This document shows positions 1 through 64,000 of a stretch of 64,000 nucleotides of DNA, one piece after another. The stretch's first letter is position 1, and every line of letters starts with the position of its first letter. The notes under the pieces are model-generated. The model worked only from the letters and a program-made list of their open reading frames with translations, had not been told where the DNA came from and did no database searches. The stretch spans positions 1 to 64,000 of the forward strand of contig NZ_JADMJL010000016.1 of the NCBI RefSeq assembly GCF_018780585.1, written 5' to 3'. Made by a program: the position numbers and the translations under genes. The DNA is from Methyloversatilis discipulorum (lineage in GTDB: Bacteria > Pseudomonadota > Gammaproteobacteria > Burkholderiales > Rhodocyclaceae).

Positions 1-102
1 ATCGCACGACACGGCATCCACAACATCAACATCATCGACCTCGATAACGTCGCCGCGGTGCGACGAACGCGGATGCCAGCTCGCAGGTGCGGCATCGAAT
101 GA
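1..102 (+). CDS. Possible 3' end of an unidentified gene (partial)
   Basis: An open frame enters from the left edge and ends at a TGA at 100-102, giving 33 residues that begin IARHGIHNINIIDLDNV and end in a basic tail. The piece is too short to assign to a family. It may be the C-terminus of a real gene that starts outside the window, or chance; nothing else in the first 241 bases looks coding on either strand. The remaining 139 bases before tig are its leader. Confidence 0.25.
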   Translation: MARHGIHNINIIDLDNVAAVRRTRMPARRCGIE

Positions 103-241
103 TCGCCAAACTTGGTCGATCGGATTACCAGGCGTAAGGCTCAGAGCGTTGCGTGCTGTGTTATCCTAGAAAGCTATCCGCGATCGCGGAATTTCATACA
201 ATCACGCCTAATTTTTCCCTACGATTCAAGGACATTCGCTA

Positions 242-1543
242 ATGGCGCAGAACACCTCACCCGTGAACACACTCGAGCGGAAGATCAACATGTCGGTGGT
301 TGCCGCGGATGTCGAAAAGAGCGTTGCGGTTCGCCTTGCGCGGATGGCGCGCACGGTCAAGATGCCCGGCTTCCGCCCGGGCAAGGTGCCGATGAAGATC
401 GTCGAGCAGCAATACTCGGCGCAAGCTCGCTCCGAGGCGTTCACAGAAGCCGTTCAGCAAGCTTTCGGCGCCGCAGTGCGCGAGCAGAACCTCCGCGTTG
501 CCGGTTTTCCGAAGATCGAACCCGCAGAATCCACCGAACCTGGCAAGGTTTTCTTCAGTGCTACCTTCGAGGTGTACCCGGAGATCGTTGCGGTGGACCT
601 CAGCGGCAAGACGCTCGAGCGCTCGGTATTGACCGTCGGAGATGCGGAGGTCGAAAAGACGCTCGAAGTTCTGCGTAAGCAGCGTGTCAGCTACGTTGCT
701 GCGGATAAGGCTGCCGCCAAGGATGATCGGATTGTCATGGACTTCCGCGGAACGCGGGAAGGCGAAGCTTTCGACGGCGGCACCGCGGAAGACTTCCCTG
801 TCGTTCTTGGTGCGGGCGCGCTGTTGCCCGAGTTCGAGACGAATGTCGAAGGCTTGAAGGCGGGCGATTCCAAGACGTTCTCGCTGACCTTCCCCGAGGA
901 CTATCAGGCAAAGGATCTGGCCGGTACGACGGTTCAGTTCGAGGTCAAGATCAAGTCGGTGGAGGCCCCGGTGCTCCCTGAGCTTTCCGCCGATTTCGCG
1001 AAGTCCCTCGGTGTTCCGTCCGGCGACGTCGAACAGCTCAAGGCGGACGTCAAGTCCAACCTGGAACGTGAAGTCAAGAAGCGCCTGCAGGCACGCGTCA
1101 AGAACGAGGTCATGAATCTGCTGCTCGAAACGCATGAGTTTGACGTGCCGAGCGCGCTGGTCGAGCAGGAGTCGCAGCGCATGGCGGAAGAAGCGCGTGC
1201 AAATCTTGCCTCACGCGGCATGAACGTGAAGGACATTCCGGTCGAGCCGGCATGGTTTGCCGAACAAGCTGTGCGCCGTGTCCGTCTCGGCCTCGTTGTT
1301 GCCGAGATCGTCAAGAAGAACGAGCTGTATGCGAAGCCGGAACAAATCCGCGCCGTGGTGGAAGAGCAGGCTCAAAGTTATGAAGATCCCGCCGATGTCG
1401 TTCGCTGGTACTACAGCGATACGCAACGTCTGGCACAAGTCGAAGCGCTCGTTGTCGAAGACAACGTGGTCGACTGGGTGCTGGGCGTCGCAAAGGTGTC
1501 GGACAAGGCTGTCGAGTTTGACGACCTGATGGCAACGAACTGA
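242..1543 (+). CDS. tig: Trigger factor, ribosome-associated chaperone and prolyl isomerase
   Basis: The 433-residue product has the normal length of trigger factor, which binds the ribosome near the exit tunnel and shields nascent chains in the cytoplasm. The N-terminal ribosome-binding domain contains the signature PGFRPGKVP near residue 42. A central FKBP-like domain (around residues 150-240, with GTREGEAFDGG) and a helical C-terminal chaperone domain follow. An AAGGA ribosome site lies 9 bases before the ATG. The gene leads the conserved tig-clpP-clpX-lon block, as in many proteobacteria, and only 85 bases separate it from clpP. No strong sigma70 promoter was recognised in the AT-richer leader at 160-240. 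Confidence 0.97.
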   Translation: MAQNTSPVNTLERKINMSVVAADVEKSVAVRLARMARTVKMPGFRPGKVPMKIVEQQYSAQARSEAFTEAVQQAFGAAVREQNLRVAGFPKIEPAESTEPGKVFFSATFEVYPEIVAVDLSGKTLERSVLTVGDAEVEKTLEVLRKQRVSYVAADKAAAKDDRIVMDFRGTREGEAFDGGTAEDFPVVLGAGALLPEFETNVEGLKAGDSKTFSLTFPEDYQAKDLAGTTVQFEVKIKSVEAPVLPELSADFAKSLGVPSGDVEQLKADVKSNLEREVKKRLQARVKNEVMNLLLETHEFDVPSALVEQESQRMAEEARANLASRGMNVKDIPVEPAWFAEQAVRRVRLGLVVAEIVKKNELYAKPEQIRAVVEEQAQSYEDPADVVRWYYSDTQRLAQVEALVVEDNVVDWVLGVAKVSDKAVEFDDLMATN

Positions 1544-1628
1544 TTGATCGGTACGACGTGTCGGGTCCGATGCTTGCTTGTATGAATACGAGAGGCCGCA
1601 CCGGCGGCCTCGTCCGGGAGAGTATCGA

Positions 1629-2246
1629 ATGATGTCGGAAACAGTCGGTCTGGGCATGGTGCCCATGGTCATCGAGCAAAGTGGTCGGGGCGAGCGCGCT
1701 TACGACATTTACTCGCGTCTGCTGCGTGAACGCGTGGTGTTCCTGGTCGGACCCGTGAATGACACTACGGCCAACCTGATCGTTGCGCAGTTGCTGTTCC
1801 TTGAATCCGAGAATCCGGACAAGGACATCTTCTTCTACATCAACTCGCCGGGCGGCTCGGTCACTGCGGGCTTGTCGATCTACGACACGATGCAGTTCAT
1901 CAAGCCGGACGTGTCTACGCTGTGTATCGGTCAGGCCGCCAGTATGGGCGCGTTCCTGCTGTCGGCGGGTGCGAAGGGCAAGCGCTTCTGCCTGCCGAAC
2001 TCGCGCGTGATGATTCATCAACCGATGGGCGGTTTTCAGGGGCAGGCGTCGGACATCGAAATCCACGCCCGGGAAATCCTGACGCTGCGCGCCAAGCTGA
2101 ACAACATCATGGCGCACCACACCGGTCAGCCGATCGAAACAATCGAACGCGACACGGATCGCGACAATTTCCTTTCGGCGGAACAGGCGCGCGAGTACGG
2201 CATTATTGATAAGGTACTGACAACGCGGGCGGAGAGTGCCGCCTGA
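1629..2246 (+). CDS. clpP: ClpP, ATP-dependent Clp protease proteolytic subunit
   Basis: This 205-residue serine peptidase forms the double-ring proteolytic chamber that works with ClpX and ClpA. The catalytic triad is visible: Ser105 in QAASMGA, His130 in MIHQPMGG and Asp179 in DTDRDN, with the spacing of E. coli ClpP. The open frame reaches further upstream (to 1578), but a GGGAG ribosome site at 1616-1620 sits 8 bases before the ATG at 1629. The residues from [14 protein letters not shown] onward match the family start, so 1629 was chosen; a second ATG follows at 1632. clpX begins 53 bases downstream, so the two are probably cotranscribed. Confidence 0.97.
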
Positions 2247-2299
2247 GTGCGGGTGTCCGCATGCAACGCAGGTGTACCTGTCAAGTTTGGAGTTGAGTC

Positions 2300-3565
2300 A
2301 TGACCGACAAGAAATCGGGTTCCGAAAAGCTGCTCTACTGCTCGTTTTGCGGGAAGAGTCAGCATGAAGTGAAGAAGCTCATCGCCGGGCCGTCGGTCTT
2401 CATCTGCGACGAATGCATCGATCTGTGCAACGACATCATTCGAGACGAAATCAGCAGCGAGCAGGCGGGCAAGAGTGCGCGCGGTGATCTGCCGTCTCCG
2501 AAGGAGATCTGCGAGATTCTCGATCAGTACGTGATCGGGCAATCGCCGGCCAAGCGCATTCTCGCGGTTGCCGTCTACAACCATTACAAGCGCCTGCGCC
2601 ACATGTCGCGCAAGGACGAGGTCGAACTGTCGAAGAGCAACATCCTGCTCGTCGGTCCGACCGGGTCGGGCAAAACGCTGCTCGCGCAGACGCTTGCGCG
2701 CCTGCTCAATGTGCCCTTCGTGATGGCTGACGCCACGACGCTGACCGAAGCGGGCTACGTTGGCGAAGACGTCGAGAACATCATCCAGAAGCTGCTGCAG
2801 AAGTGCGACTACGAAGTCGAGCGCGCGCAGCAGGGCATCGTCTACATCGACGAAATCGACAAGATTTCGCGCAAATCCGACAACCCGTCGATCACTCGCG
2901 ACGTATCGGGCGAGGGCGTGCAGCAAGCGCTGCTCAAGCTGATCGAGGGCACGGTCGCCAGCGTGCCGCCGCAAGGCGGTCGCAAGCACCCGAACCAGGA
3001 CTTCGTTCAGGTCGATACGACCAACATCCTGTTCATCTGCGGCGGCGCGTTCGACGGTCTGGAGAAGGTCATTCGCAATCGCACCGAGCAGGTTGGCATC
3101 GGCTTCGGTGCCGAGGTGAAGAGCCGCGATAACCGCAGCACAGGCGAGGCGCTGCGCAATGTCGAACCTGAGGATCTGATCAAGTTCGGCCTGATTCCCG
3201 AGTTCGTTGGCCGTCTGCCGGTCGTTGCGACGCTGCAGGAGCTGGACGAGGAAGCGCTGATCCAGATCCTGATCGAGCCGAAAAACGCGCTGATCAAGCA
3301 GTACCAGAAGCTGTTCCAGATGGAAGGCGTCGAGCTCGAGGTGCGCCCGGGTGCGCTGCAGGCGATCGCCCGCAAGGCACTGAAGCGCAAGACCGGGGCA
3401 CGTGGTCTGCGCAGCATCATCGAGTCGGCACTGCTGGACACGATGTACGAACTGCCGGGCATCGAGAATGTCGCAAAGGTGGTGATTGACGAGGGCGTGA
3501 TCGACGGCGAGACCAAGCCGATCATGCTGTTCGCCGATCAGCCCAAGGTGTCCGGTTCGAACTGA
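2300..3565 (+). CDS. clpX: ClpX, AAA+ unfoldase of the Clp protease
   Basis: The 421-residue ATPase recognises tagged substrates, unfolds them and feeds them to ClpP. The N-terminal zinc-binding domain has the four-cysteine pattern CSFC and CDEC (residues about 14-41). The AAA+ core has Walker A GPTGSGKT, Walker B VYIDEIDK and the ClpP-docking loop GIGFGA. Length and domain order are those of a complete ClpX. It follows clpP directly in the same direction. A GC-rich stem-loop (3607-3614 with 3629-3636) downstream has no T-run, so read-through into lon remains possible. Confidence 0.98.
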
Positions 3566-3613
3566 TACCCGCGCGTCGGTTTGCGCGCTGCGCGGGTGCC
3601 GGAGCCGGGGCGG

Positions 3614-3639
3614 CTTGATTCGGGAAGTGCCGCCCCAAT
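3614..3639 (+). promoter_or_regulatory. Sigma32-like heat-shock promoter of lon
   Basis: CTTGAT at 3614-3619, a 13-base spacer and CCCCAAT at 3633-3639 closely match the known RpoH consensus CTTGAA-N13-CCCCAT. The site lies 32 bases before the lon start, a suitable position. It overlaps a stem-loop, so the match could be partly fortuitous. Heat-shock control of lon is well known in proteobacteria, which supports the call. Confidence 0.55.
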
Positions 3640-3670
3640 CTGTCTGACACTGTCGCGTTAAGGAATAGCA

Positions 3671-6082
3671 ATGTCCAGCCTCCAAACCGTTCCCGAGCAA
3701 CTCGAACTGCCGCTTCTGCCATTGCGGGACGTCGTCGTCTTCCCGCACATGGTGATCCCGCTGTTCGTCGGTCGCCCGAAATCCATCAAGGCGCTCGAGT
3801 CGGCCATGGAAGCCGGCAAGAGCATTCTGCTGGTGGCACAGAAGTCTGCCGCCAAGGATGAGCCGAATCCCGAAGATCTCTACCGTATTGGCTGCGTTGC
3901 CAACATCCTGCAGATGCTCAAGCTGCCGGACGGCACCGTAAAGGTGCTGGTCGAAGGCACGCAGCGTGCAACGGTCGAGGACATCGTCGATATCAAGACG
4001 CTGTTCATGGCCCAGGTCACCACGGTGCCCGCCGTCGAGCAGACCTCGCACGAAATTGAGGCGATGCGTCGTGCGCTGATCAGCCAGTTCGATCAGTACG
4101 TCAAGCTCAACAAGAAGATTCCGCCGGAAATCCTGACCTCGCTGTCCAGCATCGAGGAAGCGGGCCGTCTGGCGGACACGGTGGCTGCGCACCTGCCGCT
4201 CAAGCTCGAGCAGAAGCAGGACATCCTTGAGCTGTTCGGTACGGCCGAGCGCATCGAGCGCCTGCTGTCGCAACTGGAAACCGAACTCGACATCCTGCAG
4301 GTCGAAAAGCGCATCCGCGGCCGCGTGAAGCGGCAGATGGAGAAGAGCCAGCGCGAGTACTACCTGAACGAGCAGGTCAAGGCCATCCAGAAGGAACTGG
4401 GCGAGGGCGAGGACGGCGCCGATCTCGAGGAGATCGAGAAGAAGATCAAGGCCGCTGGCATGACCAAGGAAGCCATCGCCAAGGCGCAGTCCGAGCTGAA
4501 GAAGCTCAAGCTGATGTCGCCGATGTCGGCCGAAGCGACCGTTGTGCGCAATTTCATCGAGACGCTGGTCGGCCTGCCGTGGCGCAAGAAATCGCGCATT
4601 TCGAAGGATCTGGCCGAAGCCGAGAAGATTCTCGACAAGGACCACTACGGTCTGGAGAAGGTGAAGGAGCGCATTCTCGAATATCTGGCGGTGCAGCAGC
4701 GCGTCGACAAGCTGAAGGCGCCCATCCTGTGCCTGGTCGGCCCTCCGGGTGTCGGCAAGACCTCGCTCGGCCAGTCGATCGCCAAGGCGACCAACCGCAA
4801 GTTCGTGCGGATGGCGCTGGGCGGTGTGCGCGACGAAGCTGAAATCCGTGGCCACCGTCGCACCTACATCGGTTCGATGCCGGGCAAGATCCTGCAGAAC
4901 ATGACCAAGGTCGCGGTGAAGAACCCGCTCTTCCTGCTCGACGAGGTCGACAAGATGGGGCAGGACTTCCGCGGCGACCCGTCGTCGGCACTGCTCGAAG
5001 TGCTCGATCCGGAGCAGAACTCGACTTTCGTCGACCACTACGTCGAGGTCGAGTACGACCTGTCGGACGTGATGTTCGTCGCGACGGCGAACTCGCTGAA
5101 CATTCCGGCGCCGCTTCTCGACCGGATGGAAGTGATCCGGCTGTCGGGCTACACCGAAGAAGAGAAGGTCAACATCTGCCAGCGCTATCTCGTGCCGAAG
5201 CAGATGAAGAACAACGGCCTGAAGAAGGAAGAGCTGTCGGTCACCGAAGACGCGCTGCGCGATATCGTGCGCTACTACACCCGCGAGGCCGGCGTGCGAG
5301 CGCTCGAACGTGAAGTGTCCAAGATCTGCCGCAAGGTGGTGAAGGGCCTGGTGATGCGCAAGCGTTCATCCAAGGTGATCGTCAACGCGAAGAACCTTGA
5401 CAAGTTCCTCGGCGTGCGTCGCTACACCTTCGGCATCGCCGAGAAGGACAATCAGGTCGGACAGGTGACCGGTCTGGCCTGGACCGAAGTCGGCGGCGAA
5501 CTGCTGACCATCGAAGTCGCGACCATGCCCGGCAAGGGCGCGGTGCAGCGTACCGGCTCGCTCGGCGACGTGATGAAGGAATCGGTCGAGGCTGCGCGCT
5601 CGGTGGTGCGCTCGCGCGCACGTCGCCTGGGCATCAAGGACGAGGTGTTCGAGAAGTCCGATCTGCACGTGCACTTCCCGGAAGGCGCGACGCCCAAGGA
5701 CGGTCCGTCGGCGGGCATCGCGATCACCACCGCTCTGGTGTCTGCGCTGACCGGCATTCCGGTCCGTGCGGACGTCGCGATGACCGGCGAGATCACGCTG
5801 CGTGGCGAGGTGCTGGGCATTGGTGGCTTGAAGGAGAAGCTGCTCGCGGCGGTACGCGGCGGCATCCATACGGCGCTGATTCCGCAGGAGAACGTGAAGG
5901 ACCTCGCGGACATGCCTGACACGCTGAAGAACTCGATCGAGATCGTGGCGGTGAAGTGGATCGACGACGTGCTCGAGCGCGCGCTCGAGCGCAAGCCCGA
6001 TCCACTGCCCGAGGCCGATCCGGCAACCGTGGTCGCCAAGGTTGAGGAACCCGCAGCGGCCGGCTCGGTCGTTACGCACTGA
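3671..6082 (+). CDS. lon: Lon, ATP-dependent serine protease
   Basis: The 803-residue product is a full-length LonA protease that degrades misfolded and regulatory proteins in the cytoplasm. The N-terminal substrate domain starts LPLLPLRDVVVFPHMVIPLF. A coiled-coil region (about 190-300), an AAA+ module with Walker A GPPGVGKT and a C-terminal peptidase domain follow. The catalytic Ser lies in PKDGPSAG and the Lys in GGLKEKLLAAVRGG. AAGGA sits 6 bases before the ATG. The gene closes the tig-clpP-clpX-lon block and probably has its own sigma32-like promoter at 3614-3639. A hairpin terminator follows at 6095. Confidence 0.98.
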   Translation: MSSLQTVPEQLELPLLPLRDVVVFPHMVIPLFVGRPKSIKALESAMEAGKSILLVAQKSAAKDEPNPEDLYRIGCVANILQMLKLPDGTVKVLVEGTQRATVEDIVDIKTLFMAQVTTVPAVEQTSHEIEAMRRALISQFDQYVKLNKKIPPEILTSLSSIEEAGRLADTVAAHLPLKLEQKQDILELFGTAERIERLLSQLETELDILQVEKRIRGRVKRQMEKSQREYYLNEQVKAIQKELGEGEDGADLEEIEKKIKAAGMTKEAIAKAQSELKKLKLMSPMSAEATVVRNFIETLVGLPWRKKSRISKDLAEAEKILDKDHYGLEKVKERILEYLAVQQRVDKLKAPILCLVGPPGVGKTSLGQSIAKATNRKFVRMALGGVRDEAEIRGHRRTYIGSMPGKILQNMTKVAVKNPLFLLDEVDKMGQDFRGDPSSALLEVLDPEQNSTFVDHYVEVEYDLSDVMFVATANSLNIPAPLLDRMEVIRLSGYTEEEKVNICQRYLVPKQMKNNGLKKEELSVTEDALRDIVRYYTREAGVRALEREVSKICRKVVKGLVMRKRSSKVIVNAKNLDKFLGVRRYTFGIAEKDNQVGQVTGLAWTEVGGELLTIEVATMPGKGAVQRTGSLGDVMKESVEAARSVVRSRARRLGIKDEVFEKSDLHVHFPEGATPKDGPSAGIAITTALVSALTGIPVRADVAMTGEITLRGEVLGIGGLKEKLLAAVRGGIHTALIPQENVKDLADMPDTLKNSIEIVAVKWIDDVLERALERKPDPLPEADPATVVAKVEEPAAAGSVVTH

Positions 6083-6094
6083 TCGCTGCCTGAC

Positions 6095-6143
6095 AACAGC
6101 CCGCGAACCGCCTCTTGTGAGGTATTATCGCGGGCTGTTTTTT
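6095..6143 (+). terminator. Rho-independent terminator of lon
   Basis: An 11-bp perfect inverted repeat (6095-6105 with 6129-6139) with a smaller CCTC/GAGG hairpin nested in its loop runs into six or more T residues. It lies just after the lon stop and before tRNA-Val. Confidence 0.75.
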
Positions 6144-6162
6144 GCAGCGACCTTCAGGCAGC

Positions 6163-6238
6163 GGGTGCTTAGCTCAGTTGGTAGAGCGTCGCCCTTACAA
6201 GGCGAATGTCGGCGGTTCGAGCCCGTCAGCACCCACCA
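6163..6238 (+). tRNA. tRNA-Val, anticodon TAC
   Basis: A 76-base cloverleaf: acceptor stem GGGTGCT pairs with AGCACCC, the D arm holds AGCTCAGTTGG, the anticodon loop CTTACAA gives TAC (valine), the T arm has GGTTCGAGCC, and CCA is encoded. It is 27 bases upstream of tRNA-Asp, and the two are probably cotranscribed. Confidence 0.97.
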
Positions 6239-6265
6239 GTCCCTGCCTCGTTGCCCCGCAAAACT

Positions 6266-6342
6266 GGAGTGGTAGTTCAGTTGGTTAGAATACCGGCCTG
6301 TCACGCCGGGGGTCGCGGGTTCGAGTCCCGTCCACTCCGCCA
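6266..6342 (+). tRNA. tRNA-Asp, anticodon GTC
   Basis: A 77-base cloverleaf with acceptor stem GGAGTGG/CCACTCC, anticodon loop CTGTCAC (GTC, aspartate), T loop GGTTCGAGTCC, discriminator G and encoded CCA. A terminator hairpin begins 12 bases later, ending the two-tRNA transcript. Confidence 0.97.
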
Positions 6343-6354
6343 AAACTGACAGCG

Positions 6355-6377
6355 GGCGAACGGTTGTTCGCCTTTTT
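6355..6377 (+). terminator. Rho-independent terminator of the tRNA-Val/tRNA-Asp transcript
   Basis: GGCGAAC at 6355-6361 pairs with GTTCGCC at 6366-6372 across a GGTT loop and is followed by five T residues. Confidence 0.75.
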
Positions 6378-6420
6378 CATTTCCTGCGCCCGAAAAGCCC
6401 GGGCTCCGCGAAAGGTTCCT

Positions 6421-8325
6421 ATGTTCGATGCAGTCCGCAACAACAAGCGCGTGGTCCAGGCCGTCCTGTTGCTGATGGTGTTGCCCTTCGCCTTCTTCGG
6501 CGTCGAGTCCTACATGAACAACGATGCGGTGCGCGAGGACGCGGCGGTCGTTGGCAAGCTGAAGATCGCTCCGGAAGAGTTCGAACAGGCGCTGCGTGAT
6601 CAGACCGATCGCCTGCGCGACATGGCGGGCGAACAGTTCGACCCGAAAATGATGGAAACGCCGCAGGCGCGTGCGCAGACGCTCGACGGCCTGGTGAGCC
6701 AGCGCATCCTGCTGCAGGAGGCGCAGCGTCAGCACATGACGGTTTCCGATGCGCGCATGAGCCAGATCATCGCCGGCGTTCCCGGTTTCCAGATCGACGG
6801 CAAGTTTTCCGAAGCACGCTTCGACCAGGTTGCCCAGACGCAGGGCTACAGCCGCGACGGCCTGCTCGCCCGCATCCGTCAGGATCTGGTGATCCGCCAG
6901 CTGTACACCGGTGTCGCCGGCAGTTCCTTCGTGCCGGCCTCGCTTGCCCGTCGCTGGGCACAGATGCAGCAAGAAGAGCGCGAGGTCAGCGAAGCCATCA
7001 TCACCCCGTTCGAGTTCATCGAGCAGTTCAAGATCACGCCGGAGCAGGTGCGCAAGTACTACGACGACAACCAGAAGGAGTTCTCGGTCCCGGAGCAGGT
7101 CAAGGTCGAGTATCTCGTGCTCAGCGAAGCCGCGCTTGCGGCGGCACAGGAGGTCAGCGAGGAAGAGGTGCGCAAGACCTTCGAAGCCAACCAGTCGCGC
7201 TACATGCAGGGCGAGGAACGCAAGGCGCGTCATATCCTGCTGACCGTGGACGCGGGCGCCAGCGCCGAAGATCGCAAGGCGGTCAAGGCCAAGGCCGAGG
7301 CCCTGCAGAAGACGGTCAAGGCCGATCCGTCGAAATTCGCCGAACTGGCCAAGGCCAACTCCGAAGATCCGGGCTCGAAGGACAATGGCGGCGATCTGGG
7401 CTTCTTCGGCCGCGGCACCATGGTGAAGCCGTTCGAGGAGGCCGCTTTCGCGTTGAAGAAGGGCGAAGTCAGCGGTGTCGTCGAGACCGATTTCGGTTAC
7501 CACATCATCCAGGTCGAGGACGTTCGCGGCGGTCAGGGCAAAACGCTCGAGCAGGCACGCGCGGAGATTACCGACGATCTGAAGAAGCAGGCGGCCCGTC
7601 GGCGCTTTGCCGAACTGGCGGAAACCTTCAGCAATACCGTCTATGAGCAGGCCGACAGTCTTGCACCGGCTGCCGAAAAGCTTGGTCTGCAGGTGAAGAC
7701 CAGCCCGCTGATCCCCAAGGGGCTGCTGATGCCGGCGCCGTTCGACAACGAGAAGCTGCGTGAGGCGATCTTTTCGGAAGATGCGGTCAAGAACCGTCGC
7801 AACACGCAGGCGATCGAGACCGCGTCGAACACCCTGGTGTCGGCGCGCGTGATCGAACAGCTGCCGCCGTCGATCAAACCCTTCGAAACAGTGCAGGCCG
7901 ACATCGAGAAGAAGCTGGGCTTCGAAGCGGGCCGCAAGATGGCGCTGGAGCGGGGCGAAGCGTCGCTCGCCAAGCTGCGTGCCGGCGAGGAGGCGCCGCT
8001 GAACTGGTCGCCGCCGCAGGACATCTCGCGCGCCCAGGCGCAGGGTCCGGCCGCCACTATGGTGCGCGCCATCTTCAATGCACCGGCCAACAAGCTGCCA
8101 GCCTATCTGGGCTTCCCGATGGATAACGGTGGTTTTGCGATCTTCCGCATCACCGCCGTCAAGCAGCCGAAGGAAGCGCTCGATCCCGCGCGCGTCGAAG
8201 CGATCAAGGCGCAACTCGAACAGACCGTGTCGCAGGACGATTTCGCCGCCTATCTTGCCTCGCTGCGCAAGGAGTATCCGGTGACCGTCAATCGCAAACT
8301 GATCGACAACGCCAAGCAGCCCTGA
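6421..8325 (+). CDS. ppiD: PpiD-like periplasmic folding chaperone with PpiC-type rotamase domain
   Basis: The 634-residue product is an inner-membrane-anchored periplasmic chaperone that assists newly exported proteins at the Sec translocon. One transmembrane helix (about residues 15-33, [17 protein letters not shown]) is followed by a SurA-N-like helical region. A parvulin domain (about 270-390) carries the family motifs [17 protein letters not shown] and FGYHIIQV. The start ATG at 6421 gives the short cytoplasmic N-terminus typical of PpiD; an upstream in-frame extension begins inside the tRNA terminator and was rejected. In enterobacteria ppiD follows lon-hupB; here two tRNA genes occupy the hupB position. 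Confidence 0.92.
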
Positions 8326-8347
8326 GCGCGCGCAGCTTGAACAAGAA

Positions 8348-8373
8348 GGCCACCTCGAGGGTGGCCTTTTTTT
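8348..8373 (+). terminator. Rho-independent terminator of ppiD
   Basis: GGCCACC at 8348-8354 pairs with GGTGGCC at 8360-8366 and is followed by seven T residues, 22 bases after the ppiD stop. Confidence 0.85.
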
Positions 8374-8409
8374 CGTCCCTAAGGTTCCGGCCGATGTTCC
8401 GGCCTACGT

Positions 8410-9045
8410 TCAGGCGTAGGCGGTGGGGTCGGGCGCGTTGCGCAGACCGGTCAGGAAGGTGTCGACCAGCCAGGGCGCCCGGGCGCGCAGATCGAAATCG
8501 CGGCGTTCGATCCAGCTGCGCATCAGCCCGCCGATGAATGCGTGCATGGCCTCGGCGGTTTCCTTCGGCGGCAGGTGCGCCGGCAACTGGCCCTGGCGCA
8601 CGGCCGCCGCGAAGACCACTTCCAGCATGGACAGGCAGCGCGTGTGCGTCTCCAGTTCGCGCGAGCGCAGGCGATCAAAGTCGGGGCCGCCATCGAGCTT
8701 GCAGAACTTGATCTCGAACACCGACTGCACGCGTTCGCACTCGGCCAGCATGCGCAGCACGTGGATTGCGTCGTTGCGCAGATAGCCCAGCGGATCGTTG
8801 CCGGGGTCGGCCGCCAGATCGCTGAGCATGGCCTGCATCGGCGTGCTCACGCGTTCGCATACGGCTTCGAAAATGTCCGCCTTGTTTTCGAAGTGCCAAT
8901 ACACGGCGCCGCGCGTATGACCGGCGCTCTTGGCGATGTCGTCCAGCGTAGTGCTGGCGACCCCCTTTTCGCGGAAGCAGCGCTCCGCCGCGTCGAGCAA
9001 CTGAATGCGCGTCGCTTCGGCTTCTTCCTTGGTGCGTCTGACCAT
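8410..9045 (-). CDS. TetR-family repressor of the AcrR/TtgR type
   Basis: The 211-residue protein starts MVRRTKEEAEATRIQLLDAA, the characteristic opening of AcrR/TtgR repressors, with an N-terminal helix-turn-helix (about residues 10-56, including TLDDIAKSAGHTRGAVYWHF). The C-terminal half would bind small hydrophobic ligands and dimerise. Such proteins usually repress a neighbouring RND efflux operon and themselves. No acrAB-like genes are nearby, so this copy is isolated. The ATG at 9045 was chosen over a longer frame because the extension runs through the operator and promoter. Specific ligand and targets are unknown. Confidence 0.88.
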   Translation of the reverse strand: MVRRTKEEAEATRIQLLDAAERCFREKGVASTTLDDIAKSAGHTRGAVYWHFENKADIFEAVCERVSTPMQAMLSDLAADPGNDPLGYLRNDAIHVLRMLAECERVQSVFEIKFCKLDGGPDFDRLRSRELETHTRCLSMLEVVFAAAVRQGQLPAHLPPKETAEAMHAFIGGLMRSWIERRDFDLRARAPWLVDTFLTGLRNAPDPTAYA

Positions 9046-9062
9046 ATGAGCTGTAAGGGATT

Positions 9063-9086
9063 TATACAAACAGACGTGAATGTATA
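9063..9086 (-). promoter_or_regulatory. AcrR/TtgR-like operator overlapping the repressor promoter
   Basis: TATACA and TGTATA flank 12 bases (AACAGACGTGAA), making a 24-bp dyad that resembles the known TtgR operator core ACAAACAACCATGAATGTAA and the AcrR operator. On the minus strand TTGACG (9102-9107) and TACATT (9079-9084), 17 bp apart, form a sigma70-like promoter whose -10 lies inside the dyad. Autorepression is the natural inference. Confidence 0.65.
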
Positions 9087-9221
9087 TTTTCTTCGCGCCC
9101 GCGTCAAAGTGGTGCAACAAGCTGCGAGGCGCGCAGCGTAACAGCGGCCATCGCAGCGTGCATGGCAAAAAGCTTGAAACGACGTACTGTCGGCGATGCC
9201 TGGCGCGGCATGGCGCCGGGA

Positions 9222-9258
9222 CAAAAGAAAAGGGCCCAGACCGTGAGGTCTGAGCCCT
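9222..9258 (-). terminator. Rho-independent terminator of tRNA-Val(CAC)
   Basis: A 12-bp stem with one mismatch (9231-9242 with 9247-9258) and a four-base loop reads into a T-rich tract on the minus strand, 5 bases after the tRNA 3' end. The rest of 9087-9221 shows no gene. Confidence 0.8.
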
Positions 9259-9263
9259 GAATG

Positions 9264-9338
9264 TGGTGGGCAGTAGTGGGATCGAACCACTGACCCCCGC
9301 CGTGTGAAGGCGGTGCTCTACCGCTGAGCTAACTGCCC
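9264..9338 (-). tRNA. tRNA-Val, anticodon CAC
   Basis: On the minus strand a 75-base cloverleaf has acceptor stem GGGCAGT/ACTGCCC, D arm GCTCAGCGGTAGAGC, anticodon stem CCGCC/GGCGG around loop TTCACAC (CAC, valine), a T arm with GGTTCGATCC and encoded CCA. It is a second valine isoacceptor beside the TAC gene at 6163. Confidence 0.96.
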
Positions 9339-9442
9339 TGTATTCGTGACAGGGCGCGAATACTAGCCGGTGAACGTCGGCGCGTCAAATGCTGTTGTGC
9401 GACGCGCTACAATCGCGCGCTCACTTTTACGTGTCTCCTGCC

Positions 9443-10840
9443 ATGTCCCAGGTCGTTCGTACCCGTTTCGCCCCCAGCCCCACTGGTTATCTGCACATCG
9501 GCGGCGCCCGCACCGCGCTGTTCTCGTGGGCCTATGCACGCCGGCATGGCGGCCAGTTCATCCTGCGCATCGAAGATACCGACGTCGCGCGCTCGACCCC
9601 GGAGGCCGTGCAGGCGATTCTCGATGGGATGAAGTGGCTGGATCTGGGCCATGACGAGGGCCCGTTCTACCAGATGCAGCGCATGGATCGTTACAAGGCG
9701 GTGATCGCGCAGATGCTGGAGCAGGGGCATGCCTACCGCTGCTACACCACGCCCGAGGAACTCGATGCGCTGCGCGAACGTCAGCGCGCCAACAACGAGA
9801 AGCCGCGTTACGACGGACGCTGGCGCCCGGCGCCCGGCAAGACGCTGCCGGCACCGCCGGCCGGCGTACAGCCGGTCATCCGCTTCTGCAATCCGCTGGA
9901 TGGCGTCGTCGCCTGGGAGGATCAGGTGAAGGGCCGCATCGCCATCGCCAACGAGGAGCTGGATGACCTCATCATCGCCCGTGCCGACGGTACGCCCACC
10001 TATAACTTCTGCGTCTGCGTCGACGACTGGGACATGGGCATTACCCACGTCATCCGCGGCGACGATCACGTGAACAACACGCCGCGCCAGATCAACATCC
10101 TGCGCGCACTCGGTGCCACGGTGCCGCAATACGCGCATCTGTCGATGATCCTCGGCGACGACGGTCAGAAGCTTTCCAAGCGTCATGGCGCGGTCAGCGT
10201 GATGCAGTACGACGAAGACGGCTACCTGCCGGAGGCGGTGATCAACTATCTGGCGCGTCTTGGCTGGAGCCACGGCGACGACGAAATCTTCTCGCGCGAG
10301 CAGTTCGTGCAGTGGTTCGATCTCGACCACATCACGCCGTCGGCGGCCCAGTTCAACACTGAAAAGCTGCGCTGGCTCAACGCCCATTACATGAAGCAGG
10401 CGGACAACGCATGGCTGGCTGCCGACGTCGCAAGCCGGCTGGCACGCCGCGGTGTCGACCCGGAAACCGGGCCCTCGCTCGAGCCGCTGATCGCGCTGTA
10501 CAAGGATCGCGTGTCCACGCTGGTCGAACTGGCCGATGCGCTCGAAGCCTTCTACATCGACCTGCACGTGGCGCCCGAACTGCTCGCCCAGCATCTGACC
10601 GACCCGGCGCGCGAGGCGCTGCGCAAGCTGTCCTCCCGCCTCGAAGCGGTCGCCTGGGACAAGGCCGCGCTGTCCGCCGCGATCAAGGAAACCTGTACCG
10701 AGTGCGGCCTGAAGATGCCGCAGGTCGCGATTCCGCTGCGCGTGGCGCTGCTCGGCCAGCCGCAGACGCCGTCGATCGACGCGGTGCTCGAAGCCTTCGG
10801 CCGCGAGCGTGTGCTCGCCCGGCTGAGCCGCGTGCTCTGA
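9443..10840 (+). CDS. gltX: Glutamyl-tRNA synthetase
   Basis: The 465-residue class I synthetase charges tRNA-Glu. The HIGH-type motif appears in [17 protein letters not shown] near the N-terminus and the KMSKS-type motif as KLSKRHG near residue 243. Length and motif order fit bacterial GltX. The ATG at 9443 matches the family start ([14 protein letters not shown]); an upstream frame extension was rejected. The ribosome site is weak. It stands alone between tRNA-Val and the TIR cassette. Confidence 0.97.
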
Positions 10841-10848
10841 TCCGGTCA

Positions 10849-10873
10849 CCGTGCGCGGATCATCTGCGCACGG
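10849..10873 (+). terminator. Stem-loop after gltX without a T-run
   Basis: CCGTGCGC at 10849-10856 pairs with GCGCACGG at 10866-10873. It lies 8 bases after gltX but no T-run follows, so termination is uncertain. The rest of the gap up to 11030 shows no clear promoter. Confidence 0.3.
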
Positions 10874-11030
10874 GCATCCCCGATGAGTGGCGCCGGCAGG
10901 TCCTGAACGGCCCCGCGCATCGTCCATCGGTCGGGGTGGTTCTCGTCTTGCATCGGGCATAGACTGAAGACGGATCCGCCGCTTCGAGGCTGAAGCGCGG
11001 ACAGTCTGATGTCACAGTCCGGTACGGGCC

Positions 11031-12098
11031 ATGAACCGCATCTTCATCAGCTACCGCAGCGCCGATGGGGCCAAGGACGCCAGCCGGCTGGCCGACGATC
11101 TCGGCCGCGTTTTCGGCGCCGACCATGTGTTCCTCGACCGGCAGGATCTGCGCGGCGGCAGCAGCTGGCGGCAGGAGATCGAGCGTGCTATCGGCCACCG
11201 GCCCATCGTGCTGCTGCTGGTCACGCCCGGTTTCGCAGGCGCGCGTCACGCCGACGGCCGGCTGCGCATCGATGACGCCGACGACCCGGTGCGCATGGAA
11301 ATCCAGTCGGCCATCGACGCCGGCGCAGTGCTGATGCCACTGCGCGTCGATGGCACGCCGATGCCGCCGGCCAGCAGCCTGCCCGAACCCCTGCGCCTCA
11401 TCACCGAGCGTCACGCGCTGCCGCTGCGCACCGACGACTGGACCCGCCTCGATCTGCCGCGCGTCGTCGCCGACATCGAGCGGCTGGGCGTGCCGCGCAG
11501 CGACGTCACCGCGGCGGAGAGCGTGCGGCCGGTGCGCAGCAATGCACGTCGCTGGGCGCTTGCCGCCGCGGGCGTGCTGGCGATCACCGCACTCGTTCGC
11601 TTCGCCGTCGAGGACGACGCCGAACTGCAGCTGCCGCCCACCGCGGCCGGCGTCGGCACCACCACGTCGTTGCCGCCGGCGGACGAAACGCAGCCGGTGG
11701 CCGCACTCGCCGCCGATCGGCCGTCGCTCGAAGGCCGCTGGCTGCTCACCACGCAGAACGGCGAGCGCATTCCGCTGCACCTGCGACACCGTGACGATCG
11801 GTTGTCGCTGCGTTCCGAGCCGGTGCGCGTCGACAACGATCCGGCCTGGCGCGACTACATCGCGTCGCTTGCCGCGATGGAGGGACCGCCGCTCACCCAT
11901 ATCGTCTTTACCGCCGAGGGCGCCGTATTCGGCGACCTCGCCGATCTGGCCGTGCGTGTCGTCAGCGCCGACGGCAGTTTTCTGGTCGACAGCGGCAATC
12001 TCACGCTGCGCATCGGCCCGGAGCGCCGCGTGCTGGCCGGCAAGGTCGAACTGAACAGTGGCGAACAGAATACGGTCGTGCTGTCGCGCCGACCCTGA
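11031..12098 (+). CDS. TIR-domain protein with a membrane anchor and C-terminal sensor-like region
   Basis: The 355-residue protein opens with a TIR domain (about residues 1-150): box 1 RIFISYRS, the FLDRQDLRGGSSW region and a helix with E90 in VRMEIQSAI, which lines up with the catalytic glutamate of NAD-cleaving TIRs such as SARM1. A single hydrophobic helix (about 174-191, RWALAAAGVLAITALV) follows, then a proline-rich linker and an unrecognised C-terminal domain (about 230-355). If the helix is a membrane anchor, the TIR domain would be cytoplasmic and the C-terminal region periplasmic. It ends 16 bases before the CHAT gene. NAD hydrolysis or signalling-nucleotide synthesis is inference from the family. 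Confidence 0.85.
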   Translation: MNRIFISYRSADGAKDASRLADDLGRVFGADHVFLDRQDLRGGSSWRQEIERAIGHRPIVLLLVTPGFAGARHADGRLRIDDADDPVRMEIQSAIDAGAVLMPLRVDGTPMPPASSLPEPLRLITERHALPLRTDDWTRLDLPRVVADIERLGVPRSDVTAAESVRPVRSNARRWALAAAGVLAITALVRFAVEDDAELQLPPTAAGVGTTTSLPPADETQPVAALAADRPSLEGRWLLTTQNGERIPLHLRHRDDRLSLRSEPVRVDNDPAWRDYIASLAAMEGPPLTHIVFTAEGAVFGDLADLAVRVVSADGSFLVDSGNLTLRIGPERRVLAGKVELNSGEQNTVVLSRRP

Positions 12099-12114
12099 AC
12101 CGAGGAGACGGAAC

Positions 12115-15100
12115 ATGAGTGCAGCCCGATACCGCATACGCGGCACCGTCAGCGACGCGGCCACGCTGGACGCCGGCGCCGGTGTCGCGGTGCTGCACGG
12201 CCGCCGGCTGATCCCCGGCCGCGCGCGCGACGGTGTGACCGGCGAACTGGAGGTGGCTGCCGACGAGGTCGTGCGCATCGAACTCGACAACGGCTTCGTG
12301 CTGTGGAGCCGCACCGACGACCTGGTGCGCGAGCACGGCCGTCGTTCGGTGTCGCGTGATGGCGACAGCGCCTGGGAATTTGACGCGCTCGACACCGCCG
12401 CAGCGGCGCCGACCTCGCGCGGTGTGCTCGGGCTGGGCATTCGCGTGCTCGACTTCTTCGGCATCGATCTGAAGAAGAAGTCGGCCGCCGCGCTCGGCAA
12501 GTGGTTCGAGGAGAAGCGGCTTGGCCGCCCGCCTGGCCTGCACCTTTGTGCGCTCGACGCCTTTGCGCTGACGCCGCTGGCCGCGCGCGCGGCGATCGCT
12601 GCCGACGCCGGACCGCTGCTGGTTTTCCTTCATGGCACCGGCTCGAGCTGCGAAGGCAGCTTCGGCGGACTGTGGGATGCCGCCAATCGCGAGGGCGCCG
12701 CGCTGCGCCGCCGGCTCGGTGCGCGCTACGGCGAGCGGGTGTTCGCGCTCGAACACCGTTCGCTGACCGAGAGCCCGATCAGCAATGCGCTGGCGCTGGC
12801 CAAGCGCCTGCCCAAGGGGGCCGAGCTGCATCTGGTCAGTCATTCGCGCGGCGGCATGGTGGGTGAACTGATGTGCCTGGGCGAATGTCGCGGGCTGGAC
12901 GCGGTCGTCGGCCGGCTCGATGAACTGTTCGCCGCCGACCGCACGCTGGCCGAGCAGATCGGCCTCGGCGCGCTCGACGATGCCGCCGAGGCGGCGCGCC
13001 ACGCCGCCTATCAGGCCGATCGTGCGGATCTGGCGGCGCTGCTGGCGGAGCTGAAAGCCAAGCAGTTCCGCGTCAGCCGCTTCGTCCGCGTCGCCTGCCC
13101 GGCGCGCGGTACCACGCTGGCGTCGGGCCGCCTCGACCGCTGGCTGTCGGTGCTCGACTTCGTGTCCGGCAAGGCGCTGTTCGGCGACGCCGTCGACTTC
13201 CTGCTCGCCGTGGTGAAGGAACGCACGGATCCGCGCACGTTGCCCGGTGCCGAGGCGATGATGCCCGGCTCGGCGCTGACCCGGCTGCTCAATCACGCAG
13301 AACTCGAGACCGCTGCCGACCTCACGGTGATCGCCGGCGACGTCGAGGGCGAATCGCTGTGGCAGAAGATCAAGCTGCTTGCCACCGACTGGTTCTACGG
13401 CGCCGACCACGATCTGGTGGTGAACACCGGATCGATGAGCGGCGGGCTGCGCCGTCCGGCGAACGGCGCGCGCTTCGGTCGCGACGCGGGCGCTCAGGTC
13501 AATCATTTCCGCTACTTCGTCAACGAGAAGAGCGTGCGCTGGCTGGCCGCCGGCCTGCTGCGCGTCGAGGGTGACGATGCCGGTTTCCAGCCGATCGCCG
13601 AGGCGCCGCACGATCCGCCGCGCTGGCGCAGCGCGCTGGCGCGCAGCCAGAGTGCCGCCGAACCGCGGCCGCTGGCGGTGGTGTTGCCGGGCACCATGGG
13701 CAGCGAGCTGAGCGTCGACGGCGAACGCGTCTGGCTGGACTATCTCGCGCTGTTCAAGGGCGGACTCAAGCGCCTGCACATGGCGGCGGCGCAGGTCGAG
13801 CCGGGCGGACTGGTCGATCAGTTCTACGGGCCGCTGCTCGAATTCCTTGCGCGCAGTCACCGCGTCGAATTCTTCGCCTACGACTGGCGCCAGTCGGTGC
13901 GCGCTGCCGCAGCGCGGCTGGCCGAGCGGCTGGAGGCGGTGGTCGCGCGCGCCGAGGCCGAGCAGCAACCGGTGCATATCGTCGCCCACTCGATGGGCGG
14001 ACTGGTGGTGCGCGCGCTGATGAGCGACGGCGGTCGCGGTGCGGCCGTGTGGGCGCGCATCACCCGGCTGCCGGGCAGCCGATTCCTGATGCTCGGTACA
14101 CCGAACGCCGGCTCGCACGAGGCGGTGCGCTGGCTCACCGGCCACAATCCGACGCAGGCGCGTCTTGCGCTGCTCGACTTCACGCAGAGCACCACCGACA
14201 TCATCGATCTGGTGCGCACTTATCCCGGCCTGCTCGAACTGCTGCCCTTTGCCGACAGCGATCCGGACTTCGCCGACGTGGCGCGCTGGGAGGCGCTGCG
14301 CAAGCAGCTCGGCGCGCGCTGGAAGCCGGCCGACGCGAAAACACTGAAGTCCGCGCGCGACACCTGGACGCAGCTGAAGGCGATCGCGGTCGATACGCGC
14401 GTTGTCCGCTACGTGGCCGGTTGCCAGCCGGCCACCGTCATCGACTACCGCGTCGACGATGTCGATGACCCCTGGCCGCTTGGCCGCAAGCGCATCGACT
14501 TCGTTGCGACCGCGCGTGGCGATGGCACGGTGAGCTGGGCCTCCGGCGCGCTGCCCGGCGTGCCGATGTGGTACGCCGAAGACACCGCGCACGACTTCCT
14601 GTGCGCGCAGACGCGCGCCTTCGACGGCTACCTCGACATCCTGACCACCGGCAGCACGACCCGGCTGCCGTCGGCGCCGCCGGCCGGCGCGCGCACGGGC
14701 GGCACCGGCGAGGAGCTGTTCGTGCTGAAGCCGCTGCCGCCGGCCGACGGCATTCCGCAGGCGGCCGACATCGCCAGCTTCGGCTTCGGCGGCGGGACGC
14801 CGCCGCGTCGGGTCGAGCGCAGCACGCGCACGCCGATCACCGTGCGCGTGCGCCACTGCGAACTGAGCTATGCGCGCCACCCAGTGATGGTCGGACACTA
14901 TGCCGGCGATACCATCGTCAGTGCCGAGGCGAGCATGGACCGGCGCATGCACGGTGCGCTGTCGCGCAGCCTGCAGCTGGGGCGCTATCCGGGTGCGGCA
15001 GGCACTCACGGCATCTTCATTCCGCGCGAAATGCACCAGCACCCGCAGGGCGCCATCGTGGTCGGCCTGGGCGAGGTAGGTGAGCTGAGCCCGGGGCTGC

Positions 15101-17529
15101 TGCAGGACGGCGTGCGCCGCGCGCTGCTCGATCTTGCACTGCAGGTGATCGAGTGGCCGGACGAGCGCTTCGGCCCGGCCGACGCGACGCGCAGCATCTG
15201 CGTGTCCACGCTGCTGGTCGGCACCGGTGCCGGCGGCATGCGCACGCGCGATTCGGTCGAGTCCATCCTGCGCGGCACCGGCGACGCCCAGCGCGCGCTG
15301 CGCGAGGGGGCGCTCGCCGGTCGCGTCGTCATCGGCGAGGTCGAATTCATTGAGCTGTACGAGGACATCGCCATCCAGGCCGCTGGCGCATTGCGCGAGG
15401 TGGTCGATGGCCCGCTGGCCGGCGACTTCGTATGGCCGGAACAGGTGCTCGGCCAGGGGCACGGTGGGCGTCGTCGCGTCTGCTTCGACGAGGACGCGAG
15501 CTGGTGGCACCGCCTGGAGATCTCCCACGACGCGCGTCGCGACGAACTGCGCTTCATCGCGCTGACCGACCGCGCGCGTGCCGAAATCAGCCTGGTCGGC
15601 GGCCAGCTGCAGCAGGTCGATGCCTTCGTCAGCCAGGCCTGCCGCTCCTGCGCCGCCGATGCCGACACGTCGCGCACGTTGTTCGAAATGTTGCTGCCGC
15701 ACCGGATGAAGCAGTTGGCCCCGGAGCGGCGCAGCGTGGTGCTGCTGGTCGACGAGGTGTCCGGCCGTTTCCCGTGGGAACTGCTCGAGGATCGTTGGCA
15801 GGCCGGTCAGCGTCCGCCGGCCGTGGCCTCCGGCATGCTGCGCCAGCTGCGCACGTCGCAGTATCGCGAGCGACCGCTGGGTGCGACACGCGCCAGCGCA
15901 CTGGTGATCGGCGATCCGGCGCCGCTGGGCCGCGGGTTTTCCGCACTGCCGGATGCCGCCGCCGAGGCGCGTGCGGTGGCCGGCGTACTGTCGTCCGGCG
16001 GTTGCGCGGTGACCGAGCTGATCCACGCCGAAGGTCGCGCCATCATGGCGGCGCTGCACCAGGACGCATGGCGCATCCTGCATCTGGCCGGCCACGGCGT
16101 TCACGAGTACGTGGTGCCCACCACCACGCCAGCGGACGGCGGCGGCGGCACGCGCAAGGTGTCCGGCATGGTGATCGGCGACGGCTGGTTTCTGACGCCC
16201 GGCGACGTCGAGCAGATGCGCTACGTGCCGGAACTGGTGTTCATCAACTGCTGCCATCTCGGCAATACCGGCGGCGACGATGCCGCCGGCTCCCCCGATC
16301 TCAATCGACTGGCCGCGAACCTGGCGACGCAGTTCATCCGCATGGGCGTGCGCGCCGTCGTCGCCGCAGGCTGGGCGGTCGATGACGCCGCCGCGCGCTG
16401 TTTCGCCGAAACCCTGTACGGCAGCCTGCTTGATGGCCGTGGCTTCGGCGACGCGGTGCGCATCGCGCGCGAGGCGACCTGGACCCGTCACCCGAAGGTG
16501 AATACCTGGGGCGCCTACCAGTGTTACGGCGATCCGGATTACCGCCTCGACCCGACCGGCCCGGCGCGCCGCGACAGCGCGCCGCCGCCCTTCACTACAC
16601 CGTCCGAACTGGTGGTGCAGATCGACAACCGCAGCAGCGCGCTGATGAGCGGCGGCGCTGCGGCGAACGGTGGCGATGCCGATCCGTCGGCCTGGCTCGA
16701 CAGCTACACCGCGCGCGTGCCGGCCGCCGCCCGTGCCGCCTGGCTGGCGCGCGCCGACGTCGCCGCGGCGATCGGTCTCTGTTTCGGCGAGTCCGGCCAT
16801 TACGCGCTGGCGGCGCAGTGGCTGGACCGCGCGCGCGAGGCTGACGACGGTGATTGCCCGCTGCGCGTGCTCGAGCAGTCGGCCAATTTCAGGGTTCGGG
16901 CGGCCGACGACGAGTGGGCGCTGATGCGCGAGAAGCGCGGTGACGTAACCGACCTGGTTGCTGGCATCCGGCGCGCCATCGCCGACCTCGAACTGCTGAC
17001 GCCATCGGCCAAGCGTTGCGCCTTGCTCGGCAGTGCGCACAAGCGGCTGGCCTGGATGCTAGATGGCGACGCGCGGCTGGCGGCGCTGGCCGACATGGCG
17101 AAGCACTACGGGCGGGCATTCGAGCTGGCCGCGCGCAACGAGGGGCAGACCGTGGACAGCTATGCCTTCGTCAATCTGTGGACGGCGCGACTGCTGCATG
17201 CGCGGCTGAGCGGTGCGGTACTGCCGGCGGATGACGCGCGCACCGTCCGCGACGGATGCGAGCGCGTGCAGCGGGATGCCGCCGCCCACCCCCATCCGGA
17301 CTTCTGGAGTACGGCCGTGGTCGGCGACTGCGAACTGCTGTGCGCCTTGCTCGACGGGCGACTGGCTGCCGCCGAACAGGCGGGCATCGTCGGCGCCTAT
17401 CGCGCCGCCTTCGCCCGCGGCGGCAGCGCACGAGAACGCGCGTCGGTGCTCGATCAGGTCGATTTCCTGATCGATCTGGGCGTGCTGCGCAGCGGCCTGA
17501 AAAAGGTGCGTGAGGCGCTCGGCGCCTGA
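12115..17529 (+). CDS. Giant CHAT protease protein with two alpha/beta-hydrolase domains
   Basis: This 1804-residue protein is a multi-enzyme fusion. A small N-terminal region (1-120) precedes a first alpha/beta hydrolase with an oxyanion-type HGTGSS (173-178) and nucleophile elbow SHSRGG (Ser244). A second, LCAT/lipase-like hydrolase follows, with LPGTMGSELS (from 524), AHSMGG (Ser626) and a GDGTVSW acid motif before a candidate His. A middle region (about 900-1150) is unassigned. The CHAT caspase-like peptidase has His1327 in HLAGHG and Cys1380 in FINCCHLGN. The last 350 residues are helical and repeat-like. An AGGAGA ribosome site precedes the ATG at 12115. CHAT proteins act in bacterial defence and programmed death; the role here is inferred. 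Confidence 0.85.
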   Translation: MSAARYRIRGTVSDAATLDAGAGVAVLHGRRLIPGRARDGVTGELEVAADEVVRIELDNGFVLWSRTDDLVREHGRRSVSRDGDSAWEFDALDTAAAAPTSRGVLGLGIRVLDFFGIDLKKKSAAALGKWFEEKRLGRPPGLHLCALDAFALTPLAARAAIAADAGPLLVFLHGTGSSCEGSFGGLWDAANREGAALRRRLGARYGERVFALEHRSLTESPISNALALAKRLPKGAELHLVSHSRGGMVGELMCLGECRGLDAVVGRLDELFAADRTLAEQIGLGALDDAAEAARHAAYQADRADLAALLAELKAKQFRVSRFVRVACPARGTTLASGRLDRWLSVLDFVSGKALFGDAVDFLLAVVKERTDPRTLPGAEAMMPGSALTRLLNHAELETAADLTVIAGDVEGESLWQKIKLLATDWFYGADHDLVVNTGSMSGGLRRPANGARFGRDAGAQVNHFRYFVNEKSVRWLAAGLLRVEGDDAGFQPIAEAPHDPPRWRSALARSQSAAEPRPLAVVLPGTMGSELSVDGERVWLDYLALFKGGLKRLHMAAAQVEPGGLVDQFYGPLLEFLARSHRVEFFAYDWRQSVRAAAARLAERLEAVVARAEAEQQPVHIVAHSMGGLVVRALMSDGGRGAAVWARITRLPGSRFLMLGTPNAGSHEAVRWLTGHNPTQARLALLDFTQSTTDIIDLVRTYPGLLELLPFADSDPDFADVARWEALRKQLGARWKPADAKTLKSARDTWTQLKAIAVDTRVVRYVAGCQPATVIDYRVDDVDDPWPLGRKRIDFVATARGDGTVSWASGALPGVPMWYAEDTAHDFLCAQTRAFDGYLDILTTGSTTRLPSAPPAGARTGGTGEELFVLKPLPPADGIPQAADIASFGFGGGTPPRRVERSTRTPITVRVRHCELSYARHPVMVGHYAGDTIVSAEASMDRRMHGALSRSLQLGRYPGAAGTHGIFIPREMHQHPQGAIVVGLGEVGELSPGLLQDGVRRALLDLALQVIEWPDERFGPADATRSICVSTLLVGTGAGGMRTRDSVESILRGTGDAQRALREGALAGRVVIGEVEFIELYEDIAIQAAGALREVVDGPLAGDFVWPEQVLGQGHGGRRRVCFDEDASWWHRLEISHDARRDELRFIALTDRARAEISLVGGQLQQVDAFVSQACRSCAADADTSRTLFEMLLPHRMKQLAPERRSVVLLVDEVSGRFPWELLEDRWQAGQRPPAVASGMLRQLRTSQYRERPLGATRASALVIGDPAPLGRGFSALPDAAAEARAVAGVLSSGGCAVTELIHAEGRAIMAALHQDAWRILHLAGHGVHEYVVPTTTPADGGGGTRKVSGMVIGDGWFLTPGDVEQMRYVPELVFINCCHLGNTGGDDAAGSPDLNRLAANLATQFIRMGVRAVVAAGWAVDDAAARCFAETLYGSLLDGRGFGDAVRIAREATWTRHPKVNTWGAYQCYGDPDYRLDPTGPARRDSAPPPFTTPSELVVQIDNRSSALMSGGAAANGGDADPSAWLDSYTARVPAAARAAWLARADVAAAIGLCFGESGHYALAAQWLDRAREADDGDCPLRVLEQSANFRVRAADDEWALMREKRGDVTDLVAGIRRAIADLELLTPSAKRCALLGSAHKRLAWMLDGDARLAALADMAKHYGRAFELAARNEGQTVDSYAFVNLWTARLLHARLSGAVLPADDARTVRDGCERVQRDAAAHPHPDFWSTAVVGDCELLCALLDGRLAAAEQAGIVGAYRAAFARGGSARERASVLDQVDFLIDLGVLRSGLKKVREALGA

Positions 17530-17549
17530 CCGGGACTCAAGGAGGACAC

Positions 17550-18695
17550 ATGGCCAGCGGACTGAAGTACGCGGACGACTATCTGATCGGTGGCCCGGCG
17601 CGCGCCCGCGTCACGCCCAACTTCCAGTTGTCGGAATACGCGCGCGCCGACGGCACGGTGCGCGTGCATCGCGAACTGCTGGCGGCCGTGCAGCGGGTAC
17701 GCGACGAGCTCGGGGCCGGTGTCAGCATTGCCGGCGTTGCGCCCCGCGGTGGTCTGGGCGCAGGGATCGAAGGGCTTTTCGTCTGGCTGAAGGCGGCCGA
17801 CCCGGTGGCGCTGGCCGACGCCGCCCGCCGTGTCGCGCGCGACGGCTGGCTGGCGCGGGTCGAGCTGCGCGGCGACCTGATCTATGTCGAGATGCACGAC
17901 CCGTCGAAGTTGCCTGCGCTGGCCGCCGAGCGTGCGCTCGATCTGGCCATCGCGGTGACGGCCGCGTTCGAAACCCGTGGCGATCCCTATCTGCAGGTGA
18001 CCGGCAATTTCGACGGCGCCGGTCTGTCCTTCGGGCCTCTGCAGGTCAATCTGGGCACCGGCACGCTGCAGGCGCTGTTCCGCCGTTTCGCCGCGCGCGA
18101 CGAGGCCGCGCTGCGCGCCTGTTTCGGCGCGCTGTGGGACGAATGGCAGCGCATGCTGCGGTTGCCGTCGCGCGCCGCCCAGGTGCGCTGGGCCGACGCG
18201 CTGAGCCGTGGCCCGCGCAAGGCCGGTTTCGATCCGGCGTGGACGCGGGCGCTGCAGGCGGTTGGCCGACAGCCCGTTTTCCGCGCCGAATGGCTGCACT
18301 ACGCCTACGATACCTACGGCCGAAAACTGGTCGTCGCGCTGGCCTGGCTGAAGGGCGTGCGGCCGATACCGATACGCAATTTCCGCTGCCTGGCCGCGCT
18401 GTACGACCTCTGTGTGCAGCAGGGCAGCCTGGACAAGGCGCACGCCGCCATCCGCCGGCGCATCGAGCGGGAGAACCCGCAGGACGAGTTCGCGCTGACC
18501 CGGATCGCGGTCGAGGAGCGGGGCCGGGCCGCCAATGCGCAGTGGCGCGCCGACTGCATCAGTCGCCGGTTGTGCATCCTCGAGCGCGAGCCGGTCAGGG
18601 TGATCGAATCCGGCCAGAGCGCGCAGCGCGACAATCCGCAGCTCCACCTGCTGCGCAACGCGCCGGTCCATCAGATGGAGCGCTGGCTCGCCTGA
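17550..18695 (+). CDS. M15A-like and lysozyme-like two-domain protein
   Basis: The 381-residue product follows the CHAT gene by 20 bases with an AAGGAGG ribosome site. Residues about 20-120 (FQLSEYARADGTVRVH onward) resemble the peptidase M15A/D,D-carboxypeptidase fold, but the usual zinc-ligand motif is not visible, so the domain may be a degenerate binding module. Residues about 138-175 contain AFETRGDPY and GNFDGAGLSFGPLQVN, a pattern seen in lysozyme/chitosanase-like proteins, with the Glu of FETR as candidate catalytic residue. No signal peptide is seen. The C-terminal third is unassigned. Peptidoglycan as target is inference. Confidence 0.65.
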   Translation: MASGLKYADDYLIGGPARARVTPNFQLSEYARADGTVRVHRELLAAVQRVRDELGAGVSIAGVAPRGGLGAGIEGLFVWLKAADPVALADAARRVARDGWLARVELRGDLIYVEMHDPSKLPALAAERALDLAIAVTAAFETRGDPYLQVTGNFDGAGLSFGPLQVNLGTGTLQALFRRFAARDEAALRACFGALWDEWQRMLRLPSRAAQVRWADALSRGPRKAGFDPAWTRALQAVGRQPVFRAEWLHYAYDTYGRKLVVALAWLKGVRPIPIRNFRCLAALYDLCVQQGSLDKAHAAIRRRIERENPQDEFALTRIAVEERGRAANAQWRADCISRRLCILEREPVRVIESGQSAQRDNPQLHLLRNAPVHQMERWLA

Positions 18696-18792
18696 ACTGG
18701 GGCCGGCACACCGGCTGTAACGGATTTATCGCAGACGGCGTGCAGGCGTCGCTTAAACTCGGGCGCTTCCGACATCCTTTCAGGTTTCCGTC

Positions 18793-20226
18793 ATGTCCCT
18801 GCAGCCCGTCATCCTGTGCGGCGGTTCCGGCACCCGCCTGTGGCCCCTTTCGCGCGAACGCTACCCGAAACAGCTGCTGCCGCTCGATGGTGACAACACG
18901 CTGCTGCAGGACACCGCGCTGCGCGCCGGCGCGCCCGGCATCGAACTGGCGCCGCCGCTGGTGGTGTGCAACGAGGAATACCGCTTCCTGACGGCCGAAC
19001 AGCTGCGTCAGATCGGCGTGCATCCGGCCGCGCTGCTGCTCGAACCGGTCGGCCGCAATACCGCGCCGGCGCTGGCACTGGCCGCGCTGGCCGCAGCCGG
19101 CCCCGATACCGTGCTGCTGGTCATGCCGTCCGACCACGTCATCCGCGACACCGCTGCCTTCCGCGATGCGGTGGCCATCGGTGCCGCCCAGGCGCAGCAG
19201 GGCGCGGTGGTCACTTTCGGCATCACGCCGGACCGCGCCGAAACCGGTTACGGCTACATCAAGGTGGGTGCCGCACTGGCCGGCAGCCCGGCGCGCACGC
19301 TGGACCGCTTCGTCGAGAAGCCGGACGCGCCGACCGCGCAGTCCTACCTGGAAAGCGGCAACTATCTGTGGAACGCCGGCATCTTCATGATGAAGGCCAG
19401 CGTCGCGCTGGATCTGCTGAAGCGTTTCCGCCCGGACATCGAGGCGGCCAGCCGCGCCGCCTACGAGGGCGGCGCGGCCGATCGCGACTTCTATCGCGTC
19501 GACAAGGCCGCTTTCGCCGCCTGCCCGTCGGATTCGATCGACTACGCAATCATGGAACCGCTGGCCGCTGGCGAACCGCGCGTGGCGCCGGCGGTGGTCG
19601 TACCGCTGGACGCAGGCTGGTCCGACGTTGGCGCCTGGGATGCGCTGTGGCAGGTTGCCGACAAGGACGCCGACGGCAACGTGGCGCGTGGCGACGTGCT
19701 GCTGCAGGACACCTCCGGCAGTCTGGTGTTCGCCGAAACGCGCATGGTGAGCTGCCTCGGCCTGAAGGACGTGGTGGTGGTCGAAACCAGCGACGCTGTC
19801 ATGGTGGCGGCCAAGGACCGCACCCAGGACGTCAAGCGCATCGTGACCGAACTGAAGGCGCGCAAGCGGCCGGAGGCGGAAAACCACCGCAAGGTGTATC
19901 GCCCGTGGGGCTATTACGATTCGATCGACGCCGGCCCGCGCTTCCAGGTCAAGCGCATCGTCGTCAATCCGGGTGCTTCGCTGTCGCTGCAGATGCACCA
20001 CCACCGCGCCGAACACTGGATCGTGGTCAGCGGCACCGCGCGCGTGACCTGCGGCGACAACGTGCTGCTGCTGTCGGAGAACCAGTCCACCTACATTCCG
20101 CTGGGCACCACGCACCGGCTGGAGAACCCGGGCAAGCTGCCGCTGGAAATGATCGAGGTGCAGTCCGGCAGCTATCTGGGCGAGGACGACATCGTCCGCT
20201 TCGAGGACACCTACGGTCGCAAGTGA
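18793..20226 (+). CDS. manC: Mannose-1-phosphate guanylyltransferase / mannose-6-phosphate isomerase
   Basis: The 477-residue bifunctional enzyme makes GDP-mannose for exopolysaccharide or LPS. The N-terminal nucleotidyltransferase has the signature CGGSGTRLWPLSR and FVEKP. The C-terminal cupin (type II phosphomannose isomerase) has VNPGASLSLQMHHHRAEHW. Length and order match ManC/AlgA/CpsB. No polysaccharide genes adjoin it, so it is a stand-alone sugar-nucleotide gene here. The 97-base leader has no clear promoter. Confidence 0.95.
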   Translation: MSLQPVILCGGSGTRLWPLSRERYPKQLLPLDGDNTLLQDTALRAGAPGIELAPPLVVCNEEYRFLTAEQLRQIGVHPAALLLEPVGRNTAPALALAALAAAGPDTVLLVMPSDHVIRDTAAFRDAVAIGAAQAQQGAVVTFGITPDRAETGYGYIKVGAALAGSPARTLDRFVEKPDAPTAQSYLESGNYLWNAGIFMMKASVALDLLKRFRPDIEAASRAAYEGGAADRDFYRVDKAAFAACPSDSIDYAIMEPLAAGEPRVAPAVVVPLDAGWSDVGAWDALWQVADKDADGNVARGDVLLQDTSGSLVFAETRMVSCLGLKDVVVVETSDAVMVAAKDRTQDVKRIVTELKARKRPEAENHRKVYRPWGYYDSIDAGPRFQVKRIVVNPGASLSLQMHHHRAEHWIVVSGTARVTCGDNVLLLSENQSTYIPLGTTHRLENPGKLPLEMIEVQSGSYLGEDDIVRFEDTYGRK

Positions 20227-20233
20227 GGGCGCC

Positions 20234-20251
20234 GGCCCGCGCGAGCGGGCC
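20234..20251. terminator. Stem-loop between convergent manC and chemoreceptor genes
   Basis: GGCCCGC at 20234-20240 pairs with GCGGGCC at 20245-20251 around a GCGA tetraloop. It sits in the 36-base gap between two converging genes but lacks a T-run. Confidence 0.4.
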
Positions 20252-20262
20252 GTGTCGCCGGA

Positions 20263-21915
20263 TCAGACGACGAAGGTTTCCAGCCGCTGCCGCATCGACT
20301 GCGACAGCGCGTTCATCGCGTCGGCCGCGTGGCTGACCTGACGCACCGCCGCGCTGTTGTGCTCGCTCATGCCGGCGATGCGCTCGACCTGCTGCGCGAT
20401 GCTTTCGCTGGCGCTGGTCTGTTCGCGCAGCGCGCGTGAAATCTCATCGGTGGCACCGACAGCATTGCGCGATTCGCTCTTGATATCGTCCATCGCCTGC
20501 GCCGCCTGCTGCGTCGAACTGCCGATGTGATCGAACTGCGACACCAGTTCCTGCATGCTGGTACGGGTCTGCTCGGTCACCGACTGCACGTTGCCAACCA
20601 CGCTGTCGATCTGTTTGGTCGCTTCGGTCGTGCGCTCGGCCAGTTTGCGCACCTCGTCGGCCACCACCGCGAAACCGCGGCCCTGTTCGCCGGCGCGTGC
20701 GGCCTCGATCGCGGCGTTGAGCGCCAGCAGATTGGTCTGGTCGGCGATGCCCTTGATGGTGCTGGCGATCTCGCCGATCTGTTCCACCTGACGGCTCAGT
20801 TCTTCCATGCCGCCGGCGGCCGCCTGAACGTCGACCGCGGCGTCGCGCATCGACGATGCGGTGGTTTCGATCACGTTGCCGCCAAAGTCGGCGCGTTCGA
20901 GCGAACTGCGCGATACGTCGCGCGCGTGACCGGCACTTTCGCTGACGTGGGCCACGCTGACGGCGAGCTGTTCGGCTGCCGCCGCCATGTTCGAGGTCGA
21001 GTCGTTCTGCTGCGCCACGGCGCCGGCCAGCGTATCGACGGAACCGTGCAGCGACGATGAATGGCTGGCGACCTGCTGCGCGTTGTCGCGCATCGACTTC
21101 AGTGTCGATTGCAGCTCGGCGAACAGCGCATTGATCGACGCGCCGGCCGCCGACAGTTCGTCGCCGCGGCTGTCAGGCGCACGCACGGTCAGGTCCATCC
21201 GTGCCCGTGCCTGCCCCAGCGCACCCTGCAGCGAGGACAGACTGGTGGTCAGTCGGCGCAGCGTCAGCACGATGCCGACGATCAGCAGCAGCGACAGCAC
21301 GGCGATGGCGACGCTGAGCGTGATCAGACCGGTGCGGTACAGCGCGCTGGTGCGGGCGCGCGTGTCGTCACCCAGCGCCTTCACGTCCTGTTCGATCAGC
21401 CGGGTCAGCGCGGTCATCGCCTCGGTCGCGCTGCGGTCTATGCCCTTCACCGCGCGGTCGACCTTCTTGCCGGATTCGGGGTCGGCCGCGTCGAAATTCT
21501 TCAGTGCCGCGACGTAGCGCTCATGCATGGCGGCGTGGGCGGCAGCCAGAGCCTTCACTTCCGCGACACGTGGCGATCCTTCGGCCTGCAGGCGACCGGA
21601 GATGTCGCCCAGACGGGATGACACCTCCTGCGCGTGCTTTTCGAAACTCTTGCTGTAGCGCTGGAACTGCTCGACGTCGTTGCCGCGGATCAGGATGTTC
21701 TTCCATTCCTGCACCTGGGTCTTGAAGTCGATGCTGGCGTTCTGCACGTCGAGGCCGATGGCGACGGTGCGCTGCAGACGCGCAAGATCCTCGCCGACGC
21801 CGCGGTCGAGTCGGTAGAGCTGCAGCAGGCCGAAGCCGCCGGCCGCAAGCAGCCCGGCGAGGGCGACGAAGCCGAGGGCCAGCAGGCGGCCGCGCAGTGT
21901 TTTCAGTCCGTTCAT
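20263..21915 (-). CDS. Methyl-accepting chemotaxis protein
   Basis: The 550-residue receptor has two transmembrane helices (about 8-28 and 195-220) around a helical periplasmic sensor. A HAMP region and a long cytoplasmic signalling domain follow, with the conserved hairpin tip [20 protein letters not shown] and [18 protein letters not shown]. It would signal to CheA/CheW, which are not in the window. The start at 21915 has a GGAG ribosome site and begins directly before the first membrane helix; a long upstream extension overlapping the next gene was rejected. Ligand unknown. Confidence 0.93.
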
Positions 21916-21998
21916 GTCGGGCACTCCAGAGGCAAGTGCCTGAATATCGGAAAAAAACGTGAATTCTTTACGGTTCGATACGGCCGCGGTGGCGAGAC

Positions 21999-22154
21999 CT
22001 ACTTGCGCTTGATCAGGCCGGCGACGCCGGCGGCGATCAGCAGGGCCGGCCACCAGGTGCCGAACAGTTCGGCCAGCTCGCGCAGCGAAAAAAGATTGAG
22101 GTTGGACGCCAGCAGCAGTGCGCCGATGACGATGAGGCCGATCGATCCGATCAT
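21999..22154 (-). CDS. 51-residue membrane protein with LiaI/DUF5668-like features
   Basis: The product begins [20 protein letters not shown] and ends [18 protein letters not shown], two hydrophobic segments around a short linker with a basic tail. That layout recalls the LiaI/LiaF transmembrane (DUF5668) family. Its ATG overlaps the TGA of the upstream diguanylate cyclase gene (ATGA at 22151-22154), implying translational coupling. It lies 83 bases before the chemoreceptor gene in the same direction. Function unknown. Confidence 0.7.
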
Positions 22155-24112
22155 TGAGTGTCCTTGTTGTCCGGGGCGGTCCACACCGCGATGGTATTCC
22201 GTCCCGCTGCCTTTGCCGCGTACATCGCCTGATCGGCACGGGCGACCAGGGTGTCGAAGTCGTCGCCGTGGTCCGGGCACATCACGACGCCCAGGCTGGC
22301 GGATATCTGCGCCTGCCCCTGTTCGAGCGGGAACGGTTCGCCGAGACGCAGCCGTATTTTATCCGCCACCGCGCATGCGGCCTCGATCGAACCGGTTTCC
22401 GGCAGCAGGGCGACGAACTCGTCGCCGCCGTGGCGGGCCAGCGTATCGGCTGCGCGCAGGCAGGCGAGCATGCGGCGGCTCGCTTCGATCAGCACCTCGT
22501 CGCCGGCGTGATGCCCCATGCGGTCGTTCACCTCCTTGAAGTGGTCGAGGTCGATGAACAGCAGACAGAAACGCCGCCGGTAACGCTTGGCGGACGCCAG
22601 CGTCCGGTTCAGCCGCTCCACCAGCAGCGAGCGGTTGGGCAGGCCGGTCAGGCTGTCATGCGTGGCCAGCCAGGCGATCCTCGCCTCGTCCGCCTTGCGT
22701 TCGCTGATGTCGGCCATGACGATGATGGCGCCGGTGACGCGGCCGGCGCTGTCGGTGCGCGGTACGCCGGAGGCGAGGACGGCGACTTCGCCGCGGTCGC
22801 GGCTCTGCAGCGTCAGTTCCATGCGTACGGTGTCGCCCCCGAGCAGCGCATCCGCCATCGACTGCAGTGCGTGCCGGTTGCCGTCGAAGGCCAGTTCGCC
22901 GAGCGAGCGGCCGCCGACGTCGCGCGCGTCGAGGTTGAGCATCCGGTGCAGGCCCGGGTTGGCGTATTCGATATGGCCCCGTGCGTCGAGCGCGAGGATG
23001 CTCTCGCCGGACAGGTTGACCAGCGTCGAGTACAGCGCTTCGCTGCGCGCCAGCGAAGCGCCCAGCTCGGCCAGCCGCGCAGCCCGGCGGCGGGCCAGTC
23101 CGAGACTGGCGGTGAGTGCTACTACGAGCGCGCCGAACAGTACGACCAGCGCCAGTTCGGTGTGCCAGCGATCAAGGTCGGCCGCCGCCTCCCGCCGTTG
23201 CTCGAACACCAGCAACCAGCGTCGCCCGTCGATGTCGCGCGAGATGGAATGCGTCGGCGCGTCGAAGCGGACCGAATCCGTCCCATGGCTGTCGAACAGC
23301 AGCGCCTCCGGCTCGGCGGCGCCGCCGTCGTAGATGCGCAGGCGCAAGGAGGGTTGCATGCGGCCGAGTGTGCCGGCCATCAGGTCGAGCATGCGGAAGG
23401 GGCTGTAGACCCAGCCGCTGAGCGCCGCTGCGCGTTCCGCCTCGGTGCCGGTGGGCAGGCCGCGGCGGTAGGCGGGCAGATAGAGCAGTACGCCGGTCTG
23501 GATGTCGCGGTCAGCTTCCTGGATCAGCCTGACCTTGCCGGTCAGCGCCGCTTCGCCGGTGCGACGGGCGCGCTGCATCGCCTCGCGGCGTACCGGCTCG
23601 GACAGCATGTCGAACGAAAAGGCGCGCTGGTTGCGCCAGTCCTGCGGCTCCAGATAGACGATGCTGCTGTACTCGGGACGTTCGCCCGGCGGACGGATGT
23701 CGTAATCGCGGAGGCCGCGGGCGCGCATCGACGCGATGTGGGTGTCCAGATCCTCCGCCTTCACGTAGGCGGAGAAGCCGACGCCCTGTATGCCGGGAAA
23801 GTCCTCCTGCAGCGACAGTGCGCCGACATAGGTCTTCCAGTCCTCTTGCGTGACCTCGTCCGATGCGTCGAACAGCGCGCGTGCGCCGCGCAGTACCTGA
23901 CGGTAGGCGCGCATGCGTTGTTCGACCTGCTGCGTGATGTCGCGCGCCTCGAAGGCCAGACGTTCGTCGACGCGCTCGCGGTGCCGACGGTCCATCTCGT
24001 TCCACACCAGATAGACAGCCAGCGTCGCGCCGAGCGTGGCAAGCAGAACGGGCAGACCGATCTGCCAGACAGAACGGTCCGTCGAAGCTCGCGTGTCGGG
24101 CGCTGCGCTCAT
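22151..24112 (-). CDS. CHASE1-PAS-GGDEF diguanylate cyclase
   Basis: The 653-residue protein has an N-terminal membrane helix (about 17-38) and a periplasmic CHASE-type sensor (about 60-270, with [18 protein letters not shown]). A second helix near 320, a PAS domain (about 355-470) and a GGDEF domain follow. The catalytic motif RHGGDEF is intact and RAAD five residues earlier is the c-di-GMP inhibitory site. It should synthesise c-di-GMP in response to an extracytoplasmic cue. The ATG at 24112 was preferred to a TTG start at 24151; the ribosome site is weak for both. It is coupled to the 51-residue gene downstream. Confidence 0.92.
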
Positions 24113-24166
24113 GTCGAGTATTGAACCTGCATTTTCCGGGCGTGTCACCAAGGTCGGGGCGGCGGG

Positions 24167-24437
24167 CTAGGGTCTGTTGCCATTGAATCGCGGGCCGCGC
24201 GCGAATTCCGATGCGTCCGGATCAAGGCGGGCCGACGCCGGCTGACTGGCCGTCAGGCCAGGAGGCCCAACGCAGAGCTGGGCGCATCGGGACTCGCGCC
24301 CTCCGGGTTTGCAGCGTGCGAGGCACGGACTGCGTTGCGCTTCTTGTCGAGACGGCCAGTCTCGACTTCGTCGCACGCCTTGCCCGTGTCTCGCGCGCTG
24401 CAAACGCGGTTCGCGATTCAATGGCAACAGACCCTAG
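24167..24437. repeat. MITE-like element with 26-bp perfect terminal inverted repeats
   Basis: Positions 24167-24192 (CTAGGGTCTGTTGCCATTGA then ATCGCG) are the exact reverse complement of 24412-24437. CTAG at both ends may be target duplication or part of the repeat. Inside are further inverted repeats: GTTTGCAGCG near 24317 with CGCTGCAAAC near 24394, GTCGAGAC/GTCTCGAC around 24345, and GACTGGCCGTC with a complementary copy. No transposase is encoded and short frames inside are not gene-like. The remaining gap, 24438-24569, shows a TATACT-like -10 at 24531 upstream of ettA but no matching -35. Confidence 0.8.
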
Positions 24438-24569
24438 GGCCGCAGTGACCTTTCTGGTGCGTCAAGGACTTATCGACAGCCGGCGGCCGGTCTTGACCCC
24501 TCCGGTCCGCTGGGCGCCTGTGCCCCGGCTTATACTTGCGCCCTTTCCCTGTCGGTGCAGTTGCAGAAA

Positions 24570-27381
<2,812 letters not shown>

Positions 27382-27797
27382 TCGTTCCTCGTCCGGAATG
27401 CCCTGCCTGCCGCGGCGTTGCGGCAGACGGTGTGCGCATTTCATTCGCGTCGGGATTCAGACTAGCGCCGCCGGCCGGCGTTGTCGCTGCGCGAGGTCAA
27501 GTCTCGGGATGTCGAAAGGTGTCTGTCCGTGAATAAGAGTTTCGCCGCTTGGGCGCTGCGCCGGATCAGCCGGGAGCTCGCTCCGGCGTAGGCTTTCGCG
27601 TTGCCCCCGGTTCGACGCGGCGCACCCGCGGTCGCCTGTTCGAGACTGTCGACGGACCGGATTCGGCGATACCTGCCGGAAAGGCGGGCTTGAGCCCGTG
27701 TGCCGCCGGGATTGCGCGGGCTTCAGTTTGCGGCAGCGGGGGCGTACGCTTCGCGTTTTCCGGGCCGCGCCGTGCGGCCCCACCGGGAGCCAGGACG
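27382..27797. other. Gene-free 416-bp divergent region with hairpins before the PEP-CTERM gene
   Basis: No coding frame on either strand looks genuine here. The right half is structured: CCTGCC/GGCGGG (27672-27688) competes with CGGGCTTGAGCCCG (27685-27698), and a 7-bp stem GGGCCGC/GCGGCCC (27762-27780) ends 4 bases before the GGGAG ribosome site of the next gene. No known riboswitch class or sigma54 site was recognised. Confidence 0.4.
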
Positions 27798-28742
27798 ATG
27801 ATGCGAACCTTCTGCGCGGCCGCGCTAGCCAGCCTGTGCCTGAGCGCGCCTGCGCGGGCCGTAGACGTGGTGTTCGACTACCGCTACGACAGCGGTGGCT
27901 TCTTCACCGACGACCGACGTGCCGTGCTCGACGACGTTGCACGCTTGTTCGGCAGCAATCTGGACGACACGCTGGCGGCCATCGCGCCCACCGGCGACGA
28001 CGTGTTCCAGGCCCGCATCTTCGATCCGGTCGATCCGCTGAACAGTACGGTGCTGGTGCCCGGGCTGACGGTGGCCGCCGACGAGATCCGCATCTTCGTT
28101 GGCGCGCGCGCCTTCTCCGGGCAGACGCTGGGTGTGGGCGGGCCCGGTTTTCACGTGGCGGGCGGCAGCGGCGACTTCGTTGCGCTGGCCGACGGGCGTG
28201 GCGAGCCGGAGGCATTGGCGTCGCCGCCCACCGATTTCGCGCCCTGGGGCGGCACCATCACCTTCGGCACCAACGTCGGCTGGTACGCCGACGACGATGT
28301 CGGCACCGTCGAGAACTTCGCCGGGCTGTTCGACCTGTACACGGTGGCGGCGCACGAGACGGCGCACGTGCTGGGCATAGGCACCGCCGACAGCTGGTTC
28401 GCCCAAGTCAGCAACCGCAGCTTCATCGGCGCCAGCGCCTCCGCGGTCAACGACGGTGTCGCGCCGCTGCTGCGCAACGACGGTAGCGACGCGCATTTCG
28501 ATACCTCCTTGCGGGCGGCCGCGAACGGCGTCGATCAGGTGCCGCTGCTGTCGCCGGTCATTCCCGCCGGGGCGCGCCGGTACATGACCGAACTCGACTG
28601 GGCGGCGCTGCGCGACATCGGCTGGGAGGTTGGCAGCCTGCAGGCGACCGTGCCGGCGCCGATACCCGAGCCGGCCACCTGGGGCCTGATGGCGGGCGGC
28701 CTGTTGCTGGTGGGCGCGGCCGCCCGACGCCGTGCGGCCTGA
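27798..28742 (+). CDS. PEP-CTERM sorted zinc-peptidase-like protein
   Basis: The 314-residue exported protein has a signal peptide (MMRTFCAAALASLCLSAPARA) and a zincin-type motif HETAHVLGIG (His186, Glu187, His190). It ends in a classic PEP-CTERM signal, PEPATWGLMAGGLLLVGAAA followed by RRR. PEP-CTERM proteins are cleaved by an exosortase and delivered to the cell surface or biofilm matrix. The third metal ligand of metzincins (H at HExxHxxGxxH) is absent; Thr stands there. The start was set at the double ATG 27798/27801 behind GGGAG. Proteolytic activity is inferred only. Confidence 0.85.
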   Translation: MMRTFCAAALASLCLSAPARAVDVVFDYRYDSGGFFTDDRRAVLDDVARLFGSNLDDTLAAIAPTGDDVFQARIFDPVDPLNSTVLVPGLTVAADEIRIFVGARAFSGQTLGVGGPGFHVAGGSGDFVALADGRGEPEALASPPTDFAPWGGTITFGTNVGWYADDDVGTVENFAGLFDLYTVAAHETAHVLGIGTADSWFAQVSNRSFIGASASAVNDGVAPLLRNDGSDAHFDTSLRAAANGVDQVPLLSPVIPAGARRYMTELDWAALRDIGWEVGSLQATVPAPIPEPATWGLMAGGLLLVGAAARRRAA

Positions 28743-28829
28743 TGCCGCGGCGCGCCCGCTGCACACGGCGGTAAAGTCCGGCGCAGGATTGCCGAAAACA
28801 GGGGACGTCAATCTCCTGTGCGCGGCCGC

Positions 28830-30368
28830 ATGTCCGAAACGATGAAGATCCAGGCAGAGGCCACGGTGGTTCCTGCCGGCGGCGACCCGGCAGCCGTCGT
28901 TCCGGCCGCCGAGGTGCGCGCCTCGCCTGGCGTGACCGGCCGTCGCCGTCTGGTGCTGATGCTGGGCCTGCTGCTCGCGCTTGGCTTTCTGGCCAATACG
29001 CTGCTGAGCTACTCGGTGTCGAAGCGCGAAATCCAGCGCTCCATCGTCGAGAACGAACTGCCGCTGACCTCCGACACCATCTATTCGGAGATCCAGAAGG
29101 ATCTGATCCGGCCGGTGTTCGTGTCGTCAGTGATGGCCGGCGACACCTTCGTCCGCGACTGGGTGCTGCAGGGCGAACGCGACGTGCCGGCGATGACCAA
29201 GTTTCTCGGCGAAATCCGCACGCGCTACGGCACCTTCACCAGCTTTTTCGTATCGGAAGCGACCCGCAACTACTATCACCCGGACGGCGTGCTGCGCCGG
29301 GTGGAGCAGGGCAGCGAACGCGATGCTTGGTATTTCCGTTCGCGCGACCTCGATGCGCCGTACGAAATCAACGTCGATTCCGACACCGCTTCGCCCGACA
29401 CGCTGACCGTATTCGTCAATTACCGCGTGTTCGACTACGCCGGCAAGACGGTGGGCGTGACCGGCGTCGGCCTCACCGTCGACACGGTGCGGCGGCTGCT
29501 GTCCGGCTACCAGCAGCGCTATCACCGCGGCGTCTATTTCGTCGACCGCAGCGGCAACATCGTGCTGTACGGCGACCAGCCCTCGCACGGCACGCTGCGC
29601 ATCGGCGAGGTCGAAGGCCTGGGCGACATCGCGCACGAGGTGCTGGCCCGCGACAGCGGTTCCTACCAGTACCGCGAGGGCGGCAAGGACTACCTGCTCA
29701 ATGTGCGCTACGTGCCGGAGCTGGACTGGTACCTGTTCGTCGAAAAGGTCGAGAACGAGGCGCTGGCCGACATCCGCCGCACGCTCTACATCAACCTGCT
29801 CATCTGCGCACTGGTGACGGCGGCGGTGCTGTGGCTCGCCAGCCTGACGCTGGGTGGCTACCAGCGCCGGCTGGAGCAGATGGCCACCACCGACCGGCTG
29901 ACCGGCCTGCTCAACCGTCACGCCTTCGAAATCATGCTCGAACACGCGGTGGCCGAGGTGCAGCGCAGCCGCCGTCCGTCGGCCGTGCTGCTGATCGACA
30001 TCGATCACTTCAAATCCTTGAACGATCGCTACGGTCATCTGGCCGGCGACCGCATGATCGAGCACGTCGGCGCGCTGATACGCAGCGGCCTGCGCGCATC
30101 CGATATGGCCTGCCGCTGGGGCGGCGAGGAATTCCTGGTGGTGCTGAAGGACTGCGCAGCCGACGACGCGCGCCAGCGGGCGGAAACCCTGCGTGCGCTG
30201 ATCGGCGCCAGCCCGCTGCCGATCGGTAGCGCGGCAGTGACGGCGACGGTCAGTGTCGGCGTCACCGCCTTCGCCGACGACGATACGCCGGTGCGGCTGG
30301 TCGACCGTGCCGACCGCGCGCTGTACGCGGCCAAGGGCGACGGCCGTGATCGCGTGGCGATGGCCTGA
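28830..30368 (+). CDS. dCache-like sensor GGDEF diguanylate cyclase
   Basis: About 512 residues: a membrane helix near residue 40 (RLVLMLGLLLALGFLANTLL), a large periplasmic Cache-type sensor (about 60-310) and a second helix near 320-340. A GGDEF domain follows with intact WGGEEF and the inhibitory site RASD. The sensor segment DLDAPYEINVDSDTASPDTL is typical of dCache domains. Possible starts are GTG 28818, ATG 28830 and ATG 28842; none has a strong ribosome site, so 28830 is provisional. It is the third diguanylate cyclase gene within 8 kb. Confidence 0.9.
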   Translation: MSETMKIQAEATVVPAGGDPAAVVPAAEVRASPGVTGRRRLVLMLGLLLALGFLANTLLSYSVSKREIQRSIVENELPLTSDTIYSEIQKDLIRPVFVSSVMAGDTFVRDWVLQGERDVPAMTKFLGEIRTRYGTFTSFFVSEATRNYYHPDGVLRRVEQGSERDAWYFRSRDLDAPYEINVDSDTASPDTLTVFVNYRVFDYAGKTVGVTGVGLTVDTVRRLLSGYQQRYHRGVYFVDRSGNIVLYGDQPSHGTLRIGEVEGLGDIAHEVLARDSGSYQYREGGKDYLLNVRYVPELDWYLFVEKVENEALADIRRTLYINLLICALVTAAVLWLASLTLGGYQRRLEQMATTDRLTGLLNRHAFEIMLEHAVAEVQRSRRPSAVLLIDIDHFKSLNDRYGHLAGDRMIEHVGALIRSGLRASDMACRWGGEEFLVVLKDCAADDARQRAETLRALIGASPLPIGSAAVTATVSVGVTAFADDDTPVRLVDRADRALYAAKGDGRDRVAMA

Positions 30369-30414
30369 GGCGCAGGATCAGGGATAATCCCGCCTTTCCC
30401 GCAGGCCCTGCATC

Positions 30415-32355
30415 ATGAACGCCGACCGTCGCACACTCGAACTGCTCGCGCCCGCCAAGAACGCCGATTTCGGCATCGAGGCGATCAACCATGGCGCCGA
30501 CGCCGTCTACATCGGCGGCCCGTCCTTCGGTGCGCGCAAGGGCGCCGACAACGACATCGCCGACATCGCCCGCCTCTGTACGCACGCGCACCGCTACCAC
30601 GCGCGCGTGCTGACGGCCTTCAACACGATATTGCGCGACGACGAGCTGGAACCGGCCCGCCGCGCCATCTGGCAGCTGTACGACGCCGGTGTGGACGCGC
30701 TCATCGTGCAGGACATGGCGCTGCTTGAGATGGATCTGCCGCCGATACAGCTGCACGCCAGCACGCAGACCGACATCCGCGACGCGGCCAAGGCGCGCTT
30801 CCTGCAGGACGTCGGCTTCACGCAGATCGTGTTGGCACGCGAAATGACGCTGGAGGACGTGCGCAAGGTGGCGGCGAACACCTCCTGTACGCTCGAATAC
30901 TTCGTGCATGGCGCGCTGTGCGTCGCCTTCAGCGGCCAGTGCTTCATCAGCCACGCGCATACCGGCCGCAGCGCCAACCGCGGCGAATGCTCGCAGGCCT
31001 GTCGTCTGCCCTACACGCTGACCGACGCCCAGGGCAGGGTGGTGGCGCACGACAAGCACCTGCTGTCGATGAAGGACAACGACCAGTCGGCCAATATGCG
31101 TGCGCTGATCGATGCCGGCGTGTCCTCGTTCAAGATCGAGGGCCGGCTGAAGGACCTGGGCTACGTGAAGAACATCACCGCCCACTACAGCACGCTGCTG
31201 AACGAACTGCTGGCCGACCTGCCGGGCTACCGCCGTGCCTCCAGCGGCCGCTGCACCTATACCTTCGTACCGCAGCCGGAGAAAACCTTCAACCGCGGCT
31301 CGACCGACTACTTCGCGAACGGCCGCCAGCACGGCAGCGAGGCGTTCGAGTCGCCGAGCTTTGTCGGCGAGGAAGCGGCGACGATCAGCAAGGTGGCGGC
31401 CGATCACATCGAGGTCGATGCGGCGGTGGACATCCACAACGGCGACGGCCTGAGCTACTACGACAGCCACCGCGAACTGATGGGCCTGCGCATCAACGTC
31501 GCGCAGGGCCGCAAGCTCTACCCGAACGCGATGCCGGACGATCTGAAGCCGGGCATGACGCTGTACCGCAACCGCGACCAGGCTTTCGAGCGCGCACTTG
31601 AGAAGAAGTCGGCCGACCGCCGCATCCGTGCCGACCTGCGCTTCGAGGAAACGGCGGACGGCTTCGCACTGACCATGACCGACGAGAACGGCGTCAGCGC
31701 CCGCGTCGAACTGGCGCACGACAAGCAGCCGGCGCGTGACGTCGAGCGGGCGCTGGCCGGCATCCGCGACAGCCTGGGCAAGCTGGGCAATACGCTGTTC
31801 GAAGCAGGCGATATCGCAATCGATCTGCCGGAGGCGCGCTTCCTGCCGGCGTCGACCCTGAACGGCCTGCGTCGCGACGCGGTGGCGCTGCTCGAGGCGA
31901 ACCGCATCGCCGCTCACCAGCGACCGCAGCCCGGCGTGCCAGTCGAACCGCCGGTGCGCTTCACCGACACCGAGCTGTCCTATCTGGCCAACGTCTACAA
32001 CGAGAAGGCGCGCGCCTTCTACCGCAAGCACGGCGTGGAACTGATCGCCGACGCCTACGAGGCGAACCAGGAGCTGGACGAGGTGTCGCTGATGATCACC
32101 AAGCACTGCCTGCGTTTCAGCCACAACCTGTGCCCGAAGGAACTGAAGGAGTACGACCTGCGCGGCATGGTGAAGGCCGAGCCGATGACGCTGATGAACG
32201 GCAACGACAAGCTCACGCTGCGTTTCGACTGCAAGAAATGCGAAATGCACGTGGTCGGCCGCATCCGCAAGAACGTACTGAAGGCGCAGGCGGTACCGGT
32301 CACCTTTCACCGCAGCGCGCCGGAAGGCGTCAAGGTGACACGCTCGGCGCGCTGA
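30415..32355 (+). CDS. rlhA: RlhA-type 23S rRNA hydroxylase (U32 peptidase family)
   Basis: The 646-residue protein belongs to the U32 peptidase-like family: LELLAPAKNADFGIEAINHG and DAVYIGGPSFGAR at the N-terminus, and the cysteine-bearing GECSQACRLPY near residue 195. Its length matches E. coli RlhA/YdcP (about 650), not the shorter TrhP/YegQ. RlhA hydroxylates C2501 of 23S rRNA, with prephenate and iron-sulfur genes required. Cysteines near the C-terminus (KHCLRF, DCKKCEMH) fit a metal-cluster site. It stands alone, with only a 46-base leader. Confidence 0.88.
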   Translation: MNADRRTLELLAPAKNADFGIEAINHGADAVYIGGPSFGARKGADNDIADIARLCTHAHRYHARVLTAFNTILRDDELEPARRAIWQLYDAGVDALIVQDMALLEMDLPPIQLHASTQTDIRDAAKARFLQDVGFTQIVLAREMTLEDVRKVAANTSCTLEYFVHGALCVAFSGQCFISHAHTGRSANRGECSQACRLPYTLTDAQGRVVAHDKHLLSMKDNDQSANMRALIDAGVSSFKIEGRLKDLGYVKNITAHYSTLLNELLADLPGYRRASSGRCTYTFVPQPEKTFNRGSTDYFANGRQHGSEAFESPSFVGEEAATISKVAADHIEVDAAVDIHNGDGLSYYDSHRELMGLRINVAQGRKLYPNAMPDDLKPGMTLYRNRDQAFERALEKKSADRRIRADLRFEETADGFALTMTDENGVSARVELAHDKQPARDVERALAGIRDSLGKLGNTLFEAGDIAIDLPEARFLPASTLNGLRRDAVALLEANRIAAHQRPQPGVPVEPPVRFTDTELSYLANVYNEKARAFYRKHGVELIADAYEANQELDEVSLMITKHCLRFSHNLCPKELKEYDLRGMVKAEPMTLMNGNDKLTLRFDCKKCEMHVVGRIRKNVLKAQAVPVTFHRSAPEGVKVTRSAR

Positions 32356-32449
32356 TCGCCCTCAACCTTGCGTGCCCGCATGCCGCTGACAAGACCAGGC
32401 GGGCATTGCCCGCGCCGATAGATCGCGATCCGACGTCATACCGACCATC

Positions 32450-33178
32450 ATGCAGAATTCAGCGCCGCACTGTCCGTCCTGCCGCGTGCCGATGAAGGTG
32501 CACCGCTTCAAGAATCACGGCGGCGAGGACATGGAACTCGACATCTGCTGGCACTGCCAGGGGTTGTGGTTCGACACTTTCGAGAACCTGCAGCTGTCGC
32601 CGGGCTCGGTCAACGAACTGTTCAAGCAGCTGCACGCGCACCGCGACGAAATGCAGCATCCGGTCGCCAACGTGATGGCCTGCCCGCGCTGCAGCCGCAA
32701 GCTCGACAAGGGCTACGATCTGGTGCGCAGCGGGCGTTACATGACCTACCGCTGCCCCGAGAAGCACGGCCGCTACAGCAGCTTTTCGTCCTTCATGGTC
32801 GAGAAGGGCTTCGTGCGGCAGATGACGCCGGCCGAAATCGCCGACCTGGCGAAGCGGGTCGGCGCCATCTACTGCACCGGCTGCGGGGCGCCGGTCGACA
32901 TCCGCAAGGACCACGCCTGCCCGCACTGCCGCTCGGCCTTTTCGCTGCTCGATCCGGACGCCGTCGAAAATGCGCTGAAGGGCTACCACCAGGCGGAAGT
33001 GAAGCGCACCACGCGCGACCCGGTGTCGATGGCCGACGCCATTGTCGAGAGCGAGCGCACACGCGCCCGCGCCGACCGGCAGCGCCAGATCGAAGGCGCT
33101 CGCGATGCCGGCGGCCTGGACGTGGCCGACCTGCTGGTGGCCGGCGTCGGCCTCGTGTGGAAGGTGCTTACCCGCTGA
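32450..33178 (+). CDS. Zinc-ribbon protein of the TFIIB-type family
   Basis: The 242-residue cytoplasmic protein carries several CxxC pairs: CPSC and CWHC in the first 40 residues (zf-TFIIB-like), CPRC with a later Cys near 105, and CTGC with CPHC around 145-165. They should bind two or three zinc ions. The C-terminus is helical and charged. Such proteins are common, but their biochemical role is not established. A DUF3149 gene converges on it 12 bases downstream. Confidence 0.7.
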   Translation: MQNSAPHCPSCRVPMKVHRFKNHGGEDMELDICWHCQGLWFDTFENLQLSPGSVNELFKQLHAHRDEMQHPVANVMACPRCSRKLDKGYDLVRSGRYMTYRCPEKHGRYSSFSSFMVEKGFVRQMTPAEIADLAKRVGAIYCTGCGAPVDIRKDHACPHCRSAFSLLDPDAVENALKGYHQAEVKRTTRDPVSMADAIVESERTRARADRQRQIEGARDAGGLDVADLLVAGVGLVWKVLTR

Positions 33179-33190
33179 ACGCGGGCGCGT

Positions 33191-33361
33191 TCACGGCGCC
33201 GGTCGGCCGGATTGTTCGGCCTTGGCCGCCGCGGCCGCATCCTCGTCCATGTGCCGCTTGAAGAAGCGGCCGAACCAGATGCTCATGAAGATGACGATGG
33301 CGATCACCACCAAGCTCATCAGCCCGTAGTCGGTCGACAGCAGATCGGACAGCGCTTTCAT
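33191..33361 (-). CDS. DUF3149-like small membrane protein
   Basis: This 56-residue gene is easily missed. It starts MKALSDLLSTDYGLMSLVVI, crosses the membrane once (LMSLVVIAIVIFMSIWFGRFF), and ends in an acidic and alanine-rich tail. Start and hydrophobic pattern match the DUF3149 family common in betaproteobacteria. A perfect GGAGGG ribosome site lies 5 bases before the ATG. It follows the DUF4126-like gene by 67 bases in the same direction. Function unknown. Confidence 0.8.
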   Translation of the reverse strand: MKALSDLLSTDYGLMSLVVIAIVIFMSIWFGRFFKRHMDEDAAAAAKAEQSGRPAP

Positions 33362-33428
33362 GATTCCCTCCCTTTCGACGTGTTTTCGTCATTGAAGCGC
33401 CGGCCGGGTCATGACGGGCTGATGCAGG

Positions 33429-34025
33429 TCAACCGGGCGCCTGCTTGCCCGCCACCCAGGACAGCAATCCGGTCAGGAAGCGCCACACGCGCGGCAGCAG
33501 CCACAGCATGAGCAGAACGAAGAAGGCGAGCAGCACCAGGAAGAACACCGGGTAGGCGAAGGCCAGCCACAGTCCGCCGACCGCGAGGCCGTCCTCGCTG
33601 GTCGAGGCGAGTACGTTGCTGACCGGCTCCGGCGAGGCGTTGATCGCCACCCGGCTGCCGGCCTTGGTCAGGTGAGTGGCGCCGGTCAGCGTGCCGCCGA
33701 GCAGCGCGCCGGCCAGCACCACCGGCGTGCTCTGATCGGCCAGTGCCCAGGCGGCAAGCAGCGCACCGGCCGGAATGCGAATGAAGGTGTGCAGACCGTC
33801 CCACAGGCTGTCCAGCGCCGGCACCTTGTCGGCGAGGAACTCGACGCACAGCATGAAACCGGCGGCGGCCAGTACCAGCGGGTGTTCCAGCACGTCCAGT
33901 TCGCCAGGCAGCTCGACCCATTCCATCCGCCCCGCCAGTCCGGCGAGAAAGATGACGGCATACAGCCGCAGGCCGCTGGCCCAGGCGAGGCCGGCGGCGG
34001 CGGCAATGGCTTCGGTCAGGTCCAT
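33429..34025 (-). CDS. DUF4126-like membrane protein
   Basis: The 198-residue product starts MDLTEAIAAAAGLAWASGLR and has about five hydrophobic segments, including AGALLAAWALADQSTPVVLAG and VFFLVLLAFFVLLMLWLLP. The glycine-rich GALLGGTLTGATHLTKAGSR stretch and N-terminal SGLRLY fit the DUF4126 family. Start at 34025 was preferred since upstream residues are not hydrophobic. No function is known. Confidence 0.7.
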   Translation of the reverse strand: MDLTEAIAAAAGLAWASGLRLYAVIFLAGLAGRMEWVELPGELDVLEHPLVLAAAGFMLCVEFLADKVPALDSLWDGLHTFIRIPAGALLAAWALADQSTPVVLAGALLGGTLTGATHLTKAGSRVAINASPEPVSNVLASTSEDGLAVGGLWLAFAYPVFFLVLLAFFVLLMLWLLPRVWRFLTGLLSWVAGKQAPG

Positions 34026-34132
34026 GGCGTGGGCATCGCTTCGGTTATCGGAAGTCGCGCCCGCATGCCCGACTGGCATGCGGCACACGATATTCATGCT
34101 AGCCGAAGCGTGCGGGGCCGAACAGCGCCGCC

Positions 34133-34477
34133 TCAGGCGAGCGCACCCGTCAGCGCCATCAACGCGCCGGTGGCAGCCAGCGCTGCCGAGGACCTGAGCG
34201 TGACCGCAGGCCACGCATTCACCAGGGGGACGAACAGGCTGCCGCCGACCATCCAGGCCGTCAGCACCAGCACGCTGCCGGCCATCGGGCCACTGCTCGC
34301 CATCGCCAGCAGCAGTTGCACCAGTGCGCTCGCCAGCGCCAGTTGCCGACCGTGTTCGATCAGCCAGCGCGGCGGCGCAGCGTCGGCGGCGGCGCGTGCG
34401 TTGCCGGCGGCGAACAGTGCGGCCACCGGCACCGCGCCGGTCAGCGCGAGTCCGCATTCGGTCAAGCCGGCGATCAT
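34133..34477 (-). CDS. DUF3325-like small membrane protein of the siderophore operon
   Basis: The 114-residue hydrophobic protein has three or four predicted helices and starts MIAGLTECGLALTGAVPVAA. Its ATG overlaps the TGA of the preceding gene (ATGA, 34474-34477), so it is translationally coupled and last in the receptor operon. Small membrane proteins of this size (DUF3325, DUF3649) are known beside PepSY and siderophore-receptor genes; the family match is judged from context and shape. Confidence 0.6.
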   Translation of the reverse strand: MIAGLTECGLALTGAVPVAALFAAGNARAAADAAPPRWLIEHGRQLALASALVQLLLAMASSGPMAGSVLVLTAWMVGGSLFVPLVNAWPAVTLRSSAALAATGALMALTGALA

Positions 34478-35196
34478 GTGGCCGCGCCTGTCGAGGGCAG
34501 TGTCCGTCCGCCCAAGGGGCGCGCGCATAGCAGCGCCGTCAGCGCCAGCGCGGCCAGCACCGGGCGATCGGCGGCGAGTGCGAGCCAGCCGAGCAGGGCG
34601 CTGCCGATCAACCACGCGAGCCGGGCCGGACCACGGAACCAGGCGACCAGGGACAGCGCCGGCAGCAGCACGAAGAAGGCGAGGAGCATGCCGGTGTGAC
34701 CGGCGCCGCGACCGTCGCCAGCGGTCTGGGCGATGCGGAAGCTTTCGACGAAACAGGCTGCGAGCACCCACCAGGGCAGGTCGTTCATGCAGCGACGCAG
34801 CAGGGTGGGGCGGCGCGCTCTGGCAGGGGCCCGCACGGGTGCAGTGCCGGCGCGGGGCAGCGCCATTGCGCCGGCGGAACAGGCCAGTGCTGCGACGGCA
34901 CAGGCGGCGGCCATGGCGCCGGCCTGCGGCGAATGCTGCAGCAGGCCGCTCAGTGCGACCGTCGCGCTGCCGACGGCGTTGCCGTGCAGGCCGCGCCGCC
35001 AGACCGCAACGGGCCGTGTGGCCCGCGCATTCAGCGCCGTCAGCAGCAGCCAGAGCAGGATGAACAGCCAGGGGCCCAGGCCCTGATTGCCCGGCAGCAG
35101 TTCGAGACGGCGGCCCAGCCACAGGCTGGTCGCGGCACAGAGCAGCAGCGCAGTCGGTGCGGCGGTCAGGAGCGCCGCCATGATGCGGTCAAACAA
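34474..35196 (-). CDS. Polytopic membrane protein of the siderophore operon
   Basis: The 240-residue protein is strongly hydrophobic, with about six or seven segments split by a basic loop (around residues 120-140, APARARRPTLLRR). It could be a fusion of two small membrane units. A TTG start at 35196 has a GGAGG site and lies inside the last codons of the PepSY gene, overlapping it by 8 bases; an ATG at 35181 is the alternative. It is the third gene of the Fur-controlled operon. No family is recognised; a role in siderophore iron release or transport is inference. Confidence 0.6.
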   Translation of the reverse strand: MFDRIMAALLTAAPTALLLCAATSLWLGRRLELLPGNQGLGPWLFILLWLLLTALNARATRPVAVWRRGLHGNAVGSATVALSGLLQHSPQAGAMAAACAVAALACSAGAMALPRAGTAPVRAPARARRPTLLRRCMNDLPWWVLAACFVESFRIAQTAGDGRGAGHTGMLLAFFVLLPALSLVAWFRGPARLAWLIGSALLGWLALAADRPVLAALALTALLCARPLGGRTLPSTGAAT

Positions 35197-36310
35197 GGCG
35201 CCCTCCAGCCATGGCCGAACTGTGAGCGGCGTCGCCCGAGCGGTGCTGCTGGCGGCGTCGGTCGGCCCAGATCACGGTACCGCTGATGGCTAGGCCGGCA
35301 GCGCTGAGACCGAGCACGCAATACAGCGCCTTGAGCATGAGGCCGCCGAAATCGCCGAAGTGCAGCGGCTCCATCCAGCCGTCGAAGCGGCTCCAGAATC
35401 CGCGTTGGCGCGGGTCGCGCAGGTCGAGCGTGCGGCCATCCGCGCCGGCGTAGCTGACGCGGGCGCTGCTGATCAGTTGCTGCGGCAGGTCGCCGGAGAT
35501 GGTGACGACGGCATCGGCGCGCTGAGCGTTGCGCAGCGAGATCGTTTCCGGCTCCAGTCCGGGCAGGTCGCGACGCGCCTGAAGCAGCAGTGCGTCCAGC
35601 GACTGCATGGGTTGTTTGCGCGCGTCCTTCGGCAGCGCGACCGCGGGGTCGGCGCCGCCGCTGAGGTAACGCCAGCTCTGTTCGAACACCGGTGCGAGGC
35701 CGAGCCAGCATCCGGTGAAGGCGATGAGCAGATGGAAGGCGAGGCCCCAGATGGCGGACGCCTTGTGCAGGTCGGACGCGGCCAGCCGGCTGCTGCGGCG
35801 CCAGCGCACCGTGAACAGCTCGCGCATGATCTTGCGGTGAATCACGATGCCGGTCAGTGCCAGCACCAGCATGACGGCACCGAGAAAGCCGACGATCCAG
35901 CGCGGTGCGAAGAACAGGAACACGTGCAGCATGCGCACGAATTGCCCCAGTTCGCTGTCCACCGGGCCGATGACGGCCGCGTTGCCGGCGTCGACGGCGA
36001 TCTTGCTGCGCAGACCGTTCTCATGCCGCACCTGCGCGAAGTAGGCCGGACTGGTGTCGGTCGGCAGCACGATGTTCTCTACCTTGCTGCCGGGCAGCGC
36101 GCTCTGCACGGCCGCCAGAACGGCCTGTGGCCCGACCGGCGATTGCGCATGTTCGAGGTGGCGCAGCGACGGATTGCCCCACAGGTCGATCTCGTGCTTG
36201 AACACTGCCAGCGCGCCGGACATGCAGATCACGAACAGCAGCAGGCCGGTGACGATGCCGGCCCACGAGTGCACCGTGAACAGCAGGGTGAGCGTGCGTT
36301 GCGAAGCCAC
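35189..36310 (-). CDS. PepSY-associated transmembrane protein (siderophore-iron reductase type)
   Basis: The 373-residue protein has the PepSY_TM layout: helix one (TVHSWAGIVTGLLLFVICMS), a periplasmic PepSY segment, helices around 145-165 and 205-225, a second periplasmic part, and a last helix near 340. Conserved histidines (HSWAG, LHVFLFF, HKASAIWG, LHFGDFGG) fit haem or metal binding in the membrane. Relatives such as FpvG help reduce siderophore-bound iron. The GTG at 36310 lies 2 bases after the receptor stop, and no ATG gives a complete first helix. Confidence 0.85.
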   Translation of the reverse strand: MASQRTLTLLFTVHSWAGIVTGLLLFVICMSGALAVFKHEIDLWGNPSLRHLEHAQSPVGPQAVLAAVQSALPGSKVENIVLPTDTSPAYFAQVRHENGLRSKIAVDAGNAAVIGPVDSELGQFVRMLHVFLFFAPRWIVGFLGAVMLVLALTGIVIHRKIMRELFTVRWRRSSRLAASDLHKASAIWGLAFHLLIAFTGCWLGLAPVFEQSWRYLSGGADPAVALPKDARKQPMQSLDALLLQARRDLPGLEPETISLRNAQRADAVVTISGDLPQQLISSARVSYAGADGRTLDLRDPRQRGFWSRFDGWMEPLHFGDFGGLMLKALYCVLGLSAAGLAISGTVIWADRRRQQHRSGDAAHSSAMAGGRLV

Positions 36311-36312
36311 AC

Positions 36313-38439
36313 TCAGAAGTCCAGCGTGACCGACGCCAGCACGCGGCGCGGGTCGCCGAGCGGAATGACGTTGTTGTTGAGGCCGCCGGCGAAGTAGTCG
36401 CGGTCGAACAGGTTCTTCGCGATCAGGCTCAGCCGGTAACCCTGGCCGATATAGCTCACGCTGGCGTCGAACACGGTGTAGTCGGGAATCGTGTAGGCGA
36501 AGCTGTAGCCCTGTTTCTCGCTCTCGTAGCGCAGCCCGGCACCGAGGCCGAGACCGGTCAGTGCGCCGCTGCGCACGCGGTACTGCGCCCACAGCGAGGC
36601 GCTGTGGCGCGGCACGTTGTCCAGCGGCTTGCCGATGTTCGCGGCGGTGTCATCGCTCACCACTTCACTGTCGGTGTTTGCGTAGGCGGCCGACAGGTTC
36701 CAGCCGTTGCGCAGGTCGGCCAGCAGTTCCAGCTCGTAGCCGCGCGTGCGCTGCTCGCCGATCAGGATGTAGAAGCCCGGGTTGGACCCGTCGCTCGCGC
36801 GCACGTCCTGCCGTTCGAGGTCGAAGTGGGCGACGGTCGCCTGGATGCGCCCTTGCGCGAAGCTGAACTTGACGCCGACTTCGGTCTGTTTGCCGCTTTC
36901 CGGCTTCACCGCCTCGCCGCTGGCCGCGTATCCGCCCTGGGGCAGAAAGGACTCCGCATAGCTCACGTACGGCGACACGTCGTCGATCACCTCGTAGATC
37001 AGGCCGGCGCTGCCGGTGGTGGTTGCGTAGTTCTCGTCGGTGATCGAGGCGCCGGTACGCATGTTGACCGAGTCAATCGACGCCCAGTCACGGCGCAGTG
37101 TGACCGAGGCGTTCAGCCGATCGGTCAGACGCACCTGATCACGCAGGTAGAAACCGGTGTAGCGGATGGTTTCGTCCAGATCAGTCAGCGGCGTGACGTT
37201 GCAACTCACTGTCGAGCCATACACGGGCGTGAAGACGTCGAGCATTCCGACCGCGCAACGAGTCGTGGTTTCACGCTTGGCGTGCCGGTTCACGTCGACG
37301 CCTGCAAGCACGGTGTGGCGTATCGAGCCTGTATCGAACGCACGGGACACATGGGTGTCCAGCCCGAAGCCGTGGCCCCGGAAGTCCTGCAGCGTGCCCT
37401 GGCGCTTCAGTTGCCTGTTGTTCGCCTGCAGGCCGCCCGAAGCACCGTTATCTACGGCGACCAGACGCCCGTCCATGTCGTAGTCCTGCCAGCGGAAGTT
37501 CTGCCGCAGTGTCCAGCCGCTGTCGAATCGATGTTCCAGCGCGTAGCCGATGCGCGCCTGGCTTGCTTCGTAGGGCCCGAAGCCCGGTTCGCCGATGAAC
37601 AGGCTGCGGTCTACGCGGCCGTTCGGGTTCGGGAGTACCGAGCCGCGCACCGGCAGCCCCTGTTGCCGGACGTACTCGCGCGTCTGGAAGCTGGTCAGTA
37701 TCGTGAAGTCGGTGCGCGTGCCGAGGTCGAGCGACATCGACGGCGCGATCCAGCGGTTCTTGTAATAGACGAAGTCGGTCGGGTCGTCGCTGTTGAGCAT
37801 CAGGCCGTTGATGCGCACTGCGCTGCGGCCGGTGTCGGACAGCGGACGCCCGAAGTCGAAGGTGAACTGGCGGAAGTTGTCGCTGCCGCCGGTGAGGGCG
37901 ACCTCGGTGAACGCCTCCGCCCGCGGGCGCTTGCTGACCATATTGACCATGCCGCCCGGCTGCACCAGACCGAAGTTCACCGAGGCCGGGCCCTTCAGCA
38001 CCTCGATGCGCTCGGCGCCAAAGGTTTCCTGCGCGACCCGCGCGTCCATCTCTACCCTGAGGCCATCGACGTAGACCGATTCGGTCGCGCGCTGGCCGCG
38101 GATGATGAAGTCGTCCCAGCCACGGCGACCGTAGTAGCCGGACACCACGCCGGCCACGCCCTGCAGCGCGTCGGTCAGCGACTGCACGCCGCGCGCATTC
38201 ATCTGTTCGCGGGTCACGACGGTGACCGACTGTGCGGTCTCGTTCAGCGGCAGATCGGACTTCAAGGTGCTGCTGCTTGCCTTGCGCGCCGTGAAGCCGA
38301 TGTCGCCAGCGGCGTCGACGCGGACGGCAGGCAGGGTTGCGACCGCGTCTTCGGCAGAGGCGAGCGGGGCGAGCAGCGCGGCGATCGAGGCCGCGAGAAG
38401 ATGAAGCGGAAGGCGCAGCGGCAGGATTGGGGCAGTCAT
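36313..38439 (-). CDS. TonB-dependent siderophore receptor
   Basis: The 708-residue outer-membrane protein has a signal peptide (to about ALLAPLASA, residue 29), a plug domain (about 60-165, with SVTVVTREQMNARGVQSLTD and the VLKGPASVNFGLVQPGG loop) and a long beta-barrel. It ends in phenylalanine (VTLDF), as outer-membrane barrels do. It resembles FpvA/FoxA-type ferric siderophore receptors; the ligand cannot be read from sequence. There is no N-terminal signalling extension, so control is probably by Fur alone. The first gene of a four-gene overlapping operon. Confidence 0.95.
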   Translation of the reverse strand: MTAPILPLRLPLHLLAASIAALLAPLASAEDAVATLPAVRVDAAGDIGFTARKASSSTLKSDLPLNETAQSVTVVTREQMNARGVQSLTDALQGVAGVVSGYYGRRGWDDFIIRGQRATESVYVDGLRVEMDARVAQETFGAERIEVLKGPASVNFGLVQPGGMVNMVSKRPRAEAFTEVALTGGSDNFRQFTFDFGRPLSDTGRSAVRINGLMLNSDDPTDFVYYKNRWIAPSMSLDLGTRTDFTILTSFQTREYVRQQGLPVRGSVLPNPNGRVDRSLFIGEPGFGPYEASQARIGYALEHRFDSGWTLRQNFRWQDYDMDGRLVAVDNGASGGLQANNRQLKRQGTLQDFRGHGFGLDTHVSRAFDTGSIRHTVLAGVDVNRHAKRETTTRCAVGMLDVFTPVYGSTVSCNVTPLTDLDETIRYTGFYLRDQVRLTDRLNASVTLRRDWASIDSVNMRTGASITDENYATTTGSAGLIYEVIDDVSPYVSYAESFLPQGGYAASGEAVKPESGKQTEVGVKFSFAQGRIQATVAHFDLERQDVRASDGSNPGFYILIGEQRTRGYELELLADLRNGWNLSAAYANTDSEVVSDDTAANIGKPLDNVPRHSASLWAQYRVRSGALTGLGLGAGLRYESEKQGYSFAYTIPDYTVFDASVSYIGQGYRLSLIAKNLFDRDYFAGGLNNNVIPLGDPRRVLASVTLDF

Positions 38440-38459
38440 GGCTATTTGTTTTAATGCGT

Positions 38460-38478
38460 ACGAGAATGATTCTTGTTA
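38460..38478 (-). promoter_or_regulatory. Fur box of the siderophore receptor operon
   Basis: ACGAGAATGATTCTTGTTA is a 19-bp palindrome close to the known Fur consensus GATAATGATAATCATTATC, with the AGAATGATTCT core intact. It lies 20 bases before the receptor ATG. On the minus strand a TTAACA -35 candidate (38474-38479) touches the box, so Fur bound here would block RNA polymerase. Confidence 0.8.
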
Positions 38479-38595
38479 ATTATCTCGGAAATGCTGCCGC
38501 GAAGTGAACTCTTTTGTCTCGCCCTGTCATTGCCCTTGAGCAACCCGCCTCATACTTGTTGCTATAGTTAGGTGCCTTATGATATTGTTCCGTAT

Positions 38596-39099
38596 ATGCT
38601 CCAGGTACGCGATCTTCCGACCCCCGACATCCTGCGTCGCTTTGCGCAGCGCTATCCGGACGCCGATGTCAGCGCCGTCACCGGCTTTCTGACGCTGCTG
38701 CGTACGGCGACCGAGCTGTCGCAGGCCCTCGATGCCTTCCTGGCGCGGCACGGTCTGCTGCAGGGGCGGTGGTGGGTGCTCATCCTGCTGTTCCGCGAGG
38801 AAACGCTGGAATCCTCACCGTCGGTGCTGGCGGAGAAGGCCGGCGTGACGCGGGCGACGATGACCGGTCTGATCGATGGACTGGAGCGCGACGGTCTGGT
38901 GCAGCGGGTGTTCGACACCGCCGACCGCCGGCGCACCACAGTGCGGCTGACCCCGGCGGGGCAGGGCGTGCTCGACACCGTGATGCCGGATTACTACCGG
39001 CGGGTGCGCACGCTGATGGCCGGGCTGGACGAGAACCAGCGCGTGCTGCTGCAGTCGATGCTGGGAGCCGTGCATGCTGGGCTCGATGCATTCACGTGA
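38596..39099 (+). CDS. MarR-family transcriptional regulator
   Basis: The 167-residue protein has the winged-helix of MarR regulators (about 65-135): LAEKAGVTRATMTGLIDGLE is the recognition region and DTADRRRTTVRLTPAG the wing. The ATG at 38596 was chosen because LQVRDLPTPDILRRFAQRYP is a typical family start; a GTG at 38572 is possible. A TATAGT -10 candidate lies at 38563. It precedes an NTF2-like gene and an EamA transporter gene, which it may control. Confidence 0.85.
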   Translation: MLQVRDLPTPDILRRFAQRYPDADVSAVTGFLTLLRTATELSQALDAFLARHGLLQGRWWVLILLFREETLESSPSVLAEKAGVTRATMTGLIDGLERDGLVQRVFDTADRRRTTVRLTPAGQGVLDTVMPDYYRRVRTLMAGLDENQRVLLQSMLGAVHAGLDAFT

Positions 39100-39165
39100 C
39101 CCGTAAAAAAATTTGCCTGAATAGTTAGCCTCCGTATCAACCCTGCACACTGAAAGGATATTGAA

Positions 39166-39546
39166 ATGACCCAGAGCGCACTCCAGACCGCCATTGCCGA
39201 CATCAACACCCGCTGGGACGCCGCCTTCAACCGCGGCGACGCCGCAGCCGTCGCCGCGCTGTACGACGCCGAAGCGGCCGTGCTGCCCGCCGGTGGCGAC
39301 GCGGCCATTGGCCCGGCGGCCATCCAGGCGCTGTTTGCCGGTGCCATCGCCAGTGGCATCCACAACCACCGCATCGAACTGCATGCGGTCGCCGGCGACG
39401 ACGCGCTCGCCACCCAGCGCGGCCGCTGGAGTGCGCAGGCGAAGAACGCCGACGGCGAACTGCAGACCTTCTCCGGCCACATCACCGTGGTCTATCGCCG
39501 CCAGCCCGATGGCAATTGGCGCGCGCTGACCCATACCTGGAACTGA
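39166..39546 (+). CDS. SgcJ/EcaC-type NTF2-like protein (DUF4440)
   Basis: The 126-residue protein is a single NTF2-like alpha+beta domain: N-terminal helices with RWDAAFNRGDAAAVAALYD, then strands ending in HITVVYRRQPDGNWRALTHTWN. These features match the SgcJ/EcaC oxidoreductase-like family, whose reaction is usually unknown. A GAAAGGA ribosome site precedes the ATG. The EamA gene follows after 11 bases, so the two form an operon. Confidence 0.8.
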   Translation: MTQSALQTAIADINTRWDAAFNRGDAAAVAALYDAEAAVLPAGGDAAIGPAAIQALFAGAIASGIHNHRIELHAVAGDDALATQRGRWSAQAKNADGELQTFSGHITVVYRRQPDGNWRALTHTWN

Positions 39547-39557
39547 GGAGCACCGGC

Positions 39558-40493
39558 ATGAATACCCGCTCGCCGTCGCTGCGCGCGGTCGCCGCCCTGC
39601 TGCTGCTGGCGGTGATCTGGGGCTACAACTGGGTGGTCATGAAGATCGCGCTGGTCGATATGGACGCCTTCCAGTTCGGCGCCTGGCGCACCTTCGGCGG
39701 CGCGCTGAGCCTGTTCGCGCTGATGGCGGTGCTGCGCCGGCCGTTCCGGCCACAGCACCTGCCCTGGGTGGCGACGATGGGCGTGCTGCAGACCACCGGC
39801 TTCACCGGACTGATCATCCTCGCGCTGGTCAGCGGCGGCGCCGGCAAGACGGCGGTGCTCACCTACACCATGCCTTTCTGGGTCATGGTGTTTGCCTGGC
39901 CGCTATTGGGCGAGCGGCTGCACGGCTGGCAGTGGCCGTCGGCGGTCGCCACGCTGGCCGGCCTGCTGTTCATCCTCGATCCGGCGCATCTGGGGGGCGA
40001 CCTGACCAGCATGGCGCTGGCCACCTGTGCCGGCGCGCTGTGGGCGCTGGCGGTCATCGTCGCCAAGCGTCTGCAGATCCGCGCACCGGACATCGATCTG
40101 CTGTCGATGACGGCCTGGCAGATGCTGTTCGGTTCGTTGCCGCTGGTCGCCTTCGCGCTGTTCTGGCCGGCGCGGGAAGCGAACTGGACGCCGTCGCTGA
40201 TCGGCGCGCTCGGCTTCAACATCGTGCTGGCGAATGCACTGGCCTGGCTGCTGTGGCTGTACGCGCTGCGCCGGCTGTCGGCCGGGACCACCAGCATGGT
40301 GTCGCTGCTGACGCCGGTGATCGGCGTGCTGGCGGCGGCGCTGCAGCTGGGCGAACGGCCGCTGGCGAACGAACTGACCGGCATGCTGCTGATCGGCGTC
40401 GGCCTGCTGCTGCTGTCGGTCGAAGGCCTGCGTCGGCGTCGTGCGCAGATTTCTCCGACCTCGACTGCATCCGGAAACGCCTCCCGCGCGTAG
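39558..40493 (+). CDS. EamA/DMT-family metabolite exporter
   Basis: The 311-residue protein has ten hydrophobic segments in two EamA repeats: the first begins LLLLAVIWGYNWVVMKIAL, the second near ALATCAGALWALAVIVAKRL. This is the standard drug/metabolite transporter layout of inner-membrane amino-acid or metabolite exporters. GAGGAG lies 7 bases before the ATG at 39558. The substrate cannot be predicted. It probably shares a transcript with the NTF2-like gene. Confidence 0.88.
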   Translation: MNTRSPSLRAVAALLLLAVIWGYNWVVMKIALVDMDAFQFGAWRTFGGALSLFALMAVLRRPFRPQHLPWVATMGVLQTTGFTGLIILALVSGGAGKTAVLTYTMPFWVMVFAWPLLGERLHGWQWPSAVATLAGLLFILDPAHLGGDLTSMALATCAGALWALAVIVAKRLQIRAPDIDLLSMTAWQMLFGSLPLVAFALFWPAREANWTPSLIGALGFNIVLANALAWLLWLYALRRLSAGTTSMVSLLTPVIGVLAAALQLGERPLANELTGMLLIGVGLLLLSVEGLRRRRAQISPTSTASGNASRA

Positions 40494-40578
40494 ACAGGGC
40501 ACACAGGGTGCCAGCGCTGCAGACGCGATGCAGCGCTGGTACCCGTTCAACCACCCGTGCCATGCGAGGAGTTATCCG

Positions 40579-41130
40579 ATGAAGAAGAATCTGCTGTCCG
40601 CACTCGTTCTCGGGGCGCTGGTCGCCGGCTGCAGCCAGATGGGCAGCACGCCGGTCGCCCGGCTCGACGACGGCCAGTTGCCGCTGCCGACCGACTACAA
40701 GTCCTGGCCCGCTTTCCTGACCGCGGTACAGCGCGAGGACGTCAAACAGATACGCGACATCTACATGAACGCGGATGCGAAGAAGGGCAGTGCCGAAAAG
40801 GGCTTTCCCGACGGATCGGTGTTCGTGATGGAGAACTGGTCAGTCAAGCTCGATGCCGACGGCAAGGCGGTCAAGGGCGCCGACGGCAAGCTGGTGAAGG
40901 ACAAGCTGGCCGCCGTGTTCGTCATGGGCAAGAACGCCGGCTGGGGCGGCGCGGTGCCGGAGGCGCAGCGCAACGGCAACTGGATCTATTCCGCGTTCAA
41001 GGGCAATGGCGAGCTGAACGGCGACGCGAAGTACGACGCCTGTCGCGGCTGCCATGCGCCACTGAAGGACAAGGATTTCGTGTTCCGCTATGACGAACAC
41101 TTCGCCGCAGTGAAGGCCGGAAAGTACTGA
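40579..41130 (+). CDS. Cytochrome P460-family lipoprotein
   Basis: The 183-residue protein has a lipoprotein signal (LVLGALVAGC, lipid on the Cys) and a P460-type domain with YKSWPAFLTAV near the N-terminus and a haem-binding CRGCH (Cys155, Cys158, His159). P460 cytochromes oxidise hydroxylamine or related nitrogen compounds, or act in detoxification; the lysine cross-link cannot be confirmed here. GCGAGGAG precedes the ATG at 40579, rejecting a longer upstream frame that overlaps the EamA gene. Confidence 0.8.
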   Translation: MKKNLLSALVLGALVAGCSQMGSTPVARLDDGQLPLPTDYKSWPAFLTAVQREDVKQIRDIYMNADAKKGSAEKGFPDGSVFVMENWSVKLDADGKAVKGADGKLVKDKLAAVFVMGKNAGWGGAVPEAQRNGNWIYSAFKGNGELNGDAKYDACRGCHAPLKDKDFVFRYDEHFAAVKAGKY

Positions 41131-41145
41131 TCCGTCGCCCGCGCC

Positions 41146-41712
41146 TCACAGCGCCAGCCGGCCGGCGGCCCGCACACCGCCGCGGCGGTCCGGCTGCACG
41201 ACGACGGCCTCGCCCATCGCGAGGTTGTCGCCGGTCAGCGCCAGCACGTTCACCTGATGCGTCACCAGCGCAACCCGCAGTCCGTCGTCGAGCGCCGCGA
41301 TCCACTGGCGCAGCGCCGCGGTCTGCCGCTCGCGGTCGCCCTGGCCCGCGAAGAAGGAATTCAGCGCCGGCAACACCTCCACCTGCAGTTCCGGAAACAT
41401 CTCCTTCGCGGTATCGATGCAGCGGCACCAGGCGCTGCTGTACACCGCGTCCATCTTCACGTCGCGCGCCCGTAGCGCCTCGCCTGCCGCGCGAGCCTGC
41501 GCGCGGCCGCCTGCGGACAGGTTGCGCTGAGTGCTGCAGTCATCGAGGCGAAAGCCCGGCGGATCGCCAATGCCGGGCTCCGTCAGCGCATGACGCAGCA
41601 GCAGGGCGCCGCCCGAGCGCAGCGCGTCCAGCGCGATTCCGTTGCCGGCGTGCGAGCCGGCCGGTCGCAGCATCAGGCAGCCGAGCGCCTGGAGGGCGTG
41701 ACGTCTGTTCAT
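41146..41712 (-). CDS. Exported histidine phosphatase family protein
   Basis: The 188-residue protein has a Tat-like or Sec signal region (MNRRHALQALGCLMLRPAGS) and a histidine phosphatase fold. The catalytic His is in LLLRHALT and the second His in VALVTHQVNVLAL. YSSAWCRCIDTAKEMF matches the substrate-pocket region. It probably acts on a phosphorylated metabolite in the periplasm. It converges with the P460 gene and diverges from the next gene. Confidence 0.8.
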   Translation of the reverse strand: MNRRHALQALGCLMLRPAGSHAGNGIALDALRSGGALLLRHALTEPGIGDPPGFRLDDCSTQRNLSAGGRAQARAAGEALRARDVKMDAVYSSAWCRCIDTAKEMFPELQVEVLPALNSFFAGQGDRERQTAALRQWIAALDDGLRVALVTHQVNVLALTGDNLAMGEAVVVQPDRRGGVRAAGRLAL

Positions 41713-41832
41713 GGGCGGCGAGCCAAAGTAAGGACTTGGGCTGTCGACCGGTCATACTCGTGGCAGTTTCCGGCCGGCCGCGAGGCACCACGGGTGAGCC
41801 GAACTGAAACCTCCTGACGACGAGAGGCGAAG

Positions 41833-42399
41833 ATGAAATCGAGCAAAGCGGTGATTGCGACGGTGCTGTGCGCGCTGATGAGTGCGCTGCCGGCGCAGGC
41901 CGATCCCTTGTCCGGCGTTAGATCCATCGTGCTCACCAATGCCAGCGGAGGGCGCGAAGTGATCGGTCAGGTGGTGTTTGCACCGTTGGGCGACGGCCGC
42001 TCCTCCTTCAAGGTGACGCTGGACTCGCGGCTGGAAGAGTACTTCCTCGCGATGCGACCCTTCCGCTGTCTGACCGGGCCGACACAGCGCCTGTGCAGCT
42101 TTCCGGTCGAACGTGAGCCGCAGGTGGTCAGCGCGGGCGATCTGGTGCCGCTGGAATACGCGCTGATGTTCATGCGCACCGCGCCGGCCTCGCTGCACAT
42201 CGATCCGTTCAACGGTGTGTACTATCGTATGAAGGTGGTTGGCGAGCGCATCGAAGGTCGGGTGCACGACGTCGATATGGACCCCTTCATCACACCGGAC
42301 AGCGTGCCGGCGGAACGGCGTACGCGGCCGCTGCGTGACGCCGACCTGAGCGCGGGTGACCCGAGGTCGCACTGGTTGCCGACGCTGCTGATCGAGTAG
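41833..42399 (+). CDS. Exported protein of unknown function
   Basis: The 188-residue protein has a clear signal peptide (MKSSKAVIATVLCALMSALP, cleavage after AQA). The mature part is mostly polar with two cysteines (FRCLTGPTQRLC) that could form a disulfide, and a strand-rich middle. No family was recognised. GACGAGAGGCGAAG precedes the ATG. It diverges from the histidine phosphatase gene across 120 bases. Confidence 0.6.
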   Translation: MKSSKAVIATVLCALMSALPAQADPLSGVRSIVLTNASGGREVIGQVVFAPLGDGRSSFKVTLDSRLEEYFLAMRPFRCLTGPTQRLCSFPVEREPQVVSAGDLVPLEYALMFMRTAPASLHIDPFNGVYYRMKVVGERIEGRVHDVDMDPFITPDSVPAERRTRPLRDADLSAGDPRSHWLPTLLIE

Positions 42400-42497
42400 G
42401 GCGGTGTAGCCCACCCACCCGTGCGTCGTTCAGTCAGGGTTCAAGCAAGGACACTGTCCGCCGTTAACGGACCATTGTCGAACCAAGGCTGGCATCG

Positions 42498-44645
42498 ATG
42501 CCCCCCTTGCATGGCCGTGATGTTGAGTATCCACCGTCTCGCGACGCAGGCGTCGTCGCGAGACGGCTGCGCGCGCTCATCGTCGAGGACAATCCGGTCG
42601 ACGAACTCCTGGTGCTGGCCAAGCTTCGCGCCGCGGGCTTTGCCGTCGAACACTGCCGCGTAGACAGCGTGGCCGCGCTCGAAGTGGCGCTGCGCGAGCT
42701 GCACTGGGACATCGTGATTTCCGACTACGTGCTGCCCGACTGCGACGGTCTGGACGTGCTGACCGCGGTCCGGCGCATGCAACCCGATCTGCCCTTCATC
42801 CTGGTGTCGGGCGGCATCGGCGAGGCGGTCGCCGTCGATGCAATGCGCGCCGGTGCACAGGACTACCTGCTCAAGCAGAACCTGCTGCGCCTCGGTGCCG
42901 TGGTTGATCGCGAACTGACCAAGTCGGCCACCGCCCGCGCACTGCGTGCCGAACGGCAGAAGCTGCGCGAGAGCGAACTGCGGCTGCACAGCATTCTGGC
43001 CACGCTGGAAGACATCATCTGGTCGATCGAGCTGCCGTCGCAGAAGCTGGTCTATCTGAACCCGTCGGCCGAAGCCATCTACGGCGTGAGCGCTGAGGCC
43101 TTCCTCCACGGTGAGGTCGACTGGCTGGACATGGTGCATCCGGACGACCGCGCACGCATGCTGCGCTCGCTGAAGGAGGCCACCACCAGCGGCAGCCTGA
43201 CCACCGAGTACCGCGTTGTCCGGCCCGATGGCGAAGTGCGCTGGATACTCGACCGGGCGCGCGTGGTGTTCAACGAGCACGGTGCGCGCATACGCCTCGA
43301 CGGCATCGCCCGCGACGTGACGCAGCAGCGCAGCAGCGAAGCCAAGCTGCGTCAGGCCGCCCACTTCGACGTGCTGACCGGCCTGCCCAACCGCATCCTG
43401 CTGAACGAGCGGCTGCAGAAGGCGATCGACGCCGCGATCGACACCGACGCGATGATGGCGGTCGTGTTCATCGACCTCGACCGTTTCAAGATCGTCAACG
43501 ACAGCATGGGGCACGACGCCGGCGACGAACTGCTGCGCGTGCTGTCGCGTCGCCTGTCGCAGCGGGTGCGCGCCAGCGACACGGTAGCGCGCTTGGGCGG
43601 CGACGAGTTCGTGGTGCTGCTGCCGGAGATCCGCCAGGCGCAGGACGCGCAGGCCGTATGCGAACAGATGCTGGGCGCGCTGGCGCCGCCGGTGTCGATA
43701 CGGAATCACGACATCCACTGCACCGCCAGCATGGGTGTGGCGGTGTTTCCGCGCGACGGCCGCGACGTGGCGACGCTGCTGCGCCATGCCGACGCCGCGA
43801 TGTACCGCGCCAAGCAGGCGGGGCGGAACACGATCCGTTTTCACGAGCCGGACCAGAACGCCGCCTCCGGTGTGCTGCGCCTGGAAGCCGAACTGCACAC
43901 CGCGCTGGCGCAGGAGCAGTTCGAGCTGCACTTCCAGCCGCAGGTCGATCTGCTGAACGGGCGCCGCGTCATCGGCTTCGAGGCCCTGGTGCGCTGGCGC
44001 CATCCGGAACGCGGGCTGGTATCGCCACTCGACTTCATACCGCTGGCCGAGGAAACGGGCCTCATCGTGCCACTCGGACAGTGGGTGCTGCGCCGAGCCT
44101 GCGAGCAGGGCAAGCTGTGGGCGGAACGCTTCGACCCGGAACTGCGGGTGGCGGTCAATGTGTCGGCGCGGCAGTTCGTCGGCAGCGACATCGTGCGTAC
44201 CGTGTCGCGCGAACTCGAGCGCAGCGGCCTGTCGCCGCGCAATCTCGAACTGGAACTGACCGAATCGATGCTGATGCACAACATCGGCCAGACGGTGAAG
44301 CTTCTCGGCGACCTCAAGCGGCTGGGCGTCGCGGTCGCCATCGACGATTTCGGCACCGGCTATTCCAGCCTCGCCTACCTCAGGCGCTTTCCGATCGACG
44401 TGCTGAAGATAGACGCGTCCTTCGTGCGTGACATCGGCCACGACGCCGATGACGCCGCCATCTGCGCCTGCATACTCGCGATGGCCGGTTCCCTGCGCAT
44501 CGAGGCCGTCGCCGAGGGCGTCGAAACCGAAGACCAGCTGGCCTTCCTGCGCGAGCAGGGCTGCCGCATCGGTCAGGGCTATCTGTTCGGCAAACCGATG
44601 CCGGCGGACGAGGCGACCGCGCTGCTGGCGCGCGGCGCCGCCTGA
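42498..44645 (+). CDS. Response regulator-PAS-GGDEF-EAL protein
   Basis: The 715-residue cytoplasmic protein has a receiver domain (about 25-140; phospho-acceptor Asp in DIVISDYVLPDCDG), a PAS domain (about 165-285) and a GGDEF domain (about 295-455; LGGDEF intact, RASD inhibitory site). The EAL domain (about 470-705) is also intact: FEALVRWRHPE, ELTES, IDDFGTGYSSL, KIDASFV, AEGVET and QGYLFGKP. Both c-di-GMP synthesis and breakdown are possible, with phosphorylation likely setting the balance. No partner kinase lies next to it. Confidence 0.93.
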   Translation: MPPLHGRDVEYPPSRDAGVVARRLRALIVEDNPVDELLVLAKLRAAGFAVEHCRVDSVAALEVALRELHWDIVISDYVLPDCDGLDVLTAVRRMQPDLPFILVSGGIGEAVAVDAMRAGAQDYLLKQNLLRLGAVVDRELTKSATARALRAERQKLRESELRLHSILATLEDIIWSIELPSQKLVYLNPSAEAIYGVSAEAFLHGEVDWLDMVHPDDRARMLRSLKEATTSGSLTTEYRVVRPDGEVRWILDRARVVFNEHGARIRLDGIARDVTQQRSSEAKLRQAAHFDVLTGLPNRILLNERLQKAIDAAIDTDAMMAVVFIDLDRFKIVNDSMGHDAGDELLRVLSRRLSQRVRASDTVARLGGDEFVVLLPEIRQAQDAQAVCEQMLGALAPPVSIRNHDIHCTASMGVAVFPRDGRDVATLLRHADAAMYRAKQAGRNTIRFHEPDQNAASGVLRLEAELHTALAQEQFELHFQPQVDLLNGRRVIGFEALVRWRHPERGLVSPLDFIPLAEETGLIVPLGQWVLRRACEQGKLWAERFDPELRVAVNVSARQFVGSDIVRTVSRELERSGLSPRNLELELTESMLMHNIGQTVKLLGDLKRLGVAVAIDDFGTGYSSLAYLRRFPIDVLKIDASFVRDIGHDADDAAICACILAMAGSLRIEAVAEGVETEDQLAFLREQGCRIGQGYLFGKPMPADEATALLARGAA

Positions 44646-44649
44646 CCGC

Positions 44650-46155
44650 TCAGTTCACCGGCATCACGAACTCCGGCCCCTTCGAACCGCTGTCCGGCCA
44701 GCGCTGCATGATGCTCTTGTAGCGGGTGTAGAAGCGCACCCCCTCTTCGCCGTAGGCGTGCAGGTCACCGAACAGGCTCTGCTTCCAGCCGCCGAAGGAA
44801 TGCCAGGCCATGGGCACCGGGATCGGGACGTTGATGCCCACCATGCCCGCTTCGATGCGCTGGCCGAATTCGCGCGCAGCGGCTCCGTCGCGGGTGTACA
44901 GCGACACGCCGTTGCCGTACTCGTGGCTGTTCACCAGTGCGATCGCGTCCGCGAGGTTTGCCGCGCGCACGACGCACAGCACTGGGCCGAAGATTTCCTC
45001 CTTCCAGATGCGCATCGCCGGCGTGACGCGATCGAACAGCGTGGCGCCGAGGAAGAAACCCTGTTCGCGGCCGGCCACCGTGTGGCGGCGGCCGTCGAGC
45101 ACCAGCTGCGCACCTTCGGCGACGCCAGCGTCGATCAGCGACACGATGCGTTCGCGGTGGGCGGCGGTCACCACCGGACCCATGTCGGTGCCGTCGGCTT
45201 CGCCGTCGCCGATGTTCAGCTTCTGCGCGCGCATCCGCACCGCCTCGACCAGCGCGTCGGCGATGTCGCCGACCGCCACCGCGACCGAAATCGCCATGCA
45301 GCGCTCGCCGGCCGAACCGTAGGCGGCGCCGATCAGCGCGTCGGCCGCCTGGTCGAGGTCGGCGTCCGGCATGACCACCATGTGGTTCTTCGCGCCGCCC
45401 AGCGCCTGCGCACGCTTGCCGTGCTTCGCCGCCGTCTCGTAGATGTGACGGGCGATCGGCGTCGAGCCGACGAAGCTCACCGCGCGCACGTCCGGGTGTT
45501 CGAGCAGCGCATCGACCGCGACGCGGTCGCCCTGCAGCACGTTGAACACGCCGTCCGGCAGGCCGGCGTCGCGGAACAGTTCGGCAGTCAGCAGCGACGG
45601 CGACGGGTCGCGTTCGGACGGCTTCAGGATGAAGCTGTTGCCGCAGGCCAGCGCGACCGGCGCCATCCACATCGGGACCATGAAGGGGAAGTTGAACGGC
45701 GTGATGCCGGCGACCACTCCGAGCGGCATGCGCTGGCTCCAGTTGGCGATGCCGCCGCCGACGTGGTCGGAATACTGACCTTTGAGCAACTGCGGAATGC
45801 CGCAGGCGAATTCGATCACTTCCAGCCCGCGCTGCACTTCGCCCTGTGCGTCCGGGAAGGTCTTGCCGTGTTCGCGCGTGATCAGTCGCGCGATGTCGGC
45901 GCTGTGCCGCTCGACCAGTTCCTTCATCCGGAACAGCACGCGCGCCCGGCGCTGCGGCGCCAGCGCGCCCCAGGCCGGCTGCGCAGCAGCGGCACTGGCG
46001 ACCGCGCGGCTCACGTCCGCATCGGACGCCAGCAGCACCTGCCTGGCCACCTGTCCGTGCGCCGGATCGAACACGTCGGCGCTGCGGGTGCTGTCCAGCG
46101 CGCTGCGCTGGCCGTCGATCCAGTGGGAGAGGGTGTCGGAGGTGGGCGTATTCAT
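44650..46155 (-). CDS. mmsA: CoA-acylating methylmalonate-semialdehyde dehydrogenase
   Basis: The 501-residue aldehyde dehydrogenase converts methylmalonate or malonate semialdehyde to propionyl- or acetyl-CoA in valine, beta-alanine or inositol breakdown. The catalytic Cys is in [14 protein letters not shown], and the family-specific [15 protein letters not shown] and [13 protein letters not shown] segments are present. Length is normal. No other valine or inositol genes are adjacent, so it is an isolated pathway gene. It converges with the RR-PAS-GGDEF-EAL gene with only 4 bases between. Confidence 0.93.
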
Positions 46156-46254
46156 CGTCTTTCGGAGCCTGCGTTGAAAGACGATATTGTGCGCCCGTGC
46201 GCGGCTGCGGTCTGCGTGCAGTGCGTCAGCGCAGCCGTCCCTTTCCGCCGGCGC

Positions 46255-46569
46255 TCAGTCGAACCAGTCGCGTCGCATCGAGCGTACCGAGCCGTCGCGC
46301 GCGTTGATATGCACGTCCCACTCCTTGCCCGTGGTGTCGATCAGTTCGAACTCGTAATCGTAGTCGTCGCTCATGAAGCGGCGTTCGAGGTCGGCTTCGA
46401 TCACCGTGCCCGGCTTGGCGGCGAGCGCCTTGGCGGTCGCATCTTCCAGCGAGATGAGCTTCATCGCCTCGGCGATGGCGCGCATCTTCGGCAGATCGTC
46501 GTCGTCGGCGAAGGCAGGCGGTGCGAGCAGGGCAGCGAGCAGCGTGGTGGCGATCAGGACGTTCTTCAT
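46255..46569 (-). CDS. Exported PepSY-domain protein
   Basis: The 104-residue protein has a signal peptide (MKNVLIATTLLAALLAPPAFA) and one PepSY domain ending YEFELIDTTGKEWDVHINAR, typical of small periplasmic PepSY proteins. Its ATG overlaps the kinase stop (ATGA 46566-46569), so it is translationally coupled as the last gene of the two-component operon. It may modulate the kinase sensor or a peptidase; this is inference. Confidence 0.85.
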   Translation of the reverse strand: MKNVLIATTLLAALLAPPAFADDDDLPKMRAIAEAMKLISLEDATAKALAAKPGTVIEADLERRFMSDDYDYEFELIDTTGKEWDVHINARDGSVRSMRRDWFD

Positions 46570-47936
46570 GGCCGTACTCCTTCGGGTGAGGGCGCGTCGA
46601 GCGCCATGCGTGACGGCAGATGCACGGTGACGCGCAGTCCGCCGAGGACCGGTGACGGTCCGAATTCGAGTGCGCCGCCATAGCTGTCGACCAGGTCGCG
46701 CACGATGGACAGGCCGAGGCCGTGGCCCGGTTTCGTCTCGTCCGCGCGGAAGCCGCGCGCGCTGAGCGATTCGAGTTGTTCGGGCGCGCAGCCCGGGCCG
46801 TCGTCCTCGATCAGCAGCTTGAGGTCCGCGCCACGTTCGACCGACAGCCGCACGCGGCGGCGGCACCAGGCGCAGGCGTTGTCCATCAGGTTGCCAAGCA
46901 GCTCCATCAGGTCTTCCGCGTCCATTGCCAGCGTGACGTCGGCAGCGATGTCGAGCGCGATGTCCGGCGAGCGTTCGCCGTGCAGGATGGCCAGCGTGGC
47001 CGCCAGCCGCTCGGCTGCGTCGCGCAGGTCGCTGCGCCGCGCCGGGTGGGTGCCGCCCATCAGTCGCGCGCGGCGCAGTTCGCGCTCGATGGCGCGGCGC
47101 ATCAGTTCGGTACTGTCGGTCATGCGCTGCTGCAGTTCGGGGTGGGCCGCCATCGCCGGCGATTCGGCCACCTGCAGCAGCACCGCCAGCCGCGTCTTCA
47201 GAGCGTGCGCCAGGTTGCCGAGCGCGTCGCGCGAGCGCTGCGAGCGGCGCAGCAGCATGCCGAGCAGCGCGTTGAACTGATCGACCAGCGGCGCGATCTC
47301 GTCCGGCAGCGCGACGTCGAGCCGCTCGCGTTCGCCGCGTTCGAGCGCCTGCATCTGCGCGCGCAGCGTATCGAGCGGCGCCAGCGAACGGCGCACCACC
47401 CACTGCTGTACGGCCAGCACGAGCGCGACCACGGCCAGCGTCAGCACGCCATACAGCAGATGCCACTCGCGCAGCCCGGCGCGCAGCGCCGACAGGTCCT
47501 CGGCAACCAGTATGCGCACCGACTGGCCGCGCTTTTCGTAGCGCGCCGACAGCAGCCACAGCGACTGTCCCTGCGGGCCGGCAGCCTCGCTCTGCGCGAT
47601 GCGCTCGCTGCCGGCGGATGGCAGGGCCAGCGTGCCGTCCCACAGCGAGCGCGACGAAATGTCGTCACCGCCGTCGATCACGATGCGGAAGTAATGGCCG
47701 GAGAAGGGCTGACGGTATTCGCCGCCGATACGCGCGTCGTCGAGCTGCAGCGGTGCGCCGGCGTCGCCGTCGAGCGCCGCCAGCAGGTTCTCGGCGTCGC
47801 GCTCCAGTCGCTGGGCCAGTTGCGCCTTGAGCAGGCGTTCGATGGCGATGCCGGCGAGCAGCCACTGCAGCCCGGCCAGCAGTACGAAGCTGATCGCCAG
47901 GCCGGCGGCAAGACGGGTGCGCAGCGCGTACTTCAC
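46566..47936 (-). CDS. PhoQ/QseC-like sensor histidine kinase
   Basis: The 456-residue kinase has a membrane helix near 10-30, a periplasmic sensor of about 120 residues, a second helix (about 160-180), a HAMP-like linker and the dimerisation helix with the phospho-accepting His in NLAHALKTRLAVL. The ATPase domain follows with NLMDNACAW, DDGPGC and GHGLGLSIVRDL. H-box and layout resemble PhoQ/QseC kinases. It overlaps the regulator gene by 4 bases upstream and the PepSY gene by 4 bases downstream. The signal is unknown. Confidence 0.93.
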   Translation of the reverse strand: MKYALRTRLAAGLAISFVLLAGLQWLLAGIAIERLLKAQLAQRLERDAENLLAALDGDAGAPLQLDDARIGGEYRQPFSGHYFRIVIDGGDDISSRSLWDGTLALPSAGSERIAQSEAAGPQGQSLWLLSARYEKRGQSVRILVAEDLSALRAGLREWHLLYGVLTLAVVALVLAVQQWVVRRSLAPLDTLRAQMQALERGERERLDVALPDEIAPLVDQFNALLGMLLRRSQRSRDALGNLAHALKTRLAVLLQVAESPAMAAHPELQQRMTDSTELMRRAIERELRRARLMGGTHPARRSDLRDAAERLAATLAILHGERSPDIALDIAADVTLAMDAEDLMELLGNLMDNACAWCRRRVRLSVERGADLKLLIEDDGPGCAPEQLESLSARGFRADETKPGHGLGLSIVRDLVDSYGGALEFGPSPVLGGLRVTVHLPSRMALDAPSPEGVRP

Positions 47937-48607
47937 GGCGCCTCCGGGGCGTCGAACACGTAGCCCTGACCGCGCCGCGTCTGTATCCAGTCGCGCCCTA
48001 TCTTGCGGCGCAAGCGCGTGATGTGGGCTTCGATGACATTGCTGTCGTGATCGGTGGCGTGGTCATACAGGTGTTCGTTCAGGCGCTGCTGCGAAAGCAC
48101 CTGGCCGGCGTGCAGCATGAAGCAGCGCAGCAGGCGGAATTCGATGCTGCTCAGTTCTATCGGGGCGCCGCCATCGAGTGCCGCGCTCTGCGTCGCTTCG
48201 TCGAGCCTCAAGGGGCCGCGTGCCAGCGGGCCCGGCGCGCGGCGTGCCGCACTGCGCTTCAGCACGGCGGCGATGCGCGCCAGCAGTTCCTCGCTGTGGA
48301 AGGGCTTGCAGACGTAGTCGTCGGCGCCGGCATTGAGCACCTCGACCTTTTCCTGCCAGGTGTCGCGCGCGGTCAGCACCACCACCGGCATCGCGCGCCG
48401 CGCGTCGCGCCACTGGCGCAGCACGTCGACGCCGTTGCGCCGCGGCAGACCGAGATCGAGTATCACGAGGTCGTAGTCGATGGCTTCCGCCGACAGCTGC
48501 GCGAACACGCCGTCGGTCGCGACGTCGACCGCGTAGCCGGCGCGTTCGAGCAGCGGCTTCAGTCCGGCAACCAGTGTTTCGTCGTCTTCGGCCAGCAACA
48601 GGCGCAT
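47933..48607 (-). CDS. OmpR/PhoP-family response regulator
   Basis: The 224-residue regulator has a receiver domain (Asp-Asp pair in LLLAEDDETL, phospho-acceptor in LVILDLGLP, Lys in YVCKPFHSEE). A winged-helix DNA-binding domain follows, ending in IEAHITRLRRKIGRDWIQT and RRGQGYVF. It is the partner of the overlapping kinase. It starts 1 base after the stop of the upstream PepSY gene. Confidence 0.95.
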   Translation of the reverse strand: MRLLLAEDDETLVAGLKPLLERAGYAVDVATDGVFAQLSAEAIDYDLVILDLGLPRRNGVDVLRQWRDARRAMPVVVLTARDTWQEKVEVLNAGADDYVCKPFHSEELLARIAAVLKRSAARRAPGPLARGPLRLDEATQSAALDGGAPIELSSIEFRLLRCFMLHAGQVLSQQRLNEHLYDHATDHDSNVIEAHITRLRRKIGRDWIQTRRGQGYVFDAPEAP

Positions 48608-48608
48608 G

Positions 48609-48944
48609 TCAGTCGTCCTGCTCCATCTTCAGCAGTGCGCCGGTGCGTGCATCCAGCTTCAGTTCCCACACGCGGCCGGCGTCGTCGAGTATCTCGGCTT
48701 CATACACCCAGATGCCTTTCTTCTGTTCGAGTTCGATGTCGATCAGCTTGCCCGGCTTTTCTGCGCGCGCGCGTTCGGCGATCTTCTCCAGCGGCAGGAT
48801 GTCGCCGCGCTGGCTCAGTGCGCGTGCCTGCTGTTGGTCGTCGCCGGCCAGCGTGTCGGGCGCGTGCAGCAGCACGACACCGGCGGCGGATACGACGAGC
48901 ACGGCGGGCAGCAAAACGAAAAGTGCGATGCGTTTCAGGTTCAT
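48609..48944 (-). CDS. Membrane-anchored or exported PepSY-domain protein
   Basis: The 111-residue protein starts MNLKRIALFVLLPAVLVVSA, a signal peptide or anchor, followed by a PepSY domain with GKLIDIELEQKKGIWVYEAE and LKLDARTGALLKMEQDD. The start at 48944 follows a GGGGGC site; a longer frame was rejected. It begins the two-component set, so the kinase and regulator are flanked by two PepSY genes. A sensory or periplasmic modulatory role is inferred. Confidence 0.85.
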   Translation of the reverse strand: MNLKRIALFVLLPAVLVVSAAGVVLLHAPDTLAGDDQQQARALSQRGDILPLEKIAERARAEKPGKLIDIELEQKKGIWVYEAEILDDAGRVWELKLDARTGALLKMEQDD

Positions 48945-48988
48945 GCCCCCAGTGTAGGGAAGGAAGCTGAAATCACGCTGAAAGCGCG

Positions 48989-50164
48989 CTATTTCTTGCG
49001 CAGCATGTGCCGGCTCACCCGTTCGCCGGCCAGGCCGATCATCAGCCGCACCATGCCGTAGGCGATCCAGCGCAGCAGCCGTTCGTGCAGTGGGCGGGTC
49101 TTCCACTGGCGGTGCCGCAACTCGCGTCCGCCGTGGCGGGCGGCGGCGCGCAGGCTCTGGCGCAGTTCGTTGGCGAAGCCGATGTCGTGCACGACGATAT
49201 TGGCTTCGCGCGCCAGCATCAGGCTGAAGGGGTCGATGTTGCTGGAGCCGACGGTGGCCCAGTGCTGGTCGATCACCGCCGCCTTGGCGTGCAGGAAGCT
49301 GCGCCGGTATTCGAAGATGCGTATGCCCTGCGACAGCAGCGAGCCGTACAGCGCCTGCGAGGCGTAATGAAGCAGCGCGTACTCGACGCGCCCCTGCAGG
49401 ATGAGGGTCACCTTGACGCCGCGCGCGGCGGCGGCGATCAGCGCCTGACGGAAGCGCCGGCCGGGCAGGAAGTACGCATTGGCGATCAGCACCTCCTCGA
49501 AGGCGCCGTCTATCGCCTGCAGGTAGGCGTTCTCGATGTCATGCCGGTGCCGCAGGTTGTCGCGCACCAGCAGCGCTGCACGCATCTTCCCGGTGTGACG
49601 GTTGGCGTAGCGGCTGGTGCGCGGCAGGCGCGGCCGGAACTGCAGCGTCGCCCAGGCGACGCGCTCCCACAGCTTCTGGCATTCGAGGTGCATGCGCGCC
49701 ACCAGCGGCCCGCGCACGCGTACCGCGTAGTCGAAGCGTGGCGGCGTGTGGCCGGGCGTGTGCATGTCGTCGATGATGTTGATGCCGCCAACGAAACCGG
49801 TCTGTGCGTCGACCACCACCATCTTGCGGTGCATGCGGCGCAGACGGTTGCGGCGGAAACTCATGCGGCCGACTTCCGGGCGGAACATCAGCACATGCAC
49901 GCCGGCGGCTTCGAGTGCGCTCTGGTGCGTGACCTCGAAGTCGCGCGCGCCAAATCCATCGACCAGCACGCGAACGCGTACGCCGCGTCGCGCGGCGCGC
50001 GCCAGTGCGGCTGCGATGCGGCGGCCGGTGTCGTCGTCGTCGAAGATATAGGTTTCGAGGAAGATTTCGCTGTGCGCACGGTCGATCGCTTCTTCCAGCG
50101 CCGGGAAGTACTGCATGCCGCACACCAGCAGCTGGATGTCGTTGCCGGGCAGCAGACGGGTCAT
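48989..50164 (-). CDS. clsB: Cardiolipin synthase B-type phospholipase D family enzyme
   Basis: The 391-residue enzyme has two HKD motifs, HRKMVVVDAQTGFVGG and HAKAAVIDQHWATVGSSNID, with the inter-domain layout of ClsB. ClsB makes cardiolipin from phosphatidylglycerol and can use phosphatidylethanolamine. The membrane-facing region near the C-terminus is basic. Its ATG overlaps the stop of the EEP-hydrolase gene (ATGA 50161-50164), an arrangement also known from E. coli ybhP-clsB. Confidence 0.9.
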   Translation of the reverse strand: MTRLLPGNDIQLLVCGMQYFPALEEAIDRAHSEIFLETYIFDDDDTGRRIAAALARAARRGVRVRVLVDGFGARDFEVTHQSALEAAGVHVLMFRPEVGRMSFRRNRLRRMHRKMVVVDAQTGFVGGINIIDDMHTPGHTPPRFDYAVRVRGPLVARMHLECQKLWERVAWATLQFRPRLPRTSRYANRHTGKMRAALLVRDNLRHRHDIENAYLQAIDGAFEEVLIANAYFLPGRRFRQALIAAAARGVKVTLILQGRVEYALLHYASQALYGSLLSQGIRIFEYRRSFLHAKAAVIDQHWATVGSSNIDPFSLMLAREANIVVHDIGFANELRQSLRAAARHGGRELRHRQWKTRPLHERLLRWIAYGMVRLMIGLAGERVSRHMLRKK

Positions 50165-50913
50165 CGCGTCGGCAGGACCAGACGTGCGGTCAGCGCGGCG
50201 TGATCCGACACGCGCGACCAGGGCGGCCCGGAGTGCAGCTTCACCTCGCGTACGTCGACGCCGCGCACGTAGATGCGGTCCAGCCGCAGCAGCGGAAAGG
50301 CGGCGGGAAAGCTGCGCGCGGGGCGGCCGTGTATGACGCTGTGCGCCTCGTGCAGACCGAGTGCGCGCGACCATTGCTCTTCGGCCCGGTTGTACCAGTC
50401 GTTGAAGTCGCCAGCGACGATGAGGCCGTCCTCCGCCGGGATGGTGCGGCGGATGTGCTCGGCCAGCATCGCGTACTGCTGGCGTCGCCCGCGCGCGGTC
50501 AGGCCGAGGTGCACGCACAGCGCGTGCACGCGGTGGGCGCCGTCCGGTTCGATCACGCAGTGCAGCAGGCCACGCTGCTCGAAACGATGCGCCGACACGT
50601 CGACGTTGCCGCTCTGCGAGATCGGGTGTCGCGACAGGATGGCGTTGCCGTGGTGGCCGTGGTCATAGACCGCATTGCGGCCGTAGGCGGTGGCCGGCCA
50701 CATCTGGTCGGCGAGGAATTCGTACTGCGGCTCGGTCGGCCAGTCGGCGTGGCGCTCGGCGTGACCGTGGTGCTGACCCTGCACCTCCTGCAGGAACACC
50801 AGATCGGCGCCGAATGCGTGCAGGCGTTCGCGCAGTTCGTGGATCACCATGCGGCGATTGAACTGCGAAAACCCCTTGTGGATGTTCCAGGTGCAGATGC
50901 GCAGTTCGGTCAT
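50161..50913 (-). CDS. Endonuclease/exonuclease/phosphatase-family hydrolase (YbhP-like)
   Basis: The 250-residue protein has the EEP fold motifs: TWNIHKGF near the start, VFLQEVQG, the His-bearing VHLGL, GDFNDW and the C-terminal SDHAAL. They make up a metal-dependent phosphodiesterase site. In E. coli the YbhP gene sits next to clsB, as here, suggesting action on phospholipid headgroups or nucleic acid; the substrate is not known. Its ATG overlaps the upstream gene by 4 bases. Confidence 0.85.
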   Translation of the reverse strand: MTELRICTWNIHKGFSQFNRRMVIHELRERLHAFGADLVFLQEVQGQHHGHAERHADWPTEPQYEFLADQMWPATAYGRNAVYDHGHHGNAILSRHPISQSGNVDVSAHRFEQRGLLHCVIEPDGAHRVHALCVHLGLTARGRRQQYAMLAEHIRRTIPAEDGLIVAGDFNDWYNRAEEQWSRALGLHEAHSVIHGRPARSFPAAFPLLRLDRIYVRGVDVREVKLHSGPPWSRVSDHAALTARLVLPTR

Positions 50914-51395
50914 GAGGTGAGCGGGTGGCCGCGCACTTCGTCGGCCAGCTTCAACATATGGCGGCAGAATGCCGGGTCCTCGCCGCGCAGCAGCATCAGC
51001 AGTTCGGCATGGAAGGCGTCGCGCGCCAGCCATTCGCGCATGTAGTCGTCCCACGAGGCCCAGCGCCGCGCCGCCAGCCCGTCGGGTTCGTCGGTCCAGG
51101 CGACCAGATAGGCGCGCTCGAACAGCGAAATGAGCATCTGGTGGATGGTCTGCATGCGCCGGCGCTGCTCGTCGCTGAGCTGTTCCGGCGCATGGTTCTC
51201 GCGCAGCGGCAGGTCGGGGTTGGCGAGCACGATCTTCAGGAAGTCGATGTAGGCGTCCGACAGCATCTGGTACGCCTCTTCGTCCTCGTTGTCGCGCTCG
51301 CGCCGCTGCTGATAGATGAAGGTGATGACGGCAAGCGGCAGGCCCAGTGTCGTCACGACATAGCTGGCAAGTTCCCAGGCCTGCATCCAGTCCAT
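50910..51395 (-). CDS. Membrane-anchored protein of unknown function
   Basis: The 161-residue protein has one N-terminal hydrophobic helix (LASYVVTTLGLPLAVITFIY) followed by a helical cytoplasmic part rich in charged and tryptophan residues. The shape recalls small DUF4760-like proteins, but no family is certain. It lies 13 bases after nadA and overlaps the EEP-hydrolase gene by ATGA, so it is part of the leftward operon. Confidence 0.6.
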   Translation of the reverse strand: MDWMQAWELASYVVTTLGLPLAVITFIYQQRRERDNEDEEAYQMLSDAYIDFLKIVLANPDLPLRENHAPEQLSDEQRRRMQTIHQMLISLFERAYLVAWTDEPDGLAARRWASWDDYMREWLARDAFHAELLMLLRGEDPAFCRHMLKLADEVRGHPLTS

Positions 51396-51408
51396 GAAGC
51401 GGAAGACC

Positions 51409-52515
51409 TTATGGCGAAGCAGCCAGCATGCGGTCCATCGCGAGCTTGGCGGGCACGGCCTCGTGCGCGGGCACGCTGATGCGATTCACGACATTGCCCT
51501 CGACCAGATTTTCGAGCGTCCACGCCAGATGCTGTGGGTCGATGCGCTGCATGGTCGAGCACATGCAGACGGTGGGCGCCATGAACTGCACCGTCTTGCC
51601 CTCGTGCTTCACTTCGTCGGCGAGGCGATTCACCAGATTCAGTTCGGTGCCCACCAGCCACTTGGTGCCGGGCGCGCCGGCCTTCACCGTCTTCAGGATG
51701 TATTCGGTCGAGCCGACGAAGTCCGACTGGCGGCACACCTCGAAAGCGCTTTCCGGGTGGGAGATGACGATGCCGTCCGGATTCTGGTTGCGCCAGCGCA
51801 GGATGTGCGAGGGCTGGAACATCTGGTGCACCGAACAGTGACCCTTCCACAGCAGGATCTTCGCCTTCGCCACCTGTTCGGCGGTGAGGCCGCCGTTCTC
51901 CAGATCGGGGTCCCACACCAGCATGTCCTCAAGCGGAATGCCCATGTTGTAGCCGGTCCAGCGGCCGAGGTGCTGGTCGGGGAAGAACAGCACCTTCTCG
52001 CGCCGCGCCAGCGACCATTCGAGAATGCTGCCGCAGTTCGACGAGGTGCACACGATGCCGCCGTGCTCGCCGCAGAAGGCCTTCAGATCGGCTGCCGAGT
52101 TGATGTAGGTGACCGGCGTGAAGGTGTTGTCCGGGTCGTCGCCGAGCAGGCCGCGCAGTTCGCGCCAGCAGCGCTCGACCTTGGCGAGGTTGGCCATGTC
52201 GGCCATCGAACAGCCGGCGGCGAGGTCGGGCAGGATGGCGATCTGCTCCGGCTTGGACATGATGTCCGCCACCTCGGCCATGAAGTGCACGCCGCAGAAC
52301 ACGATGTACTCCGCATCGGTCTGGCTGGCCAGACGCGACAGCTTGAGCGAGTCGCCGGTCAGATCGGCGTGGCGATAGACGTCCTCGCGCTGGTAGTGGT
52401 GACCGAGGATGACCGCGCGCTGGCCCAGCCTTTCGCGCGCGGCGAGGATGCGCGCCTGCGCCTGTTCGTCGGCAAGTGCGTTGAAGCGGTCGAAACTGAT
52501 GGTGGCGACTTGCAT
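51409..52515 (-). CDS. nadA: Quinolinate synthase
   Basis: The 368-residue enzyme condenses iminoaspartate and dihydroxyacetone phosphate to quinolinate in NAD synthesis, using a [4Fe-4S] cluster. Cysteines fitting the three ligands lie in VFCGVHFMAE, TSSNCGSI and PTVCMCSTM; ILGHHYQREDVYRHAD is the N-terminal signature. nadB and nadC are not adjacent; a rhodanese gene precedes it by 20 bases. Confidence 0.96.
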   Translation of the reverse strand: MQVATISFDRFNALADEQAQARILAARERLGQRAVILGHHYQREDVYRHADLTGDSLKLSRLASQTDAEYIVFCGVHFMAEVADIMSKPEQIAILPDLAAGCSMADMANLAKVERCWRELRGLLGDDPDNTFTPVTYINSAADLKAFCGEHGGIVCTSSNCGSILEWSLARREKVLFFPDQHLGRWTGYNMGIPLEDMLVWDPDLENGGLTAEQVAKAKILLWKGHCSVHQMFQPSHILRWRNQNPDGIVISHPESAFEVCRQSDFVGSTEYILKTVKAGAPGTKWLVGTELNLVNRLADEVKHEGKTVQFMAPTVCMCSTMQRIDPQHLAWTLENLVEGNVVNRISVPAHEAVPAKLAMDRMLAASP

Positions 52516-52535
52516 GCGGTGTCCTTGAACTGCGT

Positions 52536-52985
52536 TCAGCCCTGGTGCCAGGGCAGTCCGGCCTTGCGCCAGCCGCCAACCGTATTGCGGTGGCCATTGG
52601 CGTCGGCGTCACCCTCGAAGCCTTCGAGGATGTTGTAGGCGTTGCTGTAACCGGCTTCGGCCGCGGCCGCGGCCGCGCCATGCGAACGTCCGCCACTGCG
52701 GCACAGGAACATCACCAGCGCCTCCGGATCGACCTGGTGCTTCAGCTGGGTCAGGAAATCCGGGTTGCGCTGACCGTTGGACATATTCCATTCGATCTGC
52801 ACCGAATCCGGCACCTCGCCGACCCATTGCCATTCGGCCGACGTGCGCACGTCAACGATGCGGGCGCCGGGGGCCAGTTTCAACAGTTCGTGTGCTTCGG
52901 TCGGTGTGACCGCGCCGGCATAGGGCAGTTGCAGCTGTTGCGCGCGCTCGCGCGCGAGTCCGAGGATTTGTCCGAGTGTTGCCAT
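52536..52985 (-). CDS. Rhodanese-like sulfurtransferase
   Basis: The 149-residue single-domain rhodanese has the active-site Cys in FLCRSGGRS and the ARIVDVRTSAEW entry strand. It should carry a persulfide. The start at 52985 (MATLGQILGLARERAQQLQL) is the family start; a longer frame extends into the glnA upstream region and was rejected. It is the first gene of the nine-gene leftward run and may help sulfur supply for the NadA cluster (inference). Confidence 0.85.
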   Translation of the reverse strand: MATLGQILGLARERAQQLQLPYAGAVTPTEAHELLKLAPGARIVDVRTSAEWQWVGEVPDSVQIEWNMSNGQRNPDFLTQLKHQVDPEALVMFLCRSGGRSHGAAAAAAEAGYSNAYNILEGFEGDADANGHRNTVGGWRKAGLPWHQG

Positions 52986-53047
52986 GGCGTACGCCCATCT
53001 ATTGAATGGACGGAAGTATATAGCGCGCCATTCCTGCGGACAGAAAG

Positions 53048-53093
53048 GCACCGAAGTGGTGCGTTGCGTTTGTCGATATCCCCATGTTGGTGC
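53048..53093 (+). promoter_or_regulatory. NtrC-type enhancer sites upstream of glnA
   Basis: GCACC at 53048-53052 and GGTGC at 53058-53062, separated by five bases, match the known NtrC dyad TGCACC-N5-GGTGCA. The centre is about 141 bases before the expected start point. A second, half-matching site (GGTGC at 53089-53093) is centred 31 bases further on, close to the -140/-108 pair of enteric glnA. The rest of 52986-53338 shows no gene. Confidence 0.7.
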
Positions 53094-53168
53094 GTTGCTG
53101 CGCCTGTTTTGTGCATGTCACCGGCCGCAAGCCCGCATGTGGCACAATCACAAGGTTGAAATGATCGC

Positions 53169-53186
53169 GTGGCACGGGTTCTGCTT
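53169..53186 (+). promoter_or_regulatory. Sigma54 promoter of glnA
   Basis: TGGCACGGGTTCTGCT has GG at 53171-53172 and GC at 53183-53184 with 10 bases between, the invariant sigma54 -24/-12 spacing. NtrC-type sites lie upstream, and glnG is 3.4 kb downstream. Confidence 0.8.
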
Positions 53187-53338
53187 CAGGCCGCGCAGCA
53201 GGAAAAGTCGCAGCCGGGGCGTACCCTCGATCGGGTCGTTCGCCATGGCTGCGCCGGAGCTGTCGCCGGACACCGGCGACAGCTCGTCGTGACCCTTCAA
53301 GCCGACTGTTGCACATACATACCTCGTAGGAGAGATTC

Positions 53339-54751
53339 ATGACCACCGCGAAGCAGGTTCTCGACATCATCAAGGAAAAGGAAGTCAAGTTCGTCGACTT
53401 CCGTTTCACCGACACCCGTGGCAAGGAACAGCACGTCGGCGTGCCCATCAGCGCGTTCGGCGAAGACAAGTTCACCGAAGGTCACGCGTTTGATGGTTCG
53501 TCGATCGCCGGCTGGAAGGGCATCCAGGCTTCCGACATGCTGCTGATGCCGGATCCGGAAACCGCCTTCATCGACCCGTTCTTCGACGAAACCACGCTGG
53601 TCATCAGCTGCGACGTGGTCGAACCGTCGGACGGCAAGGGCTACGACCGTGACCCGCGCTCGATCGCCAAGCGCGCCGAGGCCTACCTGAAGTCCTCCGG
53701 CCTGGGCGACACCGCCTACTTCGGTCCGGAACCCGAATTCTTCATCTTCGACAGCGTCGAGTGGAACATCGACATGTCGGGCTGCCGCGTGCAGATCTTC
53801 TCGGAAGAGGCCGCCTGGTCGTCGGGCGAGAAGTTCGAGAGCGGCAACACCGGTCACCGTCCGGCAGTGAAGGGCGGCTACTTCCCGGTTCCGCCGGTCG
53901 ATTCGCACAACGACATCCGTGCCGCCATGGTGCTGGCACTGGAAGCCGTCGGCATCCCGGTCGAAGTGCATCACCACGAAGTGGCGACCGCCGGCCAGAA
54001 CGAGATCGGCACCAAGTTCAACACCCTGGTCCGCCGCGCCGACTGGACGCAGACGCTGAAGTACATCGTGCACAACGTCGCCCACAGCTACGGCAAGACT
54101 GCGACCTTCATGCCCAAGCCCATCGTCGGTGACAACGGCTCCGGCATGCACGTTCACCAGTCGATCTGGAAGGACGGCAAGAACCTGTTCGCGGGCAACG
54201 GCTACGCCGGCCTGTCCGAGTTCGCGCTGTACTACATCGGCGGCATCATCAAGCACGCCAAGGCGCTGAACGCGATCACCAACCCGGGTACCAACTCGTA
54301 CAAGCGTCTGGTTCCGCACTACGAAGCACCGGTCAAGCTGGCCTACTCGGCGCGTAACCGTTCGGCTTCGATCCGCATTCCGCACGTGGCCAGCGACAAG
54401 GCCCGTCGCATCGAAACCCGCTTCCCGGATCCGCTGGCCAACCCCTACCTGTGCTTCGCCGCACTGATGATGGCGGGTCTGGACGGCGTGCAGAACAAGA
54501 TCCACCCGGGCGACCCGGCTGACAAGAACCTGTACGACCTGCCGCCGGAAGAGGACAAGCTCATCCCGACCGTCTGCGCCAGCCTCGACGAAGCACTGGC
54601 CGCGCTGGAAGCCGACCACGCCTTCCTGACCAAGGGTGGCGTGTTCTCGGAAGACTTCATCGCTGCCTACATCGAACTGAAGATGGGCGAAGTCAACCGC
54701 ACCCGCATGACGACCCACCCGGTCGAGTTCGAGATGTACTACAGCCTCTGA
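53339..54751 (+). CDS. glnA: Glutamine synthetase, type I
   Basis: The 470-residue type I-beta enzyme makes glutamine from glutamate, ammonia and ATP. The N-terminal segment [19 protein letters not shown], the metal and ATP regions (FFDGSS-type [21 protein letters not shown]) and [10 protein letters not shown] are present. The adenylylation Tyr lies in [15 protein letters not shown] precedes the ATG. Control is by NtrC/sigma54 through the upstream sites and by adenylylation through GlnE (not in the window). Confidence 0.98.
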
Positions 54752-54837
54752 TCCGGTTTTCCGGAACGCGTGTCGGCGAAAGCCGCACGCGTGGCGTTGA
54801 AGGTCGGGACGGCATGTGCGTTCCGGCCCGAGAAAAA

Positions 54838-54861
54838 GGACGGCAACTTGCCGTCCTTTTT
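54838..54861 (+). terminator. Rho-independent terminator of glnA
   Basis: GGACGGC at 54838-54844 pairs with GCCGTCC at 54850-54856 and is followed by five T residues. It separates glnA from the DUF4124 gene. Confidence 0.85.
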
Positions 54862-54929
54862 CATTGTCACTGCGCGGGCGGGCGTCCTACACTCGCCCGG
54901 CAATGACCCGATCCGTTCTGGTGACCCAC

Positions 54930-55409
54930 ATGTTCCGAGGTTTCAACCGCATCCTGATTGCCACCGCTGCCGCGCTTGCGGCGCTGCCGGCATCGGCTGA
55001 CGTCTACAAGTGCGTCGATGCCGATGGTCACGTCACCTATACCAACGACAAGTCGCGTGCGCGCGGCTGCAAGCTGCTTTCCAGCGAAATGCCGGTCAGT
55101 TCGGTGCCCGGGCCGGCGGCGACGCAGCCCAAGCCGGCCGCCCCGTCGGGCGGCTTTCCGAGCGTCAGCGGCGACCAGCAGAAGGCGCGCGACGGCGAAC
55201 GCCGGCGCATACTCGAAGCCGAACTCGACACCGAAACGAAGAATCTCGAAGCGGCGCGCAAGGCGCTCACCGAGGGCGAAGCGGTGCGACTGGGCGATGA
55301 ACGCAACTACCAGAAGTATCTCGATCGCATCCAGGGGCTCAAGGACAATGTCGCTCTGCACGAACGCAACGTCGACGCGCTGCGCAAGGAGATTTCCAAA
55401 CTGCCCTGA
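54930..55409 (+). CDS. Exported DUF4124-domain protein
   Basis: The 159-residue protein has a signal peptide (MFRGFNRILIATAAALAALP, cleavage near ASA) and an N-terminal DUF4124 motif (DVYKCVDADGHVTYTNDKSR). A proline-rich linker and a coiled-coil C-terminus follow. A start at 54903 is possible, but 54930 gives a standard signal peptide. Position between glnA and glnL is common in betaproteobacteria. Function unknown. Confidence 0.75.
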   Translation: MFRGFNRILIATAAALAALPASADVYKCVDADGHVTYTNDKSRARGCKLLSSEMPVSSVPGPAATQPKPAAPSGGFPSVSGDQQKARDGERRRILEAELDTETKNLEAARKALTEGEAVRLGDERNYQKYLDRIQGLKDNVALHERNVDALRKEISKLP

Positions 55410-55464
55410 GCGTCCCGCGCTCCGGCGCATCGGCCCTGGCGCGCTTCTTGCGTAATCTGGCGCC

Positions 55465-56556
55465 ATGAGCCTGCCTTCGCCCCGTACCCCTACCCGCGTC
55501 TGGCCCGACCGCTTCAACGGGCTCGAACTTCTCGCCAGCGCGGTCGCGCTGCTCGACGCGGAACGCAACATCGTCTATCTGAATCCGGCCGCGGAAAATC
55601 TGTTCGCGGTCAGTTCGTCAAAGCTGGTCGGCAAGCACTGCGAACGCCTGATCGGCCCCGATCACGGCCTGGACACCGCACTGGACAATGCGCTGGCCAA
55701 GGACTGGAGCTATACCGGCCACAACCTCACTGTGCAGCGTCTGCTCGGCGGTCCGCTGCAGCTCGACTGCACGGTGTCGCCGGTGCATGCCGATGCCGCT
55801 CGCATTCTGCTCGAGTTCCGTCCGATCGACCAGCAACTGCGCGTTGCGCGCGAGGAACAGTTGCTGCAGCAGCAACAGGCCAACCGCGAGCTGATCCGCA
55901 ACCTCGCGCATGAAATCAAGAACCCGCTGGGTGGCATCCGCGGGGCCGCACAGCTGCTGGAGGGCGAACTGGAGCGGCCCGATCAGCGCGAGTACACGCA
56001 GGTCATCATCAAGGAATCGGACCGCCTGCAGGATCTGATGAACCGGCTGCTGCATTCGCACCGCGCGATGCAGGTCAGTTCGGTCAGCGTGCACGAGGTG
56101 CTGGAGCGCGTGCGCCTGCTGATCGGCGCCGAATTCCCGAAGGTGGCGGTGCAGCGCGACTATGACACCAGCCTGCCCGATCTGGTGGCCGACCGCGAAC
56201 AGCTGATCCAAGTGGTGCTCAATATCGCCCGCAACGCGGCGCAGGCGATGCAGGGCGACGGCGTGATCCGGCTGCGTACGCGCGCCTACCGCCAGGCCAC
56301 GCTGGTGAAGCGGCGCCACAAGCTGGCACTCGAATTGCAAGTGATCGACAACGGCCCCGGCATCCCGGAGGAACTGCTCGATCGCATCTTCTATCCGCTG
56401 GTGTCCGGCCGCGATGGCGGCACCGGCCTCGGGCTGACGCTGGCGCAGAGCTTCGTGCACCAGCACCACGGCACCATCGAGGTGCAGAGCCGGCCCGGCC
56501 ATACAGTTTTCACAATACTTCTGCCCTTCAAGCAGGGCACGACGGAGAAACCATGA
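55465..56556 (+). CDS. glnL: Nitrogen regulation sensor kinase NtrB
   Basis: The 363-residue soluble kinase has a PAS domain (about 17-125) and a His kinase core with the phospho-accepting His in NLAHEIKNPLGGIRGAAQLL. The ATPase motifs NIARNAAQAM, DNGPGI and GGTGLGLTLAQSF follow. PII protein controls whether it phosphorylates or dephosphorylates NtrC. Its stop overlaps the glnG start (ATGA 56553-56556). Confidence 0.95.
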   Translation: MSLPSPRTPTRVWPDRFNGLELLASAVALLDAERNIVYLNPAAENLFAVSSSKLVGKHCERLIGPDHGLDTALDNALAKDWSYTGHNLTVQRLLGGPLQLDCTVSPVHADAARILLEFRPIDQQLRVAREEQLLQQQQANRELIRNLAHEIKNPLGGIRGAAQLLEGELERPDQREYTQVIIKESDRLQDLMNRLLHSHRAMQVSSVSVHEVLERVRLLIGAEFPKVAVQRDYDTSLPDLVADREQLIQVVLNIARNAAQAMQGDGVIRLRTRAYRQATLVKRRHKLALELQVIDNGPGIPEELLDRIFYPLVSGRDGGTGLGLTLAQSFVHQHHGTIEVQSRPGHTVFTILLPFKQGTTEKP

Positions 56557-57968
56557 ATCCGGTCTGGATCGTCGACGACGACCGCTCGATACGATGGGTG
56601 CTGGAAAAGGCCCTTGCACGCGAGTCCATTCCCTTTGAAGCCTATTCCACCGCGCAGGAGGCGCTCGATGCGCTCGACGCCGGCGGCCAGCCGCAGGTGC
56701 TGGTGTCCGACATCCGCATGCCGGGCGAGTCCGGACTGTCTCTGCTGGAGAAAGTGAAGGCGCGTCACCCCAGTCTGCCGGTCATCATCATGACCGCGTA
56801 TTCGGATCTCGACAGCGCGGTCGCCGCCTTCCAGGGCGGGGCCTTCGAATACCTGCCCAAGCCTTTCGACGTCGATCACGCGATCGAACTCGTCCGGCGT
56901 GCAATCGAAGAAAGCATGCACCAGGGTGGGGCGCCGGCGGAAGCCGACATGGCGCCGGAAATCCTTGGCAAGGCGGCGTCGATGCAGGACGTGTTCCGCG
57001 CCATCGGACGGCTCGCGCAGAGTCACGCCACCGTGCTGATCAACGGCGAATCGGGCACCGGCAAGGAACTGGTGGCGCGCGCGCTGCACCGGCACAGTCC
57101 GCGCCGCGAAGCGCCCTTCATCGCGATCAACACCGCGGCCATTCCGCGCGACCTGCTCGAATCAGAACTGTTCGGCCACGAGCGCGGCGCCTTCACCGGC
57201 GCTACCGCGACCCGACGCGGCCGCTTCGAACAGGCCGACGGCGGCACGCTCTTCCTCGACGAAATCGGCGACATGCCGCCGGAACTGCAGACCCGCCTGC
57301 TGCGTGTGCTGTCCGACGGCCACTTCTACCGCGTCGGCGGCCATTCGCCGATCAAGTCGAATGTGCGCGTGATTGCGGCTACCCACCAGAACCTCGAAGA
57401 CCGGGTGAAGCAGGGGCTGTTCCGCGAGGATCTGTTCCACCGGCTGAACGTGATCCGGCTGCGCATTCCGCCGCTGCGCGAGCGGCGCGAGGACATCGTG
57501 CTGCTGGCCCAGCACTTCATGACGAAGAGCGCGCAGGAACTGGGCGTCGATGCCAAGCGCCTGTCCGAGCCGGCGATGCGCTACCTGCAGGGGCTGGATT
57601 TCCCCGGCAACGTGCGCCAGCTGGAGAACCTGTGCCACTGGCTCACCGTCATGGCGCCCGGCCAGACGGTGGACGTGAAGGATCTGCCGGCCGAACTGCG
57701 CGCCCAGCCGGCGCGCGAAGTGACTGGCGACTGGGTCGCTTCGCTCGCTGCCGAGGTCGATCGCCTGATCGCGCTGAAGCAGCCGGCGCTGTTCGACCAT
57801 CTGGTGCAGGAGTTCGAGCGCACGCTGATCCGCCGCGCGCTGGCCAGTACCGGCGGCCGCCGCATCGAGTCGGCGCAGCTGCTGGGCATCGGTCGCAACA
57901 CCATCACGCGCAAGATCCAGGAGCTGAACATCGAAGGCGGGCGCGACGCCGACGGCGACAGCGAGTGA
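56553..57968 (+). CDS. glnG: Nitrogen regulator NtrC, sigma54-dependent activator
   Basis: The 471-residue activator has a receiver domain (phospho-acceptor in VLVSDIRMPG) and a sigma54 AAA+ domain with Walker A NGESGTGKE, the sigma54-contacting GAFTGA and TLFLDEIGDM. A Fis-type C-terminal helix-turn-helix (RRIESAQLLGIGRNTITRKI) follows. It activates glnA when phosphorylated by GlnL. Confidence 0.97.
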   Translation: MNPVWIVDDDRSIRWVLEKALARESIPFEAYSTAQEALDALDAGGQPQVLVSDIRMPGESGLSLLEKVKARHPSLPVIIMTAYSDLDSAVAAFQGGAFEYLPKPFDVDHAIELVRRAIEESMHQGGAPAEADMAPEILGKAASMQDVFRAIGRLAQSHATVLINGESGTGKELVARALHRHSPRREAPFIAINTAAIPRDLLESELFGHERGAFTGATATRRGRFEQADGGTLFLDEIGDMPPELQTRLLRVLSDGHFYRVGGHSPIKSNVRVIAATHQNLEDRVKQGLFREDLFHRLNVIRLRIPPLRERREDIVLLAQHFMTKSAQELGVDAKRLSEPAMRYLQGLDFPGNVRQLENLCHWLTVMAPGQTVDVKDLPAELRAQPAREVTGDWVASLAAEVDRLIALKQPALFDHLVQEFERTLIRRALASTGGRRIESAQLLGIGRNTITRKIQELNIEGGRDADGDSE

Positions 57969-58014
57969 GGACGCAGCCGGGCGTCGGCCCGGCGGCGCGG
58001 CTACAATCCGCCGC

Positions 58015-58818
58015 ATGACTGCCGACGACGCCTCCACTTTCGCCGAAGCACTGCGCGATCGCGCACCCTCCGTACCTGCCGACTGGCGCGTCGATGTCTG
58101 TGCGCGCACCGGAAGCACCAACAGCGACCTGCTGGAGCGCCGCGACGGCGTGCCGTGCGCACTGTTCGCGCTGGCACAGACCGGTGGCCGCGGCCGCCGC
58201 GGCCGCAGCTGGACGGCGCAGCCCGGCGACAGCCTCACCTTCTCGCTGCGCGTTCGCTTCGACGGCCGCGCCGACCGGCTGTCCGGCCTCAGCTTGGCGG
58301 TCGGCGTCGCGCTGGCCGAGGCGCTGACGGCGCAGGGTTTCGACGGGCTGGCACTGAAGTGGCCGAACGACCTGATGCGCGCCACCGGGGAGGGCGCCGG
58401 CAAGCTGGGCGGCGTACTGATCGAACTGGCGTCGGCGGCAACACACACCGACGCGGTAATCGGCGTCGGAATCAATCTGGCGCCGCCGCCGTCCGGCCAC
58501 TATGCGCTGCCACCGGCCGCGCTGTTCGACGGCACACCGCCGCAGCAGGACTGGCTGCGCATCGCCGCCGCCGCACTCGACGCGCTGGCCGCAGCGCTGC
58601 CGGTATTTGCCGCGCAGGGTTTCTCTGCCTTCGCCGAGCGCTGGAACCGACTCAATCTGCATGCCGGCTGTGCGGTCGAGGTCGAAGGTGAAATGCGCGC
58701 GCTGGGCGGCCTGTGCGTCGGTGCCGACGCCGACGGCGCGCTGCTGCTCGACTGTGGTGACCGCATCGAGCGCGTGCTGGCGGGTGACGTGTCGCTGCGC
58801 GCGCCGGTCCGGAACTGA
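58015..58818 (+). CDS. birA: Biotin-[acetyl-CoA-carboxylase] ligase, catalytic form
   Basis: The 267-residue ligase attaches biotin to carrier proteins. The motifs TGSTNSDL, GGRGRRGRSW (biotinyl-AMP loop), LKWPNDLM and GVGINLAPP are present. There is no N-terminal helix-turn-helix, so this copy cannot act as a repressor. coaX follows 4 bases after the stop. Confidence 0.93.
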   Translation: MTADDASTFAEALRDRAPSVPADWRVDVCARTGSTNSDLLERRDGVPCALFALAQTGGRGRRGRSWTAQPGDSLTFSLRVRFDGRADRLSGLSLAVGVALAEALTAQGFDGLALKWPNDLMRATGEGAGKLGGVLIELASAATHTDAVIGVGINLAPPPSGHYALPPAALFDGTPPQQDWLRIAAAALDALAAALPVFAAQGFSAFAERWNRLNLHAGCAVEVEGEMRALGGLCVGADADGALLLDCGDRIERVLAGDVSLRAPVRN

Positions 58819-58822
58819 GTCC

Positions 58823-59536
58823 ATGGTGCTGCTGATCGATGCCGGCAACAGCCGGATCAAATGGGCGTGGCTGCAGGGCGACGCGCCGGGTACCGAATCG
58901 GGCATCGACGTTGCCGACATCGATGGCGCGCCGCTCGCCTCGGCCTGGCGCAACGCGACGGCCGCGGTCTATACCTGCGTCGCCGGTGACGCGGTCGATG
59001 CCGCGCTGCGCGCCGCGCTGCCGTCCGGCTGTGTGGCGCATCGCGTGCAGTCGCAGTCGGCGGCCTGCGGCATCACCAATATGTATGCGGCGCCGTCACG
59101 CCTCGGCGCCGACCGCTGGGCGGCGCTGATCGGCGCGCGCACGCTGGAGCGCGGTCCGCTCGTGGTGGCGACCGCGGGTACCGCCACCACAGTCGACGTG
59201 CTCGACGCCGACGACCGCTTTCTCGGGGGCTACATCCTGCCTGGCCTGCATCTGATGCTCGAATCGCTGGCGCGCAACACGGCCGGTCTGCCGCACGCGC
59301 AGGGCGCGCCGGTCGAGTGGCCGCGCAATACCGACGATGCCATCCACAACGGCTGCGCCGGCGCCCAGGCGGCGTTGATAGAGCGCGTGCAGGCGCGGCT
59401 TGGCGCCGATGCCACCATCCTGCTGTCGGGCGGCGGTGCCGAGGCGCTGTCGCCCTATCTGGTCTGCGCCCATCGCCGCGTCGATAATCTGGTGCTGCGT
59501 GGGCTGGCCCGCGTCGCGGCGGATGTGATGAAATGA
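58823..59536 (+). CDS. coaX: Type III pantothenate kinase
   Basis: The 237-residue kinase catalyses the first step of CoA synthesis. The N-terminal phosphate-binding LLIDAGNSRIKWAW, the GADRWAALIGA segment and TAGTATTVDVLD are the family motifs. The start at 58823 is 4 bases after birA, whose product uses the same cofactor economy; a longer upstream frame lies within birA. Type III enzymes need a monovalent cation and are not feedback-inhibited by CoA (family knowledge). Confidence 0.93.
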   Translation: MVLLIDAGNSRIKWAWLQGDAPGTESGIDVADIDGAPLASAWRNATAAVYTCVAGDAVDAALRAALPSGCVAHRVQSQSAACGITNMYAAPSRLGADRWAALIGARTLERGPLVVATAGTATTVDVLDADDRFLGGYILPGLHLMLESLARNTAGLPHAQGAPVEWPRNTDDAIHNGCAGAQAALIERVQARLGADATILLSGGGAEALSPYLVCAHRRVDNLVLRGLARVAADVMK

Positions 59537-59579
59537 CGGATCACTGCTTCGCGCTGCGTCCGTCATTGCGCTGATACCG

Positions 59580-60269
59580 ATGCGTCTCGCCTTTCTCCTC
59601 CTGCTGCTGATCAATATCGCGCTGTGGCCCTTTGCGTCCGGCATGCTGGTGCTGGGCAATGACGGCGCCGAGCCCTTGCGCCTGACCAGCCAGATCGATC
59701 CCGAGCGCATCCGCATCGTTCCGGTCGATGGTGGTGCAGTGGCGCCGGTGGCGGCCATTGCGCCGGTCGTCGCCAGCGAGCCGGCGGCCACAGACGCCGA
59801 AGCGGCGCCGGCCGCCGTCTGTCGCGTGCTGGCCGGCTTCACCCGCGAGCAGGCCGACCCGTTCGTCGCCCGCGCGCGCGAGGCCTACCCGGCGGTGCAA
59901 GTCACTGAAAGCGAGCAGCCGGGCAGCCCGTCGTGGTGGGTGCATATCCCCGATCTCGCGACACGCCAGCTGGCCGATCGCAAGCAGGCCGAACTGCGCG
60001 CGCTGGGCGTGCGCGAGATGGCGCTGATGCCGGACGCCGACGGTCAGAAGTTCGCCATTTCGCTCGGCCTGTTCAAGACCGAAATGGCGGCGAAGGAACT
60101 GATGTCCAGCCTGAACGGGCAGGGGGTGCGCAGCGCGCGCATCGCGATGCGCGAGGGCAAGGCCGGACGCCTGCGCCTGGAACTGCGCGGCGACGACGCC
60201 GAACTGACGGCATTGCTGGCCGAGCCGCAGGCGACCGTCGAGGGCGTCGAGGCGGCGGACTGCCCATGA
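59580..60269 (+). CDS. Membrane-anchored SPOR-domain protein
   Basis: The 229-residue protein has an N-terminal membrane helix (RLAFLLLLLINIALWPFASG), a proline/alanine-rich linker and a C-terminal SPOR-like domain (about 140-215, with QKFAISLGLFKTEMAAKELM). SPOR domains bind denuded peptidoglycan at the division site. It overlaps coaE by 4 bases. The order birA-coaX-SPOR is common in betaproteobacteria. Confidence 0.8.
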   Translation: MRLAFLLLLLINIALWPFASGMLVLGNDGAEPLRLTSQIDPERIRIVPVDGGAVAPVAAIAPVVASEPAATDAEAAPAAVCRVLAGFTREQADPFVARAREAYPAVQVTESEQPGSPSWWVHIPDLATRQLADRKQAELRALGVREMALMPDADGQKFAISLGLFKTEMAAKELMSSLNGQGVRSARIAMREGKAGRLRLELRGDDAELTALLAEPQATVEGVEAADCP

Positions 60270-60889
60270 CCTTCGTGGTGGGTCTGACCGGCGGCATCGG
60301 CAGCGGCAAGTCGACGGTGGCCGACCTGTTCGTCGCGCACGGAGCCGGACTGGTCGATACCGATGCCATCGCGCACGCGCTGACCGCACCGGGCGGCGCC
60401 GCGATCGAGCCGCTGCGCGCGACCTTCGGCGACGACTTCATCGCTGCCGATGGCGCGCTCGACCGCGTCCGCATGCGTGCCCACGTATTCGCCGACCCCT
60501 CCGCCCGCAGCCGGCTCGAGGCGCTGCTGCATCCGCTGATCCGCGCCGAATCGCGCCGCCGGGTCGAGGCCAGCGATGCACCTTATGTCGTGCTGGCCGT
60601 ACCGCTGCTGGTCGAGGCCGGCAACTGGCGCGAGCGCTGCGACCGCGTACTGGTCGTCGATTGCCCGGTCGAGCAGCAGCGCGTGCGCGCGATGGCGCGC
60701 AGCGGCCTGACGGCTGACGAGGCGGACCGCATCATCGCCGCCCAGGCGACGCGGGCGCAGCGGCTGGCGGCGGCCGACGACGTGATCGACAACAGCGGTC
60801 CGGCGCAGACGCTGCCGGCCCGGGTCGACGCGCTGCATCGTCGCTATCTGACACTGGCTGCAGCAGAAAAGCCCGCCGGAGCGTTGTGA
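60266..60889 (+). CDS. coaE: Dephospho-CoA kinase
   Basis: The 207-residue kinase performs the last step of CoA synthesis. The P-loop GLTGGIGSGKST is at the N-terminus, and LVDTDAIAHALT and the DNSGP region are present. The ATG overlaps the SPOR-gene stop (ATGA 60266-60269). zapD follows after 61 bases. Confidence 0.96.
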   Translation: MTFVVGLTGGIGSGKSTVADLFVAHGAGLVDTDAIAHALTAPGGAAIEPLRATFGDDFIAADGALDRVRMRAHVFADPSARSRLEALLHPLIRAESRRRVEASDAPYVVLAVPLLVEAGNWRERCDRVLVVDCPVEQQRVRAMARSGLTADEADRIIAAQATRAQRLAAADDVIDNSGPAQTLPARVDALHRRYLTLAAAEKPAGAL

Positions 60890-60903
60890 CTGTGCGGCTT
60901 TTC
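60866..60903 (+). terminator. Inverted repeat overlapping the coaE stop
   Basis: GAAAAGCC at 60866-60873 pairs with GGCTTTTC at 60896-60903. The long loop and the T-rich right arm suggest a weak terminator or attenuator before zapD. Confidence 0.3.
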
Positions 60904-60950
60904 GGTCAGAATCATCAGAATTTGCTTGAACTTGTGCCGGACAAGCCCCT

Positions 60951-61706
60951 GTGATCACTTACGAATATCCTCTGAACGAGCGCATACGCACGCTGTTGCG
61001 CCTGGAGGATCTGTTCGAGCGCACGCAGCATTTCATGCGCAGCGACGGGGCGCACGAACACCATGTCGCACTGGTGAGTCTGTTCGAAATCCTTGAAGTC
61101 GCGTCGCGGGCCGATCTGAAGGTCGATCTGGTGCAGGAGCTCGAGCGCCAGCGTCAGACGCTGATGTCCTTCCGCAACAACCCCGACATTTCCGAAGAGG
61201 CGCTGTCCGGCGCGCTGTACGAGATCGAGCAGGCCAGTGCCGCGCTGCTCGCGATGGCCGGCAAGATCGGCCAGTACCTGCGCGAGAACGAGTGGCTGAT
61301 GAGCATCAAGAGCCGCGCCGCGATTCCGGGCGGGCTGTGCGAATTCGATCTGCCGTCCTACCACTACTGGCGGCATCGCGAGGCGTCGGCGCGGCAGGCC
61401 GATCTGGCCAGCTGGCTTAACCCGATGCTGCCCATCCGTGACGGTCTCACCATCGTGCTGCGCCTGCTGCGTGCCAGCGGGCGGCCGGAGCGGCAGATCG
61501 CCGGCAATGGCGCGTTCCAGATGATGATGGGTGGCAAGTCGGCGCAGATGCTGCGCCTGCGCGTGCCGCTGAACGAGCCCTTCACACCCGAGATCAGCGC
61601 CAACAAGTACGCGCTGAACATCCGCTTCATCGCGCACGGCGGCCACGCCCGTCCGCGCGTCACCGACACCGACGTCGGCTTCGAACTGACCTTCTGCAAT
61701 CTGTGA
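60951..61706 (+). CDS. zapD: ZapD, FtsZ-bundling cell division protein
   Basis: The 251-residue protein starts with GTG and reads [20 protein letters not shown], the typical ZapD opening. Residues [10 protein letters not shown] and the HYWRHREAS and [14 protein letters not shown] segments are conserved in the family. It cross-links FtsZ filaments. coaE-zapD-yacG is a conserved proteobacterial order. Its TGA overlaps the yacG start. Confidence 0.93.
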
Positions 61707-61906
61707 GTACGTCCGCAACACCCCCCGCCGGCCGCATGGTGGTCTGCCCGCGCTGTGGCGAACCCGCGCTGTACGCACCCTCCAACCCGGCGCGACCCTT
61801 CTGCAGCATGCGCTGCAAGCAGATCGACCTCGGTGCCTGGGCGAACGAGGAATACCGCGTCCCCGACACCACGCCCGAGCTGCCGCAGGACGACGACCCG
61901 GTCTGA
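61703..61906 (+). CDS. yacG: YacG, DNA gyrase inhibitor-like zinc protein
   Basis: The 67-residue protein has a four-cysteine zinc site, CPRC and a CSMRC pair, then [12 protein letters not shown], all diagnostic of YacG, which binds GyrB and inhibits gyrase. A GTG start at 61703 overlaps the zapD stop (GTGA). Confidence 0.9.
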
Positions 61907-61916
61907 GCCAGGGTCC

Positions 61917-62003
61917 TGTGGGAGGGGTCTTCTGACCCCGAGAGCAGCCTGCATCAGAGCCGGCGGACCGCAGCGGCCGTGTCGCGGCCAAGGCCGCTCC
62001 CAC
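61917..62003. repeat. REPIN-like pair of inverted palindromic repeats
   Basis: Two head-to-head units share the heptamer GTGGGAG: GTGGGAGGGGTCTTCTGACC at 61918, with GGGGTC/GACCCC stem, and on the other strand GTGGGAGCGGCCTTGGCCGC ending at 62003. The shape and heptamer match the REP repeats known in Pseudomonas and relatives. It occupies the gap after yacG, which otherwise holds no gene. Confidence 0.65.
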
Positions 62004-62034
62004 GAAAGCACGCTCGATCCGCCGTCGAGGCCGA

Positions 62035-62598
62035 CTACTCGAGCCTGAACACGACCGGCAGCAGCAGTTCGCGTGCACCGCCGGCGTCGATGCGGCCGAT
62101 CTGGCGGGCGGCGTCGAGGGCGGCGCGGTCGAGCAGCGGGTGACCGCTGCCGGCCAGCACGGCGGCGTCGATCACGCGGCCCGAGTCGTCGAGCACCAGA
62201 CGCAGTCTCACTTCGCCTTCGAGCCCGCGGTCTATCGCTTCCTGCGGATAGAACACGTGCGTGTTCAGCTGCCGTTGCGCGCGTTCGCGCGCCCGTGCGC
62301 TGGCGACCGGAGCCGCGCGCGGCGCGGCCACGACCGCCGGCGCCGGCGGCGCCTCGTCGGCGCGCTCGCTGCGCGTGTCCTTCAGCAGTGGGGTGGCCGC
62401 AGGCGGCTCCGGCTGCGTTTCGGCCGGACGCGGCGCGAGCAGGCGGGCCTGCAGTCGCTCGACCGTCGGCGCCGCCGGCGCGTCGGACGCGCGGGGCCAG
62501 AGCAGCAGAGCGGCGTGCAGCAGTGCGGACAGTGCAAGTGCGAAAGGAAGTTTCAGGCGGGACAAACCGTCAGGCGGGGTCGGTAAACTCCTTCCCAT
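62035..62598 (-). CDS. TonB-family energy transducer-like protein
   Basis: The 187-residue protein has one N-terminal membrane helix (KLPFALALSALLHAALLLW) whose early Ser/His is typical of TonB, a proline-rich periplasmic stretch (about 45-100), and a TonB C-terminal domain (YPQEAIDRGLEGEVRLRLVL). It could energise outer-membrane receptors such as the one at 36313. No exbB/exbD is adjacent. It diverges from the ankyrin gene over 50 bases. Confidence 0.8.
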   Translation of the reverse strand: MGRSLPTPPDGLSRLKLPFALALSALLHAALLLWPRASDAPAAPTVERLQARLLAPRPAETQPEPPAATPLLKDTRSERADEAPPAPAVVAAPRAAPVASARARERAQRQLNTHVFYPQEAIDRGLEGEVRLRLVLDDSGRVIDAAVLAGSGHPLLDRAALDAARQIGRIDAGGARELLLPVVFRLE

Positions 62599-62648
62599 TT
62601 TGCCGCAGCCGCGTCGGCGCGGCTGTGGCCCTCACAAGGACTCACGAT

Positions 62649-63725
62649 TTGAATGCAGCCGCACGCGCGCTGATCACCGTCAGCGCAGCCTTCTTCATGG
62701 CATCGGCACAGGCCGAACTGCCCGATCCTTCACGCTTCGGACGGGCGATGGAAATGGGCGACATCCGTTCCGCCTCCCGCTGGCTGGACGAAGGGCTGCC
62801 GCCCGATTTCGAGGCCGACGTCACCGGCAGCGGACTGATGATCGCGGCGGCCGAGGGCAATATCCGGCTGATGGAGCTGTTCGTCGAGCGCGGCGCCAAT
62901 ATCGACTACGTCAGCCGCATCGGTGAGCAGGCGATCGCGCTGGCGGCGTGGAAGGGCCACCAGCGGGCGGTCGAGTGGCTGATCGAGCGCGGTGCGTCGC
63001 TCAATCCGCCGGACAAGACCTGGAGCGCGCTGCATTACGCCGCCTTCGCCGGCAAGACGCGCATCGTCGATCTGCTGCTGCGTCACGGCGCGAAGCTGGA
63101 CGCGCGTGCGCCGAATCTGGCGACGCCGCTGATGATGGCGGTGCGCGAGGGCAACGAGGGCATCGTGAAGGCGCTGGTCGACGCCGGCGCCAGCACCACC
63201 GCGGTGTCCGACCGTGGCGAGAACGCGCTGGCCTGGGCGCTGCGCTACAACCGGTTGAAGATCGCGACGCTGGTGGCACCGCAGGAGAACGTGGCCGAGG
63301 CGGTCAGCGCACCGCCGGTGGCCGCACCGACGCCGCCGCCGCAGGCATCGATCCCGGCGCCACCCGAAGTGAGCGAACTGCTGAACAAGCTGCGTCAGGC
63401 CGAGGCCCAGGGCAAGCCGACCGAAGCATTGCGCCGCCAGTTCATGGCGGCAGTCGATCGCCATCGCAAGGCGTCGGCGAAACAGACGGTGAAGGCGCCG
63501 CCGTCGGCGCTGGTCATCTCGGCGAAACGTGGCAAGGCCGGTGCCGAGCGCGCCGAACTGGTCGCCGGCGGGGCTACGCCGGCAGTACAGACCCTGGCCG
63601 AGGACGCTGGCGCGGTCGACATCCTGCGCGCCATCCAGGCGGCGCAGGCGAAAGGGCAGCCGACCGAAGAACTGCGCCGCCGCTTCAGGACCGAGGTGGA
63701 CAAGCTCCGGCAGTCAGCGCAGTGA
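62649..63725 (+). CDS. Exported ankyrin-repeat protein
   Basis: The 358-residue protein starts with TTG at 62649 behind AAGGA, giving a signal peptide (NAAARALITVSAAFFMASAQ). About five ankyrin repeats follow (residues about 40-215, for example ALHYAAFAGKTRIVDLLLRH and TPLMMAVREGNEGIVKALVD). The C-terminal region has proline-rich stretches and two similar helical units, each with PTEALRRQF or PTEELRRRF. Other frames upstream lack a proper start. The role is unknown. Confidence 0.75.
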   Translation: MNAAARALITVSAAFFMASAQAELPDPSRFGRAMEMGDIRSASRWLDEGLPPDFEADVTGSGLMIAAAEGNIRLMELFVERGANIDYVSRIGEQAIALAAWKGHQRAVEWLIERGASLNPPDKTWSALHYAAFAGKTRIVDLLLRHGAKLDARAPNLATPLMMAVREGNEGIVKALVDAGASTTAVSDRGENALAWALRYNRLKIATLVAPQENVAEAVSAPPVAAPTPPPQASIPAPPEVSELLNKLRQAEAQGKPTEALRRQFMAAVDRHRKASAKQTVKAPPSALVISAKRGKAGAERAELVAGGATPAVQTLAEDAGAVDILRAIQAAQAKGQPTEELRRRFRTEVDKLRQSAQ

Positions 63726-64000
63726 CCGCCGCGTGATGCGACAGGAACACCCGGCCGCCCAGATGGGGCAGCAGGTCGGTGCGTTCCAGCTTGTCCATCA
63801 CCGGCCCCTTCACTTCCGACAGGTGCAGCAGCACCCCCATGTCCTTCAGACGGTGCACCACGCTCTCCAGCATTTCGAGCGCGCTGGCGTCGATGTCGTT
63901 GACTGCCGAACACATCAGCACCACGTTGCGCACTGACGGTTGCGCGGCCACCAGCGCCAGGATGCGGTCCTCCACCTGGCGTGCGTTCATGAAGTTCAGA
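63685..64000 (-). CDS. SulP-type anion transporter, C-terminal STAS domain (partial)
   Basis: The frame runs off the right edge and covers the last 104 residues. LNFMNARQVEDRILALVAAQ and VVLMCSAVNDIDASALEMLE are typical of the STAS domain at the end of SulP sulfate/bicarbonate transporters. The membrane part lies beyond the window. Its 3' end overlaps the ankyrin gene by 41 bases, convergent. Confidence 0.75.
   Translation of the reverse strand, partial: LNFMNARQVEDRILALVAAQPSVRNVVLMCSAVNDIDASALEMLESVVHRLKDMGVLLHLSEVKGPVMDKLERTDLLPHLGGRVFLSHHAAVTALTAGACPPRS

Follow-up and report, generated by a model that had tools for sequence, protein, structure and literature searches.

A CHAT protease gene with TIR-type and wall-hydrolase partners in Methyloversatilis discipulorum: a candidate conflict module with exchangeable neighbors

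The window analyzed here, a stretch of 64,000 nucleotides from a contig of Methyloversatilis discipulorum, contains three genes on the same strand, separated by gaps of 16 bases (TIR gene to G2) and 20 bases (G2 to G3). They encode a predicted membrane TIR protein, a giant protein that carries two hydrolases and a CHAT protease (hereafter G2) and a putative wall-lytic protein (hereafter G3; Table 1). The open reading frames lie where the initial annotation had placed them, and the closely spaced arrangement that it described is operon-like. The start of G2 is taken to be the ATG at position 12115, the mechanical ORF beginning earlier, at a GTG (12058). A scan of the locus for promoters and terminators gave nothing above chance. 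On its flanks, the locus has gltX and a cpsB-like gene, both named by eye and housekeeping by reading, and no defense island.

Table 1. Genes, domains and ribosome-binding-site-like motifs of the locus (positions in the window).
Feature	Position	Strand	Basis
Gene of the TIR-TM-C-terminal-domain protein, 355 aa	11031..12098	+	ORF call; TIR_2 aa 4-113; E90
TIR protein, predicted membrane span, about aa 175-193	11553..11609	+	Hydropathy
TIR protein, C-terminal domain, about aa 233-353	11727..12089	+	Alignment; without Pfam match
Shine-Dalgarno-like GAGGAG upstream of G2	12102..12107	+	Sequence
G2 gene, hydrolase-hydrolase-macro-like-CHAT-TPR-S giant protein, 1804 aa	12115..17529	+	ORF, Pfam, alignment, Foldseek
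G2, first alpha/beta hydrolase, DUF7379, nucleophile S244	12619..13524	+	Pfam and alignment; right boundary approximate
G2, second alpha/beta hydrolase, LCAT/PGAP1-like, nucleophile S626	13657..14664	+	Pfam and alignment; approximate boundaries
G2, macro-domain-like / leucine-aminopeptidase-N-like fold, about aa 905-1110	14827..15444	+	Foldseek (no ranges given) and weak PF02789; approximate boundaries
G2, CHAT protease domain, H1327 and C1380	15667..16533	+	Pfam, alignment, Foldseek
G2, TPR-S domain, aa 1563-1690	16801..17184	+	Pfam
Shine-Dalgarno-like AGGAGG upstream of G3	17540..17545	+	Sequence
G3 gene, putative wall-lytic protein, 381 aa, without hydrophobic N-terminus	17550..18695	+	ORF, alignment, hydropathy
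G3, lysozyme-like domain, about aa 120-348, conserved E141/D155	17907..18593	+	Alignment; "lysozyme-like" is a by-eye reading

The first protein matches the Pfam family TIR_2 (E=2.7e-13) and, as had been proposed initially for a membrane TIR protein, has a single hydrophobic stretch, from near residue 175. The residues preceding this span are basic and those following it acidic, which suggests a cytoplasmic location for the TIR side. All 13 aligned TIR rows, many of them close relatives, retain the catalytic glutamate E90. The C-terminal domain is also present in the other TIR type of the genus (TIRb). Using a profile built from 12 genus rows, a match (E=3.3e-9) was moreover obtained outside the genus, with a TIR protein that was not among these rows and whose gene adjoins a CHAT gene (locus L088). 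Restriction of this domain to the genus is ruled out by that match.

For G2, Pfam matches were found with DUF7379 (3.5e-30), CHAT (PF12770, 6.8e-30), TPR-S (PF20308, 2.3e-10; 41.4 bits against a cut-off of 27.6) and LCAT (5.2e-7), which bears out the fusion of a CHAT protease to two hydrolases recognized in the initial annotation. TPR-S is also found in the Rhizobium locus L081. The CHAT fold of G2 has its His/Cys dyad (H1327 and C1380). In an alignment of 43 rows, the reference being counted, S244, H1327 and C1380 are each kept in 42 of the 42 rows with a letter (one gap each), and S626 in 41 of 43, many rows again being close relatives. Together with E90, all the catalytic residues predicted earlier are thus near-invariant. 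The C-terminal half of G2 was modeled using AlphaFold (937 residues, mean pLDDT 76, pTM 0.45). The best Foldseek match of this model is the SAVED-CHAT filament protease 8tl0 (E 5.8e-6), and the next ones are macro domains, including macroH2A1.1 and the ADP-ribose-bound PARP9 macro 2, and also leucine-aminopeptidases. The macro-like fold is indeed also that of the leucine-aminopeptidase N-domain. A weak Pfam match to M17_N (PF02789) at residues 926-998 indicates that this fold sits between the hydrolases and the CHAT domain. Since the macro-like domain is conserved also in loci without a nearby TIR, its ligand is not necessarily a TIR product. The initial annotation mentioned neither this domain nor TPR-S, nor the partner swapping described below. 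A phage origin of G2 is unsupported: when two of its conserved peptides were used to scan IMG/VR, no relative was found.

The muralytic nature suggested at first for G3 is still putative. In its favor, the domain at residues 120-348 is common to PG_binding_1-fused proteins, and parts of it also occur in a protein of Thermus phage MN1 and in one IMG/VR contig. Against it, G3 has no Pfam match above cut-off; it also has no notable sequence match in the PDB. The structural model of G3 is poor (pLDDT 64) and its fold search gave 0 matches at E <= 0.001; the third-ranked one, a Hedgehog-type domain (E 0.12), is consistent with an M15-like N-terminus and proves nothing. By distant similarity alone, G3 is a putative muramidase.

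A search with the G2 protein gave matches at E <= 0.001 in 21 of 61 genomes, its own included; those in G019, G025 and G034 are weak and concern the CHAT domain only. Each of the 13 genus genomes, that of the window included, has one G2-type gene, which in G002 was recovered as two matched pieces in one frame. Beyond the genus, relatives are sporadic: they were found in 25 of 399 genomes of the order, 14 of 369 of the class and 4 of 398 of the phylum, counts that each include the window's own genome and that were obtained with different profiles and cut-offs. G2 relatives also occur in eight plasmid records, one of them adjoining type I restriction genes; gene context was examined in five of the eight.

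Placement of gltX, the TIR ortholog and the cpsB-like gene in the 13 genus genomes shows that the TIR ortholog lies beside gltX in every one. G2 follows this gltX-linked TIR in six of them (G000, G001, G004, G005, G007 and G010). At the G009 site, TIR and G3 are retained with no G2 between them, and TIR alone was found at the site in six genomes, either by mapping (G002, G011, G012) or as judged by positions (G003, G006, G008). These last seven genomes hold a different G2 operon elsewhere, which is TIRb-G2-M15_3-SLOG in six cases and, in G002, C14-G2 accompanied by a CHAP protein encoded on the opposite strand. It follows from these seven cases that the gltX-linked TIR either acts in trans or has its own job.

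Genes were also called around G2/CHAT in 119 loci, 40 of which were dropped as repeats of the same locus, leaving 79 non-redundant loci. A partner is defined as a gene within three genes of G2/CHAT. In 53 of the 79 loci, the partners include a TIR (21 loci), a C14 caspase (30) or a SLOG-like protein (17). A wall hydrolase is found near CHAT in 36/79 loci, a figure that is not a count of events since genus-mates and near relatives are non-independent, and both partner classes occur together in 34. Another 24 loci have no recognized partner within three genes, 6 of them with short flanks. The 37 wall-hydrolase genes are of M15_3 (21), G3 (8), M15_4 (4), GH108 (2), Amidase_2 (1) and CHAP (1) type, locus L031 holding both an M15_3 and a G3 enzyme. 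Four of the five M15_4 and CHAP neighbors lie on the opposite strand.

The exact order of the window, TIR, G2, G3, is seen in 6 of the 79 loci, every one in the genus, and in L031 and L045 G3 accompanies a C14 caspase. Loci that combine a TIR with a wall hydrolase number 15, of which 12 belong to the genus and the others are L081, L088 and L127. These three distant loci use unrelated enzymes, GH108 in Rhizobium L081 and in L127 and Amidase_2 in L088, where C14, Amidase_2, G2 and TIR genes are consecutive. The most telling independent case is that of the Rhizobium plasmid pRL31b3, with the order TIR-nSTAND1-WD40, CHAT plus TPR-S without lipases, GH108 muramidase, an uncharacterized protein and a second TIR-nSTAND1-WD40. 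Partner changes were counted on a CHAT tree of 75 rows (quick method, LG+G4, some long branches), 4 of the 79 loci being left out as partial or odd. On this tree, the wall-hydrolase type switches at least 7 times among loci having a wall hydrolase; for TIR/C14, counted over loci having one or the other, the minimum is 9 changes. A fixed three-gene system is therefore rejected, as partners swap and TIR outlives G2 at its site. The initial annotation had proposed looking for the same trio in other genomes and would have taken separation of the three genes in nearly all relatives as evidence against its reading. Outside the genus, the exact trio is indeed found apart and is not a fixed unit; the wider pattern of TIR, CHAT and wall hydrolase does recur, in the 15 loci given above.

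The wall hydrolases thus represent five Pfam families (M15_3, M15_4, GH108, Amidase_2, CHAP), confirmed by Pfam on examples, in addition to the G3 type. Nine tested examples covering the five families all match PHROG endolysin or amidase (lysis) families, a likeness to phage endolysins; by difference, the partner gene adjoins G2 in bacterial chromosomes or plasmids, and G3 matches only a PHROG without a named function. In the M15_3 partners, H104, D111 and H153 (reference numbering), which we take to be the M15 zinc ligands, are retained. Ordinary autolysins are exported and classical endolysins are not. A hydrophobic N-terminus was found in none of the 37 wall hydrolases, for which the highest 15-residue mean is 1.23; three proteins taken by eye as exported give 1.42, 2.04 and 2.35, the lowest being not far above that maximum.

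The proximity of these enzymes to CHAT was compared with their occurrence in whole genomes, using 49 of the 53 G2/CHAT-matching genomes (4 with only partial matches were dropped). PF08291 has 26 matches, 10 of which adjoin a CHAT gene, and PF13539 has 17 (16 over cut-off), 4 of which do so, while a fifth lies where a contig ends. As six of the ten PF08291 neighbors lie in one genus clade, the independent lineages number about four for PF08291 and three for PF13539. In genomes of about 4 Mb, position alone would be expected to give well under one neighbor. A second comparison gave 37 wall hydrolases among 425 genes near CHAT and 0 among 374 far genes; it is biased, the profiles having been seeded on near genes, and the PF08291 and PF13539 genome counts are the less biased control.

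PADLOC returned only weak TIR and CHAT matches, and no NCBIfam model scored above cut-off for the three window proteins, in agreement with the early statement that the combination is not a system that can be named. On its sequence, the cassette is filed as a variant of the TIR/caspase-CHAT conflict systems, outside both type IV Thoeris and SAVED-CHAT on one tested feature of each. With type III-B SAVED-CHAT and type III-E TPR-CHAT (Craspase), the latter set beside gRAMP/Cas7-11, it shares the CHAT fold, 8tl0 being the best Foldseek match. However, the match to the PADLOC model SAVED_CHAT is confined to residues 1399-1501 (E=0.01), and no SAVED family was found in Pfam at E <= 1. The cassette also differs from these systems by its macro-like and TPR-S domains and by its TIR/SLOG and endolysin-type partners. 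In type III-B CRISPR, a SAVED-CHAT-to-caspase cascade reportedly operates, and the CHAT gene adjoining a C14 caspase in relatives recalls it. TPR-S, for its part, is said to have been predicted by Burroughs and Aravind in 2020 as a sensor of NAD-derived signals; G2 resembles such sensor systems by its TPR-S domain, with PF20308 above cut-off.

As far as the accessible text of the source goes, type IV Thoeris comprises a TIR and a caspase-like protease (PMC12847820, citing Rousset 2025). The likeness lies in a TIR gene and a caspase-superfamily protease gene in one operon, for which activation of the protease by an NAD-derived signal would be the expected logic. The TIR with its catalytic glutamate is present here (TIR_2 and E90, as above). 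For the caspase-like effector, however, no curated NCBIfam or PADLOC match was found in the cassette, the CHAT domain of G2 being caspase-like in the broad sense. Moreover, CHAT is here one part of a giant protein that also comprises two hydrolases, a macro-like domain and TPR-S, and a wall hydrolase is added. In type IV Thoeris, the signal that activates the protease is N7-cADPR. Type II Thoeris, in the partial description available, combines a TIR with a TM-macro effector; Foldseek gives G2 a macro-like fold that is shared with leucine-aminopeptidases, and the TM-macro layout is not seen here.

Other predicted systems share parts of the arrangement. In Thiohalocapsa, a TIR domain and a caspase-like CHAT are reported in one protein of a predicted defense system (PMC10907252). 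The proteins concerned there are, in contrast, sensors that diversity-generating retroelements target and hypermutate, within MoxR/VMAP-type loci, and the accessible part of that article does not mention a lipase-CHAT protein or a wall hydrolase (PMC10907252). Predicted NTP-dependent conflict systems include caspase and alpha/beta hydrolase pairs with TIR/SLOG signal domains, and for one of them lysozyme- and papain-like wall-attacking effectors are named (Kaur et al., 2020; PMC7159879). However, within the accessible text, these systems center on MoxR-vWA/VMAP and EAD coupling, and the term TPR-S occurs 0 times (PMC7159879). Borvo is listed, in the portion available, as an anti-phage system with a CHAT domain, and is likened to G2 by this listed description alone (PMC10952713). 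In open-licence PMC text, no description was found of an arrangement of G2 with TIR/caspase and endolysin; most subscription papers lie outside that scope and absence in print is not thereby established.

We give an even chance to the following reading: the cassette would be a conflict or cell-death module centered on CHAT and directed against the envelope, in which the endolysin slot is interchangeable, the TIR or caspase serves as trigger or first protease and the hydrolases act on lipid. The membrane-anchored TIR enzyme, or in relatives the C14 caspase or SLOG-like protein, might detect infection or envelope disturbance. The TIR would then produce an ADP-ribose-type signal, or the caspase would cut G2. 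Reading of this signal by the macro-like and TPR-S domains would activate the CHAT protease, which could cut G2 itself or its partners and release the two alpha/beta hydrolases onto membrane lipid. G3, which like a canonical phage endolysin has no evident signal peptide, could cross the damaged membrane and cut the wall, and cell lysis would precede completion of the invader's cycle. For this module, the trigger, the benefit and all of the biochemistry are what we infer.

The recurrent slot filled by several endolysin families is the surprising part. This raises the possibility, which we hold to be rather doubtful, that phage-type endolysins (M15, GH108, amidase, CHAP and G3-type) have been repeatedly recruited into one slot of a TIR/caspase-triggered, CHAT-controlled death module, the fused lipases replacing the holin. 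The result would be a lytic immune executioner that turns phage lysis chemistry against infection, in loose parallel to pyroptosis. If so, a lytic, wall-breaking arm would be added to bacterial TIR and caspase signaling, and domesticated endolysins would be interchangeable immune effectors. A protease hub licensing both lipid and wall attack, and a CHAT-fused macro-like domain reading a TIR product, thereby become testable.

It can alternatively be proposed that G2 and G3 alone form the functional pair, the TIR being an old gltX-linked gene of the genus with its own job, for instance NAD depletion or envelope sensing, that lies upstream by chance. The TIR ortholog stands at gltX in all the genus genomes and is without G2 there in 7/13, a point against the module, while G009 keeps TIR and G3 with no G2 and L148, L149 and L151 have TIR without G2. 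However, the second type of G2 operon in the genus includes a TIR of its own, in which the TM and the C-terminal domain are the same, all 13 TIR-bearing genus genomes have G2 somewhere, and TIR lies near CHAT also in L081, L127, L133, L139, L085 and L086. The pair is further weakened because the TIR adjoining the CHAT gene in L088 bears the same C-terminal domain, and we regard it as unlikely. We think equally little of an envelope-stress or housekeeping module devoted to lipid turnover, wall remodeling or regulated autolysis rather than to immunity. It would account for the lipase and wall-hydrolase parts, for the housekeeping-like flanks of the window locus and for the single G2 of each genus genome, unusual for a mobile defense gene; these last two observations, like the 24 loci without a recognized partner, go against the conflict module. 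In an Ensifer plasmid, moreover, G2 is preceded by the gene of a periplasmic binding protein, and in a Paracoccus plasmid by that of an SBP_bac_3 protein. Against such a role stand a distribution that is sporadic beyond the genus and partly plasmid-borne, the occurrence in a single genus of several versions, each at another site, the TIR, nSTAND1 and C14 domains among the partners, and endolysin-type wall hydrolases devoid of hydrophobic N-termini.

It seems very improbable that the locus encodes an interbacterial toxin, with lipase and wall hydrolases delivered to rivals in the manner of type VI effectors, given that the lipases belong to an 1800-aa protein together with CHAT and TPR-S and that the wall hydrolases carry no evident export signal. 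On the other side, G2 has a weak Pfam similarity to Tle3 (E=0.063) and a weak profile match (E=1.7e-4) to 4r1d, presumably the Tle4 structure, and in L135 and L136 a gene read by eye as Hcp-like lies three genes from G2.

In the genus-mate G009, the TIR gene adjoins the gene of the putative wall-lytic protein G3 near the housekeeping-like gltX gene, without an intervening G2, the large protein with two hydrolases and a CHAT domain. Another, different G2 operon sits elsewhere in this genome. Outside the genus, a TIR protein that has a transmembrane segment and shares the C-terminal domain of the window's TIR is encoded at L088, where its neighbours are CHAT, Amidase_2, caspase (C14) and astacin-like peptidase genes. 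On the Rhizobium leguminosarum plasmid pRL31b3 (L081), two TIR-nSTAND1-WD40 genes lie on either side of a GH108 muramidase gene and a CHAT + TPR-S gene devoid of lipases.

Upstream of G2, Paracoccus (L079, L080) and Ensifer (L077) plasmids encode either 1.1-kaa proteins, one of which contains SBP_bac_3, or an nSTAND1 protein together with a periplasmic binding protein. These preceding proteins are possible periplasmic sensors. A 187-aa family with a GxxGGD motif, without a Pfam match and labelled SLOG-like by eye, occurs at most three genes from G2 in 17 of the 79 non-redundant loci. A putative Hcp-like gene (type VI secretion; read by eye) is found three genes upstream of G2 in L135 and L136.

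Coordinates of selected neighbourhood features
Locus	Feature	Position	Strand
L009	SLOG-like 187-aa family member	7741-8304	
L034	SLOG-like 187-aa family member	7314-7877	
L088	TIR sharing the C-terminal domain of the window's TIR	5714-6763	-
L197 (G009:C86)	TIR-G3 site	3428-5740	

On an Azotobacter chroococcum plasmid (L078), genes for type I restriction-modification lie next to the G2-type gene, together with a recombinase and with transposases. Another Azotobacter locus (L023) carries two G2-type genes about 2.1 kb apart, at 54% and 34% to the window G2.
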